Part shown: positions 1 to 64,000 of the stretch, piece by piece | Layout: the number at the start of each line of letters is the position of its first letter | Numbering within the stretch: position 1 is the stretch's first letter | NCBI RefSeq assembly: GCF_013410565.1 | Contig: NZ_JACCFO010000001.1 | Location: forward strand, 3,906,001 to 3,970,000 | Reading direction: 5' to 3' | Origin: Streptomonospora nanhaiensis | GTDB taxonomy: Bacteria > Actinomycetota > Actinomycetes > Streptosporangiales > Streptosporangiaceae | DNA: 64,000 nucleotides | Notes under the pieces: generated by a model | What the model saw: only the letters and a program-made list of their open reading frames with translations | Told to the model about the DNA's origin: nothing | Databases searched by the model: none | Position numbers and translations under genes: made by a program

Positions 1-44
1 CCCGGGTCGGGCACATCCGCGGCGGCGGACCCGCCCGACCCGGG
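1..44 (-). terminator. Hairpin terminator after pknB
   Basis: A 12-bp perfect inverted repeat (positions 1-12 and 33-44, CCCGGGTCGGGC and its complement) lies just beyond the pknB stop. Placement fits the end of the minus-strand kinase operon. It lacks a clear U-tract, as is common in actinomycetes. Confidence 0.55.
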
Positions 45-62
45 CGGCGGCTCGACCGGCGG

Positions 63-1835
<1,773 letters not shown>

Positions 1836-1918
1836 GTCGTGAACAGTTCCTCGTCATCTCCGCGGCGCGCGGGGGTCCCGCGTCGCCTGGCGAGTGGTGG
1901 TCCGCCGCACCATCGCGG

Positions 1919-3409
1919 TCAGTTCTGGCCCGTCTCCCCTCCGCGGCCGGACTCGTCGCCTTCGTCATCGGGGACGGGAGGGTTCACGGGGGGTGTCCCC
2001 CCGTCTCCCGGCTCCTCCGTGGCCGTGTCGTCCGGCTCGGGTGGGAGGTCGGTGGAGTCGTCGTCCTCGGCCGGCGGCGAACTCGGCGGTGTCGAGGCCG
2101 GCGCGCTGGGCTCGGAGTCGTAGTCGGTGGAGCCGCCGCCGCCCCACTCGGTGCCGTCGGTGCCGGGGTCCTGCTCCACGGTCTGGCTCTCCTGCGGCGA
2201 CGGCTCCCCGTTGTCGCTCGGGGACGCCGAAGGACTGGAGCCGGGGTTGCCGGTGGTGTTGGCCTCGGGATCCTGCGATCCGAAGATCCGACCGGCCCAG
2301 ACCACGCCCAGGACCAGCACCGCGGTGGCCGCCACGGCCGCGAGGACCATGGGCAGGCTCGCCCGCCGGCTGTCCGAGGCGCCCCGGGTAACCCTATCCG
2401 ACGACCGCCCGCCGCCAGGGGTGGACGCGGACGTGCCGCGGTTTCCGCCCACGGGGGTGAACCTGCTCGGCGCGGTGGCGGCGCCGGCGACCATGGTCTG
2501 CGCGGGATCGGGCAGGTCCATGGCGGTGGTGGCGCCGCCCTGGTCGGCGCTCATGCCCAGGCGCAGCCGCTGCGCCGCGGCCGCGACCTCCCCGGCCGAG
2601 CCGGGGCGGTCGTCGGGGGCCTTCTCCAGCAGCTGCGCCACGAACCCGGCCACCGGGTCGGGCACGTGGTCGGGCAGCGGCGGGGGGTCGTCGCGGGTGT
2701 GGGCCAGGGCCAGGGCCAGGGGGGTGTCGGCCGTGAACGGCGGCTCCCCGGCCAGGCACTCGTAGGCCACCACGCCCAGCGCGTAGAGGTCGGAGGCGAA
2801 CGTGGCGGGGCGGCCGGACGCCTGCTCGGGCGAGATGTACTGCGCCGTGCCCATGACCATGCCGGTCTGGGTGAGGGTGACCGACTCGTTGCCGCGCGCG
2901 ATGCCGAAGTCGGTCAGCTTGACCGTGCCGTCCTTGGTGACCAGCAGGTTGCCCGGCTTGATGTCGCGGTGCACCACCCCGCGCGCGTGGGCGGCCGCCA
3001 GCGCGGCCGCGGACTGGCCCACGATGTCGAGGGTGACGCTGGGCTCCAGGCCGTTGTTGCGGCGCAGGATCGACGACAGCGGCTCGCCCAGCACCAGCTC
3101 CATGATCAGGTACGCGCGGCCGTCCTGCTCGCCGTAGTCGTAGACCTGCGCGATGCCGGGGTGGGACAGGCCCGCGGTGATCCGGCCCTCGGTGCGGAAC
3201 CGTTCGCGGGCCGTGGGCTCGGCCATCTGCGCCGGGTGCAGCAGCTTGACCGCGACCGGGCGGTTGAGCAGGGTGTCCTCGGCTCGCCAGACGGTACCCA
3301 TACCGCCCGAGCCGATCTGCTCCTCCAGCCGGTAGCGGCCGCTGAGCACCGTGCCCGCGAGGGAATCCGCCCCCGTGGGCTCGGGGGCGCCCGGGTCGTT
3401 GTCGCTCAC
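1919..3409 (-). CDS. pknA: Ser/Thr protein kinase PknA-like
   Basis: Second eukaryotic-type Ser/Thr kinase of the wall-growth operon, 496 residues. The N-terminal kinase domain shows the G-loop IGSGGMGTVW, the catalytic loop HRDIKPGNLL and DFGIARG. A single membrane helix (PMVLAAVAATAVLVLG) is followed by a long acidic, Ser/Pro/Thr-rich extracellular tail without PASTA repeats, the PknA layout. The start ATG overlaps the stop of pbpA by four bases, so translation is probably coupled. By family knowledge it phosphorylates division and wall-synthesis proteins together with PknB, and PstP reverses this. The second G-loop form and the lack of PASTA separate it from PknB. Confidence 0.92.
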   Translation of the reverse strand: MSDNDPGAPEPTGADSLAGTVLSGRYRLEEQIGSGGMGTVWRAEDTLLNRPVAVKLLHPAQMAEPTARERFRTEGRITAGLSHPGIAQVYDYGEQDGRAYLIMELVLGEPLSSILRRNNGLEPSVTLDIVGQSAAALAAAHARGVVHRDIKPGNLLVTKDGTVKLTDFGIARGNESVTLTQTGMVMGTAQYISPEQASGRPATFASDLYALGVVAYECLAGEPPFTADTPLALALAHTRDDPPPLPDHVPDPVAGFVAQLLEKAPDDRPGSAGEVAAAAQRLRLGMSADQGGATTAMDLPDPAQTMVAGAATAPSRFTPVGGNRGTSASTPGGGRSSDRVTRGASDSRRASLPMVLAAVAATAVLVLGVVWAGRIFGSQDPEANTTGNPGSSPSASPSDNGEPSPQESQTVEQDPGTDGTEWGGGGSTDYDSEPSAPASTPPSSPPAEDDDSTDLPPEPDDTATEEPGDGGTPPVNPPVPDDEGDESGRGGETGQN

Positions 3410-4845
3410 TCGTTGATCACAGCCTCCATGATCTCCCGCGCGATCGGCGCGGCAAGGGTGCCGCCGCTGCCGCCGCCGTGCTCGACCACGACCGCCACGG
3501 CGACCTGGGGGTCGTCGGCCGGTGCGAAGGAGATGAACCAGTTGTGCGTGGGGCCGCTCGCGGTCTCGGCGGTTCCGGTCTTGCCGGCGACGTCGATACC
3601 GGGGATCTGGGCCGTCGGCCCCGACGCCTCGTCGCCCGCGGTGACGCCGATCATCATCTCGGTGAGGTCGGCCGCCGTCCCGGGGCTGATGGCGGTGGAG
3701 TACACCTCGGGCTGGGCGGAGTCCACCTCCTCAAGGTTGGAGTTGCGCACCGACTCCACCAGGTAGGGCTTCATGACGTCGCCGTCGTTGGCCACGCCGG
3801 CGGCGACCATGGCCATCTGCAGCGGGGTGGCCTCGATGTTGGCCTGGCCGATCCCGCTCCGGCCCAGGATATTGGGATCGGTCTCCAGCGGGGACAGGGA
3901 TTCGGTGACCGGCAGCGGGATTTCCATGTCGCCCTGGTTGAACCCGAACGCCTCGGCCTGCTCCTGCATGGCCTGCCCGCCCAGCTGGATCGCCCAGTTG
4001 GCCATGGAGGTGTTGCAGGAGATCTCGATGGAGTGCGCCAGGGAGTCGGGCGCACCGTTGTTGCACGGCCCGCCCCAGGCGTTGGGCAGCGGCGCGCCGA
4101 GGTCGAGGGTCTCGGGCGCGTCGATGGTGGAGTCGGGGCTGGCGCCGTTCTCCAGGGCCGCCGCGGCGGTGACGATCTTGAAGGTCGAGCCCGGAGGGTA
4201 GCGCTGGTTGAGGCCGCGGTTGAGCAGCGGCTGCTGCTCGGCGGCCTCAAGGTCGGTCCAGTTCTCGGCGGCCTGGTCGGTCTCGGTGACGCTGGCCACG
4301 CTGTTGGGGTCGTAGGAGGGGTTGGAGTAGGAGGCCAGCACCGCGCCGGTGGCGGGGTCGAGCGCCACGGCCGCGCCGTTCTTGCCCAGCGCCTCAAGGC
4401 CCTCCATGGCGGCCTGCTGGGCGTCGGCGTTGATGGTGAGCGTGACGTCGGCGCCCTTGGGCTCCTCGCCGGTGAGCATGTCGCGGAAGTTGTTCACCGC
4501 CAGCGACTCGTGGGAGCCGTCGAGGAAGGAGTTCTCGGCGGCCTCGATGCCGGTGGCCGAGCCGGCGCGGAACGCGCCCACAACCGGGGCGTAGAGCTGG
4601 CCGTTCTCGTAGACGCGCTGGTACTGGTCGCTGTCGCCGCCGACGGGCTCGGAGTAGGCGACCTCCTGGCTGCCCACGCGGATCGAGCCGCGGTGGGTGT
4701 TGAGGCTCTCGGCGAACTGCCGGCGGTTGAACGGGTGCTCGCGGAGGTCCTCGGCGGCGAACGCCTGGATGTAGGAGACGTTCAGCAGCAGCACGCCGAA
4801 CAGCGCCAGCGCGAAGATGGAGAGGCGGCGGATGGGCTTGTTCAT
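3406..4845 (-). CDS. pbpA: Penicillin-binding protein PbpA (class B transpeptidase)
   Basis: Membrane-anchored DD-transpeptidase that cross-links peptidoglycan as partner of the SEDS glycosyltransferase encoded just upstream. The product is 479 residues: an N-terminal anchor (about 8-30), a dimerisation region, then a transpeptidase domain with catalytic STFK (S220/K223), SCN (276-278) and KTG (422-424). The ATG at 4845 is preferred because it overlaps the upstream gene's TGA (ATGA) and gives the family's usual short cytoplasmic start. A longer reading frame through the upstream gene is an artefact. It overlaps pknA by four bases at its 3' end. Confidence 0.95.
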   Translation of the reverse strand: MNKPIRRLSIFALALFGVLLLNVSYIQAFAAEDLREHPFNRRQFAESLNTHRGSIRVGSQEVAYSEPVGGDSDQYQRVYENGQLYAPVVGAFRAGSATGIEAAENSFLDGSHESLAVNNFRDMLTGEEPKGADVTLTINADAQQAAMEGLEALGKNGAAVALDPATGAVLASYSNPSYDPNSVASVTETDQAAENWTDLEAAEQQPLLNRGLNQRYPPGSTFKIVTAAAALENGASPDSTIDAPETLDLGAPLPNAWGGPCNNGAPDSLAHSIEISCNTSMANWAIQLGGQAMQEQAEAFGFNQGDMEIPLPVTESLSPLETDPNILGRSGIGQANIEATPLQMAMVAAGVANDGDVMKPYLVESVRNSNLEEVDSAQPEVYSTAISPGTAADLTEMMIGVTAGDEASGPTAQIPGIDVAGKTGTAETASGPTHNWFISFAPADDPQVAVAVVVEHGGGSGGTLAAPIAREIMEAVINE

Positions 4846-6305
4846 CGCTGGATCACCTGGGTCGCGCCCTCGTCCTGGATGGCCTGCGGAGCGGGCTTGC
4901 GTGCGTTGTTGCTCATGCGCATCAGCAGGGCGACCATGATCCAGCTCGACAGCAGGGCCGAACCGCCCTTGGCGACGAACGGGATCGTGGCACCGGTCAT
5001 GGGGATCACCCGGGTGACACCGCCGATGACGACGAAGGTCTGGAAGGCGATGAGGAAGGAGATCCCCGACGCGAACATCTTGATGAAGAGCTCCTTGGAC
5101 GCCAGCGCGATGCGCATGCCGCGCTCGACCAGCAGCGCCAGCGCCATCAGCATGACCATGATCCCGGCCAGGCCCAGCTCCTCGCCGAAGGCGGTGAAGA
5201 TGAAGTCGTTCTGGACCTCGGGGACGTAGCCGGGCTGGCCGCCGCCCAGGCCCGTGCCGGTCATGCCGCCCTCGGCCAGCGCGAACAGGCCCTGCACGAG
5301 CTGCTGGCTGTTGCCGGAGGTCACGCAGAAGGACTCGGGGTTGGCCAAGGCCTCGTCGGTGCAGAACACGTCGGGGCGGAAGGCGTCGAGCCAGGTGACC
5401 ATGCGGACGCGGAAGTGCGGCACGAACGGGTAGATGGCCGCGCACGCGCCGAAGAACGCGGTGAGCCCGATGACGATCCAGGAGCCGCGCTGGGTGGCCA
5501 CGTAGATCATGGCCAGGAAGGTGCCGAACAGCATCAGCGAGGTGCCGAGGTCGTTCATCAGGATGACCAGCACGATGATGCAGAAGCCCCACATGACCGC
5601 CATGGGCGCGGTGTCGCGCATGCGCGGCAGGTCGAGCACCTTGACGGGGCCGATCTTGATCTGCCGGCTGGCCAGTGCGAGCACGTCGCGCTTGGTGACC
5701 ATGTAGCCCGACAGGAAGACCACCAGGGCGATCTTGGCGAACTCCGAGGGCTGCAGCGAGGTGAACCCGAAGTTCACCCACTGCCGGGCGCCGTTGATCT
5801 CGCTGCCCAGCGGGGTCAGCGGCAGCAGCAGCAGGAACACCGCGCCCACCGCCATGATGTAGGGGTAGCGCTGGAGGGTGCGGGGCTCCTTGAGGAAGTA
5901 GATGATCCCCGCGAACACCACCATGCTGGCGGCGGTCAGGATGAGCTGGTCCATGGCGCTGGCGCGCGAGGTGTCGCCGGTGGCCTCGCCCAGCCGCCAC
6001 AGCATGGCGATGCCCAGGCCGTTGAGCAGGGTGGCCAGGGGCAGCAGCAGGGGGTCCGACCAGGGCGCGAAGAACCGGATGAAGAAGTGCGCCAGGATCG
6101 CCAGGCCGCCGAACAGCCCGCCGTAGAGGAACAGGCTGGGCGGCATCTCGTTGTTGCGGGTGAGGCCGGCCTCGATCATGGCGTAGAGCGTCAGCGCGAT
6201 CGCGAACAGCGTCATGACGAGTTCGGCGTTGCGCCGCTTGACCGGCGGAAGCGCCGTGGGGGCCTCGGCCGCCGGCGGGCGCTTGGTCGGGGTCGAGAGC
6301 GTCAC
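4842..6305 (-). CDS. rodA: SEDS family peptidoglycan glycosyltransferase RodA/FtsW
   Basis: Polytopic membrane glycosyltransferase that polymerises lipid II into glycan strands. The 487-residue product has about ten hydrophobic segments and typical SEDS signatures such as GARQWVNFGFTSLQPSEFAK and the later AFGEELGLAG block. It starts with GTG and is separated by one base from the pstP stop. Its neighbour PbpA is the cognate transpeptidase. It is called RodA from its place beside pbpA in the pkn cluster; FtsW belongs to the same family, so the exact subtype rests on synteny. Confidence 0.93.
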   Translation of the reverse strand: MTLSTPTKRPPAAEAPTALPPVKRRNAELVMTLFAIALTLYAMIEAGLTRNNEMPPSLFLYGGLFGGLAILAHFFIRFFAPWSDPLLLPLATLLNGLGIAMLWRLGEATGDTSRASAMDQLILTAASMVVFAGIIYFLKEPRTLQRYPYIMAVGAVFLLLLPLTPLGSEINGARQWVNFGFTSLQPSEFAKIALVVFLSGYMVTKRDVLALASRQIKIGPVKVLDLPRMRDTAPMAVMWGFCIIVLVILMNDLGTSLMLFGTFLAMIYVATQRGSWIVIGLTAFFGACAAIYPFVPHFRVRMVTWLDAFRPDVFCTDEALANPESFCVTSGNSQQLVQGLFALAEGGMTGTGLGGGQPGYVPEVQNDFIFTAFGEELGLAGIMVMLMALALLVERGMRIALASKELFIKMFASGISFLIAFQTFVVIGGVTRVIPMTGATIPFVAKGGSALLSSWIMVALLMRMSNNARKPAPQAIQDEGATQVIQR

Positions 6306-6306
6306 G

Positions 6307-7716
6307 TCAATCCCCTCCCAGCGGGATCTGGACGGCGTGTCCGACGGCGGCGCCGGGAGACGGGGTGGCCTCGCCGCCCTGCCCGCCCGGTCCGTCCTGG
6401 CCGTTGCCCTGGTCCTGCTGCCGGCCGCCGGCGGGCCGGCCCTCCAGGCCGCAGGAGTCGGGGTCGGCCGAGCAGGAGTCGGCGGTCTCGCGCAGTTCGG
6501 CGATGCGGCCGTCGGCTTCGTCGCGGCTGTCGAGGGGGATGGTGGAGTTGACGGCGTTGCGCTCGGTCTCGGGCAGGCCGTCGATGGGGATCTGGGTGTC
6601 CTCGATCTGCTCGGCGAGGTCGTAGCCGGCGACGTCGGTGCTCAGGCCCTGGTAGAGGGCCACGGTGTCGCCGTTCTCGGAGGGGCCGAGGAAGTACTGG
6701 CTGCTGAGGTAGCGCGTGCCGAAGTAGTAGCCCGCGCCGGCGATGATCGCGACGAGCACCACGAAGGCGATGATCATGGGCCACCAGCTGCGGGTGCGGC
6801 GCTCGGGCTCGTCGGGCTCCTCGGGCGGCGGCTCGAAGGCGGGGACCCGCGCCATCTCGGCGGTGTCGCCGGCGCCGCGGTTGAGGCCCTGGGCGCGCCC
6901 GGCGGGGGTGTCGGGGGTCATGACGGGTTCGCGGCGCTGGTCGGCCGCGCCCACCACGGCGGGCTCCTGGGTGGGGCCGCCGGGGTCGGTGGCGGTGTCG
7001 ATGACGTCGGCCACCACGGCGGTGATGTTGTCGGGGCCGCCGCCGCGATTGGCGAGGTCGATCAGGCGGCGGGCGGCGGCGTCGGGATTGCGCTCGGTGG
7101 CCAGGGTCTCGCGGATGGTCTCGGGGCTGACCACGCCGGAGAGGCCGTCGGAGCAGAGCAGGTAGCGGTCGCCGACGCGGGCCTCGCTGATGGAGATGTC
7201 GGGGTCCACCTGGCTGCGGCCGTCGAGCGCGCGCAGCAGCAGGGACCGCTGGGGGTGGGTGGCGACCTCCTCCTCGGTGATCTTGCCTTCGTCCACCAGG
7301 GTCTGCACGAGGGTGTGGTCGTGGGTGATCTGCCCGAACTCGTCGCCCCGCAGCAGGTAGGCGCGGGAGTCGCCGACGTGGATCATGGCGACGCGCGCAC
7401 CCGACCACAGCATGGCGGTTAGGGTGGTGCCCATGTTCTCCAGCCGGGGCTCCTCCTTGACCCGCTGGGCGAGCAGGTTGTTGGCGTGCTCGACCGCCTG
7501 CTGGAGGGAGCCCACCATGGCCTCGGTCGTGGGGACGTCCTCGTCCAGGGTCATCAGCGTCGAGATCGCGATGGCGCTCGCGATCTCACCGCCCGCATGT
7601 CCGCCCATTCCGTCGGCGACCGCGAGGAGGTACGGGCCGGCGTAGGCGGAGTCTTCGTTGCCTTCGCGGAGGCATCCTACGTCGGAGTACGCCGCGTATC
7701 GGAGAGCGATTGTCAT
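6307..7716 (-). CDS. pstP: PP2C-family protein phosphatase PstP
   Basis: Metal-dependent Ser/Thr phosphatase that reverses phosphorylation by PknA and PknB. The 469-residue product begins with the PP2C core (about 1-240) with metal-binding GNEDS, ADGMGGHAGGE and GGPDNITAVV motifs. A Pro/Glu-rich linker, one membrane helix (about 313-336, WWPMIIAFVVLVAIIAGAG) and an extracellular domain ending in a Gly/Gln-rich tail follow. Start ATG overlaps the fhaB stop by four bases. Gene order matches the conserved actinobacterial cluster. Confidence 0.95.
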   Translation of the reverse strand: MTIALRYAAYSDVGCLREGNEDSAYAGPYLLAVADGMGGHAGGEIASAIAISTLMTLDEDVPTTEAMVGSLQQAVEHANNLLAQRVKEEPRLENMGTTLTAMLWSGARVAMIHVGDSRAYLLRGDEFGQITHDHTLVQTLVDEGKITEEEVATHPQRSLLLRALDGRSQVDPDISISEARVGDRYLLCSDGLSGVVSPETIRETLATERNPDAAARRLIDLANRGGGPDNITAVVADVIDTATDPGGPTQEPAVVGAADQRREPVMTPDTPAGRAQGLNRGAGDTAEMARVPAFEPPPEEPDEPERRTRSWWPMIIAFVVLVAIIAGAGYYFGTRYLSSQYFLGPSENGDTVALYQGLSTDVAGYDLAEQIEDTQIPIDGLPETERNAVNSTIPLDSRDEADGRIAELRETADSCSADPDSCGLEGRPAGGRQQDQGNGQDGPGGQGGEATPSPGAAVGHAVQIPLGGD

Positions 7717-8216
7717 TTGCGCAGTTCCAGGACGGTTTTGCCGATGCGGATTGGTTGTCCGACCGAGATTGGCTGGGGGTGGGTCAGCCGCTGCTGGCCC
7801 AGGTAGGTGCCGTTCGTCGAACCGAGGTCCTCAACGATCCAGCGGCCGTTGTCGGAGAAGATCCGGGCGTGCCGACCCGAGGCGTAGTCGTCGTTGATGA
7901 CGAGCGTGGCGTCGTTGGCCCGGCCGATGATGATCGGCTGCTGGGGGGAGAGGTTGAGCGAGGTGCCGGCGAGCGGACCCTTGGTGACCACGAGGGAGCG
8001 CGGTTCGTTGCGGCGGCCCTTGGGGGCGCGCGGGGAGCGTGCGGGGCGCGGGGCACGGGTATCGGCGGGGGCGCGCCGTTCGGAGCGCTTGCGCTTGGAC
8101 TTGCTCTTTGCGGGGCCGAGGAGGTCGGTTCGGATGACTCCGACCGCGAAGATCACGAACAGCCACAGCACGCAGAGGAACGTGATCCTGATCAGCATGA
8201 GGGTCAAGTCGGACAT
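7713..8216 (-). CDS. fhaB: FHA-domain protein FhaB (FipA-like)
   Basis: Phosphothreonine-reading adaptor that links kinase signalling to division and wall synthesis. The 167-residue product has an N-terminal membrane segment (LMLIRITFLCVLWLFVIFAV), a basic Arg/Lys linker and a C-terminal FHA domain. The FHA motifs are GRAND, SGRHARI and LGSTNGTYL. The ATG at 8216 is chosen because the predicted membrane helix then begins at residue 4, as in homologues; the upstream in-frame codons add 20 hydrophilic residues of no family resemblance. It overlaps pstP by four bases. The 259 bases before fhaA hold no clear gene. Confidence 0.92.
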   Translation of the reverse strand: MSDLTLMLIRITFLCVLWLFVIFAVGVIRTDLLGPAKSKSKRKRSERRAPADTRAPRPARSPRAPKGRRNEPRSLVVTKGPLAGTSLNLSPQQPIIIGRANDATLVINDDYASGRHARIFSDNGRWIVEDLGSTNGTYLGQQRLTHPQPISVGQPIRIGKTVLELRK

Positions 8217-8475
8217 TGAACTGCTCTTCAGCCCCTGTCGTGCTCCGGCGAGGTGGCGGTCGTCGTCAGCCGCCACCGCGTCTACTGGCGTCGAACCCTA
8301 GGAGATCGTGGCGGAAAAGCCCAACGATCTCAATGGAGGGATTCATCGGGATCGATCGCCCTGTTCAGGCCGCCGGGGCCGTGGGCTCCGGCCGACGCGT
8401 GGACGGGTGGTGGGAATCGCTTCCTTGTGTGACGCCACGGGAGCGGGTTTGGTTGCGGATGGGTTGGCGGGGCGG

Positions 8476-9237
8476 TCAGTCCCGACGGAAGGTCATCGTG
8501 GTGCGGCCCAGGCTGATCCGGCTGCCGTCGACCAGGCGGGCGCGTTTGACCTGCTGGCCGTTGACGAACGTGCCGTTGGTGGAGCCGAGGTCGACGAGGA
8601 CTGCTTCGTCGTCCTCGACGCGGATCTCGGCGTGGTGGCGCGAGACGCCGTTGTCGACGAGGCGCAGGTGGCAGTCGGTACCCCGGCCCAGCAGGGTGAC
8701 CTGGGTGTTGAGGACGAAGGACTGCTGCATGCCCTGGCTGGCGGGCGAGCCCTCGGCCGTGGCGCCGCCGGGGGAGATCAGCAGCCGGGGGTGGCCCTGG
8801 GCGTCGGCCGGGTTGCGCGGCTGGTCGGCGACCGAGGTGCGGATCTCGCCGCTCTCGACCGTGGACCCGCGGATCACGCCGGAGCGGATCCGGAACCGGC
8901 CCATCTGGAGATCGGCTTCGGACTTGAAGTGCACGCGCACCGGACCCACGAAGGAGTAGCCCTGCTCCGTGGCGTAGTCGCGCGCCAGTTTGGCGAGTTC
9001 CTGGCCGATGGTGTCGGCCAGGGCGTCCATGTGCTCGGCGTCCTCGGCGGAAAGCTCCACCACGAAGTCGTTGGGCACCAGGGTCCGGCCCTGGGCGACG
9101 ATTGCGGCGCGCTCGTCCATTTCACGCTGGACGGCGCTGGCGATCTCGACGGGTTCGAGCTTGGACTTGAAAGCACGGGCGAAGGTGCCTTCGATCATGC
9201 CTCCAAGCCTGCGCTCGAAGCGTTGGAGCACTCCCAC
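8476..9237 (-). CDS. fhaA: FhaA: DUF3662 plus FHA-domain protein
   Basis: First gene of the pkn operon. The 253-residue product has an N-terminal DUF3662 domain (FERRLGGMIEGTFARAFKS, about 1-125) and a C-terminal FHA domain with GRGTDCHLRL, SRHHAEI and LGSTNGTFVNG. By family knowledge it binds phosphorylated MviN and other kinase targets to restrain peptidoglycan synthesis. A GGGAGG ribosome-binding site precedes the GTG start by about seven bases. The roughly 300-bp stretch between this start and the tRNA-Leu must contain the operon promoter; no single -10/-35 pair stands out. Confidence 0.93.
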   Translation of the reverse strand: MGVLQRFERRLGGMIEGTFARAFKSKLEPVEIASAVQREMDERAAIVAQGRTLVPNDFVVELSAEDAEHMDALADTIGQELAKLARDYATEQGYSFVGPVRVHFKSEADLQMGRFRIRSGVIRGSTVESGEIRTSVADQPRNPADAQGHPRLLISPGGATAEGSPASQGMQQSFVLNTQVTLLGRGTDCHLRLVDNGVSRHHAEIRVEDDEAVLVDLGSTNGTFVNGQQVKRARLVDGSRISLGRTTMTFRRD

Positions 9238-9536
9238 GAGGTACCTCCCTTACTCCACTCCGCATGTACTGACGATCGTAACCGGGTTGCCGTGCCCTTG
9301 GACTCACGCGCGCCCCTCCCTGTGGATATCGGGGCGAACGGGTCGGTCCGGGGAGCGCGGAGCGGAGCGCCGCGGCGGGCGGAAAAGCGTGCACGACCTA
9401 TGCCGGGACCGTGCTAGCCTGGTGTCTGTCGCCAGGCGATGACGCCGGATCCCCGGACCGGCGGTCGGCGCAGCCACCAGGTGTGAGATCGCGTTTGAAC
9501 ACACTGTCGGCATGTGCCAGCATATGCAAGTCACTC

Positions 9537-9619
9537 GGGCGGGTGGCGGAACGGTAGACGCGCACGGTTCAGGTCCGTGTGTCCGAAAGGATGTGAGGGT
9601 TCAAATCCCTCCTCGCCCA
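9537..9619 (+). tRNA. tRNA-Leu (CAG)
   Basis: An 83-base class II tRNA. The seven-base acceptor stem GGGCGGG/CTCGCCC closes it, the anticodon loop TTCAGGT carries CAG, there is a variable arm, and the T-arm is GAGGG-TTCAAAT-CCCTC. The discriminator base is A at 9619. CCA is not encoded. Confidence 0.95.
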
Positions 9620-9658
9620 CTGGAGACCGGTTCTTTCACCGGATTCTCCCGGAGCCAT

Positions 9659-9703
9659 CGATGAGCCCCGCCGCTGCACGCGGCGGGGCTCATCGCGTTT
9701 CTC
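9659..9703 (+). terminator. Terminator after tRNA-Leu
   Basis: A 15-bp perfect stem (9659-9673 with 9681-9695, core GAGCCCCGCCG) has a seven-base loop and is followed by a T-rich stretch (CGTTTCTC). It is the strongest intrinsic terminator in the window and directly follows the tRNA. Confidence 0.85.
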
Positions 9704-9849
9704 CGTTTCCCCGTTGTTCGCTGCGTACTGGCGGCCCCGCCCTTCGGTGTTCCTCCGCGGTTCTCCGCTGGTTTCCCCGATGTCTTCGGTGCCGGCCGCG
9801 CGTGCCGATATGCCGACATGCCGGTACGCGGGTGCGGCGGCGCCCGCGA

Positions 9850-10341
9850 CTAGGGGGCAAGGACCGCGCCCATGGTGTCGTAGCGGTCGATCTCGCAGCC
9901 GCCGGAGCGGGTGAACTCGGTGTCGACCTCGGTGCCCTCGACGTGCCCCTCGACCCGCGCCACCTGCGGGCCGCCGTAGATGAAGGTGCACGGCTGGTTG
10001 TCGGGGACCTCGGCGAAGGCGTCGGCGCCCCCGGCGTCGGCCAGGTCGGCGCAGGCGGCCTCGGGGTCGGGGTGGTCGCCGCCCGCCGGGGAGCAGGTGA
10101 GCGTCCAGTGCGCGGGGTCGGGCGGCGCCGACGAGGCGGCCCCGCTCTGCGCCGCGTCCGGCTGGGCGGATTCGTCGGCGGTGATGTGGATGGTCAGTTC
10201 GGTGTCGGGCGTGTGGGCGCCCGGCGACCCGCCGGAGCCCTCGGCACCGGGGCCGGGCTCCGTGCGGACCTCGTCGGCGCCGCATCCGGCGGTGAGCAGA
10301 ACGGCGGCCGCCAGCGCGGTCGCCGGGATGAGCGTGCGCAT
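9850..10341 (-). CDS. Subtilisin-inhibitor-like lipoprotein
   Basis: Exported lipoprotein, 163 residues. The signal peptide MRTLIPATALAAAVLL ends in a lipobox LTAGC, so the protein should be anchored to the outer face of the membrane. The mature part carries the pattern of the SSI (Streptomyces subtilisin inhibitor) family: LTCSPAGGDHPDPEAACADL, a middle Cys in CTFIYGGP and a late Cys in GGCEIDRYD. That gives four Cys for two disulfides. Free SSI proteins are secreted serine-protease inhibitors; a lipid anchor suggests a cell-bound inhibitor. The reactive-site loop differs from classical SSIs, so actual inhibition is inferred. It stands alone, convergent with the tRNA terminator. Confidence 0.8.
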   Translation of the reverse strand: MRTLIPATALAAAVLLTAGCGADEVRTEPGPGAEGSGGSPGAHTPDTELTIHITADESAQPDAAQSGAASSAPPDPAHWTLTCSPAGGDHPDPEAACADLADAGGADAFAEVPDNQPCTFIYGGPQVARVEGHVEGTEVDTEFTRSGGCEIDRYDTMGAVLAP

Positions 10342-10470
10342 ACCCTGTTCGACGTGGCGCGGCCCCGACCGGTTCCCTCCGTGTCGCCGCGGCCACGCAA
10401 GGTCGCCGAAGGCCGGCGGCGCGGGGGCACCCCCGCCCCGGCCGGCCCGCCAGGTCTAAGGAGAGCCCGC

Positions 10471-10803
10471 GTGTTCGCTGAGAGTGTGCCTGTCGTCGAG
10501 GTCAGCACCGTGCCGCCGGACGGGTTCGTGCTCGACGTCCGCGAGGACGACGAATGGCGCGCCGGGCACGCGCCCGACGCCCTGCACATCCCGCTGCACC
10601 AGCTCCCCGAGCGGGCCGCCGAGGTGCCCCGGGACCGCCAGATCTACGTGGTGTGCCGGATCGGCGGGCGCTCCGCCCAGGCCGTCCAGGCGCTCAACGA
10701 CGCCGGGTGGCAGGCGGCCAACGTCGCAGGCGGCATGCAGGCGTGGGCGCTGGCCGGGCGCGGCATGGTCAGCGAGACCGGCGCCGATCCGAAGGTCGTC
10801 TGA
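10471..10803 (+). CDS. Rhodanese-domain protein
   Basis: Single-domain rhodanese of 110 residues, probably a cytoplasmic sulfur-transfer protein of the GlpE/PspE kind. The fold is recognised from FVLDVREDDEWRAGHAPDALH, and the active-site loop VVCRIGGRSAQA has its catalytic Cys within it. NVAGGMQAWALAGR forms the C-terminal helix. The GTG at 10471 is chosen because an AAGGAGA site lies seven bases upstream; longer in-frame extension would run through non-coding DNA. The substrate is unknown. Confidence 0.88.
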   Translation: MFAESVPVVEVSTVPPDGFVLDVREDDEWRAGHAPDALHIPLHQLPERAAEVPRDRQIYVVCRIGGRSAQAVQALNDAGWQAANVAGGMQAWALAGRGMVSETGADPKVV

Positions 10804-10909
10804 GCCCGCCACCTGCCGCTGAGCCGGCCGCCGCCGCGGCCCCCGTCCGAATGGCGGGTTTTGGCCAAACCCGGGCCGCGGTCCGGCTCGCGGGTGGCAC
10901 TATGTCGAG

Positions 10910-12781
10910 GTGGCCCCCGATCGTCCCCTCCCCAGTGCCGACGCCGTCCTGGCGTGCGCGGCCGACGCGATCGTGGCCGTCGACACCGACCTGCGGGTGG
11001 TCCTGTGGAACCCGGCGGCCGAGCGGCTGTTCGGCTGGAGCGCGGCCGAGGTGGTCGGCTGCCCGCTGCCCATCGTCCCCGAGGAGCTGACCGCCGAGCA
11101 CCACGCCATCCTGGAGCGGGTGCGCGCGGGCGGGCCGCTCACCATCGTCAGCCGGCGGCTGCGCCGCGACGGCAGCGTGGTCGACGTCCGGGTCGCCACG
11201 AGCTGCCTGTTCGACGGCTCCGGCGGGCTCACCGGCTGGGCCACCGTCTACCACGCCTACGAGGACATCGGCGCGGTGCAGAGCCGCATGACCGAGCGCG
11301 CGCGGCTGGTGCGCCGGCTCACCGACGTGGTCGCCGACATCAACGCCGACCTCGACCTCGACGCCGTGCTGGACCGGATCGCCCACAGCCTCACCGAGCT
11401 GACCGGCGCCGACGCCGGCGGGTTCGCGCTCATCGAGGACGATCAGCTGCGCCTGGTCAGCCTCACCCAGCTGTCGGACCACCTGCGCGGCTACCGTGCG
11501 CCGCTGGAGACCAGCCTGTTCGGGGAGCTGCTGCGCAGCGGCAAGACCGTGCTGCTGGCCACCGACGACACCCGCAGCCTCGACGACCTCATCTGGGCCG
11601 ACCTGGAGGGGCTGCACACCATCGCGCTGGGCGTGTCCAACGTCCAGGGGCGGCCCTACGGCGCCCTCTACGCCCTCTACAGCCGGCGCAAGGTCGGCCA
11701 CATCGAGCTGGAGCTGCTGGAACTCCTGGCGGCCCACGCCGGGGTGGCGCTGGGCAACGCCATGGCCTACCGCGAGATCGTGCGGCAGCGGGCGCACGAG
11801 CACGCCGTGGTCGACTCCAGCGCCGACGGGATCGCGGTGCTGGGCGCCAGCGGCCTGGTGCGCAAGTGGAACCGCTCGGCCGCCGAGCTGACCGGCTACA
11901 CCGCCGCCGAGGCGGTCGGGCGCCACCCGCCCTTCCCGCTGCCGGCCGCCCAGGGCGAGAACATCCGGCACCGCCTCGACAACGGCCGGTGGCTGGAGAT
12001 CCTCATCACCGACATCCCCGAGACCGGGGAGCGGGTCGTGGACTTCCGCGACATCAGCCAGGCCAAGGCGCTGGAAGAGGAGAAGGACCTCTTCCTGGCC
12101 ACGGCCGGGCACGAACTGCGCACGCCGATCACGGTCGTGCAGGGGTTCGCCAGCACGCTGGCGGGGCGCTGGGACCAGCTCGACGACCGCTCGCGGCGGG
12201 CGGCCGTGGACACCATCGCCGACCGCTCGGCGATCCTCGCCCGGCTGGTCGAGAACCTGCTGCTGGGCGCCGACGCCCGCGAGGGCGACCAGCGGGGCGG
12301 CGGGCCATTCGACCTCGAACGCCTGCTGCGCGACAGCGCCACCGCGTTCCGCCCGTTCTCCGCGCGGCACACGTTGCTGCTGGAGCTGCCCGAGCGGCTG
12401 CCCTGGGCCCTGGGCGACCCCACGGCCACCGACGTGATCGTGGGCCAGCTGCTGGAGAACGCGTTCAAGTACTCGCCCGAGGGCGGCCGGGTGGTGCTGA
12501 GCGCGGCGGTCGAGGACGGCCGCGTGGCGGTCTCGGTCGAGGACGAGGGCGTGGGGATCGCGCCCGGCGACGAGGAGCGCATCTTCGGCCGGTTCGTGCA
12601 GGGCGAGGCCGGCGACCGCCGCAGGTTCGGCGGGATCGGGCTGGGGCTCTACATCGCCCGCCGGCTGGCCCGCGCCCAGGGCGGCGACGTCACCGCGCAC
12701 CGGCGCGCGGCGGGCGGCACCCGGATGAGATTCACATTACAGTCGGCGCCTCCCGGCGAAGCCGACAAGCCGGACAAATAG
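10910..12781 (+). CDS. PAS-GAF-PAS sensor histidine kinase (orphan)
   Basis: Cytoplasmic-type sensor kinase of 623 residues with no membrane helix. Domains in order are PAS (about 8-118), GAF (about 140-290), a second PAS (about 295-385), HisKA with GHELRTPITVV (phospho-His H401), and the HATPase domain. The HATPase shows N-box QLLENAFKYSPEG, VEDEGVGIAP and GGIGLGLYIARRLA. No response regulator lies nearby, so it is an orphan in this window. It is followed by an RsbW-like ATPase and a STAS protein, which suggests a stress or sigma-factor signalling neighbourhood. The ligand for PAS/GAF cannot be told from sequence. Confidence 0.9.
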   Translation: MAPDRPLPSADAVLACAADAIVAVDTDLRVVLWNPAAERLFGWSAAEVVGCPLPIVPEELTAEHHAILERVRAGGPLTIVSRRLRRDGSVVDVRVATSCLFDGSGGLTGWATVYHAYEDIGAVQSRMTERARLVRRLTDVVADINADLDLDAVLDRIAHSLTELTGADAGGFALIEDDQLRLVSLTQLSDHLRGYRAPLETSLFGELLRSGKTVLLATDDTRSLDDLIWADLEGLHTIALGVSNVQGRPYGALYALYSRRKVGHIELELLELLAAHAGVALGNAMAYREIVRQRAHEHAVVDSSADGIAVLGASGLVRKWNRSAAELTGYTAAEAVGRHPPFPLPAAQGENIRHRLDNGRWLEILITDIPETGERVVDFRDISQAKALEEEKDLFLATAGHELRTPITVVQGFASTLAGRWDQLDDRSRRAAVDTIADRSAILARLVENLLLGADAREGDQRGGGPFDLERLLRDSATAFRPFSARHTLLLELPERLPWALGDPTATDVIVGQLLENAFKYSPEGGRVVLSAAVEDGRVAVSVEDEGVGIAPGDEERIFGRFVQGEAGDRRRFGGIGLGLYIARRLARAQGGDVTAHRRAAGGTRMRFTLQSAPPGEADKPDK

Positions 12782-13030
12782 CGGTTAAAGGGCTGTGCGC
12801 GCCGTTCGCGTCCCGCTCACCGGGCCCCCGGTGGACGCCGCACCTGACATCAGCGGCGATGATGTGTTTCCGGGGGTGGGTAACGGGGCATTTCGGCCCT
12901 GGCAGGGTCGCATACCAGGACTTTGCCGCGAACCGACCAGACCAATACCGGCATCAACCGGGTCGGGACGTGGGCGGCAGGCTCGTGCTCCCGTTTTGCG
13001 AACGGACGCGCCGACGAACGGGAGAGGGAC

Positions 13031-13585
13031 GTGTCGAGGAACGTACTGCTGCCGCACGCTCCGTCGAGCGTGACCAGCGCCCGCCGGCGCATGTGCTCCG
13101 ACCTGCGCGCCTCGGGCATCGAGACCGGCAAGATCGACGACGCCGCCATCGTCCTCAGCGAACTGCTGAGCAACGCCCTGCGCCACGCCGCGCCGCTGCC
13201 CGACCCCTTCCCGCCGGGGTGTGTGCAGGTCTGCTGGGAGGTCGGCGGCACCGACACCGCGGCCTCGTGGCTGGAGGTCTCGGTCCGCGACGGCGGCGCC
13301 GAGACCCTGCCCCGGCTGGCCCGCCCCTCGCTGTCGGCCCTGGGCGGGCGCGGGCTGGGCATCGTCGAGCACCTCGCCGCCAAGTGGGGCACCGAGGTCG
13401 ACGACACCGTCACCACCGTCTGGGCCGTCCTTGAGGTCGAGGTCCCCGCGCCCGCGCCGCGGCCCCCGCGCGCGGCCGCGTGGCCGGGCCCGCCGGCGCC
13501 GGCCGTCGGCGGCGACCGCCGCGGCGCCCCGGCGGACCCCGGCGAGCGCGCGTGGAGCGCGCGCAGCCACGCCACCTGGGCGTGA
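13031..13585 (+). CDS. RsbW-like ATP-binding anti-sigma/regulatory protein
   Basis: Small HATPase-domain protein of 184 residues, of the RsbW/SpoIIAB type. The N-box reads VLSELLSNALRHA, the second glycine motif LGGRGLGIVEHLA, and the strand VSVRDGG precedes it. The C-terminal 45 residues are Ala/Pro/Arg-rich and likely disordered. The GTG at 13031 follows GGAGAGG by a few bases, and gives the usual short N-terminus (SRNVLLPHAPSSVTSARRRM). Such proteins either bind a sigma factor or phosphorylate a STAS antagonist. The STAS gene starts 121 bases downstream, so partner switching is plausible but not shown. Confidence 0.85.
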   Translation: MSRNVLLPHAPSSVTSARRRMCSDLRASGIETGKIDDAAIVLSELLSNALRHAAPLPDPFPPGCVQVCWEVGGTDTAASWLEVSVRDGGAETLPRLARPSLSALGGRGLGIVEHLAAKWGTEVDDTVTTVWAVLEVEVPAPAPRPPRAAAWPGPPAPAVGGDRRGAPADPGERAWSARSHATWA

Positions 13586-13706
13586 TCCGCCGCGCACAGC
13601 GTGCGTTTCCGGGTAGCCCGGATTCTTGGCCGCAGACCGTGACCGATGGAGCGAAACGCCGTCGGCGATGTGGCCACCACTCCTGGTGGGCGCTACAGTC
13701 TCGACT

Positions 13707-14063
13707 GTGGAGTTGAAGATCTCAAGTCAGTCTCAGGGCGATTGCGCAGTGGTCACTGTGCGCGGCGAGATTGACCTCTATACGGCACCGCAACTGCAGA
13801 GCGGGCTGCTGAACGCGCTTGAGGACGGCGCCCGGCGGCTGGTCATCGACATGTCGGGCGTGGAGTTCTGCGACTCCACCGGTATGAGCGTGCTGCTGTC
13901 GGCCATGAAGCGGGCCCGCGAACGCAAGGGCACCCTCGAACTGGTCGCCCCCAAGCCGGCGGTGCGCAAGATCCTTGAGGTCACCGGCCTCATCTCCGTG
14001 TTCACCGTCCAGGACTCCCTCGACGCCCTCCCCATGGCGGCCGGTTCCGGTTCCACCGCCTAG
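13707..14063 (+). CDS. STAS-domain anti-sigma factor antagonist
   Basis: RsbV/SpoIIAA-type protein of 118 residues. It has the STAS signature VRGEIDLYTAPQLQ and the conserved phosphorylation region DMSGVEFCDSTGMSVLL, with Ser/Thr at the expected site. By family rule the unphosphorylated form binds an RsbW-like kinase and frees its sigma factor; the adjacent ATPase is the obvious candidate partner. The GTG at 13707 lies seven bases after a TACAGT -10 box (13694-13699), so the mRNA is probably leaderless. Confidence 0.92.
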   Translation: MELKISSQSQGDCAVVTVRGEIDLYTAPQLQSGLLNALEDGARRLVIDMSGVEFCDSTGMSVLLSAMKRARERKGTLELVAPKPAVRKILEVTGLISVFTVQDSLDALPMAAGSGSTA

Positions 14064-14073
14064 GCGGCGCCCG

Positions 14074-14934
14074 ATGACCGATAACCCGGGTCCCGGCGGC
14101 GCGGTCGCGGTCATCATCCCCGCCAAGGACGAGGCCGATCGCGTCGGCGCCACCGTGCGCGCCTCCGCCCTCCTGCCCGGCGCCGACCTTGTCGTGGTCG
14201 TCGACGACGGTTCGCGCGACTCCACCGCCGCCGTGGCCGCCTCGGCCGGCGCCCGCGTGCTGCGCCACGCCCGCAACCGCGGCAAGGGCGCGGCGATGGA
14301 GACCGGCGCCGAGGGCGTGCGCCTGATCGAGCAGTGCGCCGCGCCCCCCGCCCGCCCCCCGCGCCACCTGCTGTTCCTCGACGCCGACCTCGGCGACACC
14401 GCCGCCGGCGCCGCGCCGCTGGTGGAGCCCGTGCGCGCCGGCGACGCCGACATGACCATCGCCCTGTTCCCCGCCACGCGGATGCGGCTGGGCGGCCACG
14501 GCTTCGTCGTGCGGCTGGCCCGCGAGGGCATCCGCCGCGCCACCGGCTGGGAGCCCGAGCAGCCGCTGAGCGGCCAGCGCTGCCTGACGCGGGCGGCGTT
14601 CGAGGCCGCCCGCCCGCTCGCCGCCGGGTTCGGGGTCGAGACCGGCCTGACCGTCGACGTGCTGCGCCGGGGCATGCGGGTCGTGGAGGTCGAGGTCCCC
14701 CTGGAGCACCGGCCCACCGGCACCGACCTGCGAGCCCAGGCCCACCGCGCGCGGCAGTTCGCCGACGTCGGGCGCGCGCTGGCCGAGCGCGAACTCGGCC
14801 CCGCCCTGGAGCGCGGGGCCCGCCGGCTGTCGGCCGAGGCACGCGCGGCGGCGCTGGCCGCCTCGCGAACGTTCGTCCGGCATGGGGCCGGTTTCCCGAA
14901 ACGCGGAGAGTATCGTTCCCGTGACACTCCGTAG
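14074..14934 (+). CDS. Family 2 glycosyltransferase
   Basis: GT-A glycosyltransferase of 286 residues. The N-terminus AVIIPAKDEADRVG and VVDDGSRDST form the nucleotide-sugar site, and LFLDADLGDT supplies the DxD metal motif. The overall pattern resembles glucosyl-3-phosphoglycerate synthase and dolichyl-phosphate-type transferases. The absence of membrane helices and the central position of DxD fit a cytoplasmic enzyme, but the acceptor is not identifiable. It begins ten bases after the STAS gene stop, so they may be cotranscribed. Confidence 0.82.
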   Translation: MTDNPGPGGAVAVIIPAKDEADRVGATVRASALLPGADLVVVVDDGSRDSTAAVAASAGARVLRHARNRGKGAAMETGAEGVRLIEQCAAPPARPPRHLLFLDADLGDTAAGAAPLVEPVRAGDADMTIALFPATRMRLGGHGFVVRLAREGIRRATGWEPEQPLSGQRCLTRAAFEAARPLAAGFGVETGLTVDVLRRGMRVVEVEVPLEHRPTGTDLRAQAHRARQFADVGRALAERELGPALERGARRLSAEARAAALAASRTFVRHGAGFPKRGEYRSRDTP

Positions 14935-14951
14935 CGGCTAGGCTGCGCGGT

Positions 14952-15578
14952 GTGGTTACTACCTTGACTACGTCTCTGGTCGTTGTCGGCGTGCTGGCCG
15001 GACTGGGCGGTCTGGCGGTCGGCACCTACGCGTTCCTGACCGCCCGCTCCTCGATCGAGGACTGCCGCTCCATGATCGAGCGCATGCTGCCCGACGGCAG
15101 CGGGGTGGACGCCCGCGCGCTCCGCGACGTCGCCGTGGTGCGCTACGACGCCCTGGAGGAGATGTCGGGCGCGCGCTCGTTCTCCCTGGCCCTGCTCAAC
15201 GCGGTGGGCGACGGTGTCGTGGTGACCTCGATCAACGGCCGCACCGAGTCCCGCACCTACGCCAAGGCCATCGAGAAGGGCCGCGCCCTGGAGGCGCTGT
15301 CGCCCGAGGAGTACCGCGCCATCCGCGCGGCCCGGCTCGGCCAGGCGCCGAGCGAGGTCGCCGGCGAGGACGCCCCGGCGGCGGCCACCGCGCCGCGGAA
15401 GGTGCCCGGCGCGCGCGTCCCCCAGCCCGCGCCGGCCGAGCCTTCGGCCGGGCCGGCGGTGTCGCCGCCGGCGCCCGAGGCCCCGCCCGAGCCCGCCGCC
15501 GACCAGCCGGCGGTGCGCACCCTGGGCGCCGCACCGGGCGCGGCCCCGGTGCGCAAAGCGCAGGGGGCCGCGAACTAG
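14952..15578 (+). CDS. DUF4446 family membrane-anchored protein
   Basis: A 208-residue protein with one N-terminal helix (TSLVVVGVLAGLGGLAVGTY) and a conserved DUF4446 core: DVAVVRYDALEEMSGARSFS, LLNAVGDGVVVTSINGR, and ALSPEEYRAI. The last 75 residues are Pro/Ala-rich. The family is widespread in Gram-positive bacteria and its function is unknown. The GTG at 14952 sits seven bases after TAGGCT (14939-14944), consistent with a leaderless transcript starting at the codon. Confidence 0.88.
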   Translation: MVTTLTTSLVVVGVLAGLGGLAVGTYAFLTARSSIEDCRSMIERMLPDGSGVDARALRDVAVVRYDALEEMSGARSFSLALLNAVGDGVVVTSINGRTESRTYAKAIEKGRALEALSPEEYRAIRAARLGQAPSEVAGEDAPAAATAPRKVPGARVPQPAPAEPSAGPAVSPPAPEAPPEPAADQPAVRTLGAAPGAAPVRKAQGAAN

Positions 15579-15672
15579 CCGTCCCGTGCGGGTGGCCCGG
15601 GGCCGCCGCGTGCGGTCCCGGGTCTTCCCATGTCACGGCCGCACCACCGCTCCCGGGTATAACCTGGCGGAT

Positions 15673-16614
15673 ATGCGCTATGCCTATCTCGGTCCCGAGG
15701 GCACGTTCACCGAGGCCGCCCTGCGCGCGCTCATGCCCCAGGCGCCCGAGGCCGACCTCGTGGCCTACCCCGGGGTCGACGCGGTGTTCTCGGCCATCCG
15801 CCGGGGCGAGGTCGCCGGCGGCGTCGTGCCGCTGGAGAACTCCCTGGAGGGCGGCGTCAGCGCCACCATGGCGGAGCTGATCAACGGCGACCCGCTGCTG
15901 ATCGCCGCCGAGACCGCGCTCCCGGTGCGGTTCACCCTCTTCGCCCGCGACGGGGTGGCGCTGGCCGACGTCAAGCGGGTGGCCACCCATCCGCACGCCT
16001 ACGCCCAGTGCCGGGGCTGGCTGGCGCGCAACCTGCCCGACGCCGAGGTCTTCACGGTCTCCTCCACGGCCGCCGCCGCCCAGGCGGTGGCCGAACCCGG
16101 CGCGCCCTACGACGCCGCGGTCTGCGCGCGCGTGGCCGGCGAGCGCTACCGGCTCAACGCCCTCGCCGAGGGCATCGGCGACCGCTCCGACACCGCCACC
16201 CGGTTCATCCAGCTGGTGCGCCCCCAGCCCCTGCCCGAGCCCACCGGCGCCGACCGCACCTCGCTCGTGGCCTTCCTGGCCGACGACCACCCCGGCGCGC
16301 TGATCGAACTGCTCCAGCAGTTCGCCGTGCGCGGGGTCAACCTCACCCGCCTGGAGTCCCGCCCCACCGGCGACGGCCTGGGCCGCTACTGCTTCTGCCT
16401 GGACGCCGACGGCCACGTGGCCGACCCCGCGGTCGGCGAGGCGCTGATGGGCCTGCGCCGGATCTGCAAGGAGGTCCGCTTTCTCGGCAGCTACCCGCGG
16501 GTCGGCCTTGGCACCGAGCTGAGCCCGTTCCTGCCCCCGCGCGGCACCACCAGCGCCGACTTCTACGAGGCCGAGCGCTGGCTCGCCCGCGTCCGCGCGG
16601 GCGAGCCCGGCTGA
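15673..16614 (+). CDS. pheA: Prephenate dehydratase
   Basis: Converts prephenate to phenylpyruvate, the committed step of phenylalanine synthesis. The 313-residue product has the dehydratase domain (MRYAYLGPEGTFTEAA; VPLENSLEGGV; GDRSDTATRF with the catalytic Thr region) and a C-terminal ACT domain (ADDHPGALIELLQQF, LTRLESRP) for feedback control by phenylalanine. It lacks a chorismate mutase domain, as usual in actinobacteria. The ATG at 15673 lies seven bases after TAACCT, so the mRNA is probably leaderless; upstream in-frame sequence is unrelated. Confidence 0.95.
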   Translation: MRYAYLGPEGTFTEAALRALMPQAPEADLVAYPGVDAVFSAIRRGEVAGGVVPLENSLEGGVSATMAELINGDPLLIAAETALPVRFTLFARDGVALADVKRVATHPHAYAQCRGWLARNLPDAEVFTVSSTAAAAQAVAEPGAPYDAAVCARVAGERYRLNALAEGIGDRSDTATRFIQLVRPQPLPEPTGADRTSLVAFLADDHPGALIELLQQFAVRGVNLTRLESRPTGDGLGRYCFCLDADGHVADPAVGEALMGLRRICKEVRFLGSYPRVGLGTELSPFLPPRGTTSADFYEAERWLARVRAGEPG

Positions 16615-16633
16615 GCCCGGCCCGGCCCGCGGG

Positions 16634-16837
16634 CTACGCCGGCGCGGCCGCGCCGCGCGCCCCGGCCCGCTCCCGCTCGACCGCGCGGACCAGTTGGCGG
16701 TGCAGCGCCCGCTCCAGCGCCGCGTCCTCGGGGCGGACACAGGCCAGCCGCTCCAGCGCGGCCAGGATCTCGGCCGCCGTCATGGCGCCGAGCGCCTTCA
16801 TCGGCCACGGCTGCCGCGCGGGGGCCGTCGGGGTCAC
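16634..16837 (-). CDS. Small Ala/Arg/Glu-rich hypothetical protein
   Basis: A 67-residue open frame between convergent pheA and divergent serS. The GTG at 16837 is preceded at eight bases by AGGAGA (complement of 16846-16851), the main support for it being real. The product has an amphipathic helical middle (MTAAEILAALERLACVRPED, LERALHRQLVRAVERE) and an Ala-rich end. No family is recognised. It could be chance in GC-rich DNA. Confidence 0.4.
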   Translation of the reverse strand: MTPTAPARQPWPMKALGAMTAAEILAALERLACVRPEDAALERALHRQLVRAVERERAGARGAAAPA

Positions 16838-17043
16838 GGTCACGGTCTCCTGCCTTTCGTCGTCGTAGGCGGCGGGCGCCCCGGACCGCGCCGCCCGCGG
16901 CGCCCGCCGGTGGTGACACGGCGCGGCGGCCCGGTCATGACGCCGGACCGCGCGGGTTTCCGCGTTTTCTCCGTCCCGCGCCCGCCGGCCGGCGGCTGGG
17001 GAAACCGGATGTCGGTGCGCGCGAACCCCGGTAGCCTGCAACC

Positions 17044-18309
17044 GTGATCGACCTTCGTGCTCTCCGAGACTCACCCGACCGACTGCGTGCCTCGCAGCGC
17101 GTCCGCGGCGAAGACGACGCCGTCGTGGACCGCCTGCTCGACCTGGACTCCCGGCACCGCGCCGCCCTCACCCGCTTCGAGGGCCTGCGCGCCGAGCAGA
17201 AGAGCGTCGGCAAGTCGGTCTCCGCGGCGGCGCCCGAGGAGCGCGAGTCCCTGCTGGCCCGCGCCAAGGAACTGGCCGCCGAGGTCAAGCGGGCCGAGGC
17301 CGAGGCCGGCGAGCTGTCGGCCGACCTCGACCGCCTGCTGCGCGAGGTCCCCAACATCGTCGAGGACGACACCCCGGTCGGCGGCGTGGACGACTTCGTC
17401 GTGGTCGAGGAGGTCGGCACCCCCCGGGAGTTCGACTTCACCCCGCGCGACCACCTGGAGCTGGGCGAACTGCTCGGCGCCATCGACACCGACCGCGGCG
17501 CCAAGGTCTCCGGCGCGCGCTTCTACTTCCTCACCGGGGTCGGCGCCCAGCTCGAACTCGCCCTGCTCAACCTCGCCATGCAGCAGGCCGCGGCCAACGG
17601 GTTCACCCCGATGATCCCGCCGGTACTGGTCAAGCCCGAGACCATGGACGGCACCGGGTTCCTGGGCGCCCACGCCGACGAGGTCTACCGCCTGGAGGCC
17701 GACGACCTCTACCTGGTCGGCACCTCCGAGGTCCCCCTGGCCGGCTACCACGCCGGCGAGATCCTGCCCGCGGAGTCCCTGCCCACCCGCTACGTCGGGT
17801 GGTCGCCGTGCTTCCGCCGCGAGGCCGGGTCCTACGGCAAGGACACCCGCGGCATCATCCGCGTGCACCAGTTCAACAAGGTCGAGATGTTCGTCTACAC
17901 CCATCCCGACCACGCCCACGAGGAGCACCTGCGGCTGCTCGCCTGGGAGCGCGAGATGCTCGACAAGCTGGAGCTGCCCTACCGGGTGGTCGACATCGCC
18001 GGCGGCGACCTCGGCGCCAGCGCCGCGCGCAAGTACGACTGCGAGGCGTGGGTGCCCACCCAGGGCCGCTACCGCGAGCTGACCTCCACCTCCAACTGCA
18101 CCGACTTCCAGGCGCGCCGGCTCAACATCCGGTTCCGCGACGACTCCGGCAAGCCGCGCCACGCCGCCACGCTCAACGGCACGCTGGCCACCACCCGGTG
18201 GATCGTCGCCCTGCTGGAGAACCACCAGCGCGCCGACGGCTCGGTGGTCGTGCCCGAGGCGCTGCGCCCGTTCGTCGGCCGCGACGTCCTCGAACCCGTC
18301 AAGAAGTAG
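17044..18309 (+). CDS. serS: Seryl-tRNA synthetase
   Basis: Charges tRNA-Ser with serine; two tRNA-Ser genes lie in this same window. The 421-residue product has the N-terminal coiled-coil tRNA-binding arm (about 25-105), then the class II catalytic core. Motif 2 reads [14 protein letters not shown]; motif 3 lies near [22 protein letters not shown] 17044 is seven bases after TAGCCT (17032-17037), indicating a leaderless transcript. Length and order are normal for the family. Confidence 0.97.
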
Positions 18310-18317
18310 GGCCGTGC

Positions 18318-18347
18318 GGCGCGGCGGGGCCGCGGCCCCGCCGCGCC
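18318..18347. terminator. Bidirectional hairpin between serS and bpa
   Basis: A 14-bp perfect GC stem (18318-18331 with 18334-18347) sits between the stop codons of two convergent genes only 45 bases apart. It can serve both strands. Confidence 0.7.
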
Positions 18348-18354
18348 CGGTCCC

Positions 18355-18882
18355 CTACAGGTAGGGGCCGGATCCGCCGCGGCCCTCCGGGTCCTGCGCC
18401 GCCACCATGCCGGTCGGCAGCGCCTTGCGCATGTTCTCCAGCTGGGCGCGCGCGGCCATCTGCTGGGCGAACAGGGTGGTCTGGATGCCGTGGAACAGGC
18501 CCTCCAGCCAGCCCACCAGCTGGGCCTGGGCGATCCGCAGCTCGGCGTCGCTGGGGGTGCCGTCCTCGGTGAACGGCAGGGTCAGCCGCTCCAGCTCCTC
18601 GACCAGTTCGGGCGCCAGGCCGTCCTCCAGCTCCTTGATGGAGTTGGTGTGGATCTCGCGCAGCCGGACCCGGCTGGCCTCGTCCAGCGGCGCGGCCTTC
18701 ACCTCGTCGAGGAGCTGGCGGATCATGCTGCCGATGCGCATGACCTTCGCCGGCTGCTCGACCATCTCGTTGAGCGGGCGCTGGCCGGAGCCCTCCTCGC
18801 CCTGCGTGTCGCCGGCGCCCGTGGCGCCGCCGGAACCCACGACCAGCACCTGGGGCTGCTGTTCCTCGTTGAAGTTGCTCAT
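18355..18882 (-). CDS. bpa: Bacterial proteasome activator Bpa
   Basis: ATP-independent activator of the 20S proteasome (Rv3780 family, DUF2587). The 175-residue product has an acidic Gly-rich N-terminus, the four-helix core (VEQPAKVMRIGSMIRQLLDE through LFAQQMAARAQLENM) and ends in GGSGPYL. The family ends in a Gly-X-Tyr-Leu (GQYL-like) tail that docks into the alpha-ring and opens the gate; here the variable residue is Pro. This implies the host has a proteasome, although its prcAB genes are outside the window. Convergent with serS. Confidence 0.93.
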   Translation of the reverse strand: MSNFNEEQQPQVLVVGSGGATGAGDTQGEEGSGQRPLNEMVEQPAKVMRIGSMIRQLLDEVKAAPLDEASRVRLREIHTNSIKELEDGLAPELVEELERLTLPFTEDGTPSDAELRIAQAQLVGWLEGLFHGIQTTLFAQQMAARAQLENMRKALPTGMVAAQDPEGRGGSGPYL

Positions 18883-18958
18883 GAATCCTCACCTTGCGGC
18901 GTGATTGGGGGACCGTCCCCGCGGACGGGGCGCACCGGGGGTCCCGGTGGTCTGGCGG

Positions 18959-19942
18959 TCAGCGGGTCAGCACGATCTTGCCGACGTGCGCGCTGGACTC
19001 CATGATGCGGTGCGCCTCGGCGGCGCGCGGCAGCGGCAGCGTCTGATCCACGATAGGCCGGATCGTGCCCGCCTCGACCAGCGGCCACACGTGCTCGACC
19101 ACGCCCGCCACGATCTCCGCCTTCTCCGCGGCCGGGCGCGAGCGCAGGGTCGTGGCGTGCACGGACAGGCGCTTGACCAGCATCCGGCCGAGGTCCAGCT
19201 CGGCGGAGCGGCCGCCCATCAGGCCGATGACGGTGAGCCGCCCGTTGACGGCCAGGGAGCGCACGTTGCGCTCCAGGTAGGCCCCGCCCATGATGTCGAG
19301 GATGACGTCGACGCCGGCGCCGCCCGTCTCCTCCTTCACCCGCGCGGCGAAGTCCTCCTCGCGGTAGTTGATGCCCACGTCGGCGCCCAGTTCGCGGCAG
19401 CGCGCGAGCTTGTCGGCGCTGCCGGCGGTGGTGATGACGCGGGCGCCGCGCGCGTGGGCGAGCTGGACGGCGAAGGTGCCGATCCCGCTGCCGCCGCCGT
19501 GGACCAGCAGGGTCTCGCCCTCGCGCAGCCGGCCGATCATGAACACGTTGGACCACACCGTGCACGCGACCTCGGGCAGCGCCGCCGCCGCCACCAGGTC
19601 CACGCCTTCGGGCACGGGCAGCAGTTGGCCCACCGGAACGGCGACGCGCTCGGCGTAGCCGCCGCCGCTGAGCAGCGCGCAGACGGGGTCGCCCACCGAC
19701 CATCCGGAGTCGGCGGTGCCCGGCCCCAGTTCGGCGATCCGCCCGGAGCACTCCAGTCCGGGGTACTCCGGTGCGCCGGGCGGGGGCGGGTAGTTGCCTT
19801 GGCGCTGGTTGACATCGGCCCTGTTGACCGCGGTCGCGGTGACCTCGACGACGGCCTCGCCGGTGCCGGGGACCGGATCGGGGACCTCGGACCAGGTGAG
19901 GACGTCGGGGGCGCCGGGTTCGCTGATGACGATCGCGTGCAT
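18959..19942 (-). CDS. NAD(P)H-quinone oxidoreductase, zeta-crystallin type
   Basis: Zinc-independent medium-chain dehydrogenase/reductase of 327 residues. It has the quinone-reductase N-terminal domain (NRADVNQRQGNYPPPPGAP) and a Rossmann domain (LLVHGGGSGIGTFAVQLA) for NADPH. No catalytic Cys/His zinc ligands are seen. It resembles the PIG3 group of quinone oxidoreductases. On its strand TAGCGT lies six bases before ATG 19942, so the mRNA may be leaderless. Substrate unknown. Confidence 0.9.
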   Translation of the reverse strand: MHAIVISEPGAPDVLTWSEVPDPVPGTGEAVVEVTATAVNRADVNQRQGNYPPPPGAPEYPGLECSGRIAELGPGTADSGWSVGDPVCALLSGGGYAERVAVPVGQLLPVPEGVDLVAAAALPEVACTVWSNVFMIGRLREGETLLVHGGGSGIGTFAVQLAHARGARVITTAGSADKLARCRELGADVGINYREEDFAARVKEETGGAGVDVILDIMGGAYLERNVRSLAVNGRLTVIGLMGGRSAELDLGRMLVKRLSVHATTLRSRPAAEKAEIVAGVVEHVWPLVEAGTIRPIVDQTLPLPRAAEAHRIMESSAHVGKIVLTR

Positions 19943-20190
19943 GCCTGCACGCTACCCACCCCGCCCCGGGCGCGACCGCGCCCGCCCGGCCGGGGTGCCG
20001 GGGCGGCCGTCGCGCCCGTCGCGGTGCGTCATCGGCGGTGACCGGTTTTGGCGCCGGTTCGTATCTTTGTTGACGGAGGGGAGAATAATCGTGAGTCCGG
20101 GTCTGGTCTGCCGGTTCCCCCATGGAGCAGATCAGGCGGCAGCGATCGGACATCGCGCACCTGAGCAAGCGTCTCTTGAGGAGAACCGCG

Positions 20191-23082
20191 TTGGCACACC
20201 GAGAGCACGACGGTTCGGAGCATGCCGGTACGCGTGCGTGGGACAGGGGGCACGACCAGGGCGCCGAGCGCGACCCTCGGCACGTCGCGGAGCCGGATCC
20301 CTCTCCGGCCGACCAGTGGTTCGGCGAAGCCGCCCTTCCCCCGCCGCCGCCCTATGCCATCGACGAAGGCGCCGTTCCCCCACCGCCCTACGCCGTCGAA
20401 GGCGCGGGTCCGTTCGACGGCCCGCAGGCTCCGCAGCCGCACGAGCGGTACGGACAGCAGCCGGCCCCGCCGGGGCCCCACTCCCAGCCCCCCGCGCCCG
20501 CCCAGGGCCAGGACCCCTACGGCTACGGGCCGCCGAGGGGCCAGGGCCCCGAGCCGCGCAGCGCCTCCCCGCAGGGCCCGGCGCCCGAGGAGCCGGGCTA
20601 CGGCTCCCCCGCCGAACCCCCGCGCGGCGAACCCGCCGCGCCCCGCGGCTCCCATGGCCAGGAGGGCTACGGCTGGCACCAGCCGCCCTCGGCGCACCCC
20701 GGTGAGCGCCGCCCGCCCGAGCCCCCTGCCCCGCCGCGGCCGATCGCGCCCGAGCGGCAGGCGCCGCCCGTGGCGTTCAACGGCCGCCCGATGCGGCCCG
20801 CCTCCCCCGGCCCGGTGCCGGGTACCCCCACGACCGGCCGCCCGTTCGTGCCCGTTGACGGCGCGCCCGAGGCCCGCCCGGCCCCCGATCCGGCGCCGGA
20901 GCCCGCGCGGCCGACCGCGGACACCGCCGACGACCCCACCCTGCGCCTGGACGACCAGCAGGCACCGCCGGCCGCCGCGCCCGCGCCGCCCGCCGAGGGC
21001 ACATGGCAGCCGCCCGCACCGCCGCAGGCCGATCTCGCTCCCGCCGCCGACCCGGTGCCGCCCGCTCCCGACGCGGACGTGCCCGAGCCCGCCGAACGCG
21101 ACGACCCCGCCGCCTCGGCCGCCGTGCCCGACGCTTTGGCCGCCGAGCCGGAGGAGCCCGCGCGCACCGCCGACTCCGGCGAGGCGGAGCCCACCGCGTC
21201 CCGGCTCCCGCCCGAGCCGCCCGCCGCCGACCCCGGCCCCGCGGCGGACCCGGCCGCCGGCACCGGCGAGGGGGCGCCGGAGCCCGCGGCCTCGGCCTGG
21301 GCGCCGCCCGGTCCGCCCGCCGCGCCCTTCAGCCCGCCCGAGCCGCCCGCCGCGCCCAGCGGCCCGCAGCTCAACGGGCTGCACCACACCTCCGGCCCCG
21401 GCCGCCCCGGCCCGCTACCGGGGTGGGAGCCGCCCGAAGGGCTCCCGGAGCACGCCGGTCCCCACACCCGGCCCGCCGACGACACCCCGGCCTGGACCTC
21501 CGCCGAGCCGGTGGGTCCGCCGCCGGAGGAGGACGACCCCGCTTCCAGCGCGGCCCCGGCCGTGGGCGACGGCCCCGGGCGGCCGCCGCGCGTGCGGCCC
21601 GCCGAACCGCCGGCCGCCGGCCCCGCGCCCGCCTCCGAGGAGGTGCCCGAACCCGAGCAGCTGCCGCCGCTGCCCCCGACCGCGGCCCGGCCGGGCGCCG
21701 CCGCGCCCGCCTGGGCTCCGCCGTCCGCGCCCACCGGCCCCCAGCCGGCGTCCGCCGCCCCCGGCGGCGGCTCCGCCGACGGCGCCCCGCCGCCGCCCGA
21801 GGCGTGGTCGCCCGACTCCGGCTACGCCGTGCCCGACCCGCGCGGCACCACGGCCCCGCCGCCTCCGCCCGAGTGGGGCGCCGGCGCCGAGGCCGCCGCC
21901 CAGCGCCCGCCCACCGGCCCGCAGTCCGGCGGCGCGCCGGCCTACGGCCCGCCCACCGGCGGCGGTCCCGCCTACGACCCCTACCGGGGCCACGGCGGGG
22001 GCCGCCCGCCCTACGGTCCCCCGGCGGCGCAGCCGCTCACCGGCCCCGCCGCCAGGCCCGCCACGGGTCCCCACCCCGCCCAGCCGTTCCAGTACCACGC
22101 CCACCTGGCTGGCGACTCCCCGCAGGGCGCCGATCCGGGGCAGGCCGGCCGCCCGGAGACCTCCGAGGACCTGCGGGCCGAGACCCTGGTCGGCGGCAGG
22201 CGGCGCGGGCCCAGTTCGGGCTGGCGCAAGATGCTGCACACGGCGACGTTCGGGCTGGTCGACGTGGGGGAGTCGGCGGCGGAGCAGCGCCGCGCCGAGC
22301 TGACCGCGCGCGCCCGAACCCACGTCGCCGGCGGCCACCACCGCGTGGCCGTGCTCAGCCTCAAGGGCGGGGTCGGCAAGACCACCACCACGGTGGGCCT
22401 GGGCTCCACGCTGGCGTCGCTGCGCGGCGACCGCGTGCTGGCCGTCGACGCCAACCCCGACCGGGGGACGCTGTCGGACAAGGTCCGGCTGGAGACCGCC
22501 GCCACCATCCGCGACCTGCTCAACGAGAAGGACTCCATCACCCGCTACGCCGACATCCGGGGGTTCACCTCCCAGGCGGTCAGCCGGCTGGAGATCCTCG
22601 CCTCCGACCGCGACCCCGCGGTCTCCGAGGCGTTCAGCGAGCAGGACTACCGCGAGGTCTCCTGGCTGCTGGAGCACTACTACTCCATCTGCCTCACCGA
22701 CTGCGGCACCGGGCTGCTGCACTCGGCGATGCGCGGCGTGCTGGGCCTGGCCGACCAGGTCGTGCTGGTCAGCTCGGCCTCGGTCGACGGCGCGCGCAGC
22801 GCCAGCGCCACCCTGGACTGGCTGGAGGCCCACCAGTACGGCTCGCTGGTGCGCGGGGCGGTGGTGGTGCTCTCGATGGTGCGCACCGGCAAGAGCGCGG
22901 TCGACCTCGACCGGCTGGAGCAGCACTTCGCCAGCCGCTGCCGCGCCGTGGTGCGGGTGCCCTGGGACGCCCACCTGGAGGAGGGCGCCGAGATCGACCT
23001 GGACCGCCTGGCGCCGGCCACCCGCGACGCCTACCTGCAGTTGGCGGCGACGGTGGGCGAGGCGTTCGCCTGGCCGCGCTGA
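20191..23082 (+). CDS. Large proline-rich MinD/ParA-family ATPase
   Basis: A 963-residue protein with two very different halves. Residues 1 to about 660 are disordered and Pro/Ala/Gly/Glu-rich, with many PPPPY/PPAYG-type stretches. The last 250 residues are a MinD/ParA P-loop ATPase: VLSLKGGVGKTTTTVGLGS (deviant Walker A), AVDANPDRGTLSDK, CLTDCGTGLLHSAM, and a C-terminal VPWDAHLEEGAEID. This matches the layout of EspI-like proteins beside type VII secretion and of polar positioning ATPases, but no ESX genes are visible here. TTG 20191 is chosen because GAGGAGA lies six bases upstream; an in-frame ATG at 20122 has no ribosome site. Function inferred only at family level. Confidence 0.85.
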   Translation: MAHREHDGSEHAGTRAWDRGHDQGAERDPRHVAEPDPSPADQWFGEAALPPPPPYAIDEGAVPPPPYAVEGAGPFDGPQAPQPHERYGQQPAPPGPHSQPPAPAQGQDPYGYGPPRGQGPEPRSASPQGPAPEEPGYGSPAEPPRGEPAAPRGSHGQEGYGWHQPPSAHPGERRPPEPPAPPRPIAPERQAPPVAFNGRPMRPASPGPVPGTPTTGRPFVPVDGAPEARPAPDPAPEPARPTADTADDPTLRLDDQQAPPAAAPAPPAEGTWQPPAPPQADLAPAADPVPPAPDADVPEPAERDDPAASAAVPDALAAEPEEPARTADSGEAEPTASRLPPEPPAADPGPAADPAAGTGEGAPEPAASAWAPPGPPAAPFSPPEPPAAPSGPQLNGLHHTSGPGRPGPLPGWEPPEGLPEHAGPHTRPADDTPAWTSAEPVGPPPEEDDPASSAAPAVGDGPGRPPRVRPAEPPAAGPAPASEEVPEPEQLPPLPPTAARPGAAAPAWAPPSAPTGPQPASAAPGGGSADGAPPPPEAWSPDSGYAVPDPRGTTAPPPPPEWGAGAEAAAQRPPTGPQSGGAPAYGPPTGGGPAYDPYRGHGGGRPPYGPPAAQPLTGPAARPATGPHPAQPFQYHAHLAGDSPQGADPGQAGRPETSEDLRAETLVGGRRRGPSSGWRKMLHTATFGLVDVGESAAEQRRAELTARARTHVAGGHHRVAVLSLKGGVGKTTTTVGLGSTLASLRGDRVLAVDANPDRGTLSDKVRLETAATIRDLLNEKDSITRYADIRGFTSQAVSRLEILASDRDPAVSEAFSEQDYREVSWLLEHYYSICLTDCGTGLLHSAMRGVLGLADQVVLVSSASVDGARSASATLDWLEAHQYGSLVRGAVVVLSMVRTGKSAVDLDRLEQHFASRCRAVVRVPWDAHLEEGAEIDLDRLAPATRDAYLQLAATVGEAFAWPR

Positions 23083-23094
23083 CGCGGAGCGACC

Positions 23095-23129
23095 CGCCCG
23101 CCGGCCGCGCCGCCCGCGGCCGGCGGGCG
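23095..23129 (+). terminator. Terminator after the MinD/ParA-like gene
   Basis: A 15-bp perfect GC stem (23095-23109 with 23115-23129, loop CCGCC) begins 13 bases after the stop. No T-run follows. It separates this gene from the oppositely oriented tRNA-Ser. Confidence 0.6.
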
Positions 23130-23168
23130 CGGTGCGGAACCGCCGGCGCGGCGGTGTCCGGGGGAGAG

Positions 23169-23257
23169 CGGAGGGTGTGGGATTCGAACCCACGAGACCC
23201 CGTTAGGGATCTTGTGCTTTTCAAGAGCACTGCACTCGGCCGCTATGCGAACCCTCC
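23169..23257 (-). tRNA. tRNA-Ser (TGA)
   Basis: An 89-base class II tRNA on the minus strand. Acceptor GGAGGGT pairs with ACCCTCC; the anticodon loop CTTGAAA carries TGA; a long variable arm and T-loop TTCGAAT are present. Discriminator G. It reads UCA/UCG-type serine codons. Confidence 0.95.
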
Positions 23258-23521
23258 CGTGCCGCCGACCGCGTGGCCGGGCAGCCGGGGCACAGCATAG
23301 CGCAGCGGTCCGCGGCCGCCCGGCCCCTCGGCGCGCCCGACGCGGTGCCGCCGGGGCGCCTGCGGCCGCCGGGCCGCCCGGTGCGCGCGGTGCAAACGAT
23401 GCCGCACTTTCCGTGCTCGTCCGACCGCGGTTACGGATAATCCCACGTCGGCGGGGTTTCGCTTGCCCCTCCCGGGCCGGGAGCGTTGCCACCGGATTCG
23501 GCGGTGCATACCATCGTCGGC

Positions 23522-24565
23522 ATGGCGCCTGCTGAGCATCCGCGGATGAGCGACGTCGCCGAGCGCGCCGGTGTCTCGCTCTCGACGGTGTCCCGGGCGC
23601 TGCGCGGCGCGCCCGGGGTGGCCCCCGCCGTGCGCGAGAACGTGCTGCGCGCCGCGGCCGAACTCTCCTACGTGGTCTCGCGCGGCGCCTCCAGCCTGGT
23701 CACCGGCCGTACCGGGCGCATCGCCGTGCTGGTGCCCTTCCTCCAGCCGTGGTTCTTCGGCGTGGCCCTGGCCGGCATGAACACCCGGCTGCGCGCGGCG
23801 GAGCTGGACATGCTCGTGTACCAGGTCGGCGACGTCGAGGAGCTGGACGGCTACGTCCGCTCGCTGCCGCTGCGCAGCAACGTCGACTGCGTGGTGGCGG
23901 TGTCGCTCGACCTCGACGAGGGCGAGATCAAGCAGCTCGACGAGCTGGGCCTGCCCGTGGTGTTCTGCAGCCAGCGCGTCGAGGGCCGCCCCAGCGTCTT
24001 CATCGACAACACCGGCGCGGCCCGGGGCGCCACGCAGCACCTGCTCAACCTCGGCCACACGCGCATCGCCTACATCCACACCCGCGACCAGACCGGCTTC
24101 TCCTGGAGTTCGCAGGAGCGGCGCCGGGGCTACGAGCAGGCCATGGCCGAGGCCGGCGCCGAGCCGTTCGTGGTCAGCGAGCGGCCCGGCCACGACGGCG
24201 GCGCGCTGGCCATGGGGCGGCTGCTGTCGGTGTCGCACCCGCCCACCGCCGTGTTCGCCGAGTCCGACGACGTCGCCATGGGCGCGCTGCGGGTGCTGCG
24301 GCGCTCGCGGCTGGAGATCCCCGAGGCGATCTCGGTCATCGGGTTCGACGGCAGCGACTTCGCCGAGCTGCTCGACCTCACCACGGTCGCCCAGCCGGTG
24401 TTCGAGATGGGCGTGCGCGCCGCCGAACTCGCCGCCGACATCGTCGAGACCGGGCGGCCCAGCACCGCGCAGGTGGAGCTGCCGACCACGCTGCTGGTCC
24501 GCCAGTCCACCGCCGCGCCGCGCAGGTCGCGCAACCTCACGGTCCGCGCCGCGCCGCACTCCTGA
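23522..24565 (+). CDS. LacI-family transcriptional regulator
   Basis: DNA-binding repressor of 347 residues. The N-terminal helix-turn-helix and hinge helix read MSDVAERAGVSLSTVSRALR; a periplasmic-binding-protein-like sensor domain follows (ripples such as IAVLVPFLQPWFFG, IDNTGAARGATQHLL, VIGFDGSDFAEL). The sugar or other effector is unknown, and no transporter or catabolic gene is adjacent. ATG 23522 lies seven bases after TACCAT (23509-23514), suggesting a leaderless mRNA. It is convergent with the antiporter gene, ten bases apart. Confidence 0.92.
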   Translation: MAPAEHPRMSDVAERAGVSLSTVSRALRGAPGVAPAVRENVLRAAAELSYVVSRGASSLVTGRTGRIAVLVPFLQPWFFGVALAGMNTRLRAAELDMLVYQVGDVEELDGYVRSLPLRSNVDCVVAVSLDLDEGEIKQLDELGLPVVFCSQRVEGRPSVFIDNTGAARGATQHLLNLGHTRIAYIHTRDQTGFSWSSQERRRGYEQAMAEAGAEPFVVSERPGHDGGALAMGRLLSVSHPPTAVFAESDDVAMGALRVLRRSRLEIPEAISVIGFDGSDFAELLDLTTVAQPVFEMGVRAAELAADIVETGRPSTAQVELPTTLLVRQSTAAPRRSRNLTVRAAPHS

Positions 24566-24575
24566 ACAGGGCCGG

Positions 24576-26522
24576 CTACTCCCGGCGGCCGATCAGCGTC
24601 TGGTCCAGGAAGCACCAGGCCCAGTCCTCGCCGGGCTCGGCCGAGGCGGCCAGCGGGTGGTCGGCGGCGTGGGCGTGCGCCGAGGCGTGCCGGTTGGGCG
24701 AGGAGTCGCAGCAGCCCACGTGCCCGCAGGTCAGGCACAGCCGCAGGTGCACCCAGTCGCGTTCGCCCGCCCGCAGGCAGTCCACGCACCCGGCCGCCGC
24801 CGGCAGGACCGGGCGGATCTGGACCAGGTGCGGGCAGGAGGAGTCGGGGTCGGCGGCGAAGTCCACGACCGCGTGGGGGTCGGGGTGGTCGCCGGGGGGC
24901 GCGACGCCGCGGCCCAGGCGGCGCAGCACGCTGTCGGTCAGCGCGGCGCCGACCGTGCGGGCGGTGTCGACCACCCGGTGCACTCCGGCGGGCGCCAGCT
25001 CGGCGGGGTCGGCGGTGTCGACCGGCCGCGCCAGGATCGGGGTGTCCGGCACGAGCTGGCGCACCACGGCGGCGATCTGCGCGGTCTCCTCGGCGGAGTT
25101 CTCGGCGATCACCACGGCCGCGGCCGTGAACAGCCCCGCCTCCTCCAGCACGTTGCGCCGCAGCGGGTCGCCGCGCACCACGGTGTGGCCGGCGGCCTCG
25201 GCCACGGCGGCGAGGTCGGGGCTCAGCGTGGTCACGGTGACCGGGATGCCCCGGCCGCGCAGGCCCGCGGCGAGTTCGGCGGCGACCGGACCGTAGCCGG
25301 AGACCAGGACCGGCGCGGCCGAGCCGGGGGCCGGGACGTCCTCGGGCGCGGCGGACGCGGCGGCCGGGCGGCGCCGGCGGGCGCCGACCGCGCGCCCCAG
25401 GCGGTCGCCCAGGGCGGACAGGGCGGGGGTGGCGGTCATCAGCAGTACGGTCACGGCGATGAGCACCTGTTCGCCGTCGGCGCCCAGCCCGGCCGGCTCC
25501 AGGCCGACGGCGGCACCGGAGCGCTGCAGCACGAACGAGAACTCGCCGATCTGGGCGAGCAGCAGCCCGCCCGCCACGGCGGTGGAGGCGCCCACCCCCA
25601 GCGCCGACAGCGCCAGGGCGCCGGTGACCGCCTTGACCACCACCACGGCCGCCGCCAGCAGCAGCACCAGCCACCACAGCTCCAGCAGCGCGCGCAGGTC
25701 CAGCAGCATGCCGATGGAGACGAAGAACGTGGCGCTGAAGAGGATCTGCAGCGGCAGGACCTCGCCCAGCGCGTGGGCGCTGTGCCGCGACTCGCTGACC
25801 ACCAGCCCGGCCAGGAAGGCGCCCAGCGCCACGCTCACCCCGGCCAGCGAGGTGAGGTAGGCGGTGCCCATGCCGATGGCCACCACGGTGAGCAGGAAGA
25901 CCTCGGGTGAGCAGGCGCGGGCCACCCGCTCCAGCAGCGGCGGCATGACCTTGCGGGCCACGACCAGCACGACCACGAGCACCAGCGCGGCGGTGCCCAG
26001 GGCGCGGGCGATCTCCAGCGGGCCCTCGCCCTGGCCGCCCAGCAGCGGCACGAGCAGGACCATCAGCACCACGGCGAGGTCCTGGAAGATCAGCGCGGCC
26101 ACGCTGCCCTGGCCCAGCGTGGAGGTGGTGCGGCCGGCGGCGGCCAGCACCTTGAGGACGATGGCGGTCGAGGACAGGGCCACCAGGAACCCGGTGAACA
26201 CCCCGGTGCGCCAGTCGGCGCCGAAGGCCATGACCAGCCCGGCGGTGACGGCGACGGCCAGCAGCACCTGGAGTCCGCCGCCCACCAGCACGTAGCGCTG
26301 GATGGCGGCCAGGCGCTCCAGCGAGAACTCGATGCCGATGGTGAAGAGGAGCAGGATCACGCCGATCTCGGCGGCGGCCTCGACGGTCTCGGTGGTGGCG
26401 ACCAGGCCGAGCTGGTGCGGGCCGATCACCACGCCCGCCAGCAGGAACCCCACGATGGGCACGATGCGCAGCTGGATGCTGAGGTAGCCGATCAGCGCGG
26501 CGGCGCACAGCAGCAGCACCAC
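24576..26522 (-). CDS. Kef-type cation/H+ antiporter with TrkA-N and UBP zinc finger
   Basis: A 648-residue monovalent cation:proton antiporter-2 protein. Residues 1 to about 385 form a 12-13-helix exchanger domain (LLFTIGIEFSLERL and ALSSTAIVLKVLA are family hallmarks). A Rossmann-like TrkA-N domain follows (VLVSGYGPVAAELAAGLRG). The last 90 residues are a UBP-type zinc finger with ordered Cys/His (SSCPHL, CVDCL, CLTCGHVGCCDSS, NRHASAHAHAADHPL). UBP fingers bind free C-termini in eukaryotes; the role on a bacterial antiporter is not known. The start is uncertain: GTG 26522 has no clear ribosome site. It is divergent from the thioesterase gene, which shares the 177-bp promoter region. Confidence 0.9.
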   Translation of the reverse strand: MVLLLCAAALIGYLSIQLRIVPIVGFLLAGVVIGPHQLGLVATTETVEAAAEIGVILLLFTIGIEFSLERLAAIQRYVLVGGGLQVLLAVAVTAGLVMAFGADWRTGVFTGFLVALSSTAIVLKVLAAAGRTTSTLGQGSVAALIFQDLAVVLMVLLVPLLGGQGEGPLEIARALGTAALVLVVVLVVARKVMPPLLERVARACSPEVFLLTVVAIGMGTAYLTSLAGVSVALGAFLAGLVVSESRHSAHALGEVLPLQILFSATFFVSIGMLLDLRALLELWWLVLLLAAAVVVVKAVTGALALSALGVGASTAVAGGLLLAQIGEFSFVLQRSGAAVGLEPAGLGADGEQVLIAVTVLLMTATPALSALGDRLGRAVGARRRRPAAASAAPEDVPAPGSAAPVLVSGYGPVAAELAAGLRGRGIPVTVTTLSPDLAAVAEAAGHTVVRGDPLRRNVLEEAGLFTAAAVVIAENSAEETAQIAAVVRQLVPDTPILARPVDTADPAELAPAGVHRVVDTARTVGAALTDSVLRRLGRGVAPPGDHPDPHAVVDFAADPDSSCPHLVQIRPVLPAAAGCVDCLRAGERDWVHLRLCLTCGHVGCCDSSPNRHASAHAHAADHPLAASAEPGEDWAWCFLDQTLIGRRE

Positions 26523-26699
26523 GGGCGGCAGGAAGGCGGGGTCTCCTCGGCGGCCAGCAACATGGGCGTCCCTTCTCGCGCGGCCCGCCAGGGCCGGGGC
26601 GCCGACAGCATATGCGGCGCCCGCGAACGCGGCGAGGACCTACGCCGAAGGCGGAACGAGGGTGGCGGCTTATGTTACCGATGAGTAGGATCAGGCGGC

Positions 26700-27167
26700 A
26701 TGACGACCATGGACGCCGACACGGCGGAGTTTGTGAAATCGGGATTCCTCGCCGCGGTGCCCTTCGCCCGCACCCTCGGCGTGGAGTTCGTGGAACTCGA
26801 CCACGGGCGCGCCGTGCTGCGGCTGCCCGACAACCCCGACCACCACAACCACGTGGGCGGCCCGCACGCGGGCGCCATGTTCACCCTCGCCGAGTCCGCG
26901 TCGGGCGCCATCGTGATCGGCACGTTCGGCGACCTGCTCGACCGCGCGGTACCGCTGGCGGTCAGCGCCGAGATCCGCTACCGCAGGCTCGCCATGGGCG
27001 AGGTGCTGGCCGAGGCCCGGCTGGCGCGGCCGCGCGCGGAGGTGGTGGCCGAACTCGACGCCGGCGAGCGCCCGGAGTTCGGCGTCGACATCGAGCTGCG
27101 CACCGCCGAGGGCACCCCCACCGGCGCCATGACGGTGGTGTGGACCCTCAAGCCCAACGCCTCCTGA
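26700..27167 (+). CDS. Hotdog-fold thioesterase-like protein (DUF4442/PaaI type)
   Basis: A 155-residue hotdog-fold protein. The motif HVGGPHAGAMFTLAESASG resembles the helix and active-site region of PaaI/DUF4442 acyl-CoA thioesterases, with the fold completed by AEIRYRRLAMGEVLAEA and GAMTVVWTLK. It probably hydrolyses an acyl-CoA; which one cannot be told. ATG 26700 is eight bases after TAGGAT (26686-26691), so the transcript may be leaderless. Confidence 0.85.
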   Translation: MTTMDADTAEFVKSGFLAAVPFARTLGVEFVELDHGRAVLRLPDNPDHHNHVGGPHAGAMFTLAESASGAIVIGTFGDLLDRAVPLAVSAEIRYRRLAMGEVLAEARLARPRAEVVAELDAGERPEFGVDIELRTAEGTPTGAMTVVWTLKPNAS

Positions 27168-27369
27168 CCGGCCGGAGCGGACGGCGGCGGCCCGCACCTC
27201 GTCCGGTCCGACCACGGACCCGGCCGAGCGAACCCACCGAGTGAGCCGGCCGCGGAGCCGGCCCGCGCGGGGCGCCGCCGCGGCCCGGGAAATGTCGTAC
27301 CTCCTGGGTAGCGTGGGAAATGTCGGCAATCCCGCCGGCGACCACTCGCGATCGCACACGGGGGCAGCC

Positions 27370-27552
27370 ATGTCCACCACCGCTCAACCGGCATCCGGCG
27401 TGCGGGTGCGCGCCGTCCTCCGCGCCCGCGCCGCGCTGCGGGCGTCGGCCGCCCGGCGCGCCGCCCCGGGCGCCGCCGACCCCGCCGCCTGCGCCGCGCC
27501 CGCCCGCCCCGAACCCTCCGCGGGCACCGCCCCGAAGGCGGGGCGGCCGTGA
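27370..27552 (+). CDS. Small Ala/Arg-rich leader ORF before dnaN paralogue
   Basis: A 60-residue open frame whose TGA overlaps the next gene's GTG (GTGA, 27549-27552), an arrangement that favours coupled translation. The product is basic and Ala/Pro-rich (RVRAVLRARAALRASAARRA) with no recognised domain. It may be a genuine small protein or just an upstream open frame. Confidence 0.45.
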   Translation: MSTTAQPASGVRVRAVLRARAALRASAARRAAPGAADPAACAAPARPEPSAGTAPKAGRP

Positions 27553-28694
27553 TCTTCGGAGCCGACCGCGACTCCTTCGCCGAGGCCGTGGCCTGGACCG
27601 CGCGGGCGCTGCCCGCGCGGCCGGCCATGCCGGTGCTGGCCGGCATGCGCCTGGAGATCGCCGAGGGCTCCTCCACCCTGCGGCTGTCCAGCTTCGACTA
27701 CGAGGTCTCGGCCCGCGCCGAACTCGACGTCGACGTCGAGGCCCCCGGCGCCGTGCTGGTCTCGGGCCGCCTGCTCGCCGAGATCGCCCGCAACCTCCCC
27801 GCCGCGCCGCTGCGGCTGCGGGCCGACGGCGCCCGCGTGCTCGTCACCTGCGGCAGCGCCAAGTTCACCCTGCTCACCCTGCCGCTTGAGGACTACCCCA
27901 CCCTGCCCGACATGCCGCGCACCACGGGCCAGGTCGGCGCGGAGGCATTCACCGCCGCCGTCCGCCAGGTCACCCCGGCGGCCAGCCGCGACGACACCCT
28001 GCCCATGCTCACCGGGGTCAATATCGCCTTCCGGGGCGACACCCTCACCCTGGCGGCCACCGACCGCTACCGCATCGCCGTGCGCCACCTGTGGTGGAAG
28101 CCCGAGATCCCCGACCTCGACACCGCCGCGCTGGTGCCCGCGCGCACGCTGCACGACATCGCGCGCTCGCTGGCGCCCGGGTCCAACGTCGACATCGCGC
28201 TGTCCGCGGCGGCCCCGGGCGCCGCCGCGCACGGCGACGGCATGATCGGCTTCGACAACAGCGGGCGGCGCACCACCACGCGGCTCATCGACAGCGACTT
28301 CATCCCCTACCAGAACCGCTTCCCCGCCGAGTCCGCGGCGCGCGCCACGGTCCCCACCGGTCCGCTGATCGAGGCCGTCAAGCGCGTCGCCCTCGTGGCC
28401 GACCGCAACACCCCGCTGCGGCTCTCGTTCACCGAGCGCGAGGTCGTCCTTGAGGCAGGCTCGGGCGACGACGCCCAGGCGGCCGAGGCCCTCGACGTCG
28501 AGTTCAGCGGCGATCCCCTGCGGGTGGCGTTCACCCCCGAGTACTTCCTCGACGGCCTGGGCGCCGTGCAGACCGAGTCCGCCCGCATCGACTTCACCCA
28601 GCCCACCAAGCCCGTGGTGGTGTCCGACGTCCCCGCCGACCCCTCCGCGCCCTCGGAGTTCCGCTACCTGGTCATGCCCTTGCGGGTGCCCTAG
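27549..28694 (+). CDS. DNA polymerase III beta-clamp paralogue
   Basis: Sliding-clamp protein of 381 residues with the three repeated clamp domains of DnaN: MPVLAGMRLEIAEGSSTLRL (first domain), LPMLTGVNIAFRGDTLTLAATDRYRIAV (second, split here by normal spacing), and FTPEYFLDGLGAVQ (third). It ends in VMPLRVP, close to the usual LMPMRL tail. The usual dnaA and recF neighbours are absent; it is flanked by a thioesterase and a PPOX-type gene, so it is likely a second clamp and not the oriC-linked copy. Possible roles include a spare or antibiotic-insensitive clamp, or one dedicated to repair; the sequence does not decide. Confidence 0.9.
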   Translation: MIFGADRDSFAEAVAWTARALPARPAMPVLAGMRLEIAEGSSTLRLSSFDYEVSARAELDVDVEAPGAVLVSGRLLAEIARNLPAAPLRLRADGARVLVTCGSAKFTLLTLPLEDYPTLPDMPRTTGQVGAEAFTAAVRQVTPAASRDDTLPMLTGVNIAFRGDTLTLAATDRYRIAVRHLWWKPEIPDLDTAALVPARTLHDIARSLAPGSNVDIALSAAAPGAAAHGDGMIGFDNSGRRTTTRLIDSDFIPYQNRFPAESAARATVPTGPLIEAVKRVALVADRNTPLRLSFTEREVVLEAGSGDDAQAAEALDVEFSGDPLRVAFTPEYFLDGLGAVQTESARIDFTQPTKPVVVSDVPADPSAPSEFRYLVMPLRVP

Positions 28695-28700
28695 CGGCGG

Positions 28701-29129
28701 CTAGTCGGGGCAGCCCTCCATGTTCTCGATGTCGTGGTTGATGTCCAGCGGCGTGAACTCGTAGTGCTGGGTGCGGTAGCGCAGCAGCCGGTGCGACATC
28801 GGCACCACCCAGCCCTGGAGCATCGGGTGGCGGCGCGCCAGCAGGAGCGAGGCGCGCCGCTCCTCGGCTCCTTCGAGCAGCCGCACGTGGCCGCGCACGG
28901 CCGTGCCCCGGGGCTCGCCGCGGAACGTGCACGGACGCAGGTCGGCGTCGGAGTTGCGGCTGAGCCGCTTGGCCTTGCCCGACTCCTGCCAGGTGCGGAA
29001 GATGACCCGGTCGTCGGCCACGACCACGCTGACGGGCGTGCTCTGCGCGCTGACACCGTCGCTGCGGTAGGTCAGCAGCAGGGCCGTCTTGTACCGGCGG
29101 AACGGCTGGACGAGGGTGGCTGAGTTCAT
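28701..29129 (-). CDS. PPOX-class flavin/F420-dependent enzyme
   Basis: Pyridoxamine-phosphate-oxidase-like split-barrel protein of 142 residues, a family of FMN- or F420-using reductases in actinobacteria. Core features are ALLLTYRSDGVSAQSTPVSV, VIFRTWQESGKAKRLSRNSD and RGHVRLLEGAE. ATG 29129 is chosen because AGGGGG lies nine bases upstream and the product then begins at the first strand. Convergent with the clamp gene; the stop codons are a few bases apart. Confidence 0.85.
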   Translation of the reverse strand: MNSATLVQPFRRYKTALLLTYRSDGVSAQSTPVSVVVADDRVIFRTWQESGKAKRLSRNSDADLRPCTFRGEPRGTAVRGHVRLLEGAEERRASLLLARRHPMLQGWVVPMSHRLLRYRTQHYEFTPLDINHDIENMEGCPD

Positions 29130-29593
29130 TGCGGTGAACCCCCTGAGCGGTGCGGCGGTACGTGCCTCTCCCACTCTCTCCCATGGGAGTGGTCTGCGTC
29201 ACCCTCCGCGGCCGGATCGCGCCGGGCGGCGTGGCCGCGGCGGGCGGTGGCGCGGGCGGTGCCCATGGGAAAACGGCGCGGCCCGCACCCCTTGGCTTCC
29301 CACGCAAAGCCGCCGGACACCCGCCGGGAAATCCCGGCGCCCGGCCGGGGAACTCCCGCCGCGGGCCTTCGGCCGCGGCGCGACCATTGCGCGGCCATCC
29401 GCTGTTTCGGATGTGCGTTTCCCCGGTGGTGTGCCGGGGCGAATGGGGCAGGCGCGGGCGGGGCCGAACGCCTAGACCGCCGTATGGGACGCGCCGTCCG
29501 CCCGGCCAGGGCGTCCGGAAGTGAACACCGGGAGGCGGCCGGGAATCGGCGGATGAAGCGGGGAGTGGAGAAAAGAAGTCGGCCAATCGGGGT

Positions 29594-29698
29594 TTATCCA
29601 CAGGCTTTTTTGACCGCTCCACAAAACGCGCGGCTTTCCCGCGCGTTGCCCACAGGGTTATCCACAACTTGTAGATAATGGCGGGGGCGTGTGGACGA
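29594..29698. promoter_or_regulatory. Cluster of DnaA-box-like sites in a 585-bp gap
   Basis: The gap 29130-29714 has no supported gene. Its right end holds two perfect TTATCCACA DnaA boxes (29594-29602 and 29658-29666) plus three one-mismatch forms. These are TTGCCCACA at 29646-29654, TTATCTACA on the minus strand at 29670-29678, and TCGTCCACA on the minus strand at 29690-29698. The local sequence is less GC-rich, with a run of T at about 29605. It could be a DnaA-regulated promoter, a titration site or a secondary/relic origin. The rest of the gap shows only GC-rich sequence. Confidence 0.6.
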
Positions 29699-29714
29699 CG
29701 CTGCCGACCTCGGC

Positions 29715-30554
29715 TTACTCGCTTTCGGTCAAAGCCGAGCCGCCGCCCTGCCCGACCGAAGTCTCCATGCCCAGTTGCGCCCGGCGTCCGCGCTGGTAGC
29801 CCGCCCGGTACCCGGCGCGGTGGTGGGTCCGCTCGGGCCGGGTCGGCTTGAGCTGCGGGAAGCGGCGCTGGAAGTCCTCGCGGACCCGGTCGACGTCGGT
29901 GCGCAGCACGACCTCGGCGCCCACGGAACCGCCCGCGCCGTCCGCGCCGCCGCCGGAGGCGCCGGCGGAGCCCCCGGCCGCGGAGTCCTCGCGCAGGCGC
30001 GCGCGGAACTCCCGGATTCGCTCGGCCACCGCGTAGCCGTAGGCGCGCACGAACGACCGGTAGAAGCGGCTGCGCTCGGTGGCCAGTGCCGAGCGGTCGT
30101 AGTTGCGCAGCTCGCGCAGGTTGGCGATGTGCTCGCGCGCGGTGAAGCGCGCCGACGCCTCCATCTGCATGCTGATGGAGGGCAGCAGCACCCGCAGCGC
30201 GTCCAGCGCGGTGACCGTGCCGACGATGATGAGGGTGCGCTCGGTGTTGGCCGAGGTGTTGCCCCGCACCGCCGACTGGCAGCCGTAGGCGGCGGCGATC
30301 CCGGCCAGCGCCTTGACGCGGGCCTTGCCGTGGCCGCCGACCCCCGAGACGGGGAAGTCCAGCCGCGAGACCGACTCCGCGGCCTCGCCGCGCTCGGCGC
30401 GGGCCTCGGCCTCGGCGATGGCGTGCCGGGTCATCAGCTCGGCGGCCTTGGCGGTGAACGCCTGGCTCTCGGCATCGGTGACCGCGGGGTCCTCCGCCAT
30501 CCGGAGGAGCCCGCGGACACGCTCGATCATCCTCTGACGAGCACTGGTCGACAT
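29715..30554 (-). CDS. DUF2786 domain protein
   Basis: A 279-residue soluble protein. The N-terminal DUF2786 region reads RQRMIERVRGLLRMAEDPAV then TDAESQAFTAKAAELMTRHA, as in its family, which is common in actinobacteria and phages and has no known function. The middle is alpha-helical and basic; a Gly/Ala-rich linker (about 195-215) leads to a C-terminal R/Y-rich tail (RAGYRAGYQRGRRAQLG). The stop lies about 17 bases from the DnaA-box cluster. Confidence 0.82.
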   Translation of the reverse strand: MSTSARQRMIERVRGLLRMAEDPAVTDAESQAFTAKAAELMTRHAIAEAEARAERGEAAESVSRLDFPVSGVGGHGKARVKALAGIAAAYGCQSAVRGNTSANTERTLIIVGTVTALDALRVLLPSISMQMEASARFTAREHIANLRELRNYDRSALATERSRFYRSFVRAYGYAVAERIREFRARLREDSAAGGSAGASGGGADGAGGSVGAEVVLRTDVDRVREDFQRRFPQLKPTRPERTHHRAGYRAGYQRGRRAQLGMETSVGQGGGSALTESE

Positions 30555-30642
30555 AGAGCGCTTGGTCGTTCCCCGTTGTGTGAGCTTGCCGTCGTGTGCG
30601 CCGGGAGCGGGCTCCCGGCTCAGACCCCGTGCAACAACGGGA

Positions 30643-31056
30643 TCAGGCGGCCTTGTTCCCCGCGACCATACCGATGATCCCCAGAACGACCCAGATCACG
30701 GCGGCGGAGGCCACACCGGTGACCACCGCGCCGAAGAAGCCCATGCTGAAGAGGGAGGCCAGGGTGATGCCGATGCCCGCGAGCACGGCCGGGCCGCCCG
30801 CGAAGCGCCAGGGGTACTGCCCGGCCCAGCGGCGGGCGCGGCGGTCGCCCTTGCCGCCCAGCAGGGCCACACCGCCGCCGACCAGGGCGAACCAGAAGAT
30901 GGCGGTGCCGATGGGGCCGGCGATGGTGACCGCCGGCAGCGCGAGAAGGAAGGACAGCGCACCGGCGACCGCGCCCGCCCCCGTGGCGATGCCGGTGGGC
31001 CACATCAGTGTCGCCGCGTGCACGGGCATAAGCGAGTTTCCGCGCTCCAGCGTCAT
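30643..31056 (-). CDS. Four-helix integral membrane protein
   Basis: A 137-residue membrane protein with four predicted helices (GAGAVAGALSFLLALPAV, IFWFALVGGGVALLGG, AVLAGIGITLASLFSMGFFG, IWVVLGIIGMVAG) and a short basic loop after the second. No family is recognised. ATG 31056 is preceded by AAAGGAG at a normal distance. It ends 88 bases before the DUF2786 gene, so the two could be cotranscribed. Confidence 0.7.
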   Translation of the reverse strand: MTLERGNSLMPVHAATLMWPTGIATGAGAVAGALSFLLALPAVTIAGPIGTAIFWFALVGGGVALLGGKGDRRARRWAGQYPWRFAGGPAVLAGIGITLASLFSMGFFGAVVTGVASAAVIWVVLGIIGMVAGNKAA

Positions 31057-31340
31057 GTCTGCTCCTTTGAGTCCGGCTTGGTCCGAGCCGGGCCGTCCAG
31101 CCTGTCTCCGCCAAGGATGCCCGCACGGTGGCGGACCTACATCAGGGCACATCCCTGACTTACCCCTGACGGAGGGTTCCGGCACCTGCCGCGTGTCCCG
31201 GCCATCGCGGGCCCGGCACAAGGCAATGGGCCGACCGCGGGGCGCGGCCGAACGGTCCCACCCCGCCCAACGAGCGGCCGGGGCGCTGAGTGCCCGGCCG
31301 GGCGCGCCGCGGCAAGGCCCGGCCGCCCGGTGAGGGCCGC

Positions 31341-32255
31341 TCAGGTCCGCCCGGAGTGGTCGCGCCGGACGACCGCGGGCGCCGCGGCCTCCAGCCACTC
31401 GGGGCCCACCACGGCCGTGCGCCGCGCCCCGGCGAAGGCGTCGGGGCGGTCGGTGACGACCACGGTGAACGCCTCGGGCCGCGCGGAGACCGGCAGGGCG
31501 CCGGCCGCCGAGGCGACCACCTCCACGCCCGCCACGGGGGGCGGGGCGCTCCCGGCGCCGCCCGTCAGCAGCACCGTCCGCGGGTACCACAGGTGCAGCC
31601 CGGCGGGCGCGAGCCCGGCCGGAAGCGCGTCGGCGGCGACCCCGGCGGCGCTGAGGGCCGCGAGGTCGTCGCGCAGCCGCAGCAGCGCCGCGTCGCGGTC
31701 CCCGCCCCCGCCGCCGTCGCGGCCGCCGGCCGCGCCCGCCACCGCCGGCACGGCGGGGGCGTCGACCACCAGCGCCAGGCGGTGCGCCAGCGCCTCGCGC
31801 AGCAGCGGCCAGGTGCGGCCGAACGCGGGCAGCAGCCGCAGCCCGTCGATGTCGGCGACATCGACCCAGCGCAGGTCGTCGCTCTCCCAGTTGGCCGGCT
31901 CCAGGCGGGCGGCGGCCGGCGTGCGCGCCAGCACGGTGTCGTAGCGCCACACCGTGTGCTCCTGGCGGTGGACGCCGATCAGTTCGATCTCGCCGACCTC
32001 GCCGGCGACCTCCTCGCCGAACTCGCGCAGCGCCGCCGACACGGAGTCCTCGTCGCTGTTCAGGGCGCCGCCGGGCACCCCCCAGGTGTCGCCCTGGTGG
32101 CTCCACACCGCGCGGTGCTGCATCAGCACCCGGCCGCCGCCCGCGCCCGCGGAGTCCGCGCACAGCAGCAGGCCCGCGCTGCCGTAGCGGCCCCACCGGC
32201 GTGTGCCGTCGGGCAGGTGGACCCAGCCGTCGCCGTCGCCCGCATCCGCGCTCAT
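31341..32255 (-). CDS. NUDIX hydrolase with C-terminal extension
   Basis: A 304-residue protein. The first 150 residues are a Nudix domain (GSAGLLLCADSAG; Nudix box GALNSDEDSVSAALREFGEE) which would hydrolyse a nucleoside-diphosphate-linked substrate with Mg2+. The family's last Gly of the box is shifted by one position. The C-terminal 150 residues are not recognised and resemble a separate Rossmann-like or cut-off domain (LAALSAAGVAADALPAG, AFTVVVTDRPDAF). ATG 32255 follows GGAGG at six bases. The substrate is unknown. Confidence 0.82.
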   Translation of the reverse strand: MSADAGDGDGWVHLPDGTRRWGRYGSAGLLLCADSAGAGGGRVLMQHRAVWSHQGDTWGVPGGALNSDEDSVSAALREFGEEVAGEVGEIELIGVHRQEHTVWRYDTVLARTPAAARLEPANWESDDLRWVDVADIDGLRLLPAFGRTWPLLREALAHRLALVVDAPAVPAVAGAAGGRDGGGGGDRDAALLRLRDDLAALSAAGVAADALPAGLAPAGLHLWYPRTVLLTGGAGSAPPPVAGVEVVASAAGALPVSARPEAFTVVVTDRPDAFAGARRTAVVGPEWLEAAAPAVVRRDHSGRT

Positions 32256-32442
32256 CCCACCTCCAGGTCGGCCGCGGCGCCCCTGCGCCGCGGCGGCCGG
32301 CGCCCCGCGCCGCTCGCCGTCTGTGCCTCGCACCAGTGTCCAGCGGGGGACACCGCCGCCTGTACCACCCTGCACATCACGGCCGACTCCGGCCAGTGCC
32401 CAAGCCCCCCGAAACGGGGCGGACCGCTAAAATTCCACAGCG

Positions 32443-33756
32443 ATGACCTTCAGGACGGCGCCACCGGCCCCCGCCCCGGCACCCTCGGCGGCGGTATCGG
32501 TCGTGAGACTGCCCCTCTACACCCTCGACCTCGCGAGGCGGTACTGGGCGCCGTTGCTGTGCGTGTACCTGGTCGGGTCCTTCATCCACGACATGCTCAT
32601 GCGCAGCCTGGTCTTCGTGGCCGACTTCGACCAGAACATCGCGCTGATCGGCGTCGCGCTGGCCACCCTGGTCGAGCTCACGATGTTCATCGTGATGTTC
32701 CACATGCTGCGGCCGGCCCTGCCCACCGTCGACACCGAACTGGTGTCATCGCGCACGGGCACGCTGGGCGAGCGCGAGCGGCGCTGGGTCGACGCGGTCG
32801 CCATGGCGATCCTGCCGTTCCTGATCTTCTACAACGCCTGGGGCGTCTTCGAGGACGAGTTCCGCCAGTACACGACCACCCTGTTCAACGAGCGGGGCTT
32901 TGGCATGTGGACCGACGCCGCGTTCCTCAACGCGCTCGGCCTGCCGCTGGCGATCGCCCTCAGCGCCTACCTGCTGCGCGTCGTCTGCGACCGCTACTAC
33001 ACCAGGACGGACAACAAGGCGCTCGGACTGCTGTCGGTGGTCTTCGAGGCCAACTGGATGTTCTTCGCGTGCTTCTCCACGGCGCACATCTTCGGGTCCA
33101 TCCAGGAGTGGGCGGCCGACCGCCGGGTGTGGGTGGAGTCGACCGGCGCCCTGTTGGAGGCCGTGCGCAGCCTGGGCGAGGCCACCTCCCTGCCGCTGGA
33201 GGCCGGCTACCTGGCGATGCTGCAGGGCCTGGGCGCCGCCGCCACGGTCTTCTGGGAGGGCGTCACGCAGCCGCTGGTGTGGCTGACCATCGCCGCGGTG
33301 ATCTTCGGCGCCGAGATCGACCGGCACGAGGCGCTGTTCCGCAAGGGCACCCGGGCCGCCAAGGTCGAGGAGCTGCTGACCGGCGACCGGCGCGGGTTCG
33401 TGCACCAGATCAGCAGGTTCGCCCGGCAGGACACCGCCGAGCGCTACATGCCCTTCCTCAACGCCTTCCGGTTCATCCTGCGCGCCAGCCCGGTCTTCTT
33501 CCTCGGGTTCTGCCTGAACTATGTGCTGATCGAGCTGGGCTGCGACTGGCTCCAGCGCGGGGTGTTCGTCCTGATCGGGCCGCACGACTTCCTGGGCTGG
33601 TGGTGGCCGCTGCTGGAGCCGGTCCACCTCGCGGTGGAGGCGGTGCGGCACGTGCTGCGGGTGTGCCTGCTGGCGGTGACCTTCGAGATCACCCTGCGCA
33701 GTGTGACCGCGGCGAGCACGGGCCGCCGGGCGCGGGTGCCCGGCCGCGTCGGCTGA
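32443..33756 (+). CDS. Polytopic membrane protein of unknown function
   Basis: A 437-residue integral membrane protein with about eight helices (for example APLLCVYLVGSFIHDMLM, ALIGVALATLVELTMFIVMF, AILPFLIFYNAWGVFEDEF, ASPVFFLGFCLNYVLIELG). A hydrophilic loop near residue 310 carries RKGTRAAKVEELLTGDRRG. No domain is recognised; it may be a transporter or enzyme of a little-known family. A TAAAAT -10-like box (32428-32433) lies nine bases before ATG 32443. Confidence 0.75.
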   Translation: MTFRTAPPAPAPAPSAAVSVVRLPLYTLDLARRYWAPLLCVYLVGSFIHDMLMRSLVFVADFDQNIALIGVALATLVELTMFIVMFHMLRPALPTVDTELVSSRTGTLGERERRWVDAVAMAILPFLIFYNAWGVFEDEFRQYTTTLFNERGFGMWTDAAFLNALGLPLAIALSAYLLRVVCDRYYTRTDNKALGLLSVVFEANWMFFACFSTAHIFGSIQEWAADRRVWVESTGALLEAVRSLGEATSLPLEAGYLAMLQGLGAAATVFWEGVTQPLVWLTIAAVIFGAEIDRHEALFRKGTRAAKVEELLTGDRRGFVHQISRFARQDTAERYMPFLNAFRFILRASPVFFLGFCLNYVLIELGCDWLQRGVFVLIGPHDFLGWWWPLLEPVHLAVEAVRHVLRVCLLAVTFEITLRSVTAASTGRRARVPGRVG

Positions 33757-33806
33757 GGCGGCGGCGCGGACCCGCGCGGGCCCGGCCCCCGGAACCGCGC
33801 CGGCCG

Positions 33807-34823
33807 CTACCGCTCGAAGCGCACAGCCTGCGGCGCCGGCTCCGCCTCGGGGTCGGTGGTGATGTCGGTGGCGACCTCGAAGGCCAGGCCGTCGACCGCG
33901 TCCTCGGGCACGACGAAGGTCGCCGCGACCCGGACCTCCTCGCCGGCCTTCAGCGGCTTGCCCTCCTCGTCGAAACAGCCGTAGTCGGGGGCGATCGCGT
34001 CGGCGACGCTGGGGCGCATGTCGTAGCCGGAGGCGGTGCCCCACCAGCGCTCGCCGTCGCCCTCGACCGCGCGCACCGCGCAGGTGCCCAGCAGCTTGGC
34101 CGCGCGGCCCTCGCCCGGCACCACGGTGAAGAAGGCGTCGACCACCACCGCGCCCTCGGGCGGCGGCGCGGCGTCCTCGACCTCGCCCACGGCCACCTCG
34201 TCCAGCGACCAGGTGTTGCCGAGCAGGTCCACCTCGTCCTGGCCCTCGGGCACCGCCTCGGCGATGGGGTACATGGATCCGTCCTGGAGGGCCGAGCGCC
34301 GCTCCAGCCACCACGGCACGCCGAAGGCCACCGGGACCATCACGACCAGCACCGCGATGGAGGGCAGCTGGGCGCGACGCCACCACGGCCCGGTGCGGCG
34401 CGGCTCCGAGAGCCGCGTTCCACGGCGCCCCTCGGGGGGTGCCGTGGGGCCGGGAGGGGCGGGGGGCACGCCCGGCGGCGGGCCCGGCCGCGCCGGGGGC
34501 GGGCCGAACGAGGGGGCGCCCGGCGGGGGCGGCGGCCCGAACCGGCCGGGGGCGGGGTGGGGGCCGGTGGGCGGCTGGGCCGGGGGCGGTCCGGCCGGGC
34601 GGTGCCCGGGGGGCGGGCCCGGCGGCATCCGGTAGGGGTTGGGGGCGCCGGGGGGCGGCCCCGGCGGCAAAGGACCCGGCGGCGGCCCCTGCGGCGGGCC
34701 GGGCGGAGGGCCGTAGGGCGGGCGGTGGCCGGGCGGCGGACCCGGGGGCGGCCCGTAGCCCGGTCCGGGCGGCGGCGGGCCCGGGGGCTGCTGTCCGCGC
34801 CTGCGGGGATCGTCGGGGTGCAT
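33807..34823 (-). CDS. Proline-rich membrane-anchored extracytoplasmic protein
   Basis: A 338-residue protein. The first 150 residues are cytoplasmic and almost only Pro and Gly (GPPPG repeats), then a helix (LPSIAVLVVMVPVAFGVPWW) anchors an extracellular domain. That domain begins LGNTWSLDEVAVGEVEDA and contains an acidic beta-rich stretch with three Cys (GTCAVRAVEG, DYGCFDEEG). It looks like an immunoglobulin-like fold of the DUF4352 type. It is the last of three consecutive genes with similar anchored products. Confidence 0.7.
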   Translation of the reverse strand: MHPDDPRRRGQQPPGPPPPGPGYGPPPGPPPGHRPPYGPPPGPPQGPPPGPLPPGPPPGAPNPYRMPPGPPPGHRPAGPPPAQPPTGPHPAPGRFGPPPPPGAPSFGPPPARPGPPPGVPPAPPGPTAPPEGRRGTRLSEPRRTGPWWRRAQLPSIAVLVVMVPVAFGVPWWLERRSALQDGSMYPIAEAVPEGQDEVDLLGNTWSLDEVAVGEVEDAAPPPEGAVVVDAFFTVVPGEGRAAKLLGTCAVRAVEGDGERWWGTASGYDMRPSVADAIAPDYGCFDEEGKPLKAGEEVRVAATFVVPEDAVDGLAFEVATDITTDPEAEPAPQAVRFER

Positions 34824-34843
34824 GTCAGCGGCTTTCTACGGGA

Positions 34844-35455
34844 TCACGGGATCTGCGCCGGCGCCGGGATGGAGATGGACTCCTCCGGCGAGGCGGTCAT
34901 CTCGGCGATCTCGTCCTCGCCGAGGCCGAGGTCGATGTCGGCGCGGGCGCTGAGCCGGGCGTCGAGGGACTCCCGCGCGCTGACCTGGAGGACGGGGTCG
35001 ACCAGCCGGTCCTTGGGGACCTCGAACACGAACGCGCCGCCCACGGAGATCCCCGGGCTGAGCGTGGGGCCGCTGCCGGTCCCCAGGCCGTTGTACAGCC
35101 AGGAGGTCACCGAGTAGGTGTAGCCGTCGCCCATGGCCAACCGGGCCTCCACGGTGCCCAGCGGAGCGTGCTGGGAGGTGATGCGGGCGGGCACCACCAC
35201 CCACACGCCGTGCGGCTTGAGGGCGGCGCCGCCGCCCAGCCCGCCCTCGTCCTGGACGGAGGCGGCGATCCGGGCCTCGCTGGCGGTGATGGTGAACTGA
35301 TCGGCGTCGACCTCGGTGCCGACCTCGCCGGAGAAGGCGATGGGCTCGGTGTCGTCGGTCTCGCCCGGCAGCATGGACTGCGCCACGAAGATCAGCACGA
35401 GCAGGACCGCGCAGGAGGCCACGGTGAGAGCGCGGCGCGGGAGTGCGGTCGCCAT
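34844..35455 (-). CDS. Exported, membrane-anchored beta-rich protein
   Basis: A 203-residue protein with an N-terminal signal anchor (LTVASCAVLLVLIFVAQSM) and an extracytoplasmic domain. The core reads GTEVDADQFTITASEARIAA, a form shared with the next gene product, then PHGVWVVVPARITSQHAPLG. It probably has an immunoglobulin-like fold; no catalytic motif is visible. It starts six bases after the upstream stop and ends 20 bases before the next start, so the three genes form one unit. Confidence 0.68.
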   Translation of the reverse strand: MATALPRRALTVASCAVLLVLIFVAQSMLPGETDDTEPIAFSGEVGTEVDADQFTITASEARIAASVQDEGGLGGGAALKPHGVWVVVPARITSQHAPLGTVEARLAMGDGYTYSVTSWLYNGLGTGSGPTLSPGISVGGAFVFEVPKDRLVDPVLQVSARESLDARLSARADIDLGLGEDEIAEMTASPEESISIPAPAQIP

Positions 35456-35461
35456 GAGGGC

Positions 35462-36205
35462 CTAGACCTCCACCGTCACCGGGAGCGTGACCTCGGCCGC
35501 GACGTCGTCCTCGGAGAACCAGCGCTCGGACTGGTCGGTGAACCCGGGCTGGTAGACGTTCTGGTGGACGGTGAGGGTGACCTCGCGCTCCTCGGCCACG
35601 ACGGGGCCGAGGTCCGGGGGGTCCTCCAGCAGGGCGTCCCAGTCGACCTCGGCCTGCTCGCGCTCGCACTCCAGCCGGGCGAGGGGGTCGTCGCAGTCCT
35701 CGTCCTTCTTGTCGGGCTCGCCCAGCGACCACACCAGCAGGGCCTCCTCGGGCATGTCCGGCTGGATCTCGCTCACCACGCCCGCGGGATGGCGGGTGTA
35801 CTTCACGGTGAGCATGGTGGTCTCCAGCTTGCCCGAGGGGAACTCCACCTCGATGGACTGGTCGATGCTGTCGGCCCAGAACGGCTGGGTGTCGTTGGAG
35901 ACGAGGTCGGCGCGCACCTGGAGCACGGTCAGGCCGGTGTCGGGGTCCTCGGTGAAGACGGCCTCGTGCGGGGTGAGGGTGAACTGCCGGGTCTCGACCT
36001 TGGTGCCCGGCGGCGAGGCGGGCGCGGCGTCGGCGGGTTCGAAGCCGCCGGCGGCCCAGATGGCCACCGCCGAGACGGTCAGCAGCACGCTGCCCCCCAG
36101 GGCGATGAGGGCACGCGCGAACCGGCCCTCGGGGAGGATGCCGCCGCCCGGGCCTTCGGGGTGGGGAGCGTGGTGTGCCACGGGGAGGAAGTCTAGGGGC
36201 AACAC
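35462..36205 (-). CDS. Membrane-anchored extracytoplasmic protein
   Basis: A 247-residue protein with a short cytoplasmic N-terminus, a helix (ALIALGGSVLLTVSAVAIW) and an extracellular domain beginning GTKVETRQFTLTPHEAVFTE. This matches the GTEVDADQFTITASEA block of the next gene, so the two are paralogues. Two Cys close an acidic loop (KDEDCDDPLARLECERE). The start is uncertain: GTG at 36205 and GTG at 36181 both lack a good ribosome site. First gene of the three-gene unit. Confidence 0.65.
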   Translation of the reverse strand: MLPLDFLPVAHHAPHPEGPGGGILPEGRFARALIALGGSVLLTVSAVAIWAAGGFEPADAAPASPPGTKVETRQFTLTPHEAVFTEDPDTGLTVLQVRADLVSNDTQPFWADSIDQSIEVEFPSGKLETTMLTVKYTRHPAGVVSEIQPDMPEEALLVWSLGEPDKKDEDCDDPLARLECEREQAEVDWDALLEDPPDLGPVVAEEREVTLTVHQNVYQPGFTDQSERWFSEDDVAAEVTLPVTVEV

Positions 36206-36637
36206 GCCCGGTCGTGTCGTTCGCGGCCTGATGCGGACAGATTCCCCAGGGCGGGCGGTGGTCGGGGAAACCCGCAGGTGGGGCGGCCGGTCACCGGCGG
36301 CGGGGGCGGGCGGCGGCGGGGCCGCGCGGCGTCTTACGGCGGGGCCGCCGTGGCCGAAAGCGGACTGTAAGGCGGGCGCAAGACCGGCTTCCTAGGCTCA
36401 AGGCACACTCGGCGAAACCGGTACCCGCGGGAGGACGGCCCGCGGGCGCCGGTTGAACCGGGTGCCGGGGCCGAGAAGGCAGGTCGGCGGGGAGCCCGAC
36501 CTGCGCGGCCCCGCGCTGCTGCGGGCACGCGGGAACCCCGCGTCCGCGCGCGCTCTCGGGGGAGGCGGTGCGGCCGGTGGTCCGGTCCGGGCCGCCCGGC
36601 AACCGCCTGTGCGTCATCCGAACTCAAGGGAGTACCT
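36206..36637. other. Intergenic region before the small-peptide pair
   Basis: About 430 bases without a supported gene between a minus-strand unit and the plus-strand peptide genes. It must hold two divergent promoters. A plus-strand TAGGCT-type box occurs near 36393. No repeat or RNA motif was recognised. Confidence 0.4.
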
Positions 36638-36820
36638 ATGTCCGGGATCCTGGCCGCGGACCCGCGCGTCGAAGAGATCGAGTTCGCGCTGATCACCGCG
36701 GGCATCGAGGTGCCCGCCACGGCGCGGCTGGAGCCCATGGGGGACGACTTCCTACCGCTTGAGGACGAGGACGACGTCGAGTTCACCGACGAGGACGACC
36801 CGGCCATCGACTGGCCCTAG
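36638..36820 (+). CDS. Small acidic peptide A (SARP-linked)
   Basis: A 60-residue peptide, very acidic at its C-terminus. It starts at ATG 36638 with AAGGGAG seven bases upstream. The block ADPRVEEIEFALITAGIE (about 7-24) matches ADPMVDIEFARITARLE in the following peptide, while the tails differ: this one continues with LEDEDDVEFTDEDDPAIDWP. There is no signal peptide and no Cys. A conserved front with a variable end is seen in RiPP precursors and in pheromone pre-peptides, but no maturation enzyme is next to it. Function unknown. Confidence 0.7.
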   Translation: MSGILAADPRVEEIEFALITAGIEVPATARLEPMGDDFLPLEDEDDVEFTDEDDPAIDWP

Positions 36821-36850
36821 CCCTCGCCCCACTGACACAAGGAGCAACCA

Positions 36851-37048
36851 ATGACGCTGACGCCGGTCGCCGACCCGATGGTCGACATCGAGTTCGCGCG
36901 CATCACCGCGCGGCTGGAGCCGTTCTCCGAGCCCGACCCGGAGCAGGGCGGCGAGCCCGCGCCCGTCTCGACCACGCCGGCTCCCCAGGAGACCGAGCCC
37001 AAGCAGGGCGAACGCCCCGCCGAGCGTCCGGAGCCGGCCGATCGCTAA
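36851..37048 (+). CDS. Small acidic peptide B (SARP-linked)
   Basis: A 65-residue peptide, 30 bases after peptide A and preceded by AAGGAG. The first 27 residues repeat the ADP..V..IEFA.ITA block, and the DNA also shows it (36678-36707 and 36890-36919). The C-terminus is Pro/Glu-rich and lacks hydrophobic residues (PAPQETEPKQGERPAERPEP). No Cys and few Ser/Thr, which argues against a lanthipeptide core. It lies 111 bases before the SARP gene and points the same way. Confidence 0.68.
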   Translation: MTLTPVADPMVDIEFARITARLEPFSEPDPEQGGEPAPVSTTPAPQETEPKQGERPAERPEPADR

Positions 37049-37146
37049 CGGCCGTCGCGGCCGTTTCACCGCCGCCGTACGCTGGGCATTAGGAGGGGTG
37101 CTCAGCGTGCGGCGGCGATTTCTCCCGCCGCCGCGAATGGCCTTGC

Positions 37147-37160
37147 TAGAGTGCTATTCG
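37147..37160 (+). promoter_or_regulatory. -10 box of the leaderless SARP transcript
   Basis: TAGAGT at 37147-37152 lies seven bases before the GTG at 37160, the spacing at which transcription would begin on the start codon. This gives the regulator its own promoter apart from the peptide genes. Confidence 0.6.
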
Positions 37161-40100
37161 TGAATTTTGGCGTGCTGGGTCCCATTTCGGCCTGGTCGGA
37201 TGGTGCACCGGTCCCGGTCGGCGGACCGCGGCAGCGGTGTGTCCTGGGCGCGCTTCTGGTCGATCTCGGCAAGGAAGTAACGGTCGAGCGGCTGATCGAG
37301 TTCCTCTGGAACGACAATCCCCCGCGCACGGCACGCTCCGTGATTCAAGTGCAGATTTCGCATTTGCGGCGCGCGTTTCCCGATGTCATCCAGACCACCG
37401 CCGGCGGCTACCTCGCGGCGGTCGAGCCCGACAACGTCGACCTCCACCGCTTCCGCGGCCTGGTCGCGCGCGCCGAGGCCGCCGACGACCCCGCCGAGGC
37501 CGTGGTGCTGTGGGACAAGGCGCTGGGCTGCTGGCGCGGCAACCCCTTCTCGGGCACGGGTTCGGAGCACCTGTGGTACGCGGTCTCCCAGCCGCTGCTG
37601 GAGGAGCGCTGGGCGGCACGCACCGCCTGGGCGCAGTGCGCGTTCTCGCTGCACCGCTACTCCGAGATCATCACCCGGCTCACCCCGCTGGTCCGCGAGG
37701 ACCCGCTGCGCGAGCGCCTGCAGTACTACCTGATCGCCGCGCTGTACCGTAGCGGGCAGCGCGCGGCGGCGCTCACCGCCTTCCAGGAGACCCGCGAGTA
37801 CCTCGCCGAGGAGCTGGGGGTCGACCCCAGCCCCGAGGTCATGGAGCTGCACCAGCAGATCCTGCGCGACACCGAGTCGGGGCCCGGGCGGCTGGCCGGC
37901 GCCATCGACCTGTCGCGGGTGGCCGAGCCCGTGGCGTCCCCGCCGGCCGCCGACCCCGCCGAACGCCCGCGCGACTTCGTGCCGCGCAACGACCTCCCCC
38001 GCGACATCCCCGACTTCACCGGCCGCGAACGCGACCTGGAGCGGCTGCTGGCCCTGGGCAAACGCGACGAGGGCCGCGCCGAGATCGCCGTCATCACCGG
38101 TCCGGGCGGTGCCGGAAAGACCACGCTGGCGGTGCACGGCGCGCACCGGCTGGCCGAGTGCTTTCCCGACGGCCAGCTGTTCATCGACCTCTACGGCTAC
38201 ACCGTCGAGCAGGACCCGATCACGGCGGTGTCGGCGCTGGGCAGCCTGCTGCGGGCCATCGGCGTGCAGCCCGACACCATCCCCGAGTCGGTCGAGGAGC
38301 GCGCGGCGCTGTGGCGGGCCAGCCTGGCCGGGCGGCGGGTGCTCATCGTGCTCGACAACGCCGCGAACTTCGCGCAGATCAGCCCGCTGCTGGCGGCCGC
38401 GCCGGGGTCGCTGACCATCGTCACCTCGCGCCAGGACCTCCCCGGGGTCAGCGGGGCGCAGTACATCGCGCTGGGCATGCTGAGCCCGGAGTCCTCGCTG
38501 CGGCTGTTCTCCACCGTGCTGGGCGAGGACCGCGTCGCCCACGAGGAGGCCGAGGCGCGCGAGGTCGTGCGGCTGTGCGGCGGGCTGCCGCTGGCGCTGC
38601 GGATCGTGGCCGGGCGCATGCTCAGCCGGCCCCGGTGGACGTTCCAGCACGTCAAGCTGCGGCTGGGCGAGCACCAGCGGATGTTCCGCGAGCTGCGGAT
38701 CGACGGCCAGAGCGTCGAGGCGGTCTTCGAGCTGTCCTACCAGAGCCTCAACGACGAGCAGCGCGAGGCGTTCTTGCACCTGGGCGTGATGATCGGGGGC
38801 ACGGTCGACCTGCACGGCGCGGCGGCGCTGCTGGACCGCGACCCGCCCGAGGCCGACGACCTGCTCCAGGAGCTGGTCAGCGTGTGCCTGTTCGACGAGC
38901 CCAGCGTCGACGTCTACCGGTTCCACGACCTGCTCGGCGCCTACGCCCGCGAGAAGGCGGCCACCGACCTCCCGGAGGGCGAGGCCGCGGCGGCGCGCCG
39001 GCGGCTGGCCGACCACTACCTCGACATGGCCAACCGCGCCGCCGACATGCTGGGACCGCGCGGGCACCACTTCGAGGTCGACTCCCAGAAGTCCTCGCGC
39101 TACCAGAGCCGGCTGGCCAACCGCACCGAGGCCACCACGTGGTTCGAGCGGCACCAGGACAACCTCGCCTCGGCGGTCGACTTCTACGCCGCCTCGGGGC
39201 TGGACGACGAGGCATGGCAGCTGGCCGACTCCCTGTGGCGGCACTACGCCAACCACGGCCAGACCGAACTGCTGCTGTCGACCCAGGAGAAGGCGCTGGC
39301 GGCCAGCCGCGCCAAGGGCAACGAGCGCGGCAGCGCGGCGACCCTTATCGGCCTGGGGATCGCGCACTGCCTGTCGGGCCGCTTCCAGCACGCGCTGGGC
39401 CTGCTCAACGAGGCGCGCGACATCCTCGCGGCCATCGACGACGAGCGCGGCCAGGCGCGGGTGTACTCCAGCCTGAGCGTGGTCTACGACCGGATGGGCC
39501 GCTTCCACGACGCCCTGTCGTGCGCGTGGAAGGTGTTCGAGTACGCGGTGTCGGTGGGCGACCGCGCGCTGGAGGGCCTGCAGCGGGCCAACATCGCCGC
39601 GATGTACCAGGTGCTGGGCGACTACGACAAGGCCGTCGAGTTCTGCGAGTCGGCGCTGAAGATCAAGCACGAGGAGGGCCAGTACGAGACCTCGGCCCAG
39701 GTGCTGCGCATCCTCGGCGAGGTCAACACCCAGCAGGACAACCTGGAGCGCGCGTTCTCCTACCTGTCGGAGGCGCTGAAGCTGGCGCAGCTGATCGGGT
39801 CGCAGCGCGACGAGATCTACATCCGCAACGCGATGGCGGTGGCGCTGCGCCGCAAGGGCGACATCGAGGCCGCGATCGAGTCCCACCTGCTGGCCCTGGA
39901 CATGGGCGAGGAGACCGGCCAGCACAGCGCCGACGCCGAGATCCTCACCGAACTGGGCGCCACCTACGCCGAGGCCGGCCGCTTCGAGGAGGCCCGCCAG
40001 GCCCAGGAGAGCGCCCTCGACCTCGCCCGCAAGCGCGAGGAGCGCCACGTGGAGGGCCGCGCCCTGATGCGGATGGGCACCCTGCCGCCGGAGGTGGTCG

Positions 40101-40207
40101 ACCGCGAACGCGCGATCGAGTTCCTGGCCGCGTCGGCCGAACTCTTCTCCGGCCTGGGCGCCCCGGAGGCCCAGCAGGCCCACGACGCCCTGCAGGCGGC
40201 CGTCTAG
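37160..40207 (+). CDS. AfsR/SARP-family regulator with NB-ARC and TPR domains
   Basis: A 1015-residue transcriptional activator of the AfsR type, a class that controls secondary metabolism. Order: an OmpR-like DNA-binding domain (1-95, FGVLGPISAWSDG, SVIQVQISHLRRAF), the BTAD helical domain (about 98-245), an NB-ARC ATPase (about 290-560; P-loop GPGGAGKTTLAVHG, LIVLDNA, CGGLPLALRI) and C-terminal tetratricopeptide repeats (about 690-1000). GTG 37160 gives the family's typical first residues NFGVLGP and is seven bases after a -10 box. No biosynthetic cluster is adjacent. The TPR array and the two peptides upstream make a peptide-sensing role possible; this is inference. Confidence 0.93.
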   Translation: MNFGVLGPISAWSDGAPVPVGGPRQRCVLGALLVDLGKEVTVERLIEFLWNDNPPRTARSVIQVQISHLRRAFPDVIQTTAGGYLAAVEPDNVDLHRFRGLVARAEAADDPAEAVVLWDKALGCWRGNPFSGTGSEHLWYAVSQPLLEERWAARTAWAQCAFSLHRYSEIITRLTPLVREDPLRERLQYYLIAALYRSGQRAAALTAFQETREYLAEELGVDPSPEVMELHQQILRDTESGPGRLAGAIDLSRVAEPVASPPAADPAERPRDFVPRNDLPRDIPDFTGRERDLERLLALGKRDEGRAEIAVITGPGGAGKTTLAVHGAHRLAECFPDGQLFIDLYGYTVEQDPITAVSALGSLLRAIGVQPDTIPESVEERAALWRASLAGRRVLIVLDNAANFAQISPLLAAAPGSLTIVTSRQDLPGVSGAQYIALGMLSPESSLRLFSTVLGEDRVAHEEAEAREVVRLCGGLPLALRIVAGRMLSRPRWTFQHVKLRLGEHQRMFRELRIDGQSVEAVFELSYQSLNDEQREAFLHLGVMIGGTVDLHGAAALLDRDPPEADDLLQELVSVCLFDEPSVDVYRFHDLLGAYAREKAATDLPEGEAAAARRRLADHYLDMANRAADMLGPRGHHFEVDSQKSSRYQSRLANRTEATTWFERHQDNLASAVDFYAASGLDDEAWQLADSLWRHYANHGQTELLLSTQEKALAASRAKGNERGSAATLIGLGIAHCLSGRFQHALGLLNEARDILAAIDDERGQARVYSSLSVVYDRMGRFHDALSCAWKVFEYAVSVGDRALEGLQRANIAAMYQVLGDYDKAVEFCESALKIKHEEGQYETSAQVLRILGEVNTQQDNLERAFSYLSEALKLAQLIGSQRDEIYIRNAMAVALRRKGDIEAAIESHLLALDMGEETGQHSADAEILTELGATYAEAGRFEEARQAQESALDLARKREERHVEGRALMRMGTLPPEVVDRERAIEFLAASAELFSGLGAPEAQQAHDALQAAV

Positions 40208-40277
40208 GCGGCCCACGCGGCACGGCGCCCCCCGCGGGATCCAGCAAGGCACCGGGGGCCGGCACGGCCGGCGGCCT

Positions 40278-40628
40278 TCACCCGGTGTTCCACCGCCGCA
40301 CCCTGCCGTCGGCGGCGGGTCCGGTCCCGCCGCCGGCGGCGGGACCGGTCGCCGCACGCGCGAGCGAGATCAGCGCCTCCTCCCGGTGCCGAGAGCACAG
40401 GGTGTCGCCGCCGTCCCGCGCCCGGACGCACCGGTCCACAGCGCACCGCCGCCCCCGCAGCGCGGCGCGCACCTCGCGGATGTGGACCGGGCAGTGGTCC
40501 TCGACCGGCTCGGTCAACGCGATGCAGTCGGGCACCGAGCACACCCGGCTTCCGTTCAGCCACCGCGACAGCCGAACCCACCACGGAACCGCCGGAGCGG
40601 GCCCGGCGGCTCGTCTCGCACCGTCCAT
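40278..40628 (-). CDS. Small protein with two zinc-finger-like Cys/His clusters
   Basis: A 116-residue protein. It has two repeats: C-x4-C-x9-H-C-x2-H (CSVPDCIALTEPVEDHCPVH) and C-x4-C-x10-C-x2-H (CAVDRCVRARDGGDTLCSRH), each enough to bind one zinc. A basic stretch (VRLSRWLNGSR) precedes them, so nucleic-acid binding is possible. No family is recognised. The start is uncertain: ATG 40628 lacks a well-placed ribosome site and a GTG lies at 40676. Convergent with the SARP gene. Confidence 0.55.
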   Translation of the reverse strand: MDGARRAAGPAPAVPWWVRLSRWLNGSRVCSVPDCIALTEPVEDHCPVHIREVRAALRGRRCAVDRCVRARDGGDTLCSRHREEALISLARAATGPAAGGGTGPAADGRVRRWNTG

Positions 40629-40808
40629 ACCCTCAACGTGACCCCGCGGTCGCGCCGCGACAACCCCGCCGTCCACACCCGGCCGATGTCTCTAGAGAGG
40701 TTTCCCAACCCACCGACCCCGGTACCCCGCCCCACCCCTCTCACCCGCCCCACCCATAAGGCGGTGCGACCACCCCACCGGGTCCGTTAGACTTGGGGGC
40801 GCAGCAAT

Positions 40809-40882
40809 CGGGGTGTAGCGCAGCTTGGCAGCGCGCTTCGTTCGGGACGAAGAGGTCGTGGGTTCAAATCCCGCCACCCCGA
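40809..40882 (+). tRNA. tRNA-Pro (CGG)
   Basis: A 74-base tRNA: acceptor CGGGGTG/CACCCCG, anticodon stem CTTCG-TTCGGGA-CGAAG with anticodon CGG, T-arm GTGGG-TTCAAAT-CCCGC, discriminator A. A terminator follows at once. Confidence 0.96.
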
Positions 40883-40899
40883 CAGGGAAATACAAGGTA

Positions 40900-40935
40900 A
40901 GAGGGCCTCGGAGATCATCCGAGGCCCTCTTCGTT
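40900..40935 (+). terminator. Terminator after tRNA-Pro
   Basis: A 12-bp perfect stem (40900-40911 with 40919-40930, AGAGGGCCTCGG) with loop AGATCAT and a following TCGTT. Confidence 0.85.
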
Positions 40936-41000
40936 CTGCAGAACGAGTCCTGCATCGGAATAGAGCGACGGCGGCCGGATCAGCCGCAGTCCCGTGTTGA

Positions 41001-41543
41001 TCACTCGTCCGGAGCGAAGCGCTCAAGCCAGGTCTCAAACCGGGGCCCGAACTCCTCCTCGGCCTCAGCCAGCAGGTCGTTGGGGTCGTCCGGCGGGGTG
41101 AGGCCGAAGTTCCCACGCAACCACGCAAGGTACTCCTCGTGTCGCGGGCTGGGCTCGTCGCCTGGATCGTCGCGCTTCACGAACTGGGCCCCGTCCCAGC
41201 CGGGCCACTGCCACCAATCGCACCCCAGTTGGCGAAACAGGTCCACGAGGTTTCGGGCAACGACACCGATTCCGCCCTCGTCCCCGAACACCACAACGGG
41301 GAGGGTGCCCAGGTCCTCACGTTCGTCTATGCGCCAGAGTGCATAGACGGAGCCGGAGTGGTTGGCATAGGCGAAGCAGAGGAAGCTGTCGAGGAACTCC
41401 TGCTCCTTCGACCAGGTCGCGACGATGCCGTGCTCGCCGAAGGTGGTGGTTTCGAACCCGTGCGAGTAGTACTCGCTTCCGCTTTGCTGGTCGAACTCGT
41501 TGAGGAGGTTCAGTGCCGGGACAGGGGAGTAGGCATCGCTCAT
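41001..41543 (-). CDS. SMI1/KNR4 (SUKH)-like protein
   Basis: A 180-residue acidic protein. The stretch LPVVVFGDEGGIGVVARNLV followed by DLFRQLG resembles the middle of SUKH-superfamily proteins, which often act as immunity factors against secreted nuclease toxins. A Trp-rich loop (CDWWQWPGWDG) follows. No toxin gene lies beside it, so it may be an orphan immunity gene. ATG 41543 is used because upstream codons give Arg-rich residues with no family resemblance. Base composition is a little less GC-rich than that of neighbours, and it lies directly after a tRNA gene, as horizontally gained genes often do. Confidence 0.55.
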   Translation of the reverse strand: MSDAYSPVPALNLLNEFDQQSGSEYYSHGFETTTFGEHGIVATWSKEQEFLDSFLCFAYANHSGSVYALWRIDEREDLGTLPVVVFGDEGGIGVVARNLVDLFRQLGCDWWQWPGWDGAQFVKRDDPGDEPSPRHEEYLAWLRGNFGLTPPDDPNDLLAEAEEEFGPRFETWLERFAPDE

Positions 41544-41753
41544 GGGGCGGCTCCGAACGCGGGGACGAAGATCGGCGAGAGTCCCGGTGAAGGGTAGTGC
41601 GCGCATATGACAGGCGAAAGGGACTCTCCCGTCTCCGCAGCGTCTCGCTGACGCCGCAGGTACGTCACCATCCCCGCCGTGGTCTACCGGGCGGGTGGCT
41701 GTGCGCCGGTCGCGGCCCTCATGCGGTGCTGGCCGACGCGTGAGTCGGCGCCC

Positions 41754-42359
41754 CTACGGGGCGGCGCCCTCCCGGTCGGGGGCCATCGCGCGGTGGACGC
41801 TGGCTCGGAGGAGGGCGCGGCGGCGGTCGTGGGTTTCCGCGGGTTCGTCCTCCGTGGCGGCGTAGACGTTGCTGACCGGTGACCACGCCATCGACATGGC
41901 GATCACCATGGCCATCAGGTCGAACGGGTCCCCCTGGCGGACGCGGCCGGCGGCCTGGGCCTCGACGATGGCGCGCAGTTTGGGGTCGTCGAGGCGGTCG
42001 GGGTCGTCGACCAGGTGGCCGGCCGGGCGGCGCTCCAGGCGGGCCCAGGTGGCCAGGCGGATGAGGTCGGGGCGGCGGAGGTACTCGTCGTAGAGGCGCA
42101 CGGCCCAGTCGGCGAGGTCGGTGGCGTCGATCGGGACGACGTCCATGATGCGCCGCAGGGAGCCGAAGAAGACGGCGTCGAACAGCCCGTCCTTGCTCCC
42201 GAAGTAGGCGTAGAGCTGCGCCTTGTTCGTGCGCGCCGCCGCGACGATCCGCTCGACGCGGGCGCCCGCGATCCCGTGCTCGGCGAACTCCCGTGTCGCC
42301 ACCTCGATGATGCGCTCGTAGGTGGCGGCTCCGCGCGAGGTCAGGGGACGGTCCGGCAT
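41754..42359 (-). CDS. TetR-family transcriptional repressor
   Basis: A 201-residue repressor. The helix-turn-helix (TYERIIEVATREFAEHGI, VERIVAAARTNKAQLYAYFG) is typical, and a C-terminal all-helical ligand domain follows. It is divergent from the alcohol dehydrogenase remnant, its likely target with itself. ATG 42359 lies seven bases after TACCGT on its strand, which suggests a leaderless mRNA; a GTG nine bases upstream is the alternative start. Confidence 0.9.
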   Translation of the reverse strand: MPDRPLTSRGAATYERIIEVATREFAEHGIAGARVERIVAAARTNKAQLYAYFGSKDGLFDAVFFGSLRRIMDVVPIDATDLADWAVRLYDEYLRRPDLIRLATWARLERRPAGHLVDDPDRLDDPKLRAIVEAQAAGRVRQGDPFDLMAMVIAMSMAWSPVSNVYAATEDEPAETHDRRRALLRASVHRAMAPDREGAAP

Positions 42360-42371
42360 GCGTTCCACGGT

Positions 42372-42390
42372 ACCGAACAGAACAGTCGGT
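42372..42390. promoter_or_regulatory. Probable TetR operator
   Basis: An inverted repeat ACCGA-N9-TCGGT (42372-42376 and 42386-42390) overlaps the divergent promoter region between the TetR gene and the dehydrogenase remnant. Autoregulation is inferred from position. Confidence 0.5.
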
Positions 42391-43437
42391 TTGCTTCGCG
42401 TCCCGCGGGCGTCGGCGCGCCGCCGGTTCGCCGCCGCGCCTGCGGCGGGCGCCGCTTCAGCGGCGCGACCCGCGCCCCGACGACCTCGTCGTCCGGGTGG
42501 ACTACTGCGGGGTCTGCCACAGCGACCTGCACGCCCTCAGCACCTGGGGCGGCGACGGGGACGGTCCGCTGGTACCCGGGCACGAGTTCACCGGCGTGGT
42601 GACCGGCACCGGCTCCGCCGTCACCCGCTTCCGCGTCGGCGACGCGGTAGCCGTGGGCAACATCGTCGACTCCTGCGGCGCGTGCCCCATGTGCCTGGCC
42701 GGCCAGGAGAACTTCTGCCGCGACTTCCCGACCCTGACCTACGGCGGCGCCGACCGCCGCGACGGGACGGTCACGCTCGGGGCCTACGCCCGCGAGTACG
42801 TGGTCGGCGAGCGCTTCGCCCACCCCCTCCCCGCCGGCCTGGAACCTGCCGCCGCCGCCCCGCTGCTGTGCGCCGGTGTCACCGTCTGGGAACCCCTGCG
42901 CGCCCTCGGCGTGGGGCCGGGAAGCCGCGTGGCGGTCGCAGGGCTGGGCGGGCTGGGCCACCTCGCGGTCAAGTTCGCGGTGGCCTCGGCGCCGAGGCCA
43001 CGGTCGTCAGCCGCTCGCCGGGCAAGGCCGGCGACGCGCGCCGGCTCGGCGCCGACGGGCTCATCGTCTCCACCGACCCGGCGCGCATGGCCGAGGCCCG
43101 CGACCGGTTCGACGTGGTCGTCGACACCGTCTCAACCCCGCACGACCTCGGTCCCTACCTGCGGCTGGTCGCGCTGGACGGCACGCTCTGCCACCTGGGG
43201 CACCTCGGCCCCGTCACCGTGGAGACCACCGACCTGCTCATCGGCCGCAGGCGGCTCACGTCCGCGGGCAGCGGCGGCAGGCCCGCCACCGCCGCCATGC
43301 TCGACTTCTGCGCCGCCCACGGCATCACCGCCGACGTCGAGGTGCTCCCCTCAGCGCGGGTGAACGAGGCGTTCGACCGCCTCCGGCGCAGCGACGTCCG
43401 CTACCGGTTCGTCCTCGACCTGTCCGACCTGGACTGA
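42391..43437 (+). pseudogene. Frameshifted zinc alcohol dehydrogenase
   Basis: Remains of a YjgB/CAD-type zinc alcohol dehydrogenase. Intact signatures are CGVCHSDLH and PGHEFTGVV (catalytic zinc), CGACPMCLAGQENFC (structural zinc) and GLGGLGHLAVKFA (nucleotide binding). The reading frame breaks twice. Near 42450 the N-terminal frame (FAAAPAAGA) must shift to reach PLQRRDPRPDDLVV. Near 42985 GCCTCGGCGCCGAG seems to lack one C, so that GAEATVVSRSP continues in the first frame to the end at 43437. No good start codon is visible; the TTG at 42391 is only a position guess. Either a decaying gene or sequencing errors. A TetR repressor sits divergently upstream. Confidence 0.75.
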
Positions 43438-43517
43438 GCGGCCCCGACAGCGGTGGGCGCCGGACCCGTCAGGAATCGAGAAGCGCCCCTGGGGGCGTCC
43501 CCCGTAGCGTCATGGGC

Positions 43518-44153
43518 ATGGCAGACATCGAGAACATCACCCTGTCCGTGGCCGACACCGCGAACGCTGAGCGGTTCTACTCCGCCTTCCTCGGGCCGTA
43601 CGCGCCGATCCGGGTGCGGGCCTCCGAGGCCGCGACCGCCGGCTTCCGCGGGTTCACCCTGGCGCTCACCGTCGCGCAGCCGGCCGACGTCGACCTGCTC
43701 GTCGGCGCCGCCCTCGACGCCGGCGCCACGGCGCTCAAGCCCGCCACCAAGTCGCTCTGGGGCTACGGCGGGGTCCTGCGGGCCCCCGACGGGACCGTCT
43801 GGAAGGTCGCGACCTCGGCCAAGCGGAACACCGCCCCCGCTTCGCGGCGGATCGAGGAGTTCGTGCTCCTGCTGGGGGTCGAGGACGTGGTCGCGAGCAA
43901 GCGGTTCTACGTCGGCCAGGGTATGGCCGTGGACAAGAGCTTCGGCCGCACCTACGTCCAGTTCACCGCCGAGGAGGGCCGCGTCAAGCTGGCGCTGTAC
44001 CGGCGCCGCGCCCTCGCCAAGGACCTCGGGGTGGCGCCCGAGGGCAGCGGGTCGCACCGGGTCGTCATCGGCGGCAGTGGTGGGGACTTCACGGACTTCA
44101 CCGACCCGGACGGGTTCGAGTGGGAGGCCGCGGTGGCCGCGTCCGCTTCCTGA
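43518..44153 (+). CDS. VOC/glyoxalase-like protein, two modules
   Basis: A 211-residue protein of the vicinal oxygen chelate superfamily with two beta-alpha-beta modules (IENITLSVADTANAERFYSAF and EEFVLLLGVEDVVASKRFY). Such proteins act as metal-dependent dioxygenases, lyases or drug-binding resistance proteins. The lone metal ligands (His/Glu) are not complete in the first module, so binding is a likelier role than catalysis. ATG 43518 is seven bases after TAGCGT (43505-43510), indicating a leaderless mRNA. Confidence 0.83.
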   Translation: MADIENITLSVADTANAERFYSAFLGPYAPIRVRASEAATAGFRGFTLALTVAQPADVDLLVGAALDAGATALKPATKSLWGYGGVLRAPDGTVWKVATSAKRNTAPASRRIEEFVLLLGVEDVVASKRFYVGQGMAVDKSFGRTYVQFTAEEGRVKLALYRRRALAKDLGVAPEGSGSHRVVIGGSGGDFTDFTDPDGFEWEAAVAASAS

Positions 44154-44417
44154 CACGCCGCCGTTGTGCCGGGCTGGGCGGCCTTCCGGTGACCGCCCCT
44201 CCGGGGACAGGTCGGCCACGACCGCACCGCCGCGACGCCGGGCCTCCGGGACACCGGGACCCCGGGCAGCCACGGCGCCGCACCTCCACGGCACCGGCCG
44301 CCTTGAGCGACGGGGGTGCCGGGCGGCTCGGGCAACCCGGTGTCCCCGCGTGGCTTGGCCGGTCCCGGCGGGCGCGCTCCCGCGCCTGCCGCGCGGAGCG
44401 CCCGCCTCCGCGGTCGT

Positions 44418-44951
44418 TTACGGGAAGGACGTGTCGGTGACCCCGACCGGGGCGCCCATCGCCTCCTGCAGGGACTCCAGCAGCCTCTCCAGGTCGCGGC
44501 CCTCGGGCTCCTCCAGGAAGGCGGTGACCGCGGCGTAGACGTCGACCGTGGCCTCGGGCCGAGCGGTGTCGAAGGCGCCGATGAGGAAGCGGCCGAAGGT
44601 CGGCGACTCCGGGTCCTCGTCCAGGACCCACGTGCCGCCGACGTCGCTGAACATGTACTCCGCGCAGTAGGTGGTCAGCAGCAGGTCGAAGGGGTCGTAG
44701 CCGATCATCCGGAACGCGGTCAGGTCCTCGACCCCGCAGATCGTGCTCATGTGGGTCAGCCCGTGGCTCGGGTTCTCCAGCAGGGTCTCCGGCGGGTCCC
44801 AGCGGGAGAGTTCGCCCAGGTAGACGACCGCGTCGCGACTCGCCTGGATCCAGGCCGGAAGCGACTGGCGGCGCTCGTCGAGGACGCGGGCCGCGGCCTC
44901 CGGTGTGAGCGGGTCGGGCACCGGTTGCTCCGGGTCGAACGGAAAGGCCAT
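44418..44951 (-). CDS. Hypothetical acidic protein
   Basis: A 177-residue soluble, acidic protein that I do not recognise. It begins MAFPFDPEQPVPDPLTPEAA and has an aromatic middle (MIGYDPFDLLLTTYCAEYMF) and an acidic loop (LDEDPESPTFGRFLIGA). ATG 44951 follows AAAGGGGA at about seven bases. It stands alone, with about 80 bases to the next minus-strand gene. Small acidic proteins of this size can be immunity factors, but nothing here proves it. Confidence 0.65.
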   Translation of the reverse strand: MAFPFDPEQPVPDPLTPEAAARVLDERRQSLPAWIQASRDAVVYLGELSRWDPPETLLENPSHGLTHMSTICGVEDLTAFRMIGYDPFDLLLTTYCAEYMFSDVGGTWVLDEDPESPTFGRFLIGAFDTARPEATVDVYAAVTAFLEEPEGRDLERLLESLQEAMGAPVGVTDTSFP

Positions 44952-45033
44952 GGAATCCCCTTTGATCACGGACGTATCGGGGCCGCGATCCTACGGCGGC
45001 GCGGTGTCACCGGCGAATCGGCGGGCCCGGTCC

Positions 45034-45222
45034 TCAGCGCCGCCCCGGGCCCGCGAACGGGTCGGGGAAGGCGGTCGGGGCCTCGGGGCGGTTCCGCTCG
45101 ACCTCGGCACGGCGGTCGGCCTCCTGGGCGGTGTGGAACCACACGCTCACAGCCCCGGAGCCCAGGGCCAGGACCAGCCCCGCCACCACGGCGAGCACGG
45201 CCGCGCGCGTGCCCCTGCTCAC
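45034..45222 (-). CDS. Small single-helix membrane protein
   Basis: A 62-residue protein with one helix (AAVLAVVAGLVLALGSGAVSVW) and a charged C-terminus. Its GTG overlaps the stop of the preceding gene (GTGA, 45219-45222), so the two are translated together. Too small for domain search; an accessory to the upstream membrane protein is likely. Confidence 0.65.
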   Translation of the reverse strand: MSRGTRAAVLAVVAGLVLALGSGAVSVWFHTAQEADRRAEVERNRPEAPTAFPDPFAGPGRR

Positions 45223-45863
45223 AGGTCCGCCAGGACGGTCGCCGCCACGGCCTCGGCCGCCTCGCGGGCCAGGTCGGGCGTGCTCGGTTCGGCCGTGTAG
45301 GAGACCGACAGGACGTCCCGGCCCAGCAGGACCGTGACCTCGGCCCGCGCGCCCGCGGCGCCCCCGGAGTCCGCCGGTCCGGACTCGGCGAACGCGGCCT
45401 CCCCCAGGTCCGGCACCGCGCGCGGAGCGGAGCCGTCGCCCGCCGCGTACGCCCGCGACCAGTCGAACGCCTCCCGCGCCTCGGCCCAGCCGCTGCCGAA
45501 ACGGGTGGTGCCGTGCCGCTCCAGCACGACCGCCAGGTCGCCGCGGCGGCCGTCCGCCTGGCGGCCGTCCCCGCTGGTGGCGGTGCACTCGGCGCGGTTG
45601 AGCACGTCGTGGCGGGGGTCCGCGCGGTGCTCCACGCGGGCCAGCGGGACGGCCGTGTCCATCTCCCGCGGGGCGATAAGCGCGCACAGGTCGCGTGGCG
45701 CCGGGTCGGCCGCGCCGCCCCCCGACAGGAACGCCGCGGCCATTATCCACGCGCCCATCCCGCCCACGGCGATCCCCACGGCCGTCGTGCCGCGCGTCAC
45801 CCAGACGACCGTCCGTTCGAGACGCGCCAGTTCCGCCCGGCCGTCCTTGGCCCCACCGTTCAT
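45219..45863 (-). CDS. Membrane-anchored hypothetical protein
   Basis: A 214-residue protein with an N-terminal anchor (TTAVGIAVGGMGAWIMAAAF) and an extracytoplasmic domain holding two Cys (RDLCALIAPRE, NRAECTATSG). The pattern of a Cys pair after LIAP and before a Gly-rich strand resembles DUF3558-like lipoproteins, but no lipobox is present. No function is known. Coupled to the 62-residue membrane protein downstream. Confidence 0.68.
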   Translation of the reverse strand: MNGGAKDGRAELARLERTVVWVTRGTTAVGIAVGGMGAWIMAAAFLSGGGAADPAPRDLCALIAPREMDTAVPLARVEHRADPRHDVLNRAECTATSGDGRQADGRRGDLAVVLERHGTTRFGSGWAEAREAFDWSRAYAAGDGSAPRAVPDLGEAAFAESGPADSGGAAGARAEVTVLLGRDVLSVSYTAEPSTPDLAREAAEAVAATVLADL

Positions 45864-46023
45864 CGCACCCCCCCGGGGGGAGTCTGGCAGAGCGGTATGA
45901 AGGAGGTGTGTGGGATGTCCGGAGTCGGGTGGTTGGGAAGTCGTGTACCGCCGCGGTGCCCGTGGGGCCGCTGAGTAGAGTGGTCCGTTGTCCGTTTCGG
46001 GGGAGAGCCAAGAGGAGGACGCC

Positions 46024-46617
46024 ATGGCCGATAACGGTCAGCCCGGCGCCGCGACGGCGGGCGGCGGTGCCGCGCCGGTGTTCCGCCTCGCCGACGAGGC
46101 CGACATCCCGCTGCTGGTCGAGCTGGTGAACTCCGCCTACCGCGGCGACTCCTCCCGGAAGGGCTGGACCACCGAGGCCGACCTGCTGGGCGGCCAGCGC
46201 GTCGACGCCGAGGGCATCGCCGAGCTGCTGGCCCGCCCCGGCACCCGGGTGATCGTCGCCGAGGTCGGCGGCGACCCCGTCGCCTGCTGCGAGCTGGCCG
46301 GCGGACCCGGCGCCGACGGCGCCGCGGGCGGCGACGCCTACTTCGGCATGTTCTGCGTGCGGCCCGACGCCCAGGGCGGCGGACTCGGCGCGCGCGTGCT
46401 GGCCGAGGCCGAGCGGGTCGCCCGCCAGGAGTTCGGGTGCCGCCGCATGCGTATGACGGTCCTGCACCAGCGCGAGGACCTCATCGCCTTCTACGAGCGC
46501 CGCGGCTACCGGCGCACCGGCCGCTTCGAGCCGTTCCCCTACGGCGACCCCCGGTTCGGGCTGCCCAAGCGCCCCGACCTCGTCTTCGCCGAACTCGCCA
46601 AGCCGCTCACGGACTGA
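46024..46617 (+). CDS. GNAT-family N-acetyltransferase
   Basis: A 197-residue acetyl-CoA-dependent acetyltransferase. The core is FRLADEADIPLLVELVNSAY, the acetyl-CoA loop FCVRPDAQGGGLGARVLAEAE (R/Q-x-x-G-x-G/A form), and FYERRGYRRTGR. The acceptor substrate is unknown. ATG 46024 follows GAGGAGG. An upstream in-frame ATG would add 12 residues. Confidence 0.88.
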   Translation: MADNGQPGAATAGGGAAPVFRLADEADIPLLVELVNSAYRGDSSRKGWTTEADLLGGQRVDAEGIAELLARPGTRVIVAEVGGDPVACCELAGGPGADGAAGGDAYFGMFCVRPDAQGGGLGARVLAEAERVARQEFGCRRMRMTVLHQREDLIAFYERRGYRRTGRFEPFPYGDPRFGLPKRPDLVFAELAKPLTD

Positions 46618-46692
46618 CGGCGGCCCGGCCCGGCGGCCGGCCTCCGCGCGCCACGCCCCTCCACCCTGCCGGGCCGACGCCGGCCGCATATG

Positions 46693-46706
46693 TATACTGA
46701 CCGGTA
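46693..46706 (+). promoter_or_regulatory. -10 box and palindrome before the dehydrogenase
   Basis: TATACT at 46693-46698 lies seven bases before ATG 46706. It overlaps an ATAC-N6-GTAT inverted repeat (46694-46707), a plausible repressor site. The region is unusually AT-rich for this genome. Confidence 0.5.
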
Positions 46707-47890
46707 TGGTTACTTCAGGCGAAGGGAGACGGCACATGCGGCCCACGACGGGGGCACCCGCGCAGTCCGGGCCGGGCACCGCCCCGGTGACACCGGTGGC
46801 CGACCTCAACCGGTGGGGCCGCACGGCTCACCCGGTGCCCGAGCGCATGACCGCCGTCGTCCTCACCCGCCACGGCGGCCCCGAGGCGCTGGAGGTCCGC
46901 CACGACGTCCCCACCCCCGGGCTCGCCGACGACCAGGTGCTCGTGGCCGTCGCCGCCGCCGGCATGAACAACACCGACGTGTGGAGCCGCGAGGGCGGTT
47001 ACGGAACCGCGGGCGACCCCTCGGCGGTGGGCGGCTGGCGCGGGGTGCCGCTGGACTTCCCCCGCGTCCAGGGCGGCGACATCGCCGGGCGGATCGTGGG
47101 CGTGGGCGCGCGCGTCGACCCCGCCCGGCTCGGCGAGCGGGTGCTGGTCGACGGCGCCCTCTACGACTCCGACAGCCCCCACGCCAACGCCGTGGGCCTG
47201 CTCGGCAGCGAACGCGACGGCGGGTTCGCCCAGTTCGCGGCGGTCGAGGCGCGCCGCGCCCACGACGTGGGCGCCAGCCCGCTCTCCGACCGCGAACTCG
47301 CCGCCCTCCCGATCGCCTACGGCACCGCCGTGGGCATGCTGGAGCGCGTCGGCCTGGCGCCGGGCGAACGTGTGCTGGTCACCGGCGCGTCGGGCGGCGT
47401 GGGCCTGGCCCTGGTGCAGTTGGCGCGGGCGCGCGGCTGCACGGTGGTCGCCGTCACGACGGCCGACAAGCGCGACCAGGTCGCGGCGGCCGGCGCCGAC
47501 CGGGTCCTGGAGCGCGGCGCGGTCCCCCGCGAGCACCTGGACGCCCCCGTCGACGTGGTGGCCGACGTGGTCGGCGGGCCCGCATTCCCCGACCTCGTCG
47601 ACGCCCTGGGCGAGGGCGGCCGCCTGGTGACCGCCGGCGCGATCGCCGGAGCCGAGATCACCCTCGACATCCGCCGCCTCTACCTGCACACCCGGCGGAT
47701 CGTCGGCTCGGCCATGTGGACCCCCGCCCACTACGACCGCCTGGTCGAGGAGGCCCGGCGCGGCGCCTTCGCCCCGGTCATCGCCGACACCTACCCCCTG
47801 GCCGAGATCGGCGCGGCGCAGCGGGCGTTCGCCGAGAAGCGGTTCGTGGGCAAGCTCGTGCTGGACGTCCCGCCGGCCGCGGCCGGGTGA
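46706..47890 (+). CDS. Zinc-type medium-chain dehydrogenase/quinone oxidoreductase
   Basis: A 394-residue MDR-family oxidoreductase. Following an unusual 45-residue N-terminal extension, the GroES-like domain (MTAVVLTRHGGPEALEVRHD, GMNNTDVWSREGG) and Rossmann domain (VLVTGASGGVGLALVQLARA) are complete. The usual catalytic zinc Cys is replaced by Asn/Thr, as in quinone reductases. Two starts are possible: ATG 46706, spaced for a leaderless mRNA, and ATG 46736, with AAGGGAG upstream. The first is annotated. Substrate unknown. Confidence 0.87.
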   Translation: MVTSGEGRRHMRPTTGAPAQSGPGTAPVTPVADLNRWGRTAHPVPERMTAVVLTRHGGPEALEVRHDVPTPGLADDQVLVAVAAAGMNNTDVWSREGGYGTAGDPSAVGGWRGVPLDFPRVQGGDIAGRIVGVGARVDPARLGERVLVDGALYDSDSPHANAVGLLGSERDGGFAQFAAVEARRAHDVGASPLSDRELAALPIAYGTAVGMLERVGLAPGERVLVTGASGGVGLALVQLARARGCTVVAVTTADKRDQVAAAGADRVLERGAVPREHLDAPVDVVADVVGGPAFPDLVDALGEGGRLVTAGAIAGAEITLDIRRLYLHTRRIVGSAMWTPAHYDRLVEEARRGAFAPVIADTYPLAEIGAAQRAFAEKRFVGKLVLDVPPAAAG

Positions 47891-47921
47891 GGACGGCCCG
47901 ACCCGGACGCCGCGCCGGCGG

Positions 47922-48113
47922 TCAGTCGGTGCGCGGGGACCGCTTGCGCAGTTCGTCGATCAGCCGCGACGCCTCGGCCTTGGTGAGGTTCTCGGGGACC
48001 TCCTCCCCGCTCTCGCGGGCCAGGGTCTCCAGGTAGCTCAGCTGCGGCCCCGTGGCGGGCTCCTCGCCGGTCGCCCAGTCGTCGGGGTCCTTCCGGGGAT
48101 CTTGCTCGGTCAT
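47922..48113 (-). CDS. DUF3072 family protein
   Basis: A 63-residue protein matching DUF3072: DDWATGEEPATGPQLSYLET and LTKAEASRLIDELR. Widespread in actinobacteria and of unknown function. It starts 47 bases after the zinc transporter gene's end, in the same direction, so cotranscription is possible. Confidence 0.85.
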   Translation of the reverse strand: MTEQDPRKDPDDWATGEEPATGPQLSYLETLARESGEEVPENLTKAEASRLIDELRKRSPRTD

Positions 48114-48160
48114 GGGGCACCCCCTACCCCGGCGCCGCCGTTCACCCACGCGCGCGCGGG

Positions 48161-48916
48161 CTAGGGGTGGGACAGCGCGAAGGAGAGAAGGAACCCGGCG
48201 ACGGTGATGACGCCCATCGCCAGGTGGGTGTCCTCGAACGCCTCGGGGATCATGGTGTCGGCGATCATCGCGAGGATGGCGCCCGCGGCCACCGCGGTGA
48301 CCGCCGCCACCACGGGCACGGGCAGGCCGCCCACCACCGCGTAGCCCAGGACGGCCGACACCGTGCCCGCCGCGGCGATCCCGCCCCACACGCCGAACAC
48401 GTAGGCCGGGCCGCGCCCCGAGCGCCGCATGCCCGCCGAGCTGGACAGGCCCTCGGGCAGGTTGCTGATGAAGACGGCCGCCACGGTCACCAGGCTGACC
48501 GCGCCGCCGTGCGCGATCCCCACCCCGATGACCGCCGACTCCGGCACGCCGTCGAGCAGCGCCCCCAATGCCAGCGCCAGCCCCGAGCCGGACCGCTCCT
48601 GTTCGGAGGGCGGGCGGCGGTGCGGCCCGGACCGCTTGCGGTGCCGCGCTCCCCGCCGGGCCAGGGCGAGGTCGCCCAGGGTGTAGGCGGCCGCGCCGAC
48701 GAGGGTGCCCGCCACCGTGGGCACCAGCCCGCCCTCGCTGTGGGCCTCGGCGAGGAGTTCGAACGACACCGCCGACAGCAGCACGCCCGCGCCGAAGGCC
48801 ATGACCGAGGCGGCCACCAGGCGGGGGACGCGCAGGGCGTAGCCCAGGACGGCCCCCACGAGCAGCGCGGACCCCGCCAGCAGGCCCCAGGCGCCTGATT
48901 CGAGCATCGCGGTCAT
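48161..48916 (-). CDS. ZIP-family metal transporter
   Basis: A 251-residue membrane protein with eight predicted helices, of the ZIP/ZupT-like class that moves zinc or other divalent metals into the cytoplasm. The two metal-site helices are LALALGALLDGVPESAVIG and VTVAAVFISNLPEGLSSS, with their N-x-P-E-G pattern. A long cytoplasmic His/Arg-rich loop (about 92-115) lies between helices 3 and 4, as in the family. ATG 48916 is used. No zinc-regulated operator was found. Confidence 0.9.
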   Translation of the reverse strand: MTAMLESGAWGLLAGSALLVGAVLGYALRVPRLVAASVMAFGAGVLLSAVSFELLAEAHSEGGLVPTVAGTLVGAAAYTLGDLALARRGARHRKRSGPHRRPPSEQERSGSGLALALGALLDGVPESAVIGVGIAHGGAVSLVTVAAVFISNLPEGLSSSAGMRRSGRGPAYVFGVWGGIAAAGTVSAVLGYAVVGGLPVPVVAAVTAVAAGAILAMIADTMIPEAFEDTHLAMGVITVAGFLLSFALSHP

Positions 48917-49008
48917 GGGCGGCCCAGTACCCGCCGCGCGCCGGGGCAGTCGCCGGCGGCCGCGCGGGTGGCGGCGCGCCGACGGGCGCCCGGCGGGCCC
49001 GGCCGCCC

Positions 49009-49485
49009 CTAAAGCCCCGGACCCATGCGCCGCTCCAGTTGCTCGACGCGCCGCACCAGCGGCTGGAGGTGCTGCTGGAGCGCCGCCGCCAGCGCGCGTT
49101 CGGGGTGGCTCGCCGCCGGCGCGGGGGTCTGGGCGCGCAGGTGCACGTAGCCCGCCAGGGCGGCGCTGACCGTGCGGCGGGTGAGGCGGAGTTCGGCGCC
49201 GAGGTCGCGCAGCAGCTGCCCGGCCGCGCCGTCGGGTTCGGCGATCAGGCCCAGCAGCAGGTGTTCGCAGCCGACGTAGTTGTGGCCCAGCCCGACGGCC
49301 TCGGAGGCGGCGCGTTCGAGCGCGGCGGCGGCCGTGGGGCTGTAGAGGACCGAACGGTCCTCAGCGGCGGAACCGGCGGACTCGGCGGCGGGGTCGGTGT
49401 CACGGAGTCCGCGGTCGATCCGGGCGGGGTCGATCTCCAGCACCTTGAGGACGTGCAGGGCGAGGTTGGTGCCCTCGGCCACCAT
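49009..49485 (-). CDS. Clp N-domain protein, apparently N-terminally truncated
   Basis: A 158-residue protein with a Clp-N (ClpC adaptor-binding) repeat: SPTAAAALERAASEAVGLGHNYVGCEHLLLGLI is the second repeat. The first starts in its middle: in-frame codons before ATG 49485 read VTTAHLLGA, the usual Clp-N continuation, but they have no start codon. No ribosome-binding site precedes ATG 49485. Clp-N proteins without ATPase act as adaptors. Either a shortened gene or a translation start not seen here. Confidence 0.55.
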   Translation of the reverse strand: MVAEGTNLALHVLKVLEIDPARIDRGLRDTDPAAESAGSAAEDRSVLYSPTAAAALERAASEAVGLGHNYVGCEHLLLGLIAEPDGAAGQLLRDLGAELRLTRRTVSAALAGYVHLRAQTPAPAASHPERALAAALQQHLQPLVRRVEQLERRMGPGL

Positions 49486-49571
49486 GGCGCCGAGCAGGTG
49501 GGCCGTGGTGACCTGCGGAGCGGAGTCGGCGCGGGCGGGCCGCCGCCCTCGGCGCGCGGCCCGCGGGCCGG

Positions 49572-50138
49572 CTATCCGCCCTCGAACACGATCTCCACGC
49601 GGCGGTTCTGCGCGCGGCCGGCGGGGTCGTCGTTGCCCTGGTCGTCGGTCTCCTCGGCCACCGGCTCCTCGGAGCCGCGTCCGCTGGCCTCGATCTCCGG
49701 CGCGTCGGCGCCAAGCTCGTCCAGCAGGGCGTCGCGCACCGCCTCGGCGCGGCGCTCGGAGAGGTCCTGGTTGTAGGAGTCCTCGCCCAGGCCGTCGGAG
49801 TGGCCGACCACCTCGACGGTGCCCGTGGCCCCGCGCAGCCGCTCGGCGATGTCGGCCAACTGCTGCCGGGCGTTGCCGGTGAGCGCGGCCTCGTCGAACT
49901 CGAACAGCACGTCGGCGGAGACCGTCACCGTGGTGGTTCCGCCCCGGACCTCCTCCGACTCCAGCGGCGTGATAAAGTTCTCCAGGTCGATCGGCTCGAC
50001 CGAGCCGTCGGGGTCGATCGCCTCGACCGACCTCTCTAGGTCGGCCGGGCCCACCTCGGGGTCGGCGGCGGCCGGCAGCGCCGGGCCGAGGACCAGCAGC
50101 GCCGCCAGCGCCACCGCCCCGCTGCGCGGCGCCGTCAC
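49572..50138 (-). CDS. OmpA-family peptidoglycan-binding protein
   Basis: A 188-residue exported protein with a signal peptide (VALAALLVLGPALPAAAD) and a C-terminal OmpA-like domain (VVGHSDGLGEDSYNQDLSER; RAQNRRVEIVFEGG) that binds diaminopimelate in the wall. The segment before it is acidic. GTG 50138 overlaps the upstream stop (GTGA), so it is translated with the lipoprotein gene. Likely anchors a cell-envelope complex. Confidence 0.85.
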   Translation of the reverse strand: MTAPRSGAVALAALLVLGPALPAAADPEVGPADLERSVEAIDPDGSVEPIDLENFITPLESEEVRGGTTTVTVSADVLFEFDEAALTGNARQQLADIAERLRGATGTVEVVGHSDGLGEDSYNQDLSERRAEAVRDALLDELGADAPEIEASGRGSEEPVAEETDDQGNDDPAGRAQNRRVEIVFEGG

Positions 50139-50695
50139 CGCTGCACCGGGATGCCGGTCACCGGCGGCAGGCTGCCCGCATAAAGGTCCATGGTCTCCAC
50201 GTCCTCGGGCGGGGCGGCGTAGGTGTAGCTCACCTCGCGGGGCTCGCCGAAGGTCAGCGTGGTCTCGACCACGTCCGGGCCCAGCCGGTGGGCGTTGCCC
50301 GCGCGGACGACCTCGTGCCGGTTGAGGTTCACGGAGTCGACCAGGTAGGGGTAGGCGCCGAAGCTGCTCCACAGGTCGTACATGCTCGCGCCGTCCTGGC
50401 CGTCGCCGGTGTCGCCGGCGGTGATGGTGACCGTGAGGTGCATGAGGTCGCCCTGGACCTGGAGCGCGTGGATCTGCACCTCGGCCTCGCCGTCGGCCAC
50501 GGTGTAGGGCCAGGTGTCCTCGGCGACGACCTCGGTGGTCTCGGTGGAGGCGGAGCCGCCGCCACCGCCGCCGTCCTCCTGGCCGCCGCCGGTGTCGTCG
50601 GCGGCCTCCTGGCCCTCGCCGCCGCCCAGGCCGCACCCGGACAGCAGGAAGGCGAGGGCCATCAGCGGAACCACGGCCCTGACGGGGGATCGCAT
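50135..50695 (-). CDS. Lipoprotein with acidic Gly-rich linker
   Basis: A 186-residue exported lipoprotein. The signal peptide MRSPVRAVVPLMALAFL ends in lipobox LLSGC. A Gly/Glu/Asp-rich linker leads to a beta-rich domain (VQIHALQVQGDLMHLTVTI). ATG 50695 is chosen since GAGGAG lies nine bases upstream. Coupled to the OmpA-like gene downstream; the two probably work together at the cell wall. Confidence 0.8.
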   Translation of the reverse strand: MRSPVRAVVPLMALAFLLSGCGLGGGEGQEAADDTGGGQEDGGGGGGSASTETTEVVAEDTWPYTVADGEAEVQIHALQVQGDLMHLTVTITAGDTGDGQDGASMYDLWSSFGAYPYLVDSVNLNRHEVVRAGNAHRLGPDVVETTLTFGEPREVSYTYAAPPEDVETMDLYAGSLPPVTGIPVQR

Positions 50696-50783
50696 CTGCG
50701 GCACTCCTCGGTTCGGGGGAAGGGATGGGGGAACCCGCCGGGTTGGACGCGGCCGGGCGCGGTTGCGTTCCCCCGCCCCCGGG

Positions 50784-52307
50784 TCACACCCGCGTGTCCT
50801 CCGCCTCCGCCGGCCGCGCCTGGGCGCGGCGCCGCCGCAGCAGGGAGACCAGCGGCGGAACCGCCACGACGGCCACCAGCACCACCAGCAGCGTCCCCGA
50901 GATCGGCCGGGTGAGGAACCCGGTGGGGTCGCCGTCGAACAGCAGCAGCGAGCGGCGCAGCGAACTCTCCAGCAGCGAGCCCAGCACGAACGCCAGCACC
51001 AGCGGCCCCGGCTCGAACCCGAACTTCTTCATCAGGTAGCCGAGCAGGCCGAAGACGATGACCAGGGCGATGTCGAACACGCTGTTGCGCACGGTGTAGA
51101 CGCCCACCAGGGTGATCAGCACGGTGATCGGCGCCAGGATCGCGGCCCGCACCCGCAGGATCTTCACGAACAGCCCCACCAGCGGGATGCTCATGATCAG
51201 CAGCAGGATGTTGCCGATGTACATCGAGTTGACCACGCCCCAGAACAGCTCCGGCTCGGCGGAGACCAGTTCGGGGCCGGGCTGCACGCCGTGGATGAGC
51301 AGCGCGCCGAAGATCATCGCCATGGTGGCGTTGGCCGGGATGCCCAGGGTCAGCAGCGGGATGAACGACGACGTGGAGGCCGCGTTGTTGGCGGTCTCCG
51401 GCGCGGCCACGCCCTCCACCGCGCCGCGCCCGAACCGCTCGGGCGTGCGGGAGCGGCGCTTCTCCACCGCGTAGGCCGCCAGCGACGACAGTGTGGCGCC
51501 GCCGCCGGGCAGGATTCCCAGCAGGAAGCCGAGCACCGAGCCGCGGCCCATGGCGCCGGCCGATTGGCGCAGGTCGGCCCACGAGGGCCACGCGTTGGCC
51601 ACCGTGGCGGGCGCGGCCGCGGCCGTGTGCCGCTGCTCCAGGTTGTGCAGGATCTCGCCGATGCCGAAGACGCCCATGGCGATCGGCACGAAGTCCAGGC
51701 CGTCGGCCAGGGACAGCGAGTCGAAGGTGAAGCGCTCGGCACCGGTGAAGGTGTCGCGGCCGACCGTCGCCAGCAGCAGCCCCAGGCAGGCGGCGATGAC
51801 CGCCTTGAGCCGGCCGCCGTTGCCCACCGTGGCCACCAGCAGGATGCCCAGCAGCGCCAGCGCGGTGTACTCGGGCGGACCGAAGTCCAGGGCGAAGCCC
51901 GCCACCACGGGCGCGAGCAGCGACAGCGCCACGATGGACAGGGTGCCGCCCGCGAACGAGCCGATCGCCGCGACCCCCAGCGCCGTGCCCGCGCGGCCCT
52001 GCCGGGCCAGGGCGTGGCCGTCGAAGACGGTCACCACCGACGACGCCTCGCCGGGCAGGCGCAGCAGCACCGAGGTGATGGTGCCGCCGTACTGGGCGCC
52101 GTAGAAGATGCCGGCCAGCATGATGACCGCGGTCACCGGCTCGGTGCCGAAGGTGATCGGCAGCAGGATCGCGATGGTCGCGGCGGGGCCGAGCCCGGGC
52201 AGGACGCCGACCAGCATGCCGACCACGACGCCGATCAGGCAGTAGAGCAGGTTGACCGGTTCGAGGACGACGCCGAACCCGTCGATCATGGGGGTCAGGG
52301 AATCCAT
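50784..52307 (-). CDS. tctA: Tripartite tricarboxylate transporter permease TctA
   Basis: The large membrane permease of a TTT transporter for organic di- and tricarboxylates, 507 residues and about 12 helices. The hallmark GVLPGLGPAATIAILLPITF and PGGGATLSSLAAYAVEKR lie in its two halves. It is the last gene of a tctC-tctB-tctA order and would use proton or sodium gradients with the periplasmic-type receptor TctC, which here is broken. By the neighbouring enzymes the likely substrate is a sugar diacid such as galactarate. Confidence 0.93.
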   Translation of the reverse strand: MDSLTPMIDGFGVVLEPVNLLYCLIGVVVGMLVGVLPGLGPAATIAILLPITFGTEPVTAVIMLAGIFYGAQYGGTITSVLLRLPGEASSVVTVFDGHALARQGRAGTALGVAAIGSFAGGTLSIVALSLLAPVVAGFALDFGPPEYTALALLGILLVATVGNGGRLKAVIAACLGLLLATVGRDTFTGAERFTFDSLSLADGLDFVPIAMGVFGIGEILHNLEQRHTAAAAPATVANAWPSWADLRQSAGAMGRGSVLGFLLGILPGGGATLSSLAAYAVEKRRSRTPERFGRGAVEGVAAPETANNAASTSSFIPLLTLGIPANATMAMIFGALLIHGVQPGPELVSAEPELFWGVVNSMYIGNILLLIMSIPLVGLFVKILRVRAAILAPITVLITLVGVYTVRNSVFDIALVIVFGLLGYLMKKFGFEPGPLVLAFVLGSLLESSLRRSLLLFDGDPTGFLTRPISGTLLVVLVAVVAVPPLVSLLRRRRAQARPAEAEDTRV

Positions 52308-52343
52308 GCCACTTCCTAGGAGAGGGGCGGCCGGGGTGCGGGC

Positions 52344-52970
52344 CTAGAAGAGGTGGGGGATCGGCACGGCGAGCAGGCCGACGAACACCACGTAGAAGGC
52401 GGCCACGATGGCCACCGAGGCGATGGCCGAGAGCCGCCAGGACTCCCCGCCGAGGAAGCGCAGCCAGACCAAGGCCAGCAGCGCCGAGGGGATCTCGAAG
52501 CCGATCACGCCGACCACCGCGACGAAGGCGACCATGGTCGCGAGCGCGGCCACCACCCGCCAGCTCGCCGCGGAGAACACCTCGGTGTCGCGGGTGCTGC
52601 GTAGCTGCGGGAGGAGGGCCGCGCCCAGGACGGTGATGGCGGCGCTGATGAGCAGGGGCCAGGTGCCGGCCGAGGGCTCGGCGGGCGTGCCCACCCCCAG
52701 CGACCACGAACCGGCGATCCCGGCGCCGCCCAGGGCCATCACCACCAGCGCGACGGCGGCGTTGGCCACCGGGCCCATCGGCGCCGCCGCGGGCTCGTCG
52801 GGGTCGGCCGGGCCGTCGGTGGCGCCGGGGGCGGGCCCGGCGCCCTCGAGGGCGCCGGCGGGCGCGGGCGCCGCCGGGCGCGGCCCGGGCACGGACGCGT
52901 CCTCGGCGGGGGCGGTCGCGGCGGCCGCGTCCTCGCCCCCGCCGGGGCGCTCGACCGGGCGCGCGCTCAC
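52344..52970 (-). CDS. tctB: TctB small subunit of tripartite tricarboxylate transporter
   Basis: A 208-residue small permease subunit with four helices (VANAAVALVVMALGGAGIAG, TWPLLISAAITVLGAALL, VVAALATMVAFVAVVGVIGF, SAIASVAIVAAFYVVFVGLL). An unusual 65-residue Pro/Ala-rich extension precedes the first. The GTG at 52970 overlaps the tctC stop (GTGA, 52967-52970), so translation is coupled. TctA follows after 36 bases. Confidence 0.85.
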   Translation of the reverse strand: MSARPVERPGGGEDAAAATAPAEDASVPGPRPAAPAPAGALEGAGPAPGATDGPADPDEPAAAPMGPVANAAVALVVMALGGAGIAGSWSLGVGTPAEPSAGTWPLLISAAITVLGAALLPQLRSTRDTEVFSAASWRVVAALATMVAFVAVVGVIGFEIPSALLALVWLRFLGGESWRLSAIASVAIVAAFYVVFVGLLAVPIPHLF

Positions 52971-53423
52971 CGCTCCTCGCTCAGGTCGATCCCGTACTCC
53001 TCGACCATGCCCCGGTACTCCTCCAGGTAGCCGGTCCACTCCTCGGTGACCTGGGCGGGTTCGATCTCGTGCGGGGTGAGGAGGTTGTCCTCGTTGAACG
53101 ACCGGTAGGAGTCGGTCTCGAAGACCGCGGTGAATGCCGTCCGCAGCTCCTCGACCACCTCTTCGGGGGTGCCGGCGGGCGCCACGACCGCGCGGTACTG
53201 GGAGACGCGCACCTCGTAGCCCTCCTCCACCGCGGTGGGGACGTCGGGCAGGTACTGGTTGGTGTCCTCGGAGAAGGTCACCAGCGGCACCAGCTCGCCG
53301 GCCTCGATCTGGGCGATGGCCTCGCCGAGCTGGACGGCCGCGACGTCGACCTCCTCGCCCAGGACGGCGGTGAGGGTGGGGGAGCCGCCGGTGAAGGGCA
53401 CCGCGGTGCCGTCGACCCCGGTC
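52967..53423 (-). pseudogene. Truncated tctC (Bug-type receptor), C-terminal part only
   Basis: Only the last 150 or so residues of a TctC substrate receptor remain (normal length about 320): VPFTGGSPTLTAVLGEEVDV, AGELVPLVTFSEDTNQYLPD and TAVEEGYEVRVSQYR. The signal peptide and first half are absent. Beyond about 53423 the minus strand is the antisense of the LysR gene, and no start exists for a receptor. The receptor side of this transporter is thus lost in this sequence. Confidence 0.8.
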
Positions 53424-54215
53424 CAGAAGCTGGAGCGCGAGGTCGGCGTGCGGCTCCTCGAACGCGACAGCCGCCGCGTGGTGCTCACCGCCGCGGGCGA
53501 GGCGTTCCTGACCGAGGCGCGGCGCCTGCTCGCGCTCGCCGAAAGCGCGCCCGACCTCGCCCGGCGCATCTCCGCGGGGTCGCGGGGCACCCTGCGCATC
53601 GGGTTCACCGCCGCGTCGTCCTACGGCGTGCTCGGCCGGCTGCTCAACACGCTGGAGCGCGAGCTGCCCGAGATCGACGTCGACCTGTTCGAGATGGTCA
53701 CCCGCGAGCAGGTCGACGCCCTGCTCGGCGGCGAACTCGACGTCGGCCTGGCCCGCCCGCCCTTCGACACCGACGTGTTCGGCTCCCGGGTGCTGCACCG
53801 CGAGGGCCTGCTGCTCGCGGTGCCCGCGGCCCACCCGCTGGCGCGCCGCGACGGCGCGCTGAGCGTCGAGCACCTGGTCGACGTCCCGCTGATCATGCAC
53901 TCGCCGACCAAGGCGCGCTACTTCTACGACCTGGTGGTGGGGCTGATGCCGATCGCCCACCAGAACGTCGTGCACACGGTGAGCCAGGTGCTGACGATGG
54001 TCTGGCTGGTGGCGGCCGGCCGCGGGGTGGCGTTCGTGCCCGCGTCGGCGACCGGGCTCGGCGTGGCGGGCGTGGTCTACAAGCAGCTCGCCGGACTGCC
54101 CGAGGACCCGGTGGAGCTGCACGTCATCTGGCTGCGGGAGTCGCGCAACCCGGTCATCCACCGGGCGCTGGAGGTGTGGGGCGCGGCACGCGGCGGCGCC
54201 GCGGGCGGCGCGTGA
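53421..54215 (+). pseudogene. LysR-type regulator lacking its N-terminal DNA-binding start
   Basis: A LysR regulator that begins in mid helix-turn-helix at VQKLEREVGVRLLERDSRR, so some 35 to 45 residues with the first HTH helices are absent. The sensing domain is complete (RGTLRIGFTAASSYGVLG, ELPEIDVDLFEMV, PEDPVELHVIWL). It is divergent from tct genes and would have controlled them and the downstream enzymes. Upstream in-frame codons come from the tctC antisense strand, so no plausible start exists. Confidence 0.8.
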
Positions 54216-54342
54216 CGATGCCGTGGCGGTATCGGACGATGTTCAGATTGTCTTGGACAGCATCGAAAACCGGTCCGTACGGTTACGCACAACACACCAC
54301 CCCCCGCCTGGGCGGGCTTGACCTGCCGATCTAAGGACGCGC

Positions 54343-55257
54343 GTGAACACGATGCACCCCGGTGACCTCGCCGACCGGCTGAAGTCCGGCCTCCTGTCCT
54401 TCCCCGTCACCCACTTCGACCGCGACCTGGCCTTCGACGAGGCGCGCTACCGCGAGCACCTCGCCTGGCAGGCCGGACACGGCGTCTCCGGCCTGTTCGC
54501 CGCCGGCGGGACCGGCGAGGGCTTCTCCCTCACCCCCGCCGAGATCGACACAGTGGTGCGCACCGCCGTGGACGAGGTCGGCGGCACCGTGCCCGTGGTG
54601 GCCCCCGCCACCGGCGGCACCGCCGCGGCGGTCGCCCAGGCCCGCGCCGCCCAGGAGGCCGGGGCCGACGGCGTCCTGCTGCTGCCGCCCTACCTCACCG
54701 AGGCCGGGCAGGCGGGCCTGATCGAGCACGTGAGCGCGGTCTGCGCGGCCACCGACCTCGGCGTCATCGCCTACAGCCGCGCCAACGCGATCTACACCGA
54801 CGAGACCGTCGCGGTGCTCGCCGACCGCAACCCCAACCTCATCGGGCTCAAGGACGGCGTCGGCAACATCGAGGCGATGACCCGCACCTACGCCCGCGTG
54901 GGGGACCGGCTCATCTACATCGGCGGGCTGCCCACGGCCGAGACCTTCGCGCTGCCGCTGCTGCAACTGGGAGTCAGCACCTACTCCTCGGCCATGTACA
55001 ACTTCGCGCCCGAGTTCGCGCTGGGGTTCTTCGAGGCGGTCCGCGCCCAGGACCGGGAGGCGGTGTACCGCAAGCTCAACGAGTTCGTGATCCCCTACCT
55101 GGACATCCGCGACCGCGCGCGCGGGTACGCGGTGTCGATCGTCAAGGCCGGCCTGGACGCGGTCGGCCGGTACGGCGGCCCGGTCCGCCCGCCGCTGACC
55201 GGCCTCACCGAGTCCGAGCGCGGCGAACTGGCCGCCCTGGTCCAGAAGGTGGCGTGA
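54343..55257 (+). CDS. 5-dehydro-4-deoxyglucarate dehydratase
   Basis: Decarboxylating dehydratase of the DapA superfamily, 304 residues: 5-dehydro-4-deoxyglucarate to 2-oxoglutarate semialdehyde, CO2 and water. The TIM-barrel motifs are [34 protein letters not shown] (active-site Tyr region) and [15 protein letters not shown], whose Lys forms the Schiff base. It lies 50 bases before the enolase-type dehydratase that makes its substrate. GTG 54343 is preceded by AAGGAC. Confidence 0.92.
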
Positions 55258-55306
55258 CCGCCGCGCGCCCGCACCTCCTCCACCACCACGAGGATCCGGA
55301 GAACCG

Positions 55307-56494
55307 ATGACCACACAGCCCCAGTCCCTCGCCGGCCGCGACCGGGCCGCAACCGCCGACCGGATCACCTCGGTGGCCCTGTCCCGCGTGGACCTGCCGC
55401 TGGCCACGCCGATCAGCGACGCCAAGGTGCTCACGGGCCGGCAGAAGCCCCTCACCTCGGTGTCGATGCTGTTCGCCGAGATCCGCACCGAGGAGGGGTG
55501 GGAGGGGGTCGGCTACACCTACTCCAAGCGGGCCGGCGGGCCGGGCCAGTACGCCCACGCCCGGGAGGTCGCGCCCGAGCTGATCGGCGAGGACCCCAGC
55601 GACATCCAGCGGCTGTGGACCAAGCTGGTGTGGGCGGGCGCGTCGGTGGGGCGCAGCGGCCTGGCCACGCAGGCGATCGCGGCGATCGACATCGCCCTGT
55701 GGGACCTCAAGGCCAAGCGGGCCGGGCTGCCGCTGGCCAAACTGCTGGGCGCCCACCGCGACGCGGTCCAGTGCTACAACACCTCGGGCGGCTTCCTGTC
55801 GACGCCGCTGGAGCAGGTCGTGGAGAACACCCGCGCGGCGCGGGCGGCGGGTATCGGCGGGATCAAGATCAAGGTCGGCCACCCCGACAACCGCGAGGAC
55901 CTGCGGCGCGTCGCCGCCGTGCGGGAGGAGCTGGGCGACTTCCCGCTGATGGTGGACGCCAACCAGCAGTGGAACCGCAGCACGGCCGTGCGGATGGGGC
56001 GCACGCTGGAGGAGTTCGACCTGGTGTGGATCGAGGAGCCGCTCGACGCCTACGACGCGGAGGGGCACGCGGCCCTGGCGCGTGAGCTGGCGACGCCGAT
56101 CGCCACGGGCGAGATGCTGACGAGCGCCCGGGAGCACGAGGACCTGATCCGGATCGGGGCGGTGGACTTCATGCAGCCCGACGCCCCGCGCGTCGGCGGG
56201 GTGACGCCGTTCCTCAGCATCATGGAAAGCGGCAGGCGGGCGGGGGTGCGGATGGCCCCGCACTTCGCGATGGAGATTCACGTCCACCTGGCGGCGGCCT
56301 ACGAGATCGACCCGTGGGTGGAGCACTTCGACTGGCTCCAGCCGCTGTTCAACGAGCGCCTGACGATCGCCGACGGCCGCATGCACATCCCGGACCGGCC
56401 GGGGCTCGGCTGCACGATCAGCGAGCAGGCCAGGGAGTGGACGGCGCAAAGCGTGAGAGTGGACGCCGACGGGCTGACCGACCTGAAGGTGTAG
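55307..56494 (+). CDS. Galactarate/L-talarate-type dehydratase (enolase superfamily)
   Basis: Mandelate-racemase subgroup enzyme of 395 residues. It has the acid/base pair K187-x-K189 (GIKIKVGH), metal ligands D217, E243 and E269 (VDANQQW, WIEEPLD, ATGEML), and the second base H319 (APHFAMEIHVHL). This KxK plus His set is that of L-talarate/galactarate dehydratases, which give 5-dehydro-4-deoxyglucarate. The next upstream gene consumes that product, which supports the call. The precise aldarate used is not certain. Confidence 0.85.
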   Translation: MTTQPQSLAGRDRAATADRITSVALSRVDLPLATPISDAKVLTGRQKPLTSVSMLFAEIRTEEGWEGVGYTYSKRAGGPGQYAHAREVAPELIGEDPSDIQRLWTKLVWAGASVGRSGLATQAIAAIDIALWDLKAKRAGLPLAKLLGAHRDAVQCYNTSGGFLSTPLEQVVENTRAARAAGIGGIKIKVGHPDNREDLRRVAAVREELGDFPLMVDANQQWNRSTAVRMGRTLEEFDLVWIEEPLDAYDAEGHAALARELATPIATGEMLTSAREHEDLIRIGAVDFMQPDAPRVGGVTPFLSIMESGRRAGVRMAPHFAMEIHVHLAAAYEIDPWVEHFDWLQPLFNERLTIADGRMHIPDRPGLGCTISEQAREWTAQSVRVDADGLTDLKV

Positions 56495-56513
56495 CGGAGA
56501 AGAAGGCAGGAAG

Positions 56514-56557
56514 GCAGTGCCCGGCGCCGCCCGAAGGGCGAGGGTGCCGGGCACTGC
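56514..56557 (+). terminator. Terminator after the aldarate dehydratase
   Basis: A 12-bp perfect stem (56514-56525 with 56546-56557, GCAGTGCCCGGC) encloses a smaller GCCC/GGGC hairpin, starting 20 bases after the stop. Confidence 0.8.
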
Positions 56558-56574
56558 ATGTTGCATGTGATGGC

Positions 56575-56661
56575 GGAGGATCCCCGCTGCGCGGGGAGCA
56601 CTCGCGAGGTCCGGGAGATTTCCCGGACCTAGGAGGTCCATCCCCGCGCGTGGGAGAACAC
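56575..56661. CRISPR. Two-repeat type I-E-like CRISPR remnant
   Basis: Two 27-base repeat-like units (56575-56601, ending GCGGGGAGCAC; and 56635-56661, starting GGTCCATCCCCGCGCGTG) flank a 33-base spacer (56602-56634). The 60-base period and the sequences resemble actinobacterial type I-E repeats with small deletions; the two units agree at 17 of 27 positions. No cas genes are near. The spacer is itself a hairpin (GGTCCGGGA/TCCCGGACC), so a terminator origin cannot be excluded. Confidence 0.4.
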
Positions 56662-56776
56662 CCTAAATGACCTGGAACGCTATCCGGCCCTTGCTCCGTT
56701 TTCAGCCACTTCTGTGATTCGACTGGACGCCCCGCAGGGCAGGCTTGCGGGCGCCGCCCACCGCTCCCTCCGCCGG

Positions 56777-57697
56777 TCAGTCCTGCCCCGCCGGGGCCGT
56801 GGCCACCGCTCGGGCGGTGCGTCCGCCGGTTCCCGTGTCCGGGCGCTCGGCCGGGGATTCGGCACGCTCTTCCCGTTCCCCATCCCCTACCGCGCCGAAC
56901 CTCGCCAGTACCTCGCCGGTCTCGCGGTCGGTCACGGCCGCGCGGACCGCCGGGCGGCGGCCCTCCACCGGGATCGCGAAGACGACGTCGACGTCCCGGC
57001 CGTCGCGGCGGCCCGCGAACGCGGCCAGGCTCCAGCAGCCCTGCCGCCACACGTCCTCGGGATCGTCGGCGACCACCAGGCCCGCGTTCGTCCGCCACAC
57101 GTCACTCGCGCGCAGCCGGGCCAGCGCCGTGGAGACCGGCACCTCCCGCACCTCGCACGGGGTGCCGCTGAGCGCCCGCTTCCGCAGTTCCACCAGTTCG
57201 GGCGAGAGCGCGGCCAGCAGCGCCACCTCCACCACCAGCACCGCGCCATGGCCGAGCGTCGGCGCGGCCACCACCCCGGCGCCCGTCGCCGGGAGTTCCA
57301 CGGTCACCCCGGCCGCCACCGCCAGCAGCGCCCCGCGCGTGATGCTGCGCCAGTCGACCGGGGTGGTGCTCAGCGAGCCGAAGCAGCCGCACCCCATGTC
57401 CGGGGCCGTGCGGCGCAGCACCACGAGCGCGACCGCCGCCCCGGCGAACAGGGCGGCGACGGCCCCGCGCGCGAGGCCGCCCGGCAGGCCCGGCAGCACC
57501 ATCACCGCGACCGCCAGCACGCCCTCGGCGGCGCCGTTGGCCAGCGTGGCCGGCCGGCGCCAGCGCGGCGGAAGCAGGACCGCCGGGCCCTGCCCGCGCC
57601 GCGACCGGTCGGCGGACTTCGCCAGCGCCCCCAGCAGCAGCAACACCGCCAGCAGCGGCAGCTGCACCTCGCGGATCACCTCGGTCATCGCGCTCAT
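56777..57697 (-). CDS. MauE/DoxX-like redox membrane protein
   Basis: A 306-residue integral membrane protein. The first 190 residues have about six helices of the MauE/DoxX-like fold, with a Cys pair in DMGCGCFGSL that fits a redox function in disulfide exchange. The C-terminal 110 residues are soluble and end in an Ala/Thr-rich tail. MauE proteins help fold Cys-rich partners; the Cys-rich gene 75 bases upstream is a likely partner. ATG 57697 is used; a second ATG lies nine bases downstream. Confidence 0.75.
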   Translation of the reverse strand: MSAMTEVIREVQLPLLAVLLLLGALAKSADRSRRGQGPAVLLPPRWRRPATLANGAAEGVLAVAVMVLPGLPGGLARGAVAALFAGAAVALVVLRRTAPDMGCGCFGSLSTTPVDWRSITRGALLAVAAGVTVELPATGAGVVAAPTLGHGAVLVVEVALLAALSPELVELRKRALSGTPCEVREVPVSTALARLRASDVWRTNAGLVVADDPEDVWRQGCWSLAAFAGRRDGRDVDVVFAIPVEGRRPAVRAAVTDRETGEVLARFGAVGDGEREERAESPAERPDTGTGGRTARAVATAPAGQD

Positions 57698-57772
57698 CGC
57701 ATCGCTCTCTCGGACATCGCGGTCATCCCCCCGGCACCGCCCGCTTCGTTCCCCCCGCACCGCCCATCACCG

Positions 57773-58861
57773 TCAGCCCACCACCATGGTCGCGTTGAAG
57801 CATCCGGACTCCGGGCGTCCGCCCAGGGCCAGGAAGCTCATCAGGGTGAGGTGGGCCAGGCGGCCCTGGGCGCCGTTGTCGCACACCGCGCAGACGTCGC
57901 AGAAGTGCGCCGCCGCCGCGCCGCACTCCACCACCGGGAGCGCGGCGACGGCACCGGTGCAGTCGTTGCGCAGGGTGAACGTCGTGCCGATCGACATCAG
58001 CGGCAGGTGGAGGCAGCTCTCGGGGCGGTCGCAGCCGTCGTGGCCGCTCGCGGCGTCCAGCGCCGGGTAGGCGGCGCCGCGCAGGTCGCTGTGCGGATCG
58101 GGGCGGGATCGGTCGGCGGCGGTGCCGTCCCGCCCACCATCGGCGCCGGGGCCGGGAGCGGGTACGGGGTCGTACCAGGCGACCGTGCCCGACAGCCGGA
58201 CGCCCCCGGCCGCGCGCTCGGCCGCCGACCGCCGGGGCGCGGGTGGGCGCGGCGGGGCGTCCCACACGGGGAAGGGCGGCTGGGTGGTGACCGGCAGGGT
58301 CGCGTGGAACGCGCCGTCCTCCCACACGCCCACCGCGTCGAAGAGGTAACCGGGTTCGAGCACGGGGTGCCGCACGCCGATCCGCCCGGAGTAGCGGTAG
58401 GGCACCACCACCTCGCGGCGGGGCCGGCCGTGGCCGGCGTCGATCTCCAGGGTGTCGCCGGACCGGGCGGCGATGACGCCGGTGGCCCGGCCGAGCCGGA
58501 CCCACACGCGCTCGGCGACCCACCCGCCGGGGCGGCAGCGGACGACGACGTCGTCGCCGACCCGCACCGCCGAGACCCCGGCCTCGCGGCCGCACCAGAA
58601 CGTGGTGGCGGCCTCGAAGAGCAGGCGGTCCTCGCCCTGGGCGGTGGCCACGACAAGCAGGTGCGGGGTGACGTCGAGGACGGTGCCGCGCACGAGGGCG
58701 GCGGGAGGTTCGGCGTACGCGGGGGCGGCGCGCCCGCCCAGTACGGCGGCGGCCAGCCGCCGCCGATCGGCCGTCCGCTCCCGCATCCGCCCTCCCGGTG
58801 CCGCCGGTTCCGCTCGGCCGGTGCCCGCGCCCGCCGAGTGCGGTCCCCGCCTCTCCTCCAT
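57773..58861 (-). CDS. Cys-rich exported-type protein of unknown function
   Basis: A 362-residue protein not recognised by family. It has an Arg-rich N-terminus, a beta-rich region (VRGTVLDVTPHLLVVATAQG; WCGREAGVSAVRVGDDVVVR) and a C-terminal Cys-rich block: HDGCDRPESCLHL, RNDCTGAV, VVECGAAAAHFCDVCAVCDN and ESGCFNATM. Ten or so Cys suggest several disulfides or metal centres. GGGAGG lies five bases before ATG 58861. The stop is 75 bases upstream of the MauE-like gene in the same direction. Confidence 0.65.
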   Translation of the reverse strand: MEERRGPHSAGAGTGRAEPAAPGGRMRERTADRRRLAAAVLGGRAAPAYAEPPAALVRGTVLDVTPHLLVVATAQGEDRLLFEAATTFWCGREAGVSAVRVGDDVVVRCRPGGWVAERVWVRLGRATGVIAARSGDTLEIDAGHGRPRREVVVPYRYSGRIGVRHPVLEPGYLFDAVGVWEDGAFHATLPVTTQPPFPVWDAPPRPPAPRRSAAERAAGGVRLSGTVAWYDPVPAPGPGADGGRDGTAADRSRPDPHSDLRGAAYPALDAASGHDGCDRPESCLHLPLMSIGTTFTLRNDCTGAVAALPVVECGAAAAHFCDVCAVCDNGAQGRLAHLTLMSFLALGGRPESGCFNATMVVG

Positions 58862-59102
58862 TGTCGCCTCCCTGACCTGCCCGGCGGCACCACACGCCGC
58901 ACCGGACCGCCCGCGTTACGCCGGTGTTTCGCGGGAGTGACGCCCTTCACGCCCAAGCCGCGACAAACCATTGCGGCGTGTTACCGATGAAGAACCTTCC
59001 GTAAACAGCATTGATCAATGTCCGTACCGGTCGCACGCTCGTCATTACGGTCGGTGATGACAAACCGGACCGAATCGGCTCCGCTCTGCGAAGGGAACTC
59101 CT

Positions 59103-59357
59103 ATGGACACCACCGCCACCACGGCTTCCGCCGGCGGCACCGCCGTCACCACCACCGCCGCCGCCGGGTCCCGGCGGCGCGCCGCGCTCGCCCGCGCCGC
59201 CACGCTCGCGGCCGCCGTGCCGGCCCTGGTGCTGGCGCTGTCCGCGCCGGCGAGCGCGGCCGAGCTCGCGCCCATCGCCGCGGCCGCCGACGGCCTCGTG
59301 GCCGCCGTCTCAGAGCAGCTCGCGATCAGTTCCACGCTGGCGGGGCTGGGGCTGTGA
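59103..59357 (+). CDS. Small secreted peptide
   Basis: An 84-residue protein with a Thr/Ala-rich N-terminus, a signal peptide (RRRAALARAATLAAAVPALV then LALSAPASA-A) and a 32-residue mature end (ELAPIAAAADGLVAAVSEQL). It contains no Cys. AAGGGAAC lies before ATG 59103. It is divergent from the Cys-rich/MauE pair, sharing a 240-bp promoter region. Function unknown; such small exported peptides can be structural or signalling. Confidence 0.65.
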   Translation: MDTTATTASAGGTAVTTTAAAGSRRRAALARAATLAAAVPALVLALSAPASAAELAPIAAAADGLVAAVSEQLAISSTLAGLGL

Positions 59358-59681
59358 CCCCGGAGGGCGCCGCCCACCGCTGAGAACGCGGCGGGCACCC
59401 CGGGGCGCAGGGGTGCCCGCCGTCCGCGTGCGCGGGGCGCGGGCACGGTCCGGCGGGCGGCGCGTCCGGACCCGGCGAAACACCCGGGCCCCGCCTCGGC
59501 CCGGTGCGCGGAGGCCCGTCCACCAGGGCGTTGAACGTCCGGTTTGTGCAGAGATGGTCGTGTACAGAAGTCGCGATTACCCCCTGCGTGCCAGAGTGAA
59601 AGTCACGAGGGCGATGTGATCGGGGGTGCCCTCCGGGGCCGCACCCGACCGGGGCCGCCCACGAGCCGGGTCGGTGATCGC
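59358..59681. other. Intergenic region before the sigma factor
   Basis: 324 bases with no supported gene. The last 65 bases could belong to the sigma factor if translation starts at GTG 59616 (GAGGG five bases before). A GCGGGCACCCC/GGGGTGCCCGC-type inverted repeat near 59390-59421 may end the small-peptide transcript. Confidence 0.45.
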
Positions 59682-60200
59682 GTGACGGGAACAGTACGCA
59701 GGTCGAGGTACGACGAGTTCTCCGCCTATGTCAGCAGCAGGGGGCCCGCGCTGCTGCGGATGGCGCGCTCGCTGGCCAACAACTCCTCCGACGCCGAGGA
59801 CCTGCTGCAGGCCGCCCTGGTCAAGACCTTCTTCGCGTGGGACCGGATCACCAGCCCCAGCGCCCGCGACGGCTACGTGCGCCGCGCCATGGTCAACACC
59901 CAGATCTCGGAGTGGCGCCGCCAGCGCGTCGCCGTCTACCCCACCGACCAGATCCCCGACCAGCGGGTCGACGACCCCTCGTGGAAGACCGACCTCGCCG
60001 ACACCGTGCACCGCGCGATCGTCCGGCTCCCCGAGCGCCAGCGCACGGTGGTGGTACTGCGCTACTACGAGGACCTGACCGAGGCCCAGATCGCCCGCCG
60101 CCTGGGCGTCACCATCGGCACGGTCAAGAGCACGATCTCCCGCGCGGCCGCCAAACTCCGCGAGGACGCCGACCTCGCCATCGACCGGGCGACGACCTGA
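59682..60200 (+). CDS. SigE-family ECF RNA polymerase sigma factor
   Basis: A 172-residue extracytoplasmic-function sigma factor of the actinobacterial SigE-like subfamily. Region 2 reads EFSAYVSSRGPALLRMARSL with DAEDLLQAALVKTFFAW; region 4 reads LPERQRTVVVLRYYEDLT then ARRLGVTIGTVKSTISRAAA. There is no anti-sigma gene beside it. GTG 59682 gives the family's usual first residues; GTG 59616 is a possible longer start. Its target promoter is unknown. Confidence 0.9.
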   Translation: MTGTVRRSRYDEFSAYVSSRGPALLRMARSLANNSSDAEDLLQAALVKTFFAWDRITSPSARDGYVRRAMVNTQISEWRRQRVAVYPTDQIPDQRVDDPSWKTDLADTVHRAIVRLPERQRTVVVLRYYEDLTEAQIARRLGVTIGTVKSTISRAAAKLREDADLAIDRATT

Positions 60201-60263
60201 GGCCCGCGCGCCGGGATTCGTTTTGCGCGGGACACCTCGGCATCGGTACCCTTAACGCAGCCA

Positions 60264-60352
60264 GGAGGATTCGCCTAGTCCGGTCTATGGCGCCGCACTG
60301 CTAATGCGGTTAGGGAGCAATCCCTTCCGGGGTTCAAATCCCCGATCCTCCG
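60264..60352 (+). tRNA. tRNA-Ser (GCT)
   Basis: An 89-base class II tRNA: acceptor GGAGGAT/ATCCTCC, anticodon stem CCGCA-CTGCTAA-TGCGG with anticodon GCT, long variable arm, T-arm CGGGG-TTCAAAT-CCCCG. Discriminator G at 60352. Confidence 0.96.
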
Positions 60353-60360
60353 CAGGCCAG

Positions 60361-60391
60361 AAGGGGTCCGTCGCATCGCGGCGGGCCCCTT
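60361..60391 (+). terminator. Terminator after tRNA-Ser
   Basis: A 14-bp stem with a few G-T pairs (60361-60374 with 60378-60391) follows the tRNA, with TTCGCG after it. Confidence 0.7.
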
Positions 60392-60418
60392 TCGCGTGGC
60401 CGGCGCCGCCCCCGGGAG

Positions 60419-61177
60419 TCAGGTGGCGGCGGGCACGCGGGCGCCGATGGTGTGGGCGGCGCGGCGGGCGTCGGCGGGCAGGGGGGTGTCGGCGACGTCC
60501 CGCAGGGACGGCGTGGCTCCGCTGAGGCCCAGCGAGCCCAGGGGGCGGCCGGCGGTGTCGGTGATCAGGGCGGCCACGGCGGTGGTGCCGATCTGGCGTT
60601 CGTCGACCGAGACCGCGTAGCCGTTCTCCCGTACGCGCCGCAGGTCGGCGCGGACGGCCTCGGTGTCGAGGAGGGTGCCGTCGGCCAGCGCGACCGGTGC
60701 CAGGCGGGCCGCGACCGCGTCCGGGTCCTCGTCGGCCAGGAGGACCTTGCCCGCGGCACCGGGGTACAGCGGCAGCCGCTCGCCGATGGGCAGCGAGTAG
60801 TGGGGGCGCCGCCCGCCCTCCACACGGTCGATCAGCACCCGGGTGTCCTGCACCCGCACGTACAGCGAGGCGGTCAGTCCGGTGGTGGTGGCGACCTCCT
60901 CCAGGACGGGGCGGGCCACCAGGCGCAGCGGGCTCGTGGTGGCGAACGCGTGGGCGGTGGACAGGGCCGCGGGGCCGGCGGTGTAGCCGTTGGCGTGGCG
61001 GCTGGCGTAGCCGTGCTCGGTGAGGACGCCGACCAGGCGCTGGGTGGTGGCCACGTGCAGGCCGGCGCGCTGGGCGAGGTCGGTCAGCCGCAGCGGCCGC
61101 TGGGCGAGTTCCAGGACCTTGAGCACGTCGAGGGCGCGGTGGACGGAGCGCATCGGGCTGTTGCCGGTCGTGGTCAC
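60419..61177 (-). CDS. IclR-family transcriptional regulator
   Basis: A 252-residue regulator. The winged helix (SVHRALDVLKVLELAQRPLR, DLAQRAGLHVATTQRLVGVL) is followed by the IclR effector domain (PIGERLPLYPGAAGKVLLAD, ENGYAVSVDERQIGTTAVAA). Such proteins sense small acids. It is divergent from the dehydrogenase-RraA fusion and TRAP permease genes, which it probably controls through the AT-rich interval. GTG 61177 start. Confidence 0.92.
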   Translation of the reverse strand: MTTTGNSPMRSVHRALDVLKVLELAQRPLRLTDLAQRAGLHVATTQRLVGVLTEHGYASRHANGYTAGPAALSTAHAFATTSPLRLVARPVLEEVATTTGLTASLYVRVQDTRVLIDRVEGGRRPHYSLPIGERLPLYPGAAGKVLLADEDPDAVAARLAPVALADGTLLDTEAVRADLRRVRENGYAVSVDERQIGTTAVAALITDTAGRPLGSLGLSGATPSLRDVADTPLPADARRAAHTIGARVPAAT

Positions 61178-61199
61178 GCGGCCTCCTGGGTGGGCATGC

Positions 61200-61326
61200 C
61201 ACGAAATCTATCACTGTATGAGAAGTTTCCTCATTTCTTCCCACTCCTCTTGACCGATATTCACACTGTGATGAACACTCTCATTAAATGCATGTTTCTA
61301 TCATAGAGTGATAATCGGGTGGGCTG
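61200..61326. promoter_or_regulatory. AT-rich divergent control region with palindromes
   Basis: This interval is far less GC-rich than the rest. It has TCACA-C-TGTGA, a perfect palindrome (61261-61271), and a TATCACT / AGTGATA pair (61209-61215 and 61307-61313) that frames both promoters. A TAGAGT and a GATAAT -10-like box precede ATG 61327. IclR binding is inferred from position only. Confidence 0.55.
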
Positions 61327-62688
61327 ATGAGGATCGCAGTACTGGGACTGGGCGAAGCCGGCACGATCTACGCGGCGGGATTCGCCGCGGCCGGTGCCGC
61401 CGTCGCCGGGTTCGACCCGGCGCAGGCGCCCACGCCTGAGGGCGTCGACCGGGCCGCGAGCACCGCCGAGGCCGTGCGGGGCGCGGACCTGGTGATCAGC
61501 CTGGTCACCGCGGCCCACGCGGTCAACGCGGCGGCCGAGGCCGCCCCCCACCTGGGGCCCGCCGCCCTCTACGCCGACCTCAACGCGGCGTCGCCGCGGC
61601 TCAAGCAGGAGGTCGCCGCGGCCCTGGGCGAGGCCGCCGCCCGCTACGCCGACGTCGCCGTCATCGGCTCGGTGCCCAAGTTCGGCCCCCGCACCGCGCT
61701 CGTGGTCTCCGGCGCCGCCGCCGACGAGGTGGCGGAGCGGTTCCGCGCGCTGGGCGCGCCCGTGGACGCGATCGGCGGCGTCCCCGGCGACGCCTCGCGC
61801 CGCAAGATCCTGCGGACCGTGTTCATGAAGGGGCTCGGCGCGGTGATCACCGAGGCCGTGGACGCGGGCGCCGCGGCCGGCGAGACGGAGTGGGTGCGGG
61901 CGCAGATCGCCGCCGAACTCGCCGGAGGCGAGCAGGCGCTGGACCGGCTCGACCGGGGGACGCGCAAGCACGCGCTGCGCCGCGCCCACGAGTCCGAGGC
62001 CGCCGCCGACCTCCTCGCCTCGCTCGGTGTCGCGCCCCTGGTCACCGCGGGGACCGCCGACCGGCACCGCGCCTTCACCCGCACCGCCCCCCGCGACCTG
62101 ACCGCGCTGCTCGACGCCTACGCCCAGGTGCCCACGGCCGCCATCGGCGACGCCCGCGAACGCCTCGGCGTCGTCCACCCCCGCGTGCGCGCCATGTGGC
62201 CCGGGGCCCGTGTCGCCGGCCGCGCCCTGACCGTCCTGTGCCGCCCCGGCGACAACAAGGGCATCCACCAGGCCCTCACCGCGGCCGGGCCCGGCGACGT
62301 GATCGTGGTCGACGGCGGCGGCGACGCCTCCCGCGCCCTCATCGGCGAACTGATCGCGCACCGCGCCGTCAACCGGGGCGTGCGCGGCATGGTGATCGAC
62401 GGCGCCGTGCGCGACGTGGGCGCCCTGCGGGAGGCGGGATTCCCGGTGTGGGCCGTGGGCACCTCGCCGGCGGGCCCCTACAAGTCCGGCCCCTACCGCG
62501 TCGGCGCCGACGTCTCGGTCGGCGGCGTGGTGGTGCACCGCGGCGACATCGTGGTCGCCGACTCCGACGGCGTGGTCGTCGTGCCCGCCGCCGAGGCCGA
62601 ACGCTCCCTCGCCGGCGCGCGCGCCGTGCTCGACGACGAGGCCGCCCGCTACCAGGCCATCCTCGCCGAGCGCGCCGACCGGCCCTGA
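61327..62688 (+). CDS. Fusion: beta-hydroxyacid dehydrogenase-like plus RraA/HMG aldolase
   Basis: A 453-residue two-domain protein. Residues 1 to about 250 are a 3-hydroxyisobutyrate/6-phosphogluconate dehydrogenase-like part: Rossmann MRIAVLGLGEAGTIYAAGFA, then a DUF1932-type segment (ASRRKILRTVFMKGLGAVI). Residues about 265-453 are RraA-like, as in 4-hydroxy-4-methyl-2-oxoglutarate aldolase: AAIGDARERLG, GPGDVIVVDGGGD, GVRGMVIDGAVRD and GDIVVADSDGVVVVP. Such fusion would link an oxidation with a retro-aldol or decarboxylation in acid breakdown. The TRAP permease downstream may import the substrate. Confidence 0.88.
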   Translation: MRIAVLGLGEAGTIYAAGFAAAGAAVAGFDPAQAPTPEGVDRAASTAEAVRGADLVISLVTAAHAVNAAAEAAPHLGPAALYADLNAASPRLKQEVAAALGEAAARYADVAVIGSVPKFGPRTALVVSGAAADEVAERFRALGAPVDAIGGVPGDASRRKILRTVFMKGLGAVITEAVDAGAAAGETEWVRAQIAAELAGGEQALDRLDRGTRKHALRRAHESEAAADLLASLGVAPLVTAGTADRHRAFTRTAPRDLTALLDAYAQVPTAAIGDARERLGVVHPRVRAMWPGARVAGRALTVLCRPGDNKGIHQALTAAGPGDVIVVDGGGDASRALIGELIAHRAVNRGVRGMVIDGAVRDVGALREAGFPVWAVGTSPAGPYKSGPYRVGADVSVGGVVVHRGDIVVADSDGVVVVPAAEAERSLAGARAVLDDEAARYQAILAERADRP

Positions 62689-62760
62689 CACCTCCGCGCG
62701 CGGGCCTCCGCGCCCCCGCCCCCCGTCCGCCCCGCCCACCCGCTGAACAGGGGAATCCCC

Positions 62761-64000
62761 ATGCCGACCGGGCTAGTCGCACTCGGCGCCTTCATCGCCG
62801 TCATCATCGTCTGGAACGTCGCCTTCAAGAGGAACATGGGCGAGGCCATGCTCTTCGGCCTCCTCGTCACCGCGGCGTTCGCCGGCGCCGACGCCCCCGG
62901 TGCGCTGCTCGCCGGGCTGCGCGGCGCGCTGGACGAGGAGGTGCTCTACGCCGCCCTGGCGTTCGTCTTCATGGCCTACGTGGTCGACCGCACGGGTCTC
63001 ATCCACCGCCTCCTGGCGATCCTGAACTCGCTGGTGGGCCGGGTGCGGGGCGGTCCCGCGCTCGTCGACACCGCGGGCTCGGCCGTGATGGGCGCGCTCT
63101 CGGGCTCCAACTCCGGCAACACCGCCGCGACCGGAGCCTTCACCGGCCCCTGGATGGTGCGCACCGGCTGGACCCCCGAGCGCAGCGCGACCGTGCTGGC
63201 CGGCAACGGCGGCCTGGGCGCGGCGCTGCCGCCCAGCGCCTCCATGGTGATCATGATCGGGTTCGCCGGCTCCATGGTGACCACGGGCGAGGTCTACCTG
63301 GCCCTCCTGTGCGCGGGGCTCTACCAGGTGGCCTGGCGGGTGCTGCTCGTCTTCTACTTCGTCCACCGCGACCGGATCCCCCGCGTGGCCGACGAGGAGC
63401 TGCGGCCCCTGCGCCAGGTGCTGCGCGAGGGCCGGTCCGCCTTGCTCATCGTGCTGGGCGCGCTCGTCCCCATCGCCATCACCGTCGGCCCCGCCGCGGA
63501 GTTCCTGTCCGCGGCCAACCGGTTGGGCGGCTCGGTCGAGGACATCTCCATCCTCACCTGGATCCCGGTGCTGGTCACGGCGCTGGCCCTGCTGGTGGGC
63601 CGCCGCGAACTCCCCCGGGGAGCCCGTGCGTGGGGCACCTGGATCACCGCCGCGATGCCCCGCTTCACCAGCATCGGAGCGCTGCTGTTCTTCGCGGTGG
63701 CCGCCAGCGAGGTCCTCAGCGGACTGGGGCTCGCCGAGGACATCGACGCCCTGCTCGCCGGCTTCCACCTCAACCAGTACGTGGTGACCGTGCTTGTGGG
63801 CGTCCTGATCGCCGTGGTGGCCGGACCGCTGTCCTCGACCGCCACGCTCACCGCCGTGGGACAGGTGTCCCTGCTCACCCTGGTGTCGGTGGGTGTGGAC
63901 CCCGTCCTGGCCGTCACCGCGATCCTCGTCTTCGCCTCCACCGAGGGCGCCTCACCGCCGGCGTCGGGCTCGATCTTCCGTCGCGGCCGGCCTCACCGGC
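62761..64000 (+). CDS. TRAP-type large permease (DctM-like), partial, frameshift near end
   Basis: Large membrane subunit of a TRAP transporter for organic acids; about 413 residues are within the window and the gene runs off its edge. Hallmarks are AGSAVMGALSGSNSGNTAAT, ERSATVLAGNGGLGAALPPS, and the late STEGASPPASGSIF. ATG 62761 follows AGGGGAA. After SIF the frame reads RRGRPHR, whereas a shift of one base gives VAAGLTG, the family sequence after the PP motif; so one extra C near 63978 seems to break it. No DctP or DctQ partner is in view. Confidence 0.82.
   Translation, partial: MPTGLVALGAFIAVIIVWNVAFKRNMGEAMLFGLLVTAAFAGADAPGALLAGLRGALDEEVLYAALAFVFMAYVVDRTGLIHRLLAILNSLVGRVRGGPALVDTAGSAVMGALSGSNSGNTAATGAFTGPWMVRTGWTPERSATVLAGNGGLGAALPPSASMVIMIGFAGSMVTTGEVYLALLCAGLYQVAWRVLLVFYFVHRDRIPRVADEELRPLRQVLREGRSALLIVLGALVPIAITVGPAAEFLSAANRLGGSVEDISILTWIPVLVTALALLVGRRELPRGARAWGTWITAAMPRFTSIGALLFFAVAASEVLSGLGLAEDIDALLAGFHLNQYVVTVLVGVLIAVVAGPLSSTATLTAVGQVSLLTLVSVGVDPVLAVTAILVFASTEGASPPASGSIFRRGRPHR

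Follow-up and report, generated by a model that had tools for sequence, protein, structure and literature searches.

A candidate AfsR–AfsS-type relay with unrelated mini-proteins in Streptomonospora

The small-protein genes

The window, 64,000 nucleotides of Streptomonospora nanhaiensis DNA, carries two small genes directly upstream of a large regulatory gene, all on the forward strand. Small protein 1 (ORF1; 36638..36820) has 60 residues, an acidic tail (net charge −17), and the carboxyl-terminal residues DWP. Its paralogue, small protein 2 (ORF2; 36851..37048), has 65 residues, with a tail rich in Pro, Glu and Gln (net charge −8). Each is predicted to form a single helix, which contains the conserved motif EF..I.A; in small protein 1 this helix spans residues 9–20, and the chain beyond it is predicted to be disordered. 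Ribosome-like sites (AAGGGAG/AAGGAG) lie ahead of ORF1 and ORF2.

Both paralogous ORFs are real, and lie where the initial annotation placed them. The amino-terminal block that it described for the pair, ADPxVxxIEFAxITA, holds for ORF1; the ORF2 version is one residue shorter (ADPMVDIEFARITA). Paralogy beats chance, because reciprocal profiles outscore shuffled decoys: a profile from nine ORF1-type peptides put 8/8 ORF2-type peptides above all decoys (3998 of 4000 scored), and the ORF2-type profile did the same for 9/9 ORF1-type peptides (4494 of 4500 scored).

Codon evidence for translation is mixed. ORF2 of the window, compared with S. mangrovi, gives pS 0.279 and pN 0.048 (pN/pS 0.17, one pair), and in the two other frames pN exceeds pS. 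The ORF1 comparison gives pS 0.094 and pN 0.058, and one alternative frame is at least as constrained (pS 0.09, pN 0.042). Across six same-genus loci, pN/pS is 0.72 for ORF1 and 0.59 for ORF2. The g73 amino-terminal extension gives a pN/pS of 0.166. Since the ORF1 codon statistics are weak, the case for its translation rests on its relatives and its ribosome-like site.

Are these RiPP precursors or exported signals, as first suggested, with a conserved leader and a variable core? The paralogous pair does share a conserved amino-terminal block followed by variable tails, but the carboxyl terminus also is kept: of 23 upstream (ORF1-type) peptides, 22 end in [DE][WFL]P. Among 17 peptides the highest 19-residue Kyte–Doolittle value is 1.18, so there is no hydrophobic signal or membrane stretch; the net charge is negative in all, and they hold one cysteine in total. 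NCBIfam searches with the 17 returned a single chance-level match (one peptide, E 0.46) and no precursor family, and Pfam searches with six returned zero matches. No linked protease, peptidase or RiPP enzyme was recognized among 16 Pfam-scanned neighbors, although seven of these lack a Pfam match and leave room for a novel enzyme. Two TPR families from RiPP systems, HaaT and FxSxx-TPR, match the adjoining regulator below their cut-offs. On balance, this origin for the small proteins is extremely improbable.

The peptides and the regulator are linked. The peptide profile (E<=0.01) gave 51 matches in 341 genomes of the family, and 50 of these loci were inspected (G141 was left out). A SARP–NOD–TPR orthologue lies just downstream in 48 of the 50, at a spacing of 104–175 nt; the other two are the weakest profile matches. 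Among 37 same-family relatives, 13 have both the peptide and the SARP orthologue (defined at >=55% identity) and neither was found in 24, so that the peptide match (E<=0.01) accompanies 13/13 orthologues and 0/24 genomes lacking one. The adjacency noted in the initial annotation therefore extends to relatives, and a check for peptides missing beside the SARP gene in related genomes found no such pattern (48/50). (Matches at L041, L042, L107 and L108, which have no SARP, were dropped as chance matches.) The operons hold one to three paralogous mini-proteins. Genes further downstream are common to S. mangrovi, and hardly beyond. Searches of open-licence literature aimed at this arrangement turned up no description of such paralogous peptides tied to a SARP–NB-ARC–TPR regulator, in agreement with the earlier statement that no such system was known.

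The SARP–NOD–TPR activator

The regulatory gene (37160..40207, forward strand) encodes a SARP–NOD(NB-ARC)–TPR activator of 1015 residues. Pfam matches are BTAD (1.1e-34), NB-ARC (2.4e-13), and TPR_12 (8.6e-30); Trans_reg_C (1.9e-5, 25.1 bits) lies just below its cut-off of 26.2. The protein has all the parts of a large SARP (SARP–NOD–TPR): winged-helix DNA-binding domain plus BTAD; NB-ARC/NOD; and TPR. Comparison with the AfsR structures 8k60 and 8jke gave E about 1e-112, and the AlphaFold model (mean pLDDT 82, pTM 0.55) matches the AfsR SARP domain of 8k60 with TM 0.84 by target. The protein is AfsR-like in domains, sequence, and fold. As an AfsR orthologue it was rejected: the NCBIfam equivalog NF053617 scores 522 bits against a cut-off of 1430. 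A quick tree, from which the divergent paralogues L114, L118 and L119 were left out, places it outside the AfsR clade, in a separate clade (SH-aLRT 100); a paralogue encoded by the same genome falls within the AfsR clade, with modest support.

The SARP gene appears to have its own promoter (37132..37162, forward strand; TTGCTAGAGT), as had been proposed. The −10-like hexamer TAGAGT (37147–37152) is surrounded by an imperfect dyad (8/10 positions in the window), and the predicted start is leaderless. A −10-like hexamer stands 6–8 nt ahead of the SARP start codon in 48/48 loci, and a Shine–Dalgarno-like site precedes it in 0/48; for these reasons the GTG at 37160 is a better start than 37151. 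(For L094 and L102, two of the 48, a partial alignment had to be extended to reach the start, and from the start so assumed the frame does not stay open over its full length.)

What might the TPR array bind? One candidate is the small proteins themselves, which would stay in the cytosol and bind the TPR groove of the adjoining SARP, giving an intracellular peptide-feedback switch without export or RiPP chemistry. Peptide and SARP co-occur in relatives; the carboxyl-terminal motif of the upstream peptides is conserved; and a polar series (R767, Q808, N811, R850, Y887, and N890), which by general TPR geometry we take to face the groove, shows 90% identity or more across 35 orthologues. Five of the six residues are not found in seven AfsR-type proteins, although N811 is common to five of the seven, and R850 falls in a gap of this repeat-rich alignment. 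Moreover, LGN TPR domains with structures determined in complex with partners are among the fold neighbors of the SARP. However, a groove for some other ligand should show the same conservation, and the 23 g73 loci keep the SARP although no ORF1-type peptide was seen there in the comparison of loci. We judge this ligand role unlikely.

Operon promoter and RNA hairpins

The promoter of the small-protein operon (36354..36398, forward strand) comprises three direct repeats with AAG cores and an 11-bp period, the unit boundary being our choice, followed by the −10-like TAGGCT (36393–36398). All three AAG cores are in register in 42/47 loci, and two of three in the other 5/47. With the −10 element set as −12 to −7, and the published afs box geometry used for comparison (PMC10936776), the repeats stand at the same place relative to it as those of the afsS afs box; they differ from that box in sequence. 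The strict repeat site occurs once per genome in 6/6 genomes, always at the small-protein operon, though the pattern was designed on that site and two-repeat or weaker targets may exist elsewhere; a reversed control pattern gave four matches in the same six genomes.

Repeats in AfsR-box register, with the strict site here only in each of the six genomes, make the peptides look like the dedicated output of the SARP, much as afsS serves AfsR. The initial annotation had the peptides controlling the SARP; the AfsR-type repeats in the peptide promoter suggest the opposite direction, and the SARP therefore appears to drive the peptides. It probably switches on the adjoining mini-protein operon.

Two hairpins follow. 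Hairpin 1 (36416..36454, forward strand) lies near the predicted mRNA 5′ end and displays the loop AGGACGG (36432–36438) on an inner stem (36424–36431 with 36439–36446) flanked by the outer arms AACCGG/CCGGTT. The loop is identical in 46/47 loci, and begins 36–41 nt past the −10 start in 47/47. Six of eight inner pairs have changed on both sides, and 93.9% of cells are paired, versus 30.7–53.4% for slid partners. Rfam covariance models left hairpin 1 unmatched in positions 34800–40800, with one chance-level Acido-1 match elsewhere in that interval (E 2.8), and it is apparently undescribed. A class-level search of 394 genomes with its model, R1, gave eight matches in other families (E 0.003–0.01), roughly double the expectation of four at this cut-off; the E-values of the model are rough. 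The loop includes GGA, and CsrA was considered as a candidate.

Hairpin 2 (37070..37117, forward strand) follows small protein 2 and precedes the SARP gene; its purine- and G-rich loop (within TTAGGAGGGG) reads GGAGGGG in the window. GAGG or GGGG occurs in the best hairpin loop of 40/48 loci, versus 54/600 random windows.

The hairpins themselves could be the functional product, an RNA that regulates the operon or the SARP in cis or in trans, with the small ORFs as leader peptides or decoys. Indeed, hairpin 1 is more widespread than the peptides (R1 in 65 of 341 family genomes at E<=0.001, versus the 51 profile matches), its loop is invariant over a covarying stem, and the hairpin 2 loop is G-rich in most loci. 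Nevertheless, detection of one paralogue by the profile of the other, together with the ribosome-like sites, points to selected proteins, as do the pN/pS values of ORF2 and of the g73 extension and the retained carboxyl-terminal motif. Attenuation of the SARP gene is not needed, because that gene has its own promoter. We judge this RNA-only explanation very unlikely.

The proposed relay and known systems

The arrangement probably represents a relay of the AfsR-to-AfsS type with a separate origin in Streptomonospora's branch of the actinomycetes, soil bacteria known for producing numerous antibiotics. In outline, the SARP–NOD–TPR activator would be made from its own leaderless promoter, and some cue would relieve its NOD/TPR part. 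Its SARP domains would then bind the three 11-bp repeats, which would stand in for a −35 element, and turn on one dedicated operon for one to three paralogous acidic, largely disordered mini-proteins. The AGGACGG loop of hairpin 1 may be where a protein or an RNA docks to tune the operon. The mini-proteins presumably remain cytosolic and carry the relay onward, most likely docking on a partner through the conserved helix and, for small protein 1, also through [DE][WFL]P. Possible partners are RNA polymerase, another regulator, or, as feedback, the SARP's own TPR groove.

Such a relay touches two questions: which cue a large SARP responds to, and by what means small proteins of the AfsS type work. 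One account describes as still elusive whether the sensor domain of AfsR binds an inducer (PMC10936776), and another gave the AfsS mode of action as yet unknown in 2008 (PMC2267785). A second such relay, built on unrelated small proteins, would set what is essential (that the regulator has a single private small-protein target) apart from what is incidental. Moreover, a hairpin whose loop is invariant, and which has its counterpart in the afsS leaders, suggests an RNA layer in antibiotic control; if shared by AfsR-type relays, this layer would be undescribed.

The relay resembles a variant of the Streptomyces AfsR–AfsS kind, to judge from sequence features. AfsS, too, is a small protein, and its gene needs AfsR to be transcribed (PMC2267785, PMC6988585). 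Both systems have a SARP–NOD–TPR activator; a small-protein target gene; direct repeats of 11 bp ahead of the −10 element, in matching register; and G-loop hairpins after the promoter. However, the small proteins are unrelated in sequence, and here there are one to three paralogues; their genes lie upstream of the SARP gene, whereas afsS lies downstream of afsR; the SARP is outside the AfsR clade; and there is a third repeat. (Homology to AfsS was rejected: hhalign gave a probability of 0.05% against seven AfsS sequences, from genomes taken to be Streptomyces.) In the afsS leaders of the same seven genomes, a hairpin with an invariant, G-rich loop stands at a nearly constant distance from the box (7/7), and a second G-loop hairpin is present as well (7/7). 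The loops differ: AGGACGG here, GCGTCGGGGGGCA in afsS leaders. Rfam gave no match above gathering score at four of the seven afsR–afsS loci.

A bolder version combines these elements into an RNA-gated STAND regulator with peptide ligands, in which SARP-driven acidic mini-proteins would return to the TPR groove via [DE][WFL]P while G- or purine-rich hairpin loops on the mRNA would dock a trans-acting RNA or protein; we consider it quite unlikely. In this version the docking loops would be AGGACGG and GGAGGGG here and CGGGGGGC in Streptomyces afsS. The partner of the G-runs possibly is the set of C-rich loops in a 6C sRNA, and the genome holds a 6C candidate with such loops (45 bits; gathering score 47). 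The mycobacterial RNA B11 is of the 6C type. Its C-rich loops are reported to pair with G-runs (PMC10470900). Because AGGACGG has no G-run, such pairing would fit hairpin 2 and afsS only.

The AfsR–AfsS-type relay that we favor also invites comparison with other systems. The FxSxx-COOH and HaaA RiPP systems have TPR models that match the NOD–TPR-like stretch of the SARP; the SARP falls far under their cut-offs (NF040586 and NF041717: 95.5 versus 300 and 365 versus 1125 bits), and a linked modification enzyme was not recognized among the 16 neighbors. RRNPP peptide quorum sensing likewise has small ORFs adjoining a TPR-bearing regulator. Here, by contrast, the 17 peptides have no export signal stretch and show no sign of processing, the small ORFs are, to judge from the layout of their promoter, likely targets of the regulator, and that regulator is a STAND-type SARP. 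Finally, the asfR motif RNA (PBC-36-1), a three-stem junction upstream of an afsR-type gene, also is a structured RNA beside an AfsR-type regulator gene. Its cited report places it only in Streptomyces (PMC11109978), whereas the hairpin described here is predicted to start a small-protein mRNA, in another family.

Small proteins beside a SARP gene

On the forward strand of the window (G000:C1:3906001-3970000), ORF1 (36638-36820; 60 aa) is followed by ORF2 (36851-37048; 65 aa) and then by a SARP-NOD-TPR gene (GTG 37160 to 40207). The initial annotation viewed the two encoded peptides as paralogs and expected them to adjoin the SARP gene in relatives. Their similarity indeed lies beyond chance, and the pairing is kept. 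A profile of 17 peptides matches 51 of 341 family genomes (E<=0.01). We inspected the loci in 50 of these (all but G141) plus two weak matches from a separate search; a SARP ortholog lies directly downstream in 48 of the 52. The other four are the two weak extra matches along with G207 and G318, the weakest two of the profile-matching genomes. The last peptide stop lies 104-175 nt before the SARP start. An uninterrupted SARP frame of 989-1048 codons is present in 46 of the 48 loci; in L094 and L102 the frame is not open from the assumed start. Among 60 relatives compared, 37 belong to the same family: 13 encode a SARP ortholog (at least 55% identity), all with a peptide match, and none of the 24 without such an ortholog has a peptide match at E<=0.01. 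(The SARP of G038, outside the family, is 38% identical and was left out of the ortholog count.)

The peptides fit no family in Pfam or NCBIfam, and neither a signal stretch nor a membrane stretch was found in them. ORF1-type peptides end in [DE][WFL]P in 22 of 23 cases, from 22 loci (two in G108); the exception, in L074, diverges after AKLD and may be frame-shifted. ORF2-type peptides carry charged C-terminal tails. In an AlphaFold model of ORF1, which has modest confidence (mean pLDDT 65, pTM 0.26), a single helix spans residues 9-20 and no fold is seen. All 23 inspected loci of genus g73, presumably Nocardiopsis (L081-L087, L089, L094-L106, L109, L110), encode one peptide each, of the ORF2 type, with a basic segment (approximately LRRRRRATLRLYASAVRRGVRVPK) fused in frame, N-terminal to the acidic part. 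Across these 23 sequences pN/pS is 0.166 for the extension versus 0.62 for the remaining peptide.

Genes at 31341-36205 keep their order beside the module in all nine module-bearing 18-kb loci fetched, and the two genes preceding them are kept in eight and seven of the nine. Genes downstream are common mainly to the same-genus relative Streptomonospora mangrovi (G003; match NZ_JAJAQC010000013.1). Four of the conserved neighbors (32503-36205; 417, 181, 203, and 247 aa), also in place in 9/9 loci, match no Pfam family over cut-off; one sub-threshold DUF4352 match was seen. Elsewhere in the window, a gene at 27549-28694 encodes the full set of three DNA polymerase III beta-clamp domains, and an alcohol dehydrogenase-like gene (42322-43437), whose N- and C-terminal parts apparently occupy different frames, appears to be broken or to contain a sequencing error.

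Promoter and leader of the small-protein operon

Upstream of ORF1, AAG cores recur with an 11-bp period, the series ending 10 bp before a TAGNNT-like −10 element; all three are present in 42 of 47 loci, and two in the other five. Counting the −10 element as −12 to −7 places the last two repeats at −40/−30 and −29/−19, which is the afs-box register reported in PMC10936776. With one mismatch allowed, the full repeat pattern has a single match in each of six genomes, at the module and with zero mismatches; a reversed control pattern has four matches across the same six. Since the pattern was derived from the module site, this excludes a second strict site, not other targets. The evidence favors control running from SARP to peptides, and favors an AfsS-like output as the peptides' role.

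The TPR array offers another potential connection. At each of six positions (R767, Q808, N811, R850, Y887, and N890), identity among 35 orthologs is 90% or higher. In seven AfsR-type proteins, five of these residues are replaced or align to a gap, and N811 is common to five of the seven, although the repeat alignment between groups is uncertain. The small proteins may also be a TPR ligand.

The mRNA start is predicted to form a hairpin (hairpin 1; 36416..36454). Its loop begins 36-41 nt past the start of the −10 element in 47/47 loci and reads AGGACGG, on which the search was anchored, in all except L039. Just one further locus, L073, gave no hairpin 1; its contig starts there, so the upstream DNA is missing from the sequence. 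In the hairpin alignment, 93.9% of cells are paired, versus 84.9% in shuffles (0/500 as high) and 30.7-53.4% in slid-partner controls. Both sides change in six of eight pairs, reached by 3/500 shuffles; the 14 further pair types are less telling, since 50/500 shuffles equal that number. Relatedness inflates such covariation counts, so the slid control carries most weight.

An RNA model built from the 47 loci has exactly one match at E<=0.001 in 65 of the 341 family genomes; the locus itself was examined in 48 of them, the remaining 17 being model matches. (In G110, the match sits on a contig other than the inspected one.) Second matches in nine module genomes are no better than E 0.02, and in G240 and two genomes of genus g51 even the best match does not improve on E 0.06. 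Hairpin 1 matches no Rfam family. A separate 6C-type sRNA candidate with C-rich loops (L156:1501-1575; G000:C1:3584768-3584842) scores 45 bits, versus the Rfam gathering score of 47.

The interval preceding the SARP gene

In the interval from the last peptide to the SARP gene, the best hairpin (hairpin 2; 37070..37117) carries GAGG or GGGG within its loop in 40/48 loci, compared with 54/600 windows drawn at random from these loci and 1/13 strong control hairpins. Its stems vary widely in sequence, and the eight loci without such a loop include five of six from genus g9. A −10-like hexamer lies 6-8 nt before the SARP start in all 48 loci, and none has a Shine-Dalgarno-like site there; the SARP gene is therefore probably leaderless. 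A dyad of the type CCRCAAATGG N13 CCATTTGTGG spans the SARP −10 (37132-37162), making it a candidate operator for some regulator. By raw count, not set against chance, its arms match at 8 to 10 of 10 positions in 20/25 loci outside g73 and in 1/23 within it.

Comparison with AfsR and AfsS

The SARP matches AfsR structures 8k60 and 8jke. It is not AfsR itself: it scores 522 bits versus the 1430 required by the AfsR model, and forms its own clade in a quick tree with long paralog branches. Nor do the peptides resemble AfsS proteins from seven loci of g51, which we take to be Streptomyces from the AfsR model (passed by ten genomes).

The afsS leaders of these seven afsR-afsS intergenic regions (L145-L151) encode a hairpin with an invariant loop, GCGTCGGGGGGCA, in 7/7 loci, with a compensatory stem change in L151; in the six of these that match the box pattern, it follows the box by 33-34 nt. 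All seven also contain another hairpin, whose loop includes CGGGGGA. An Rfam scan of four of these loci gave no match over gathering score, and excerpts of the open-licence literature contained no report of these hairpins. The asfR motif, as described in an excerpt of PMC11109978, is a three-stem junction upstream of the regulator gene.
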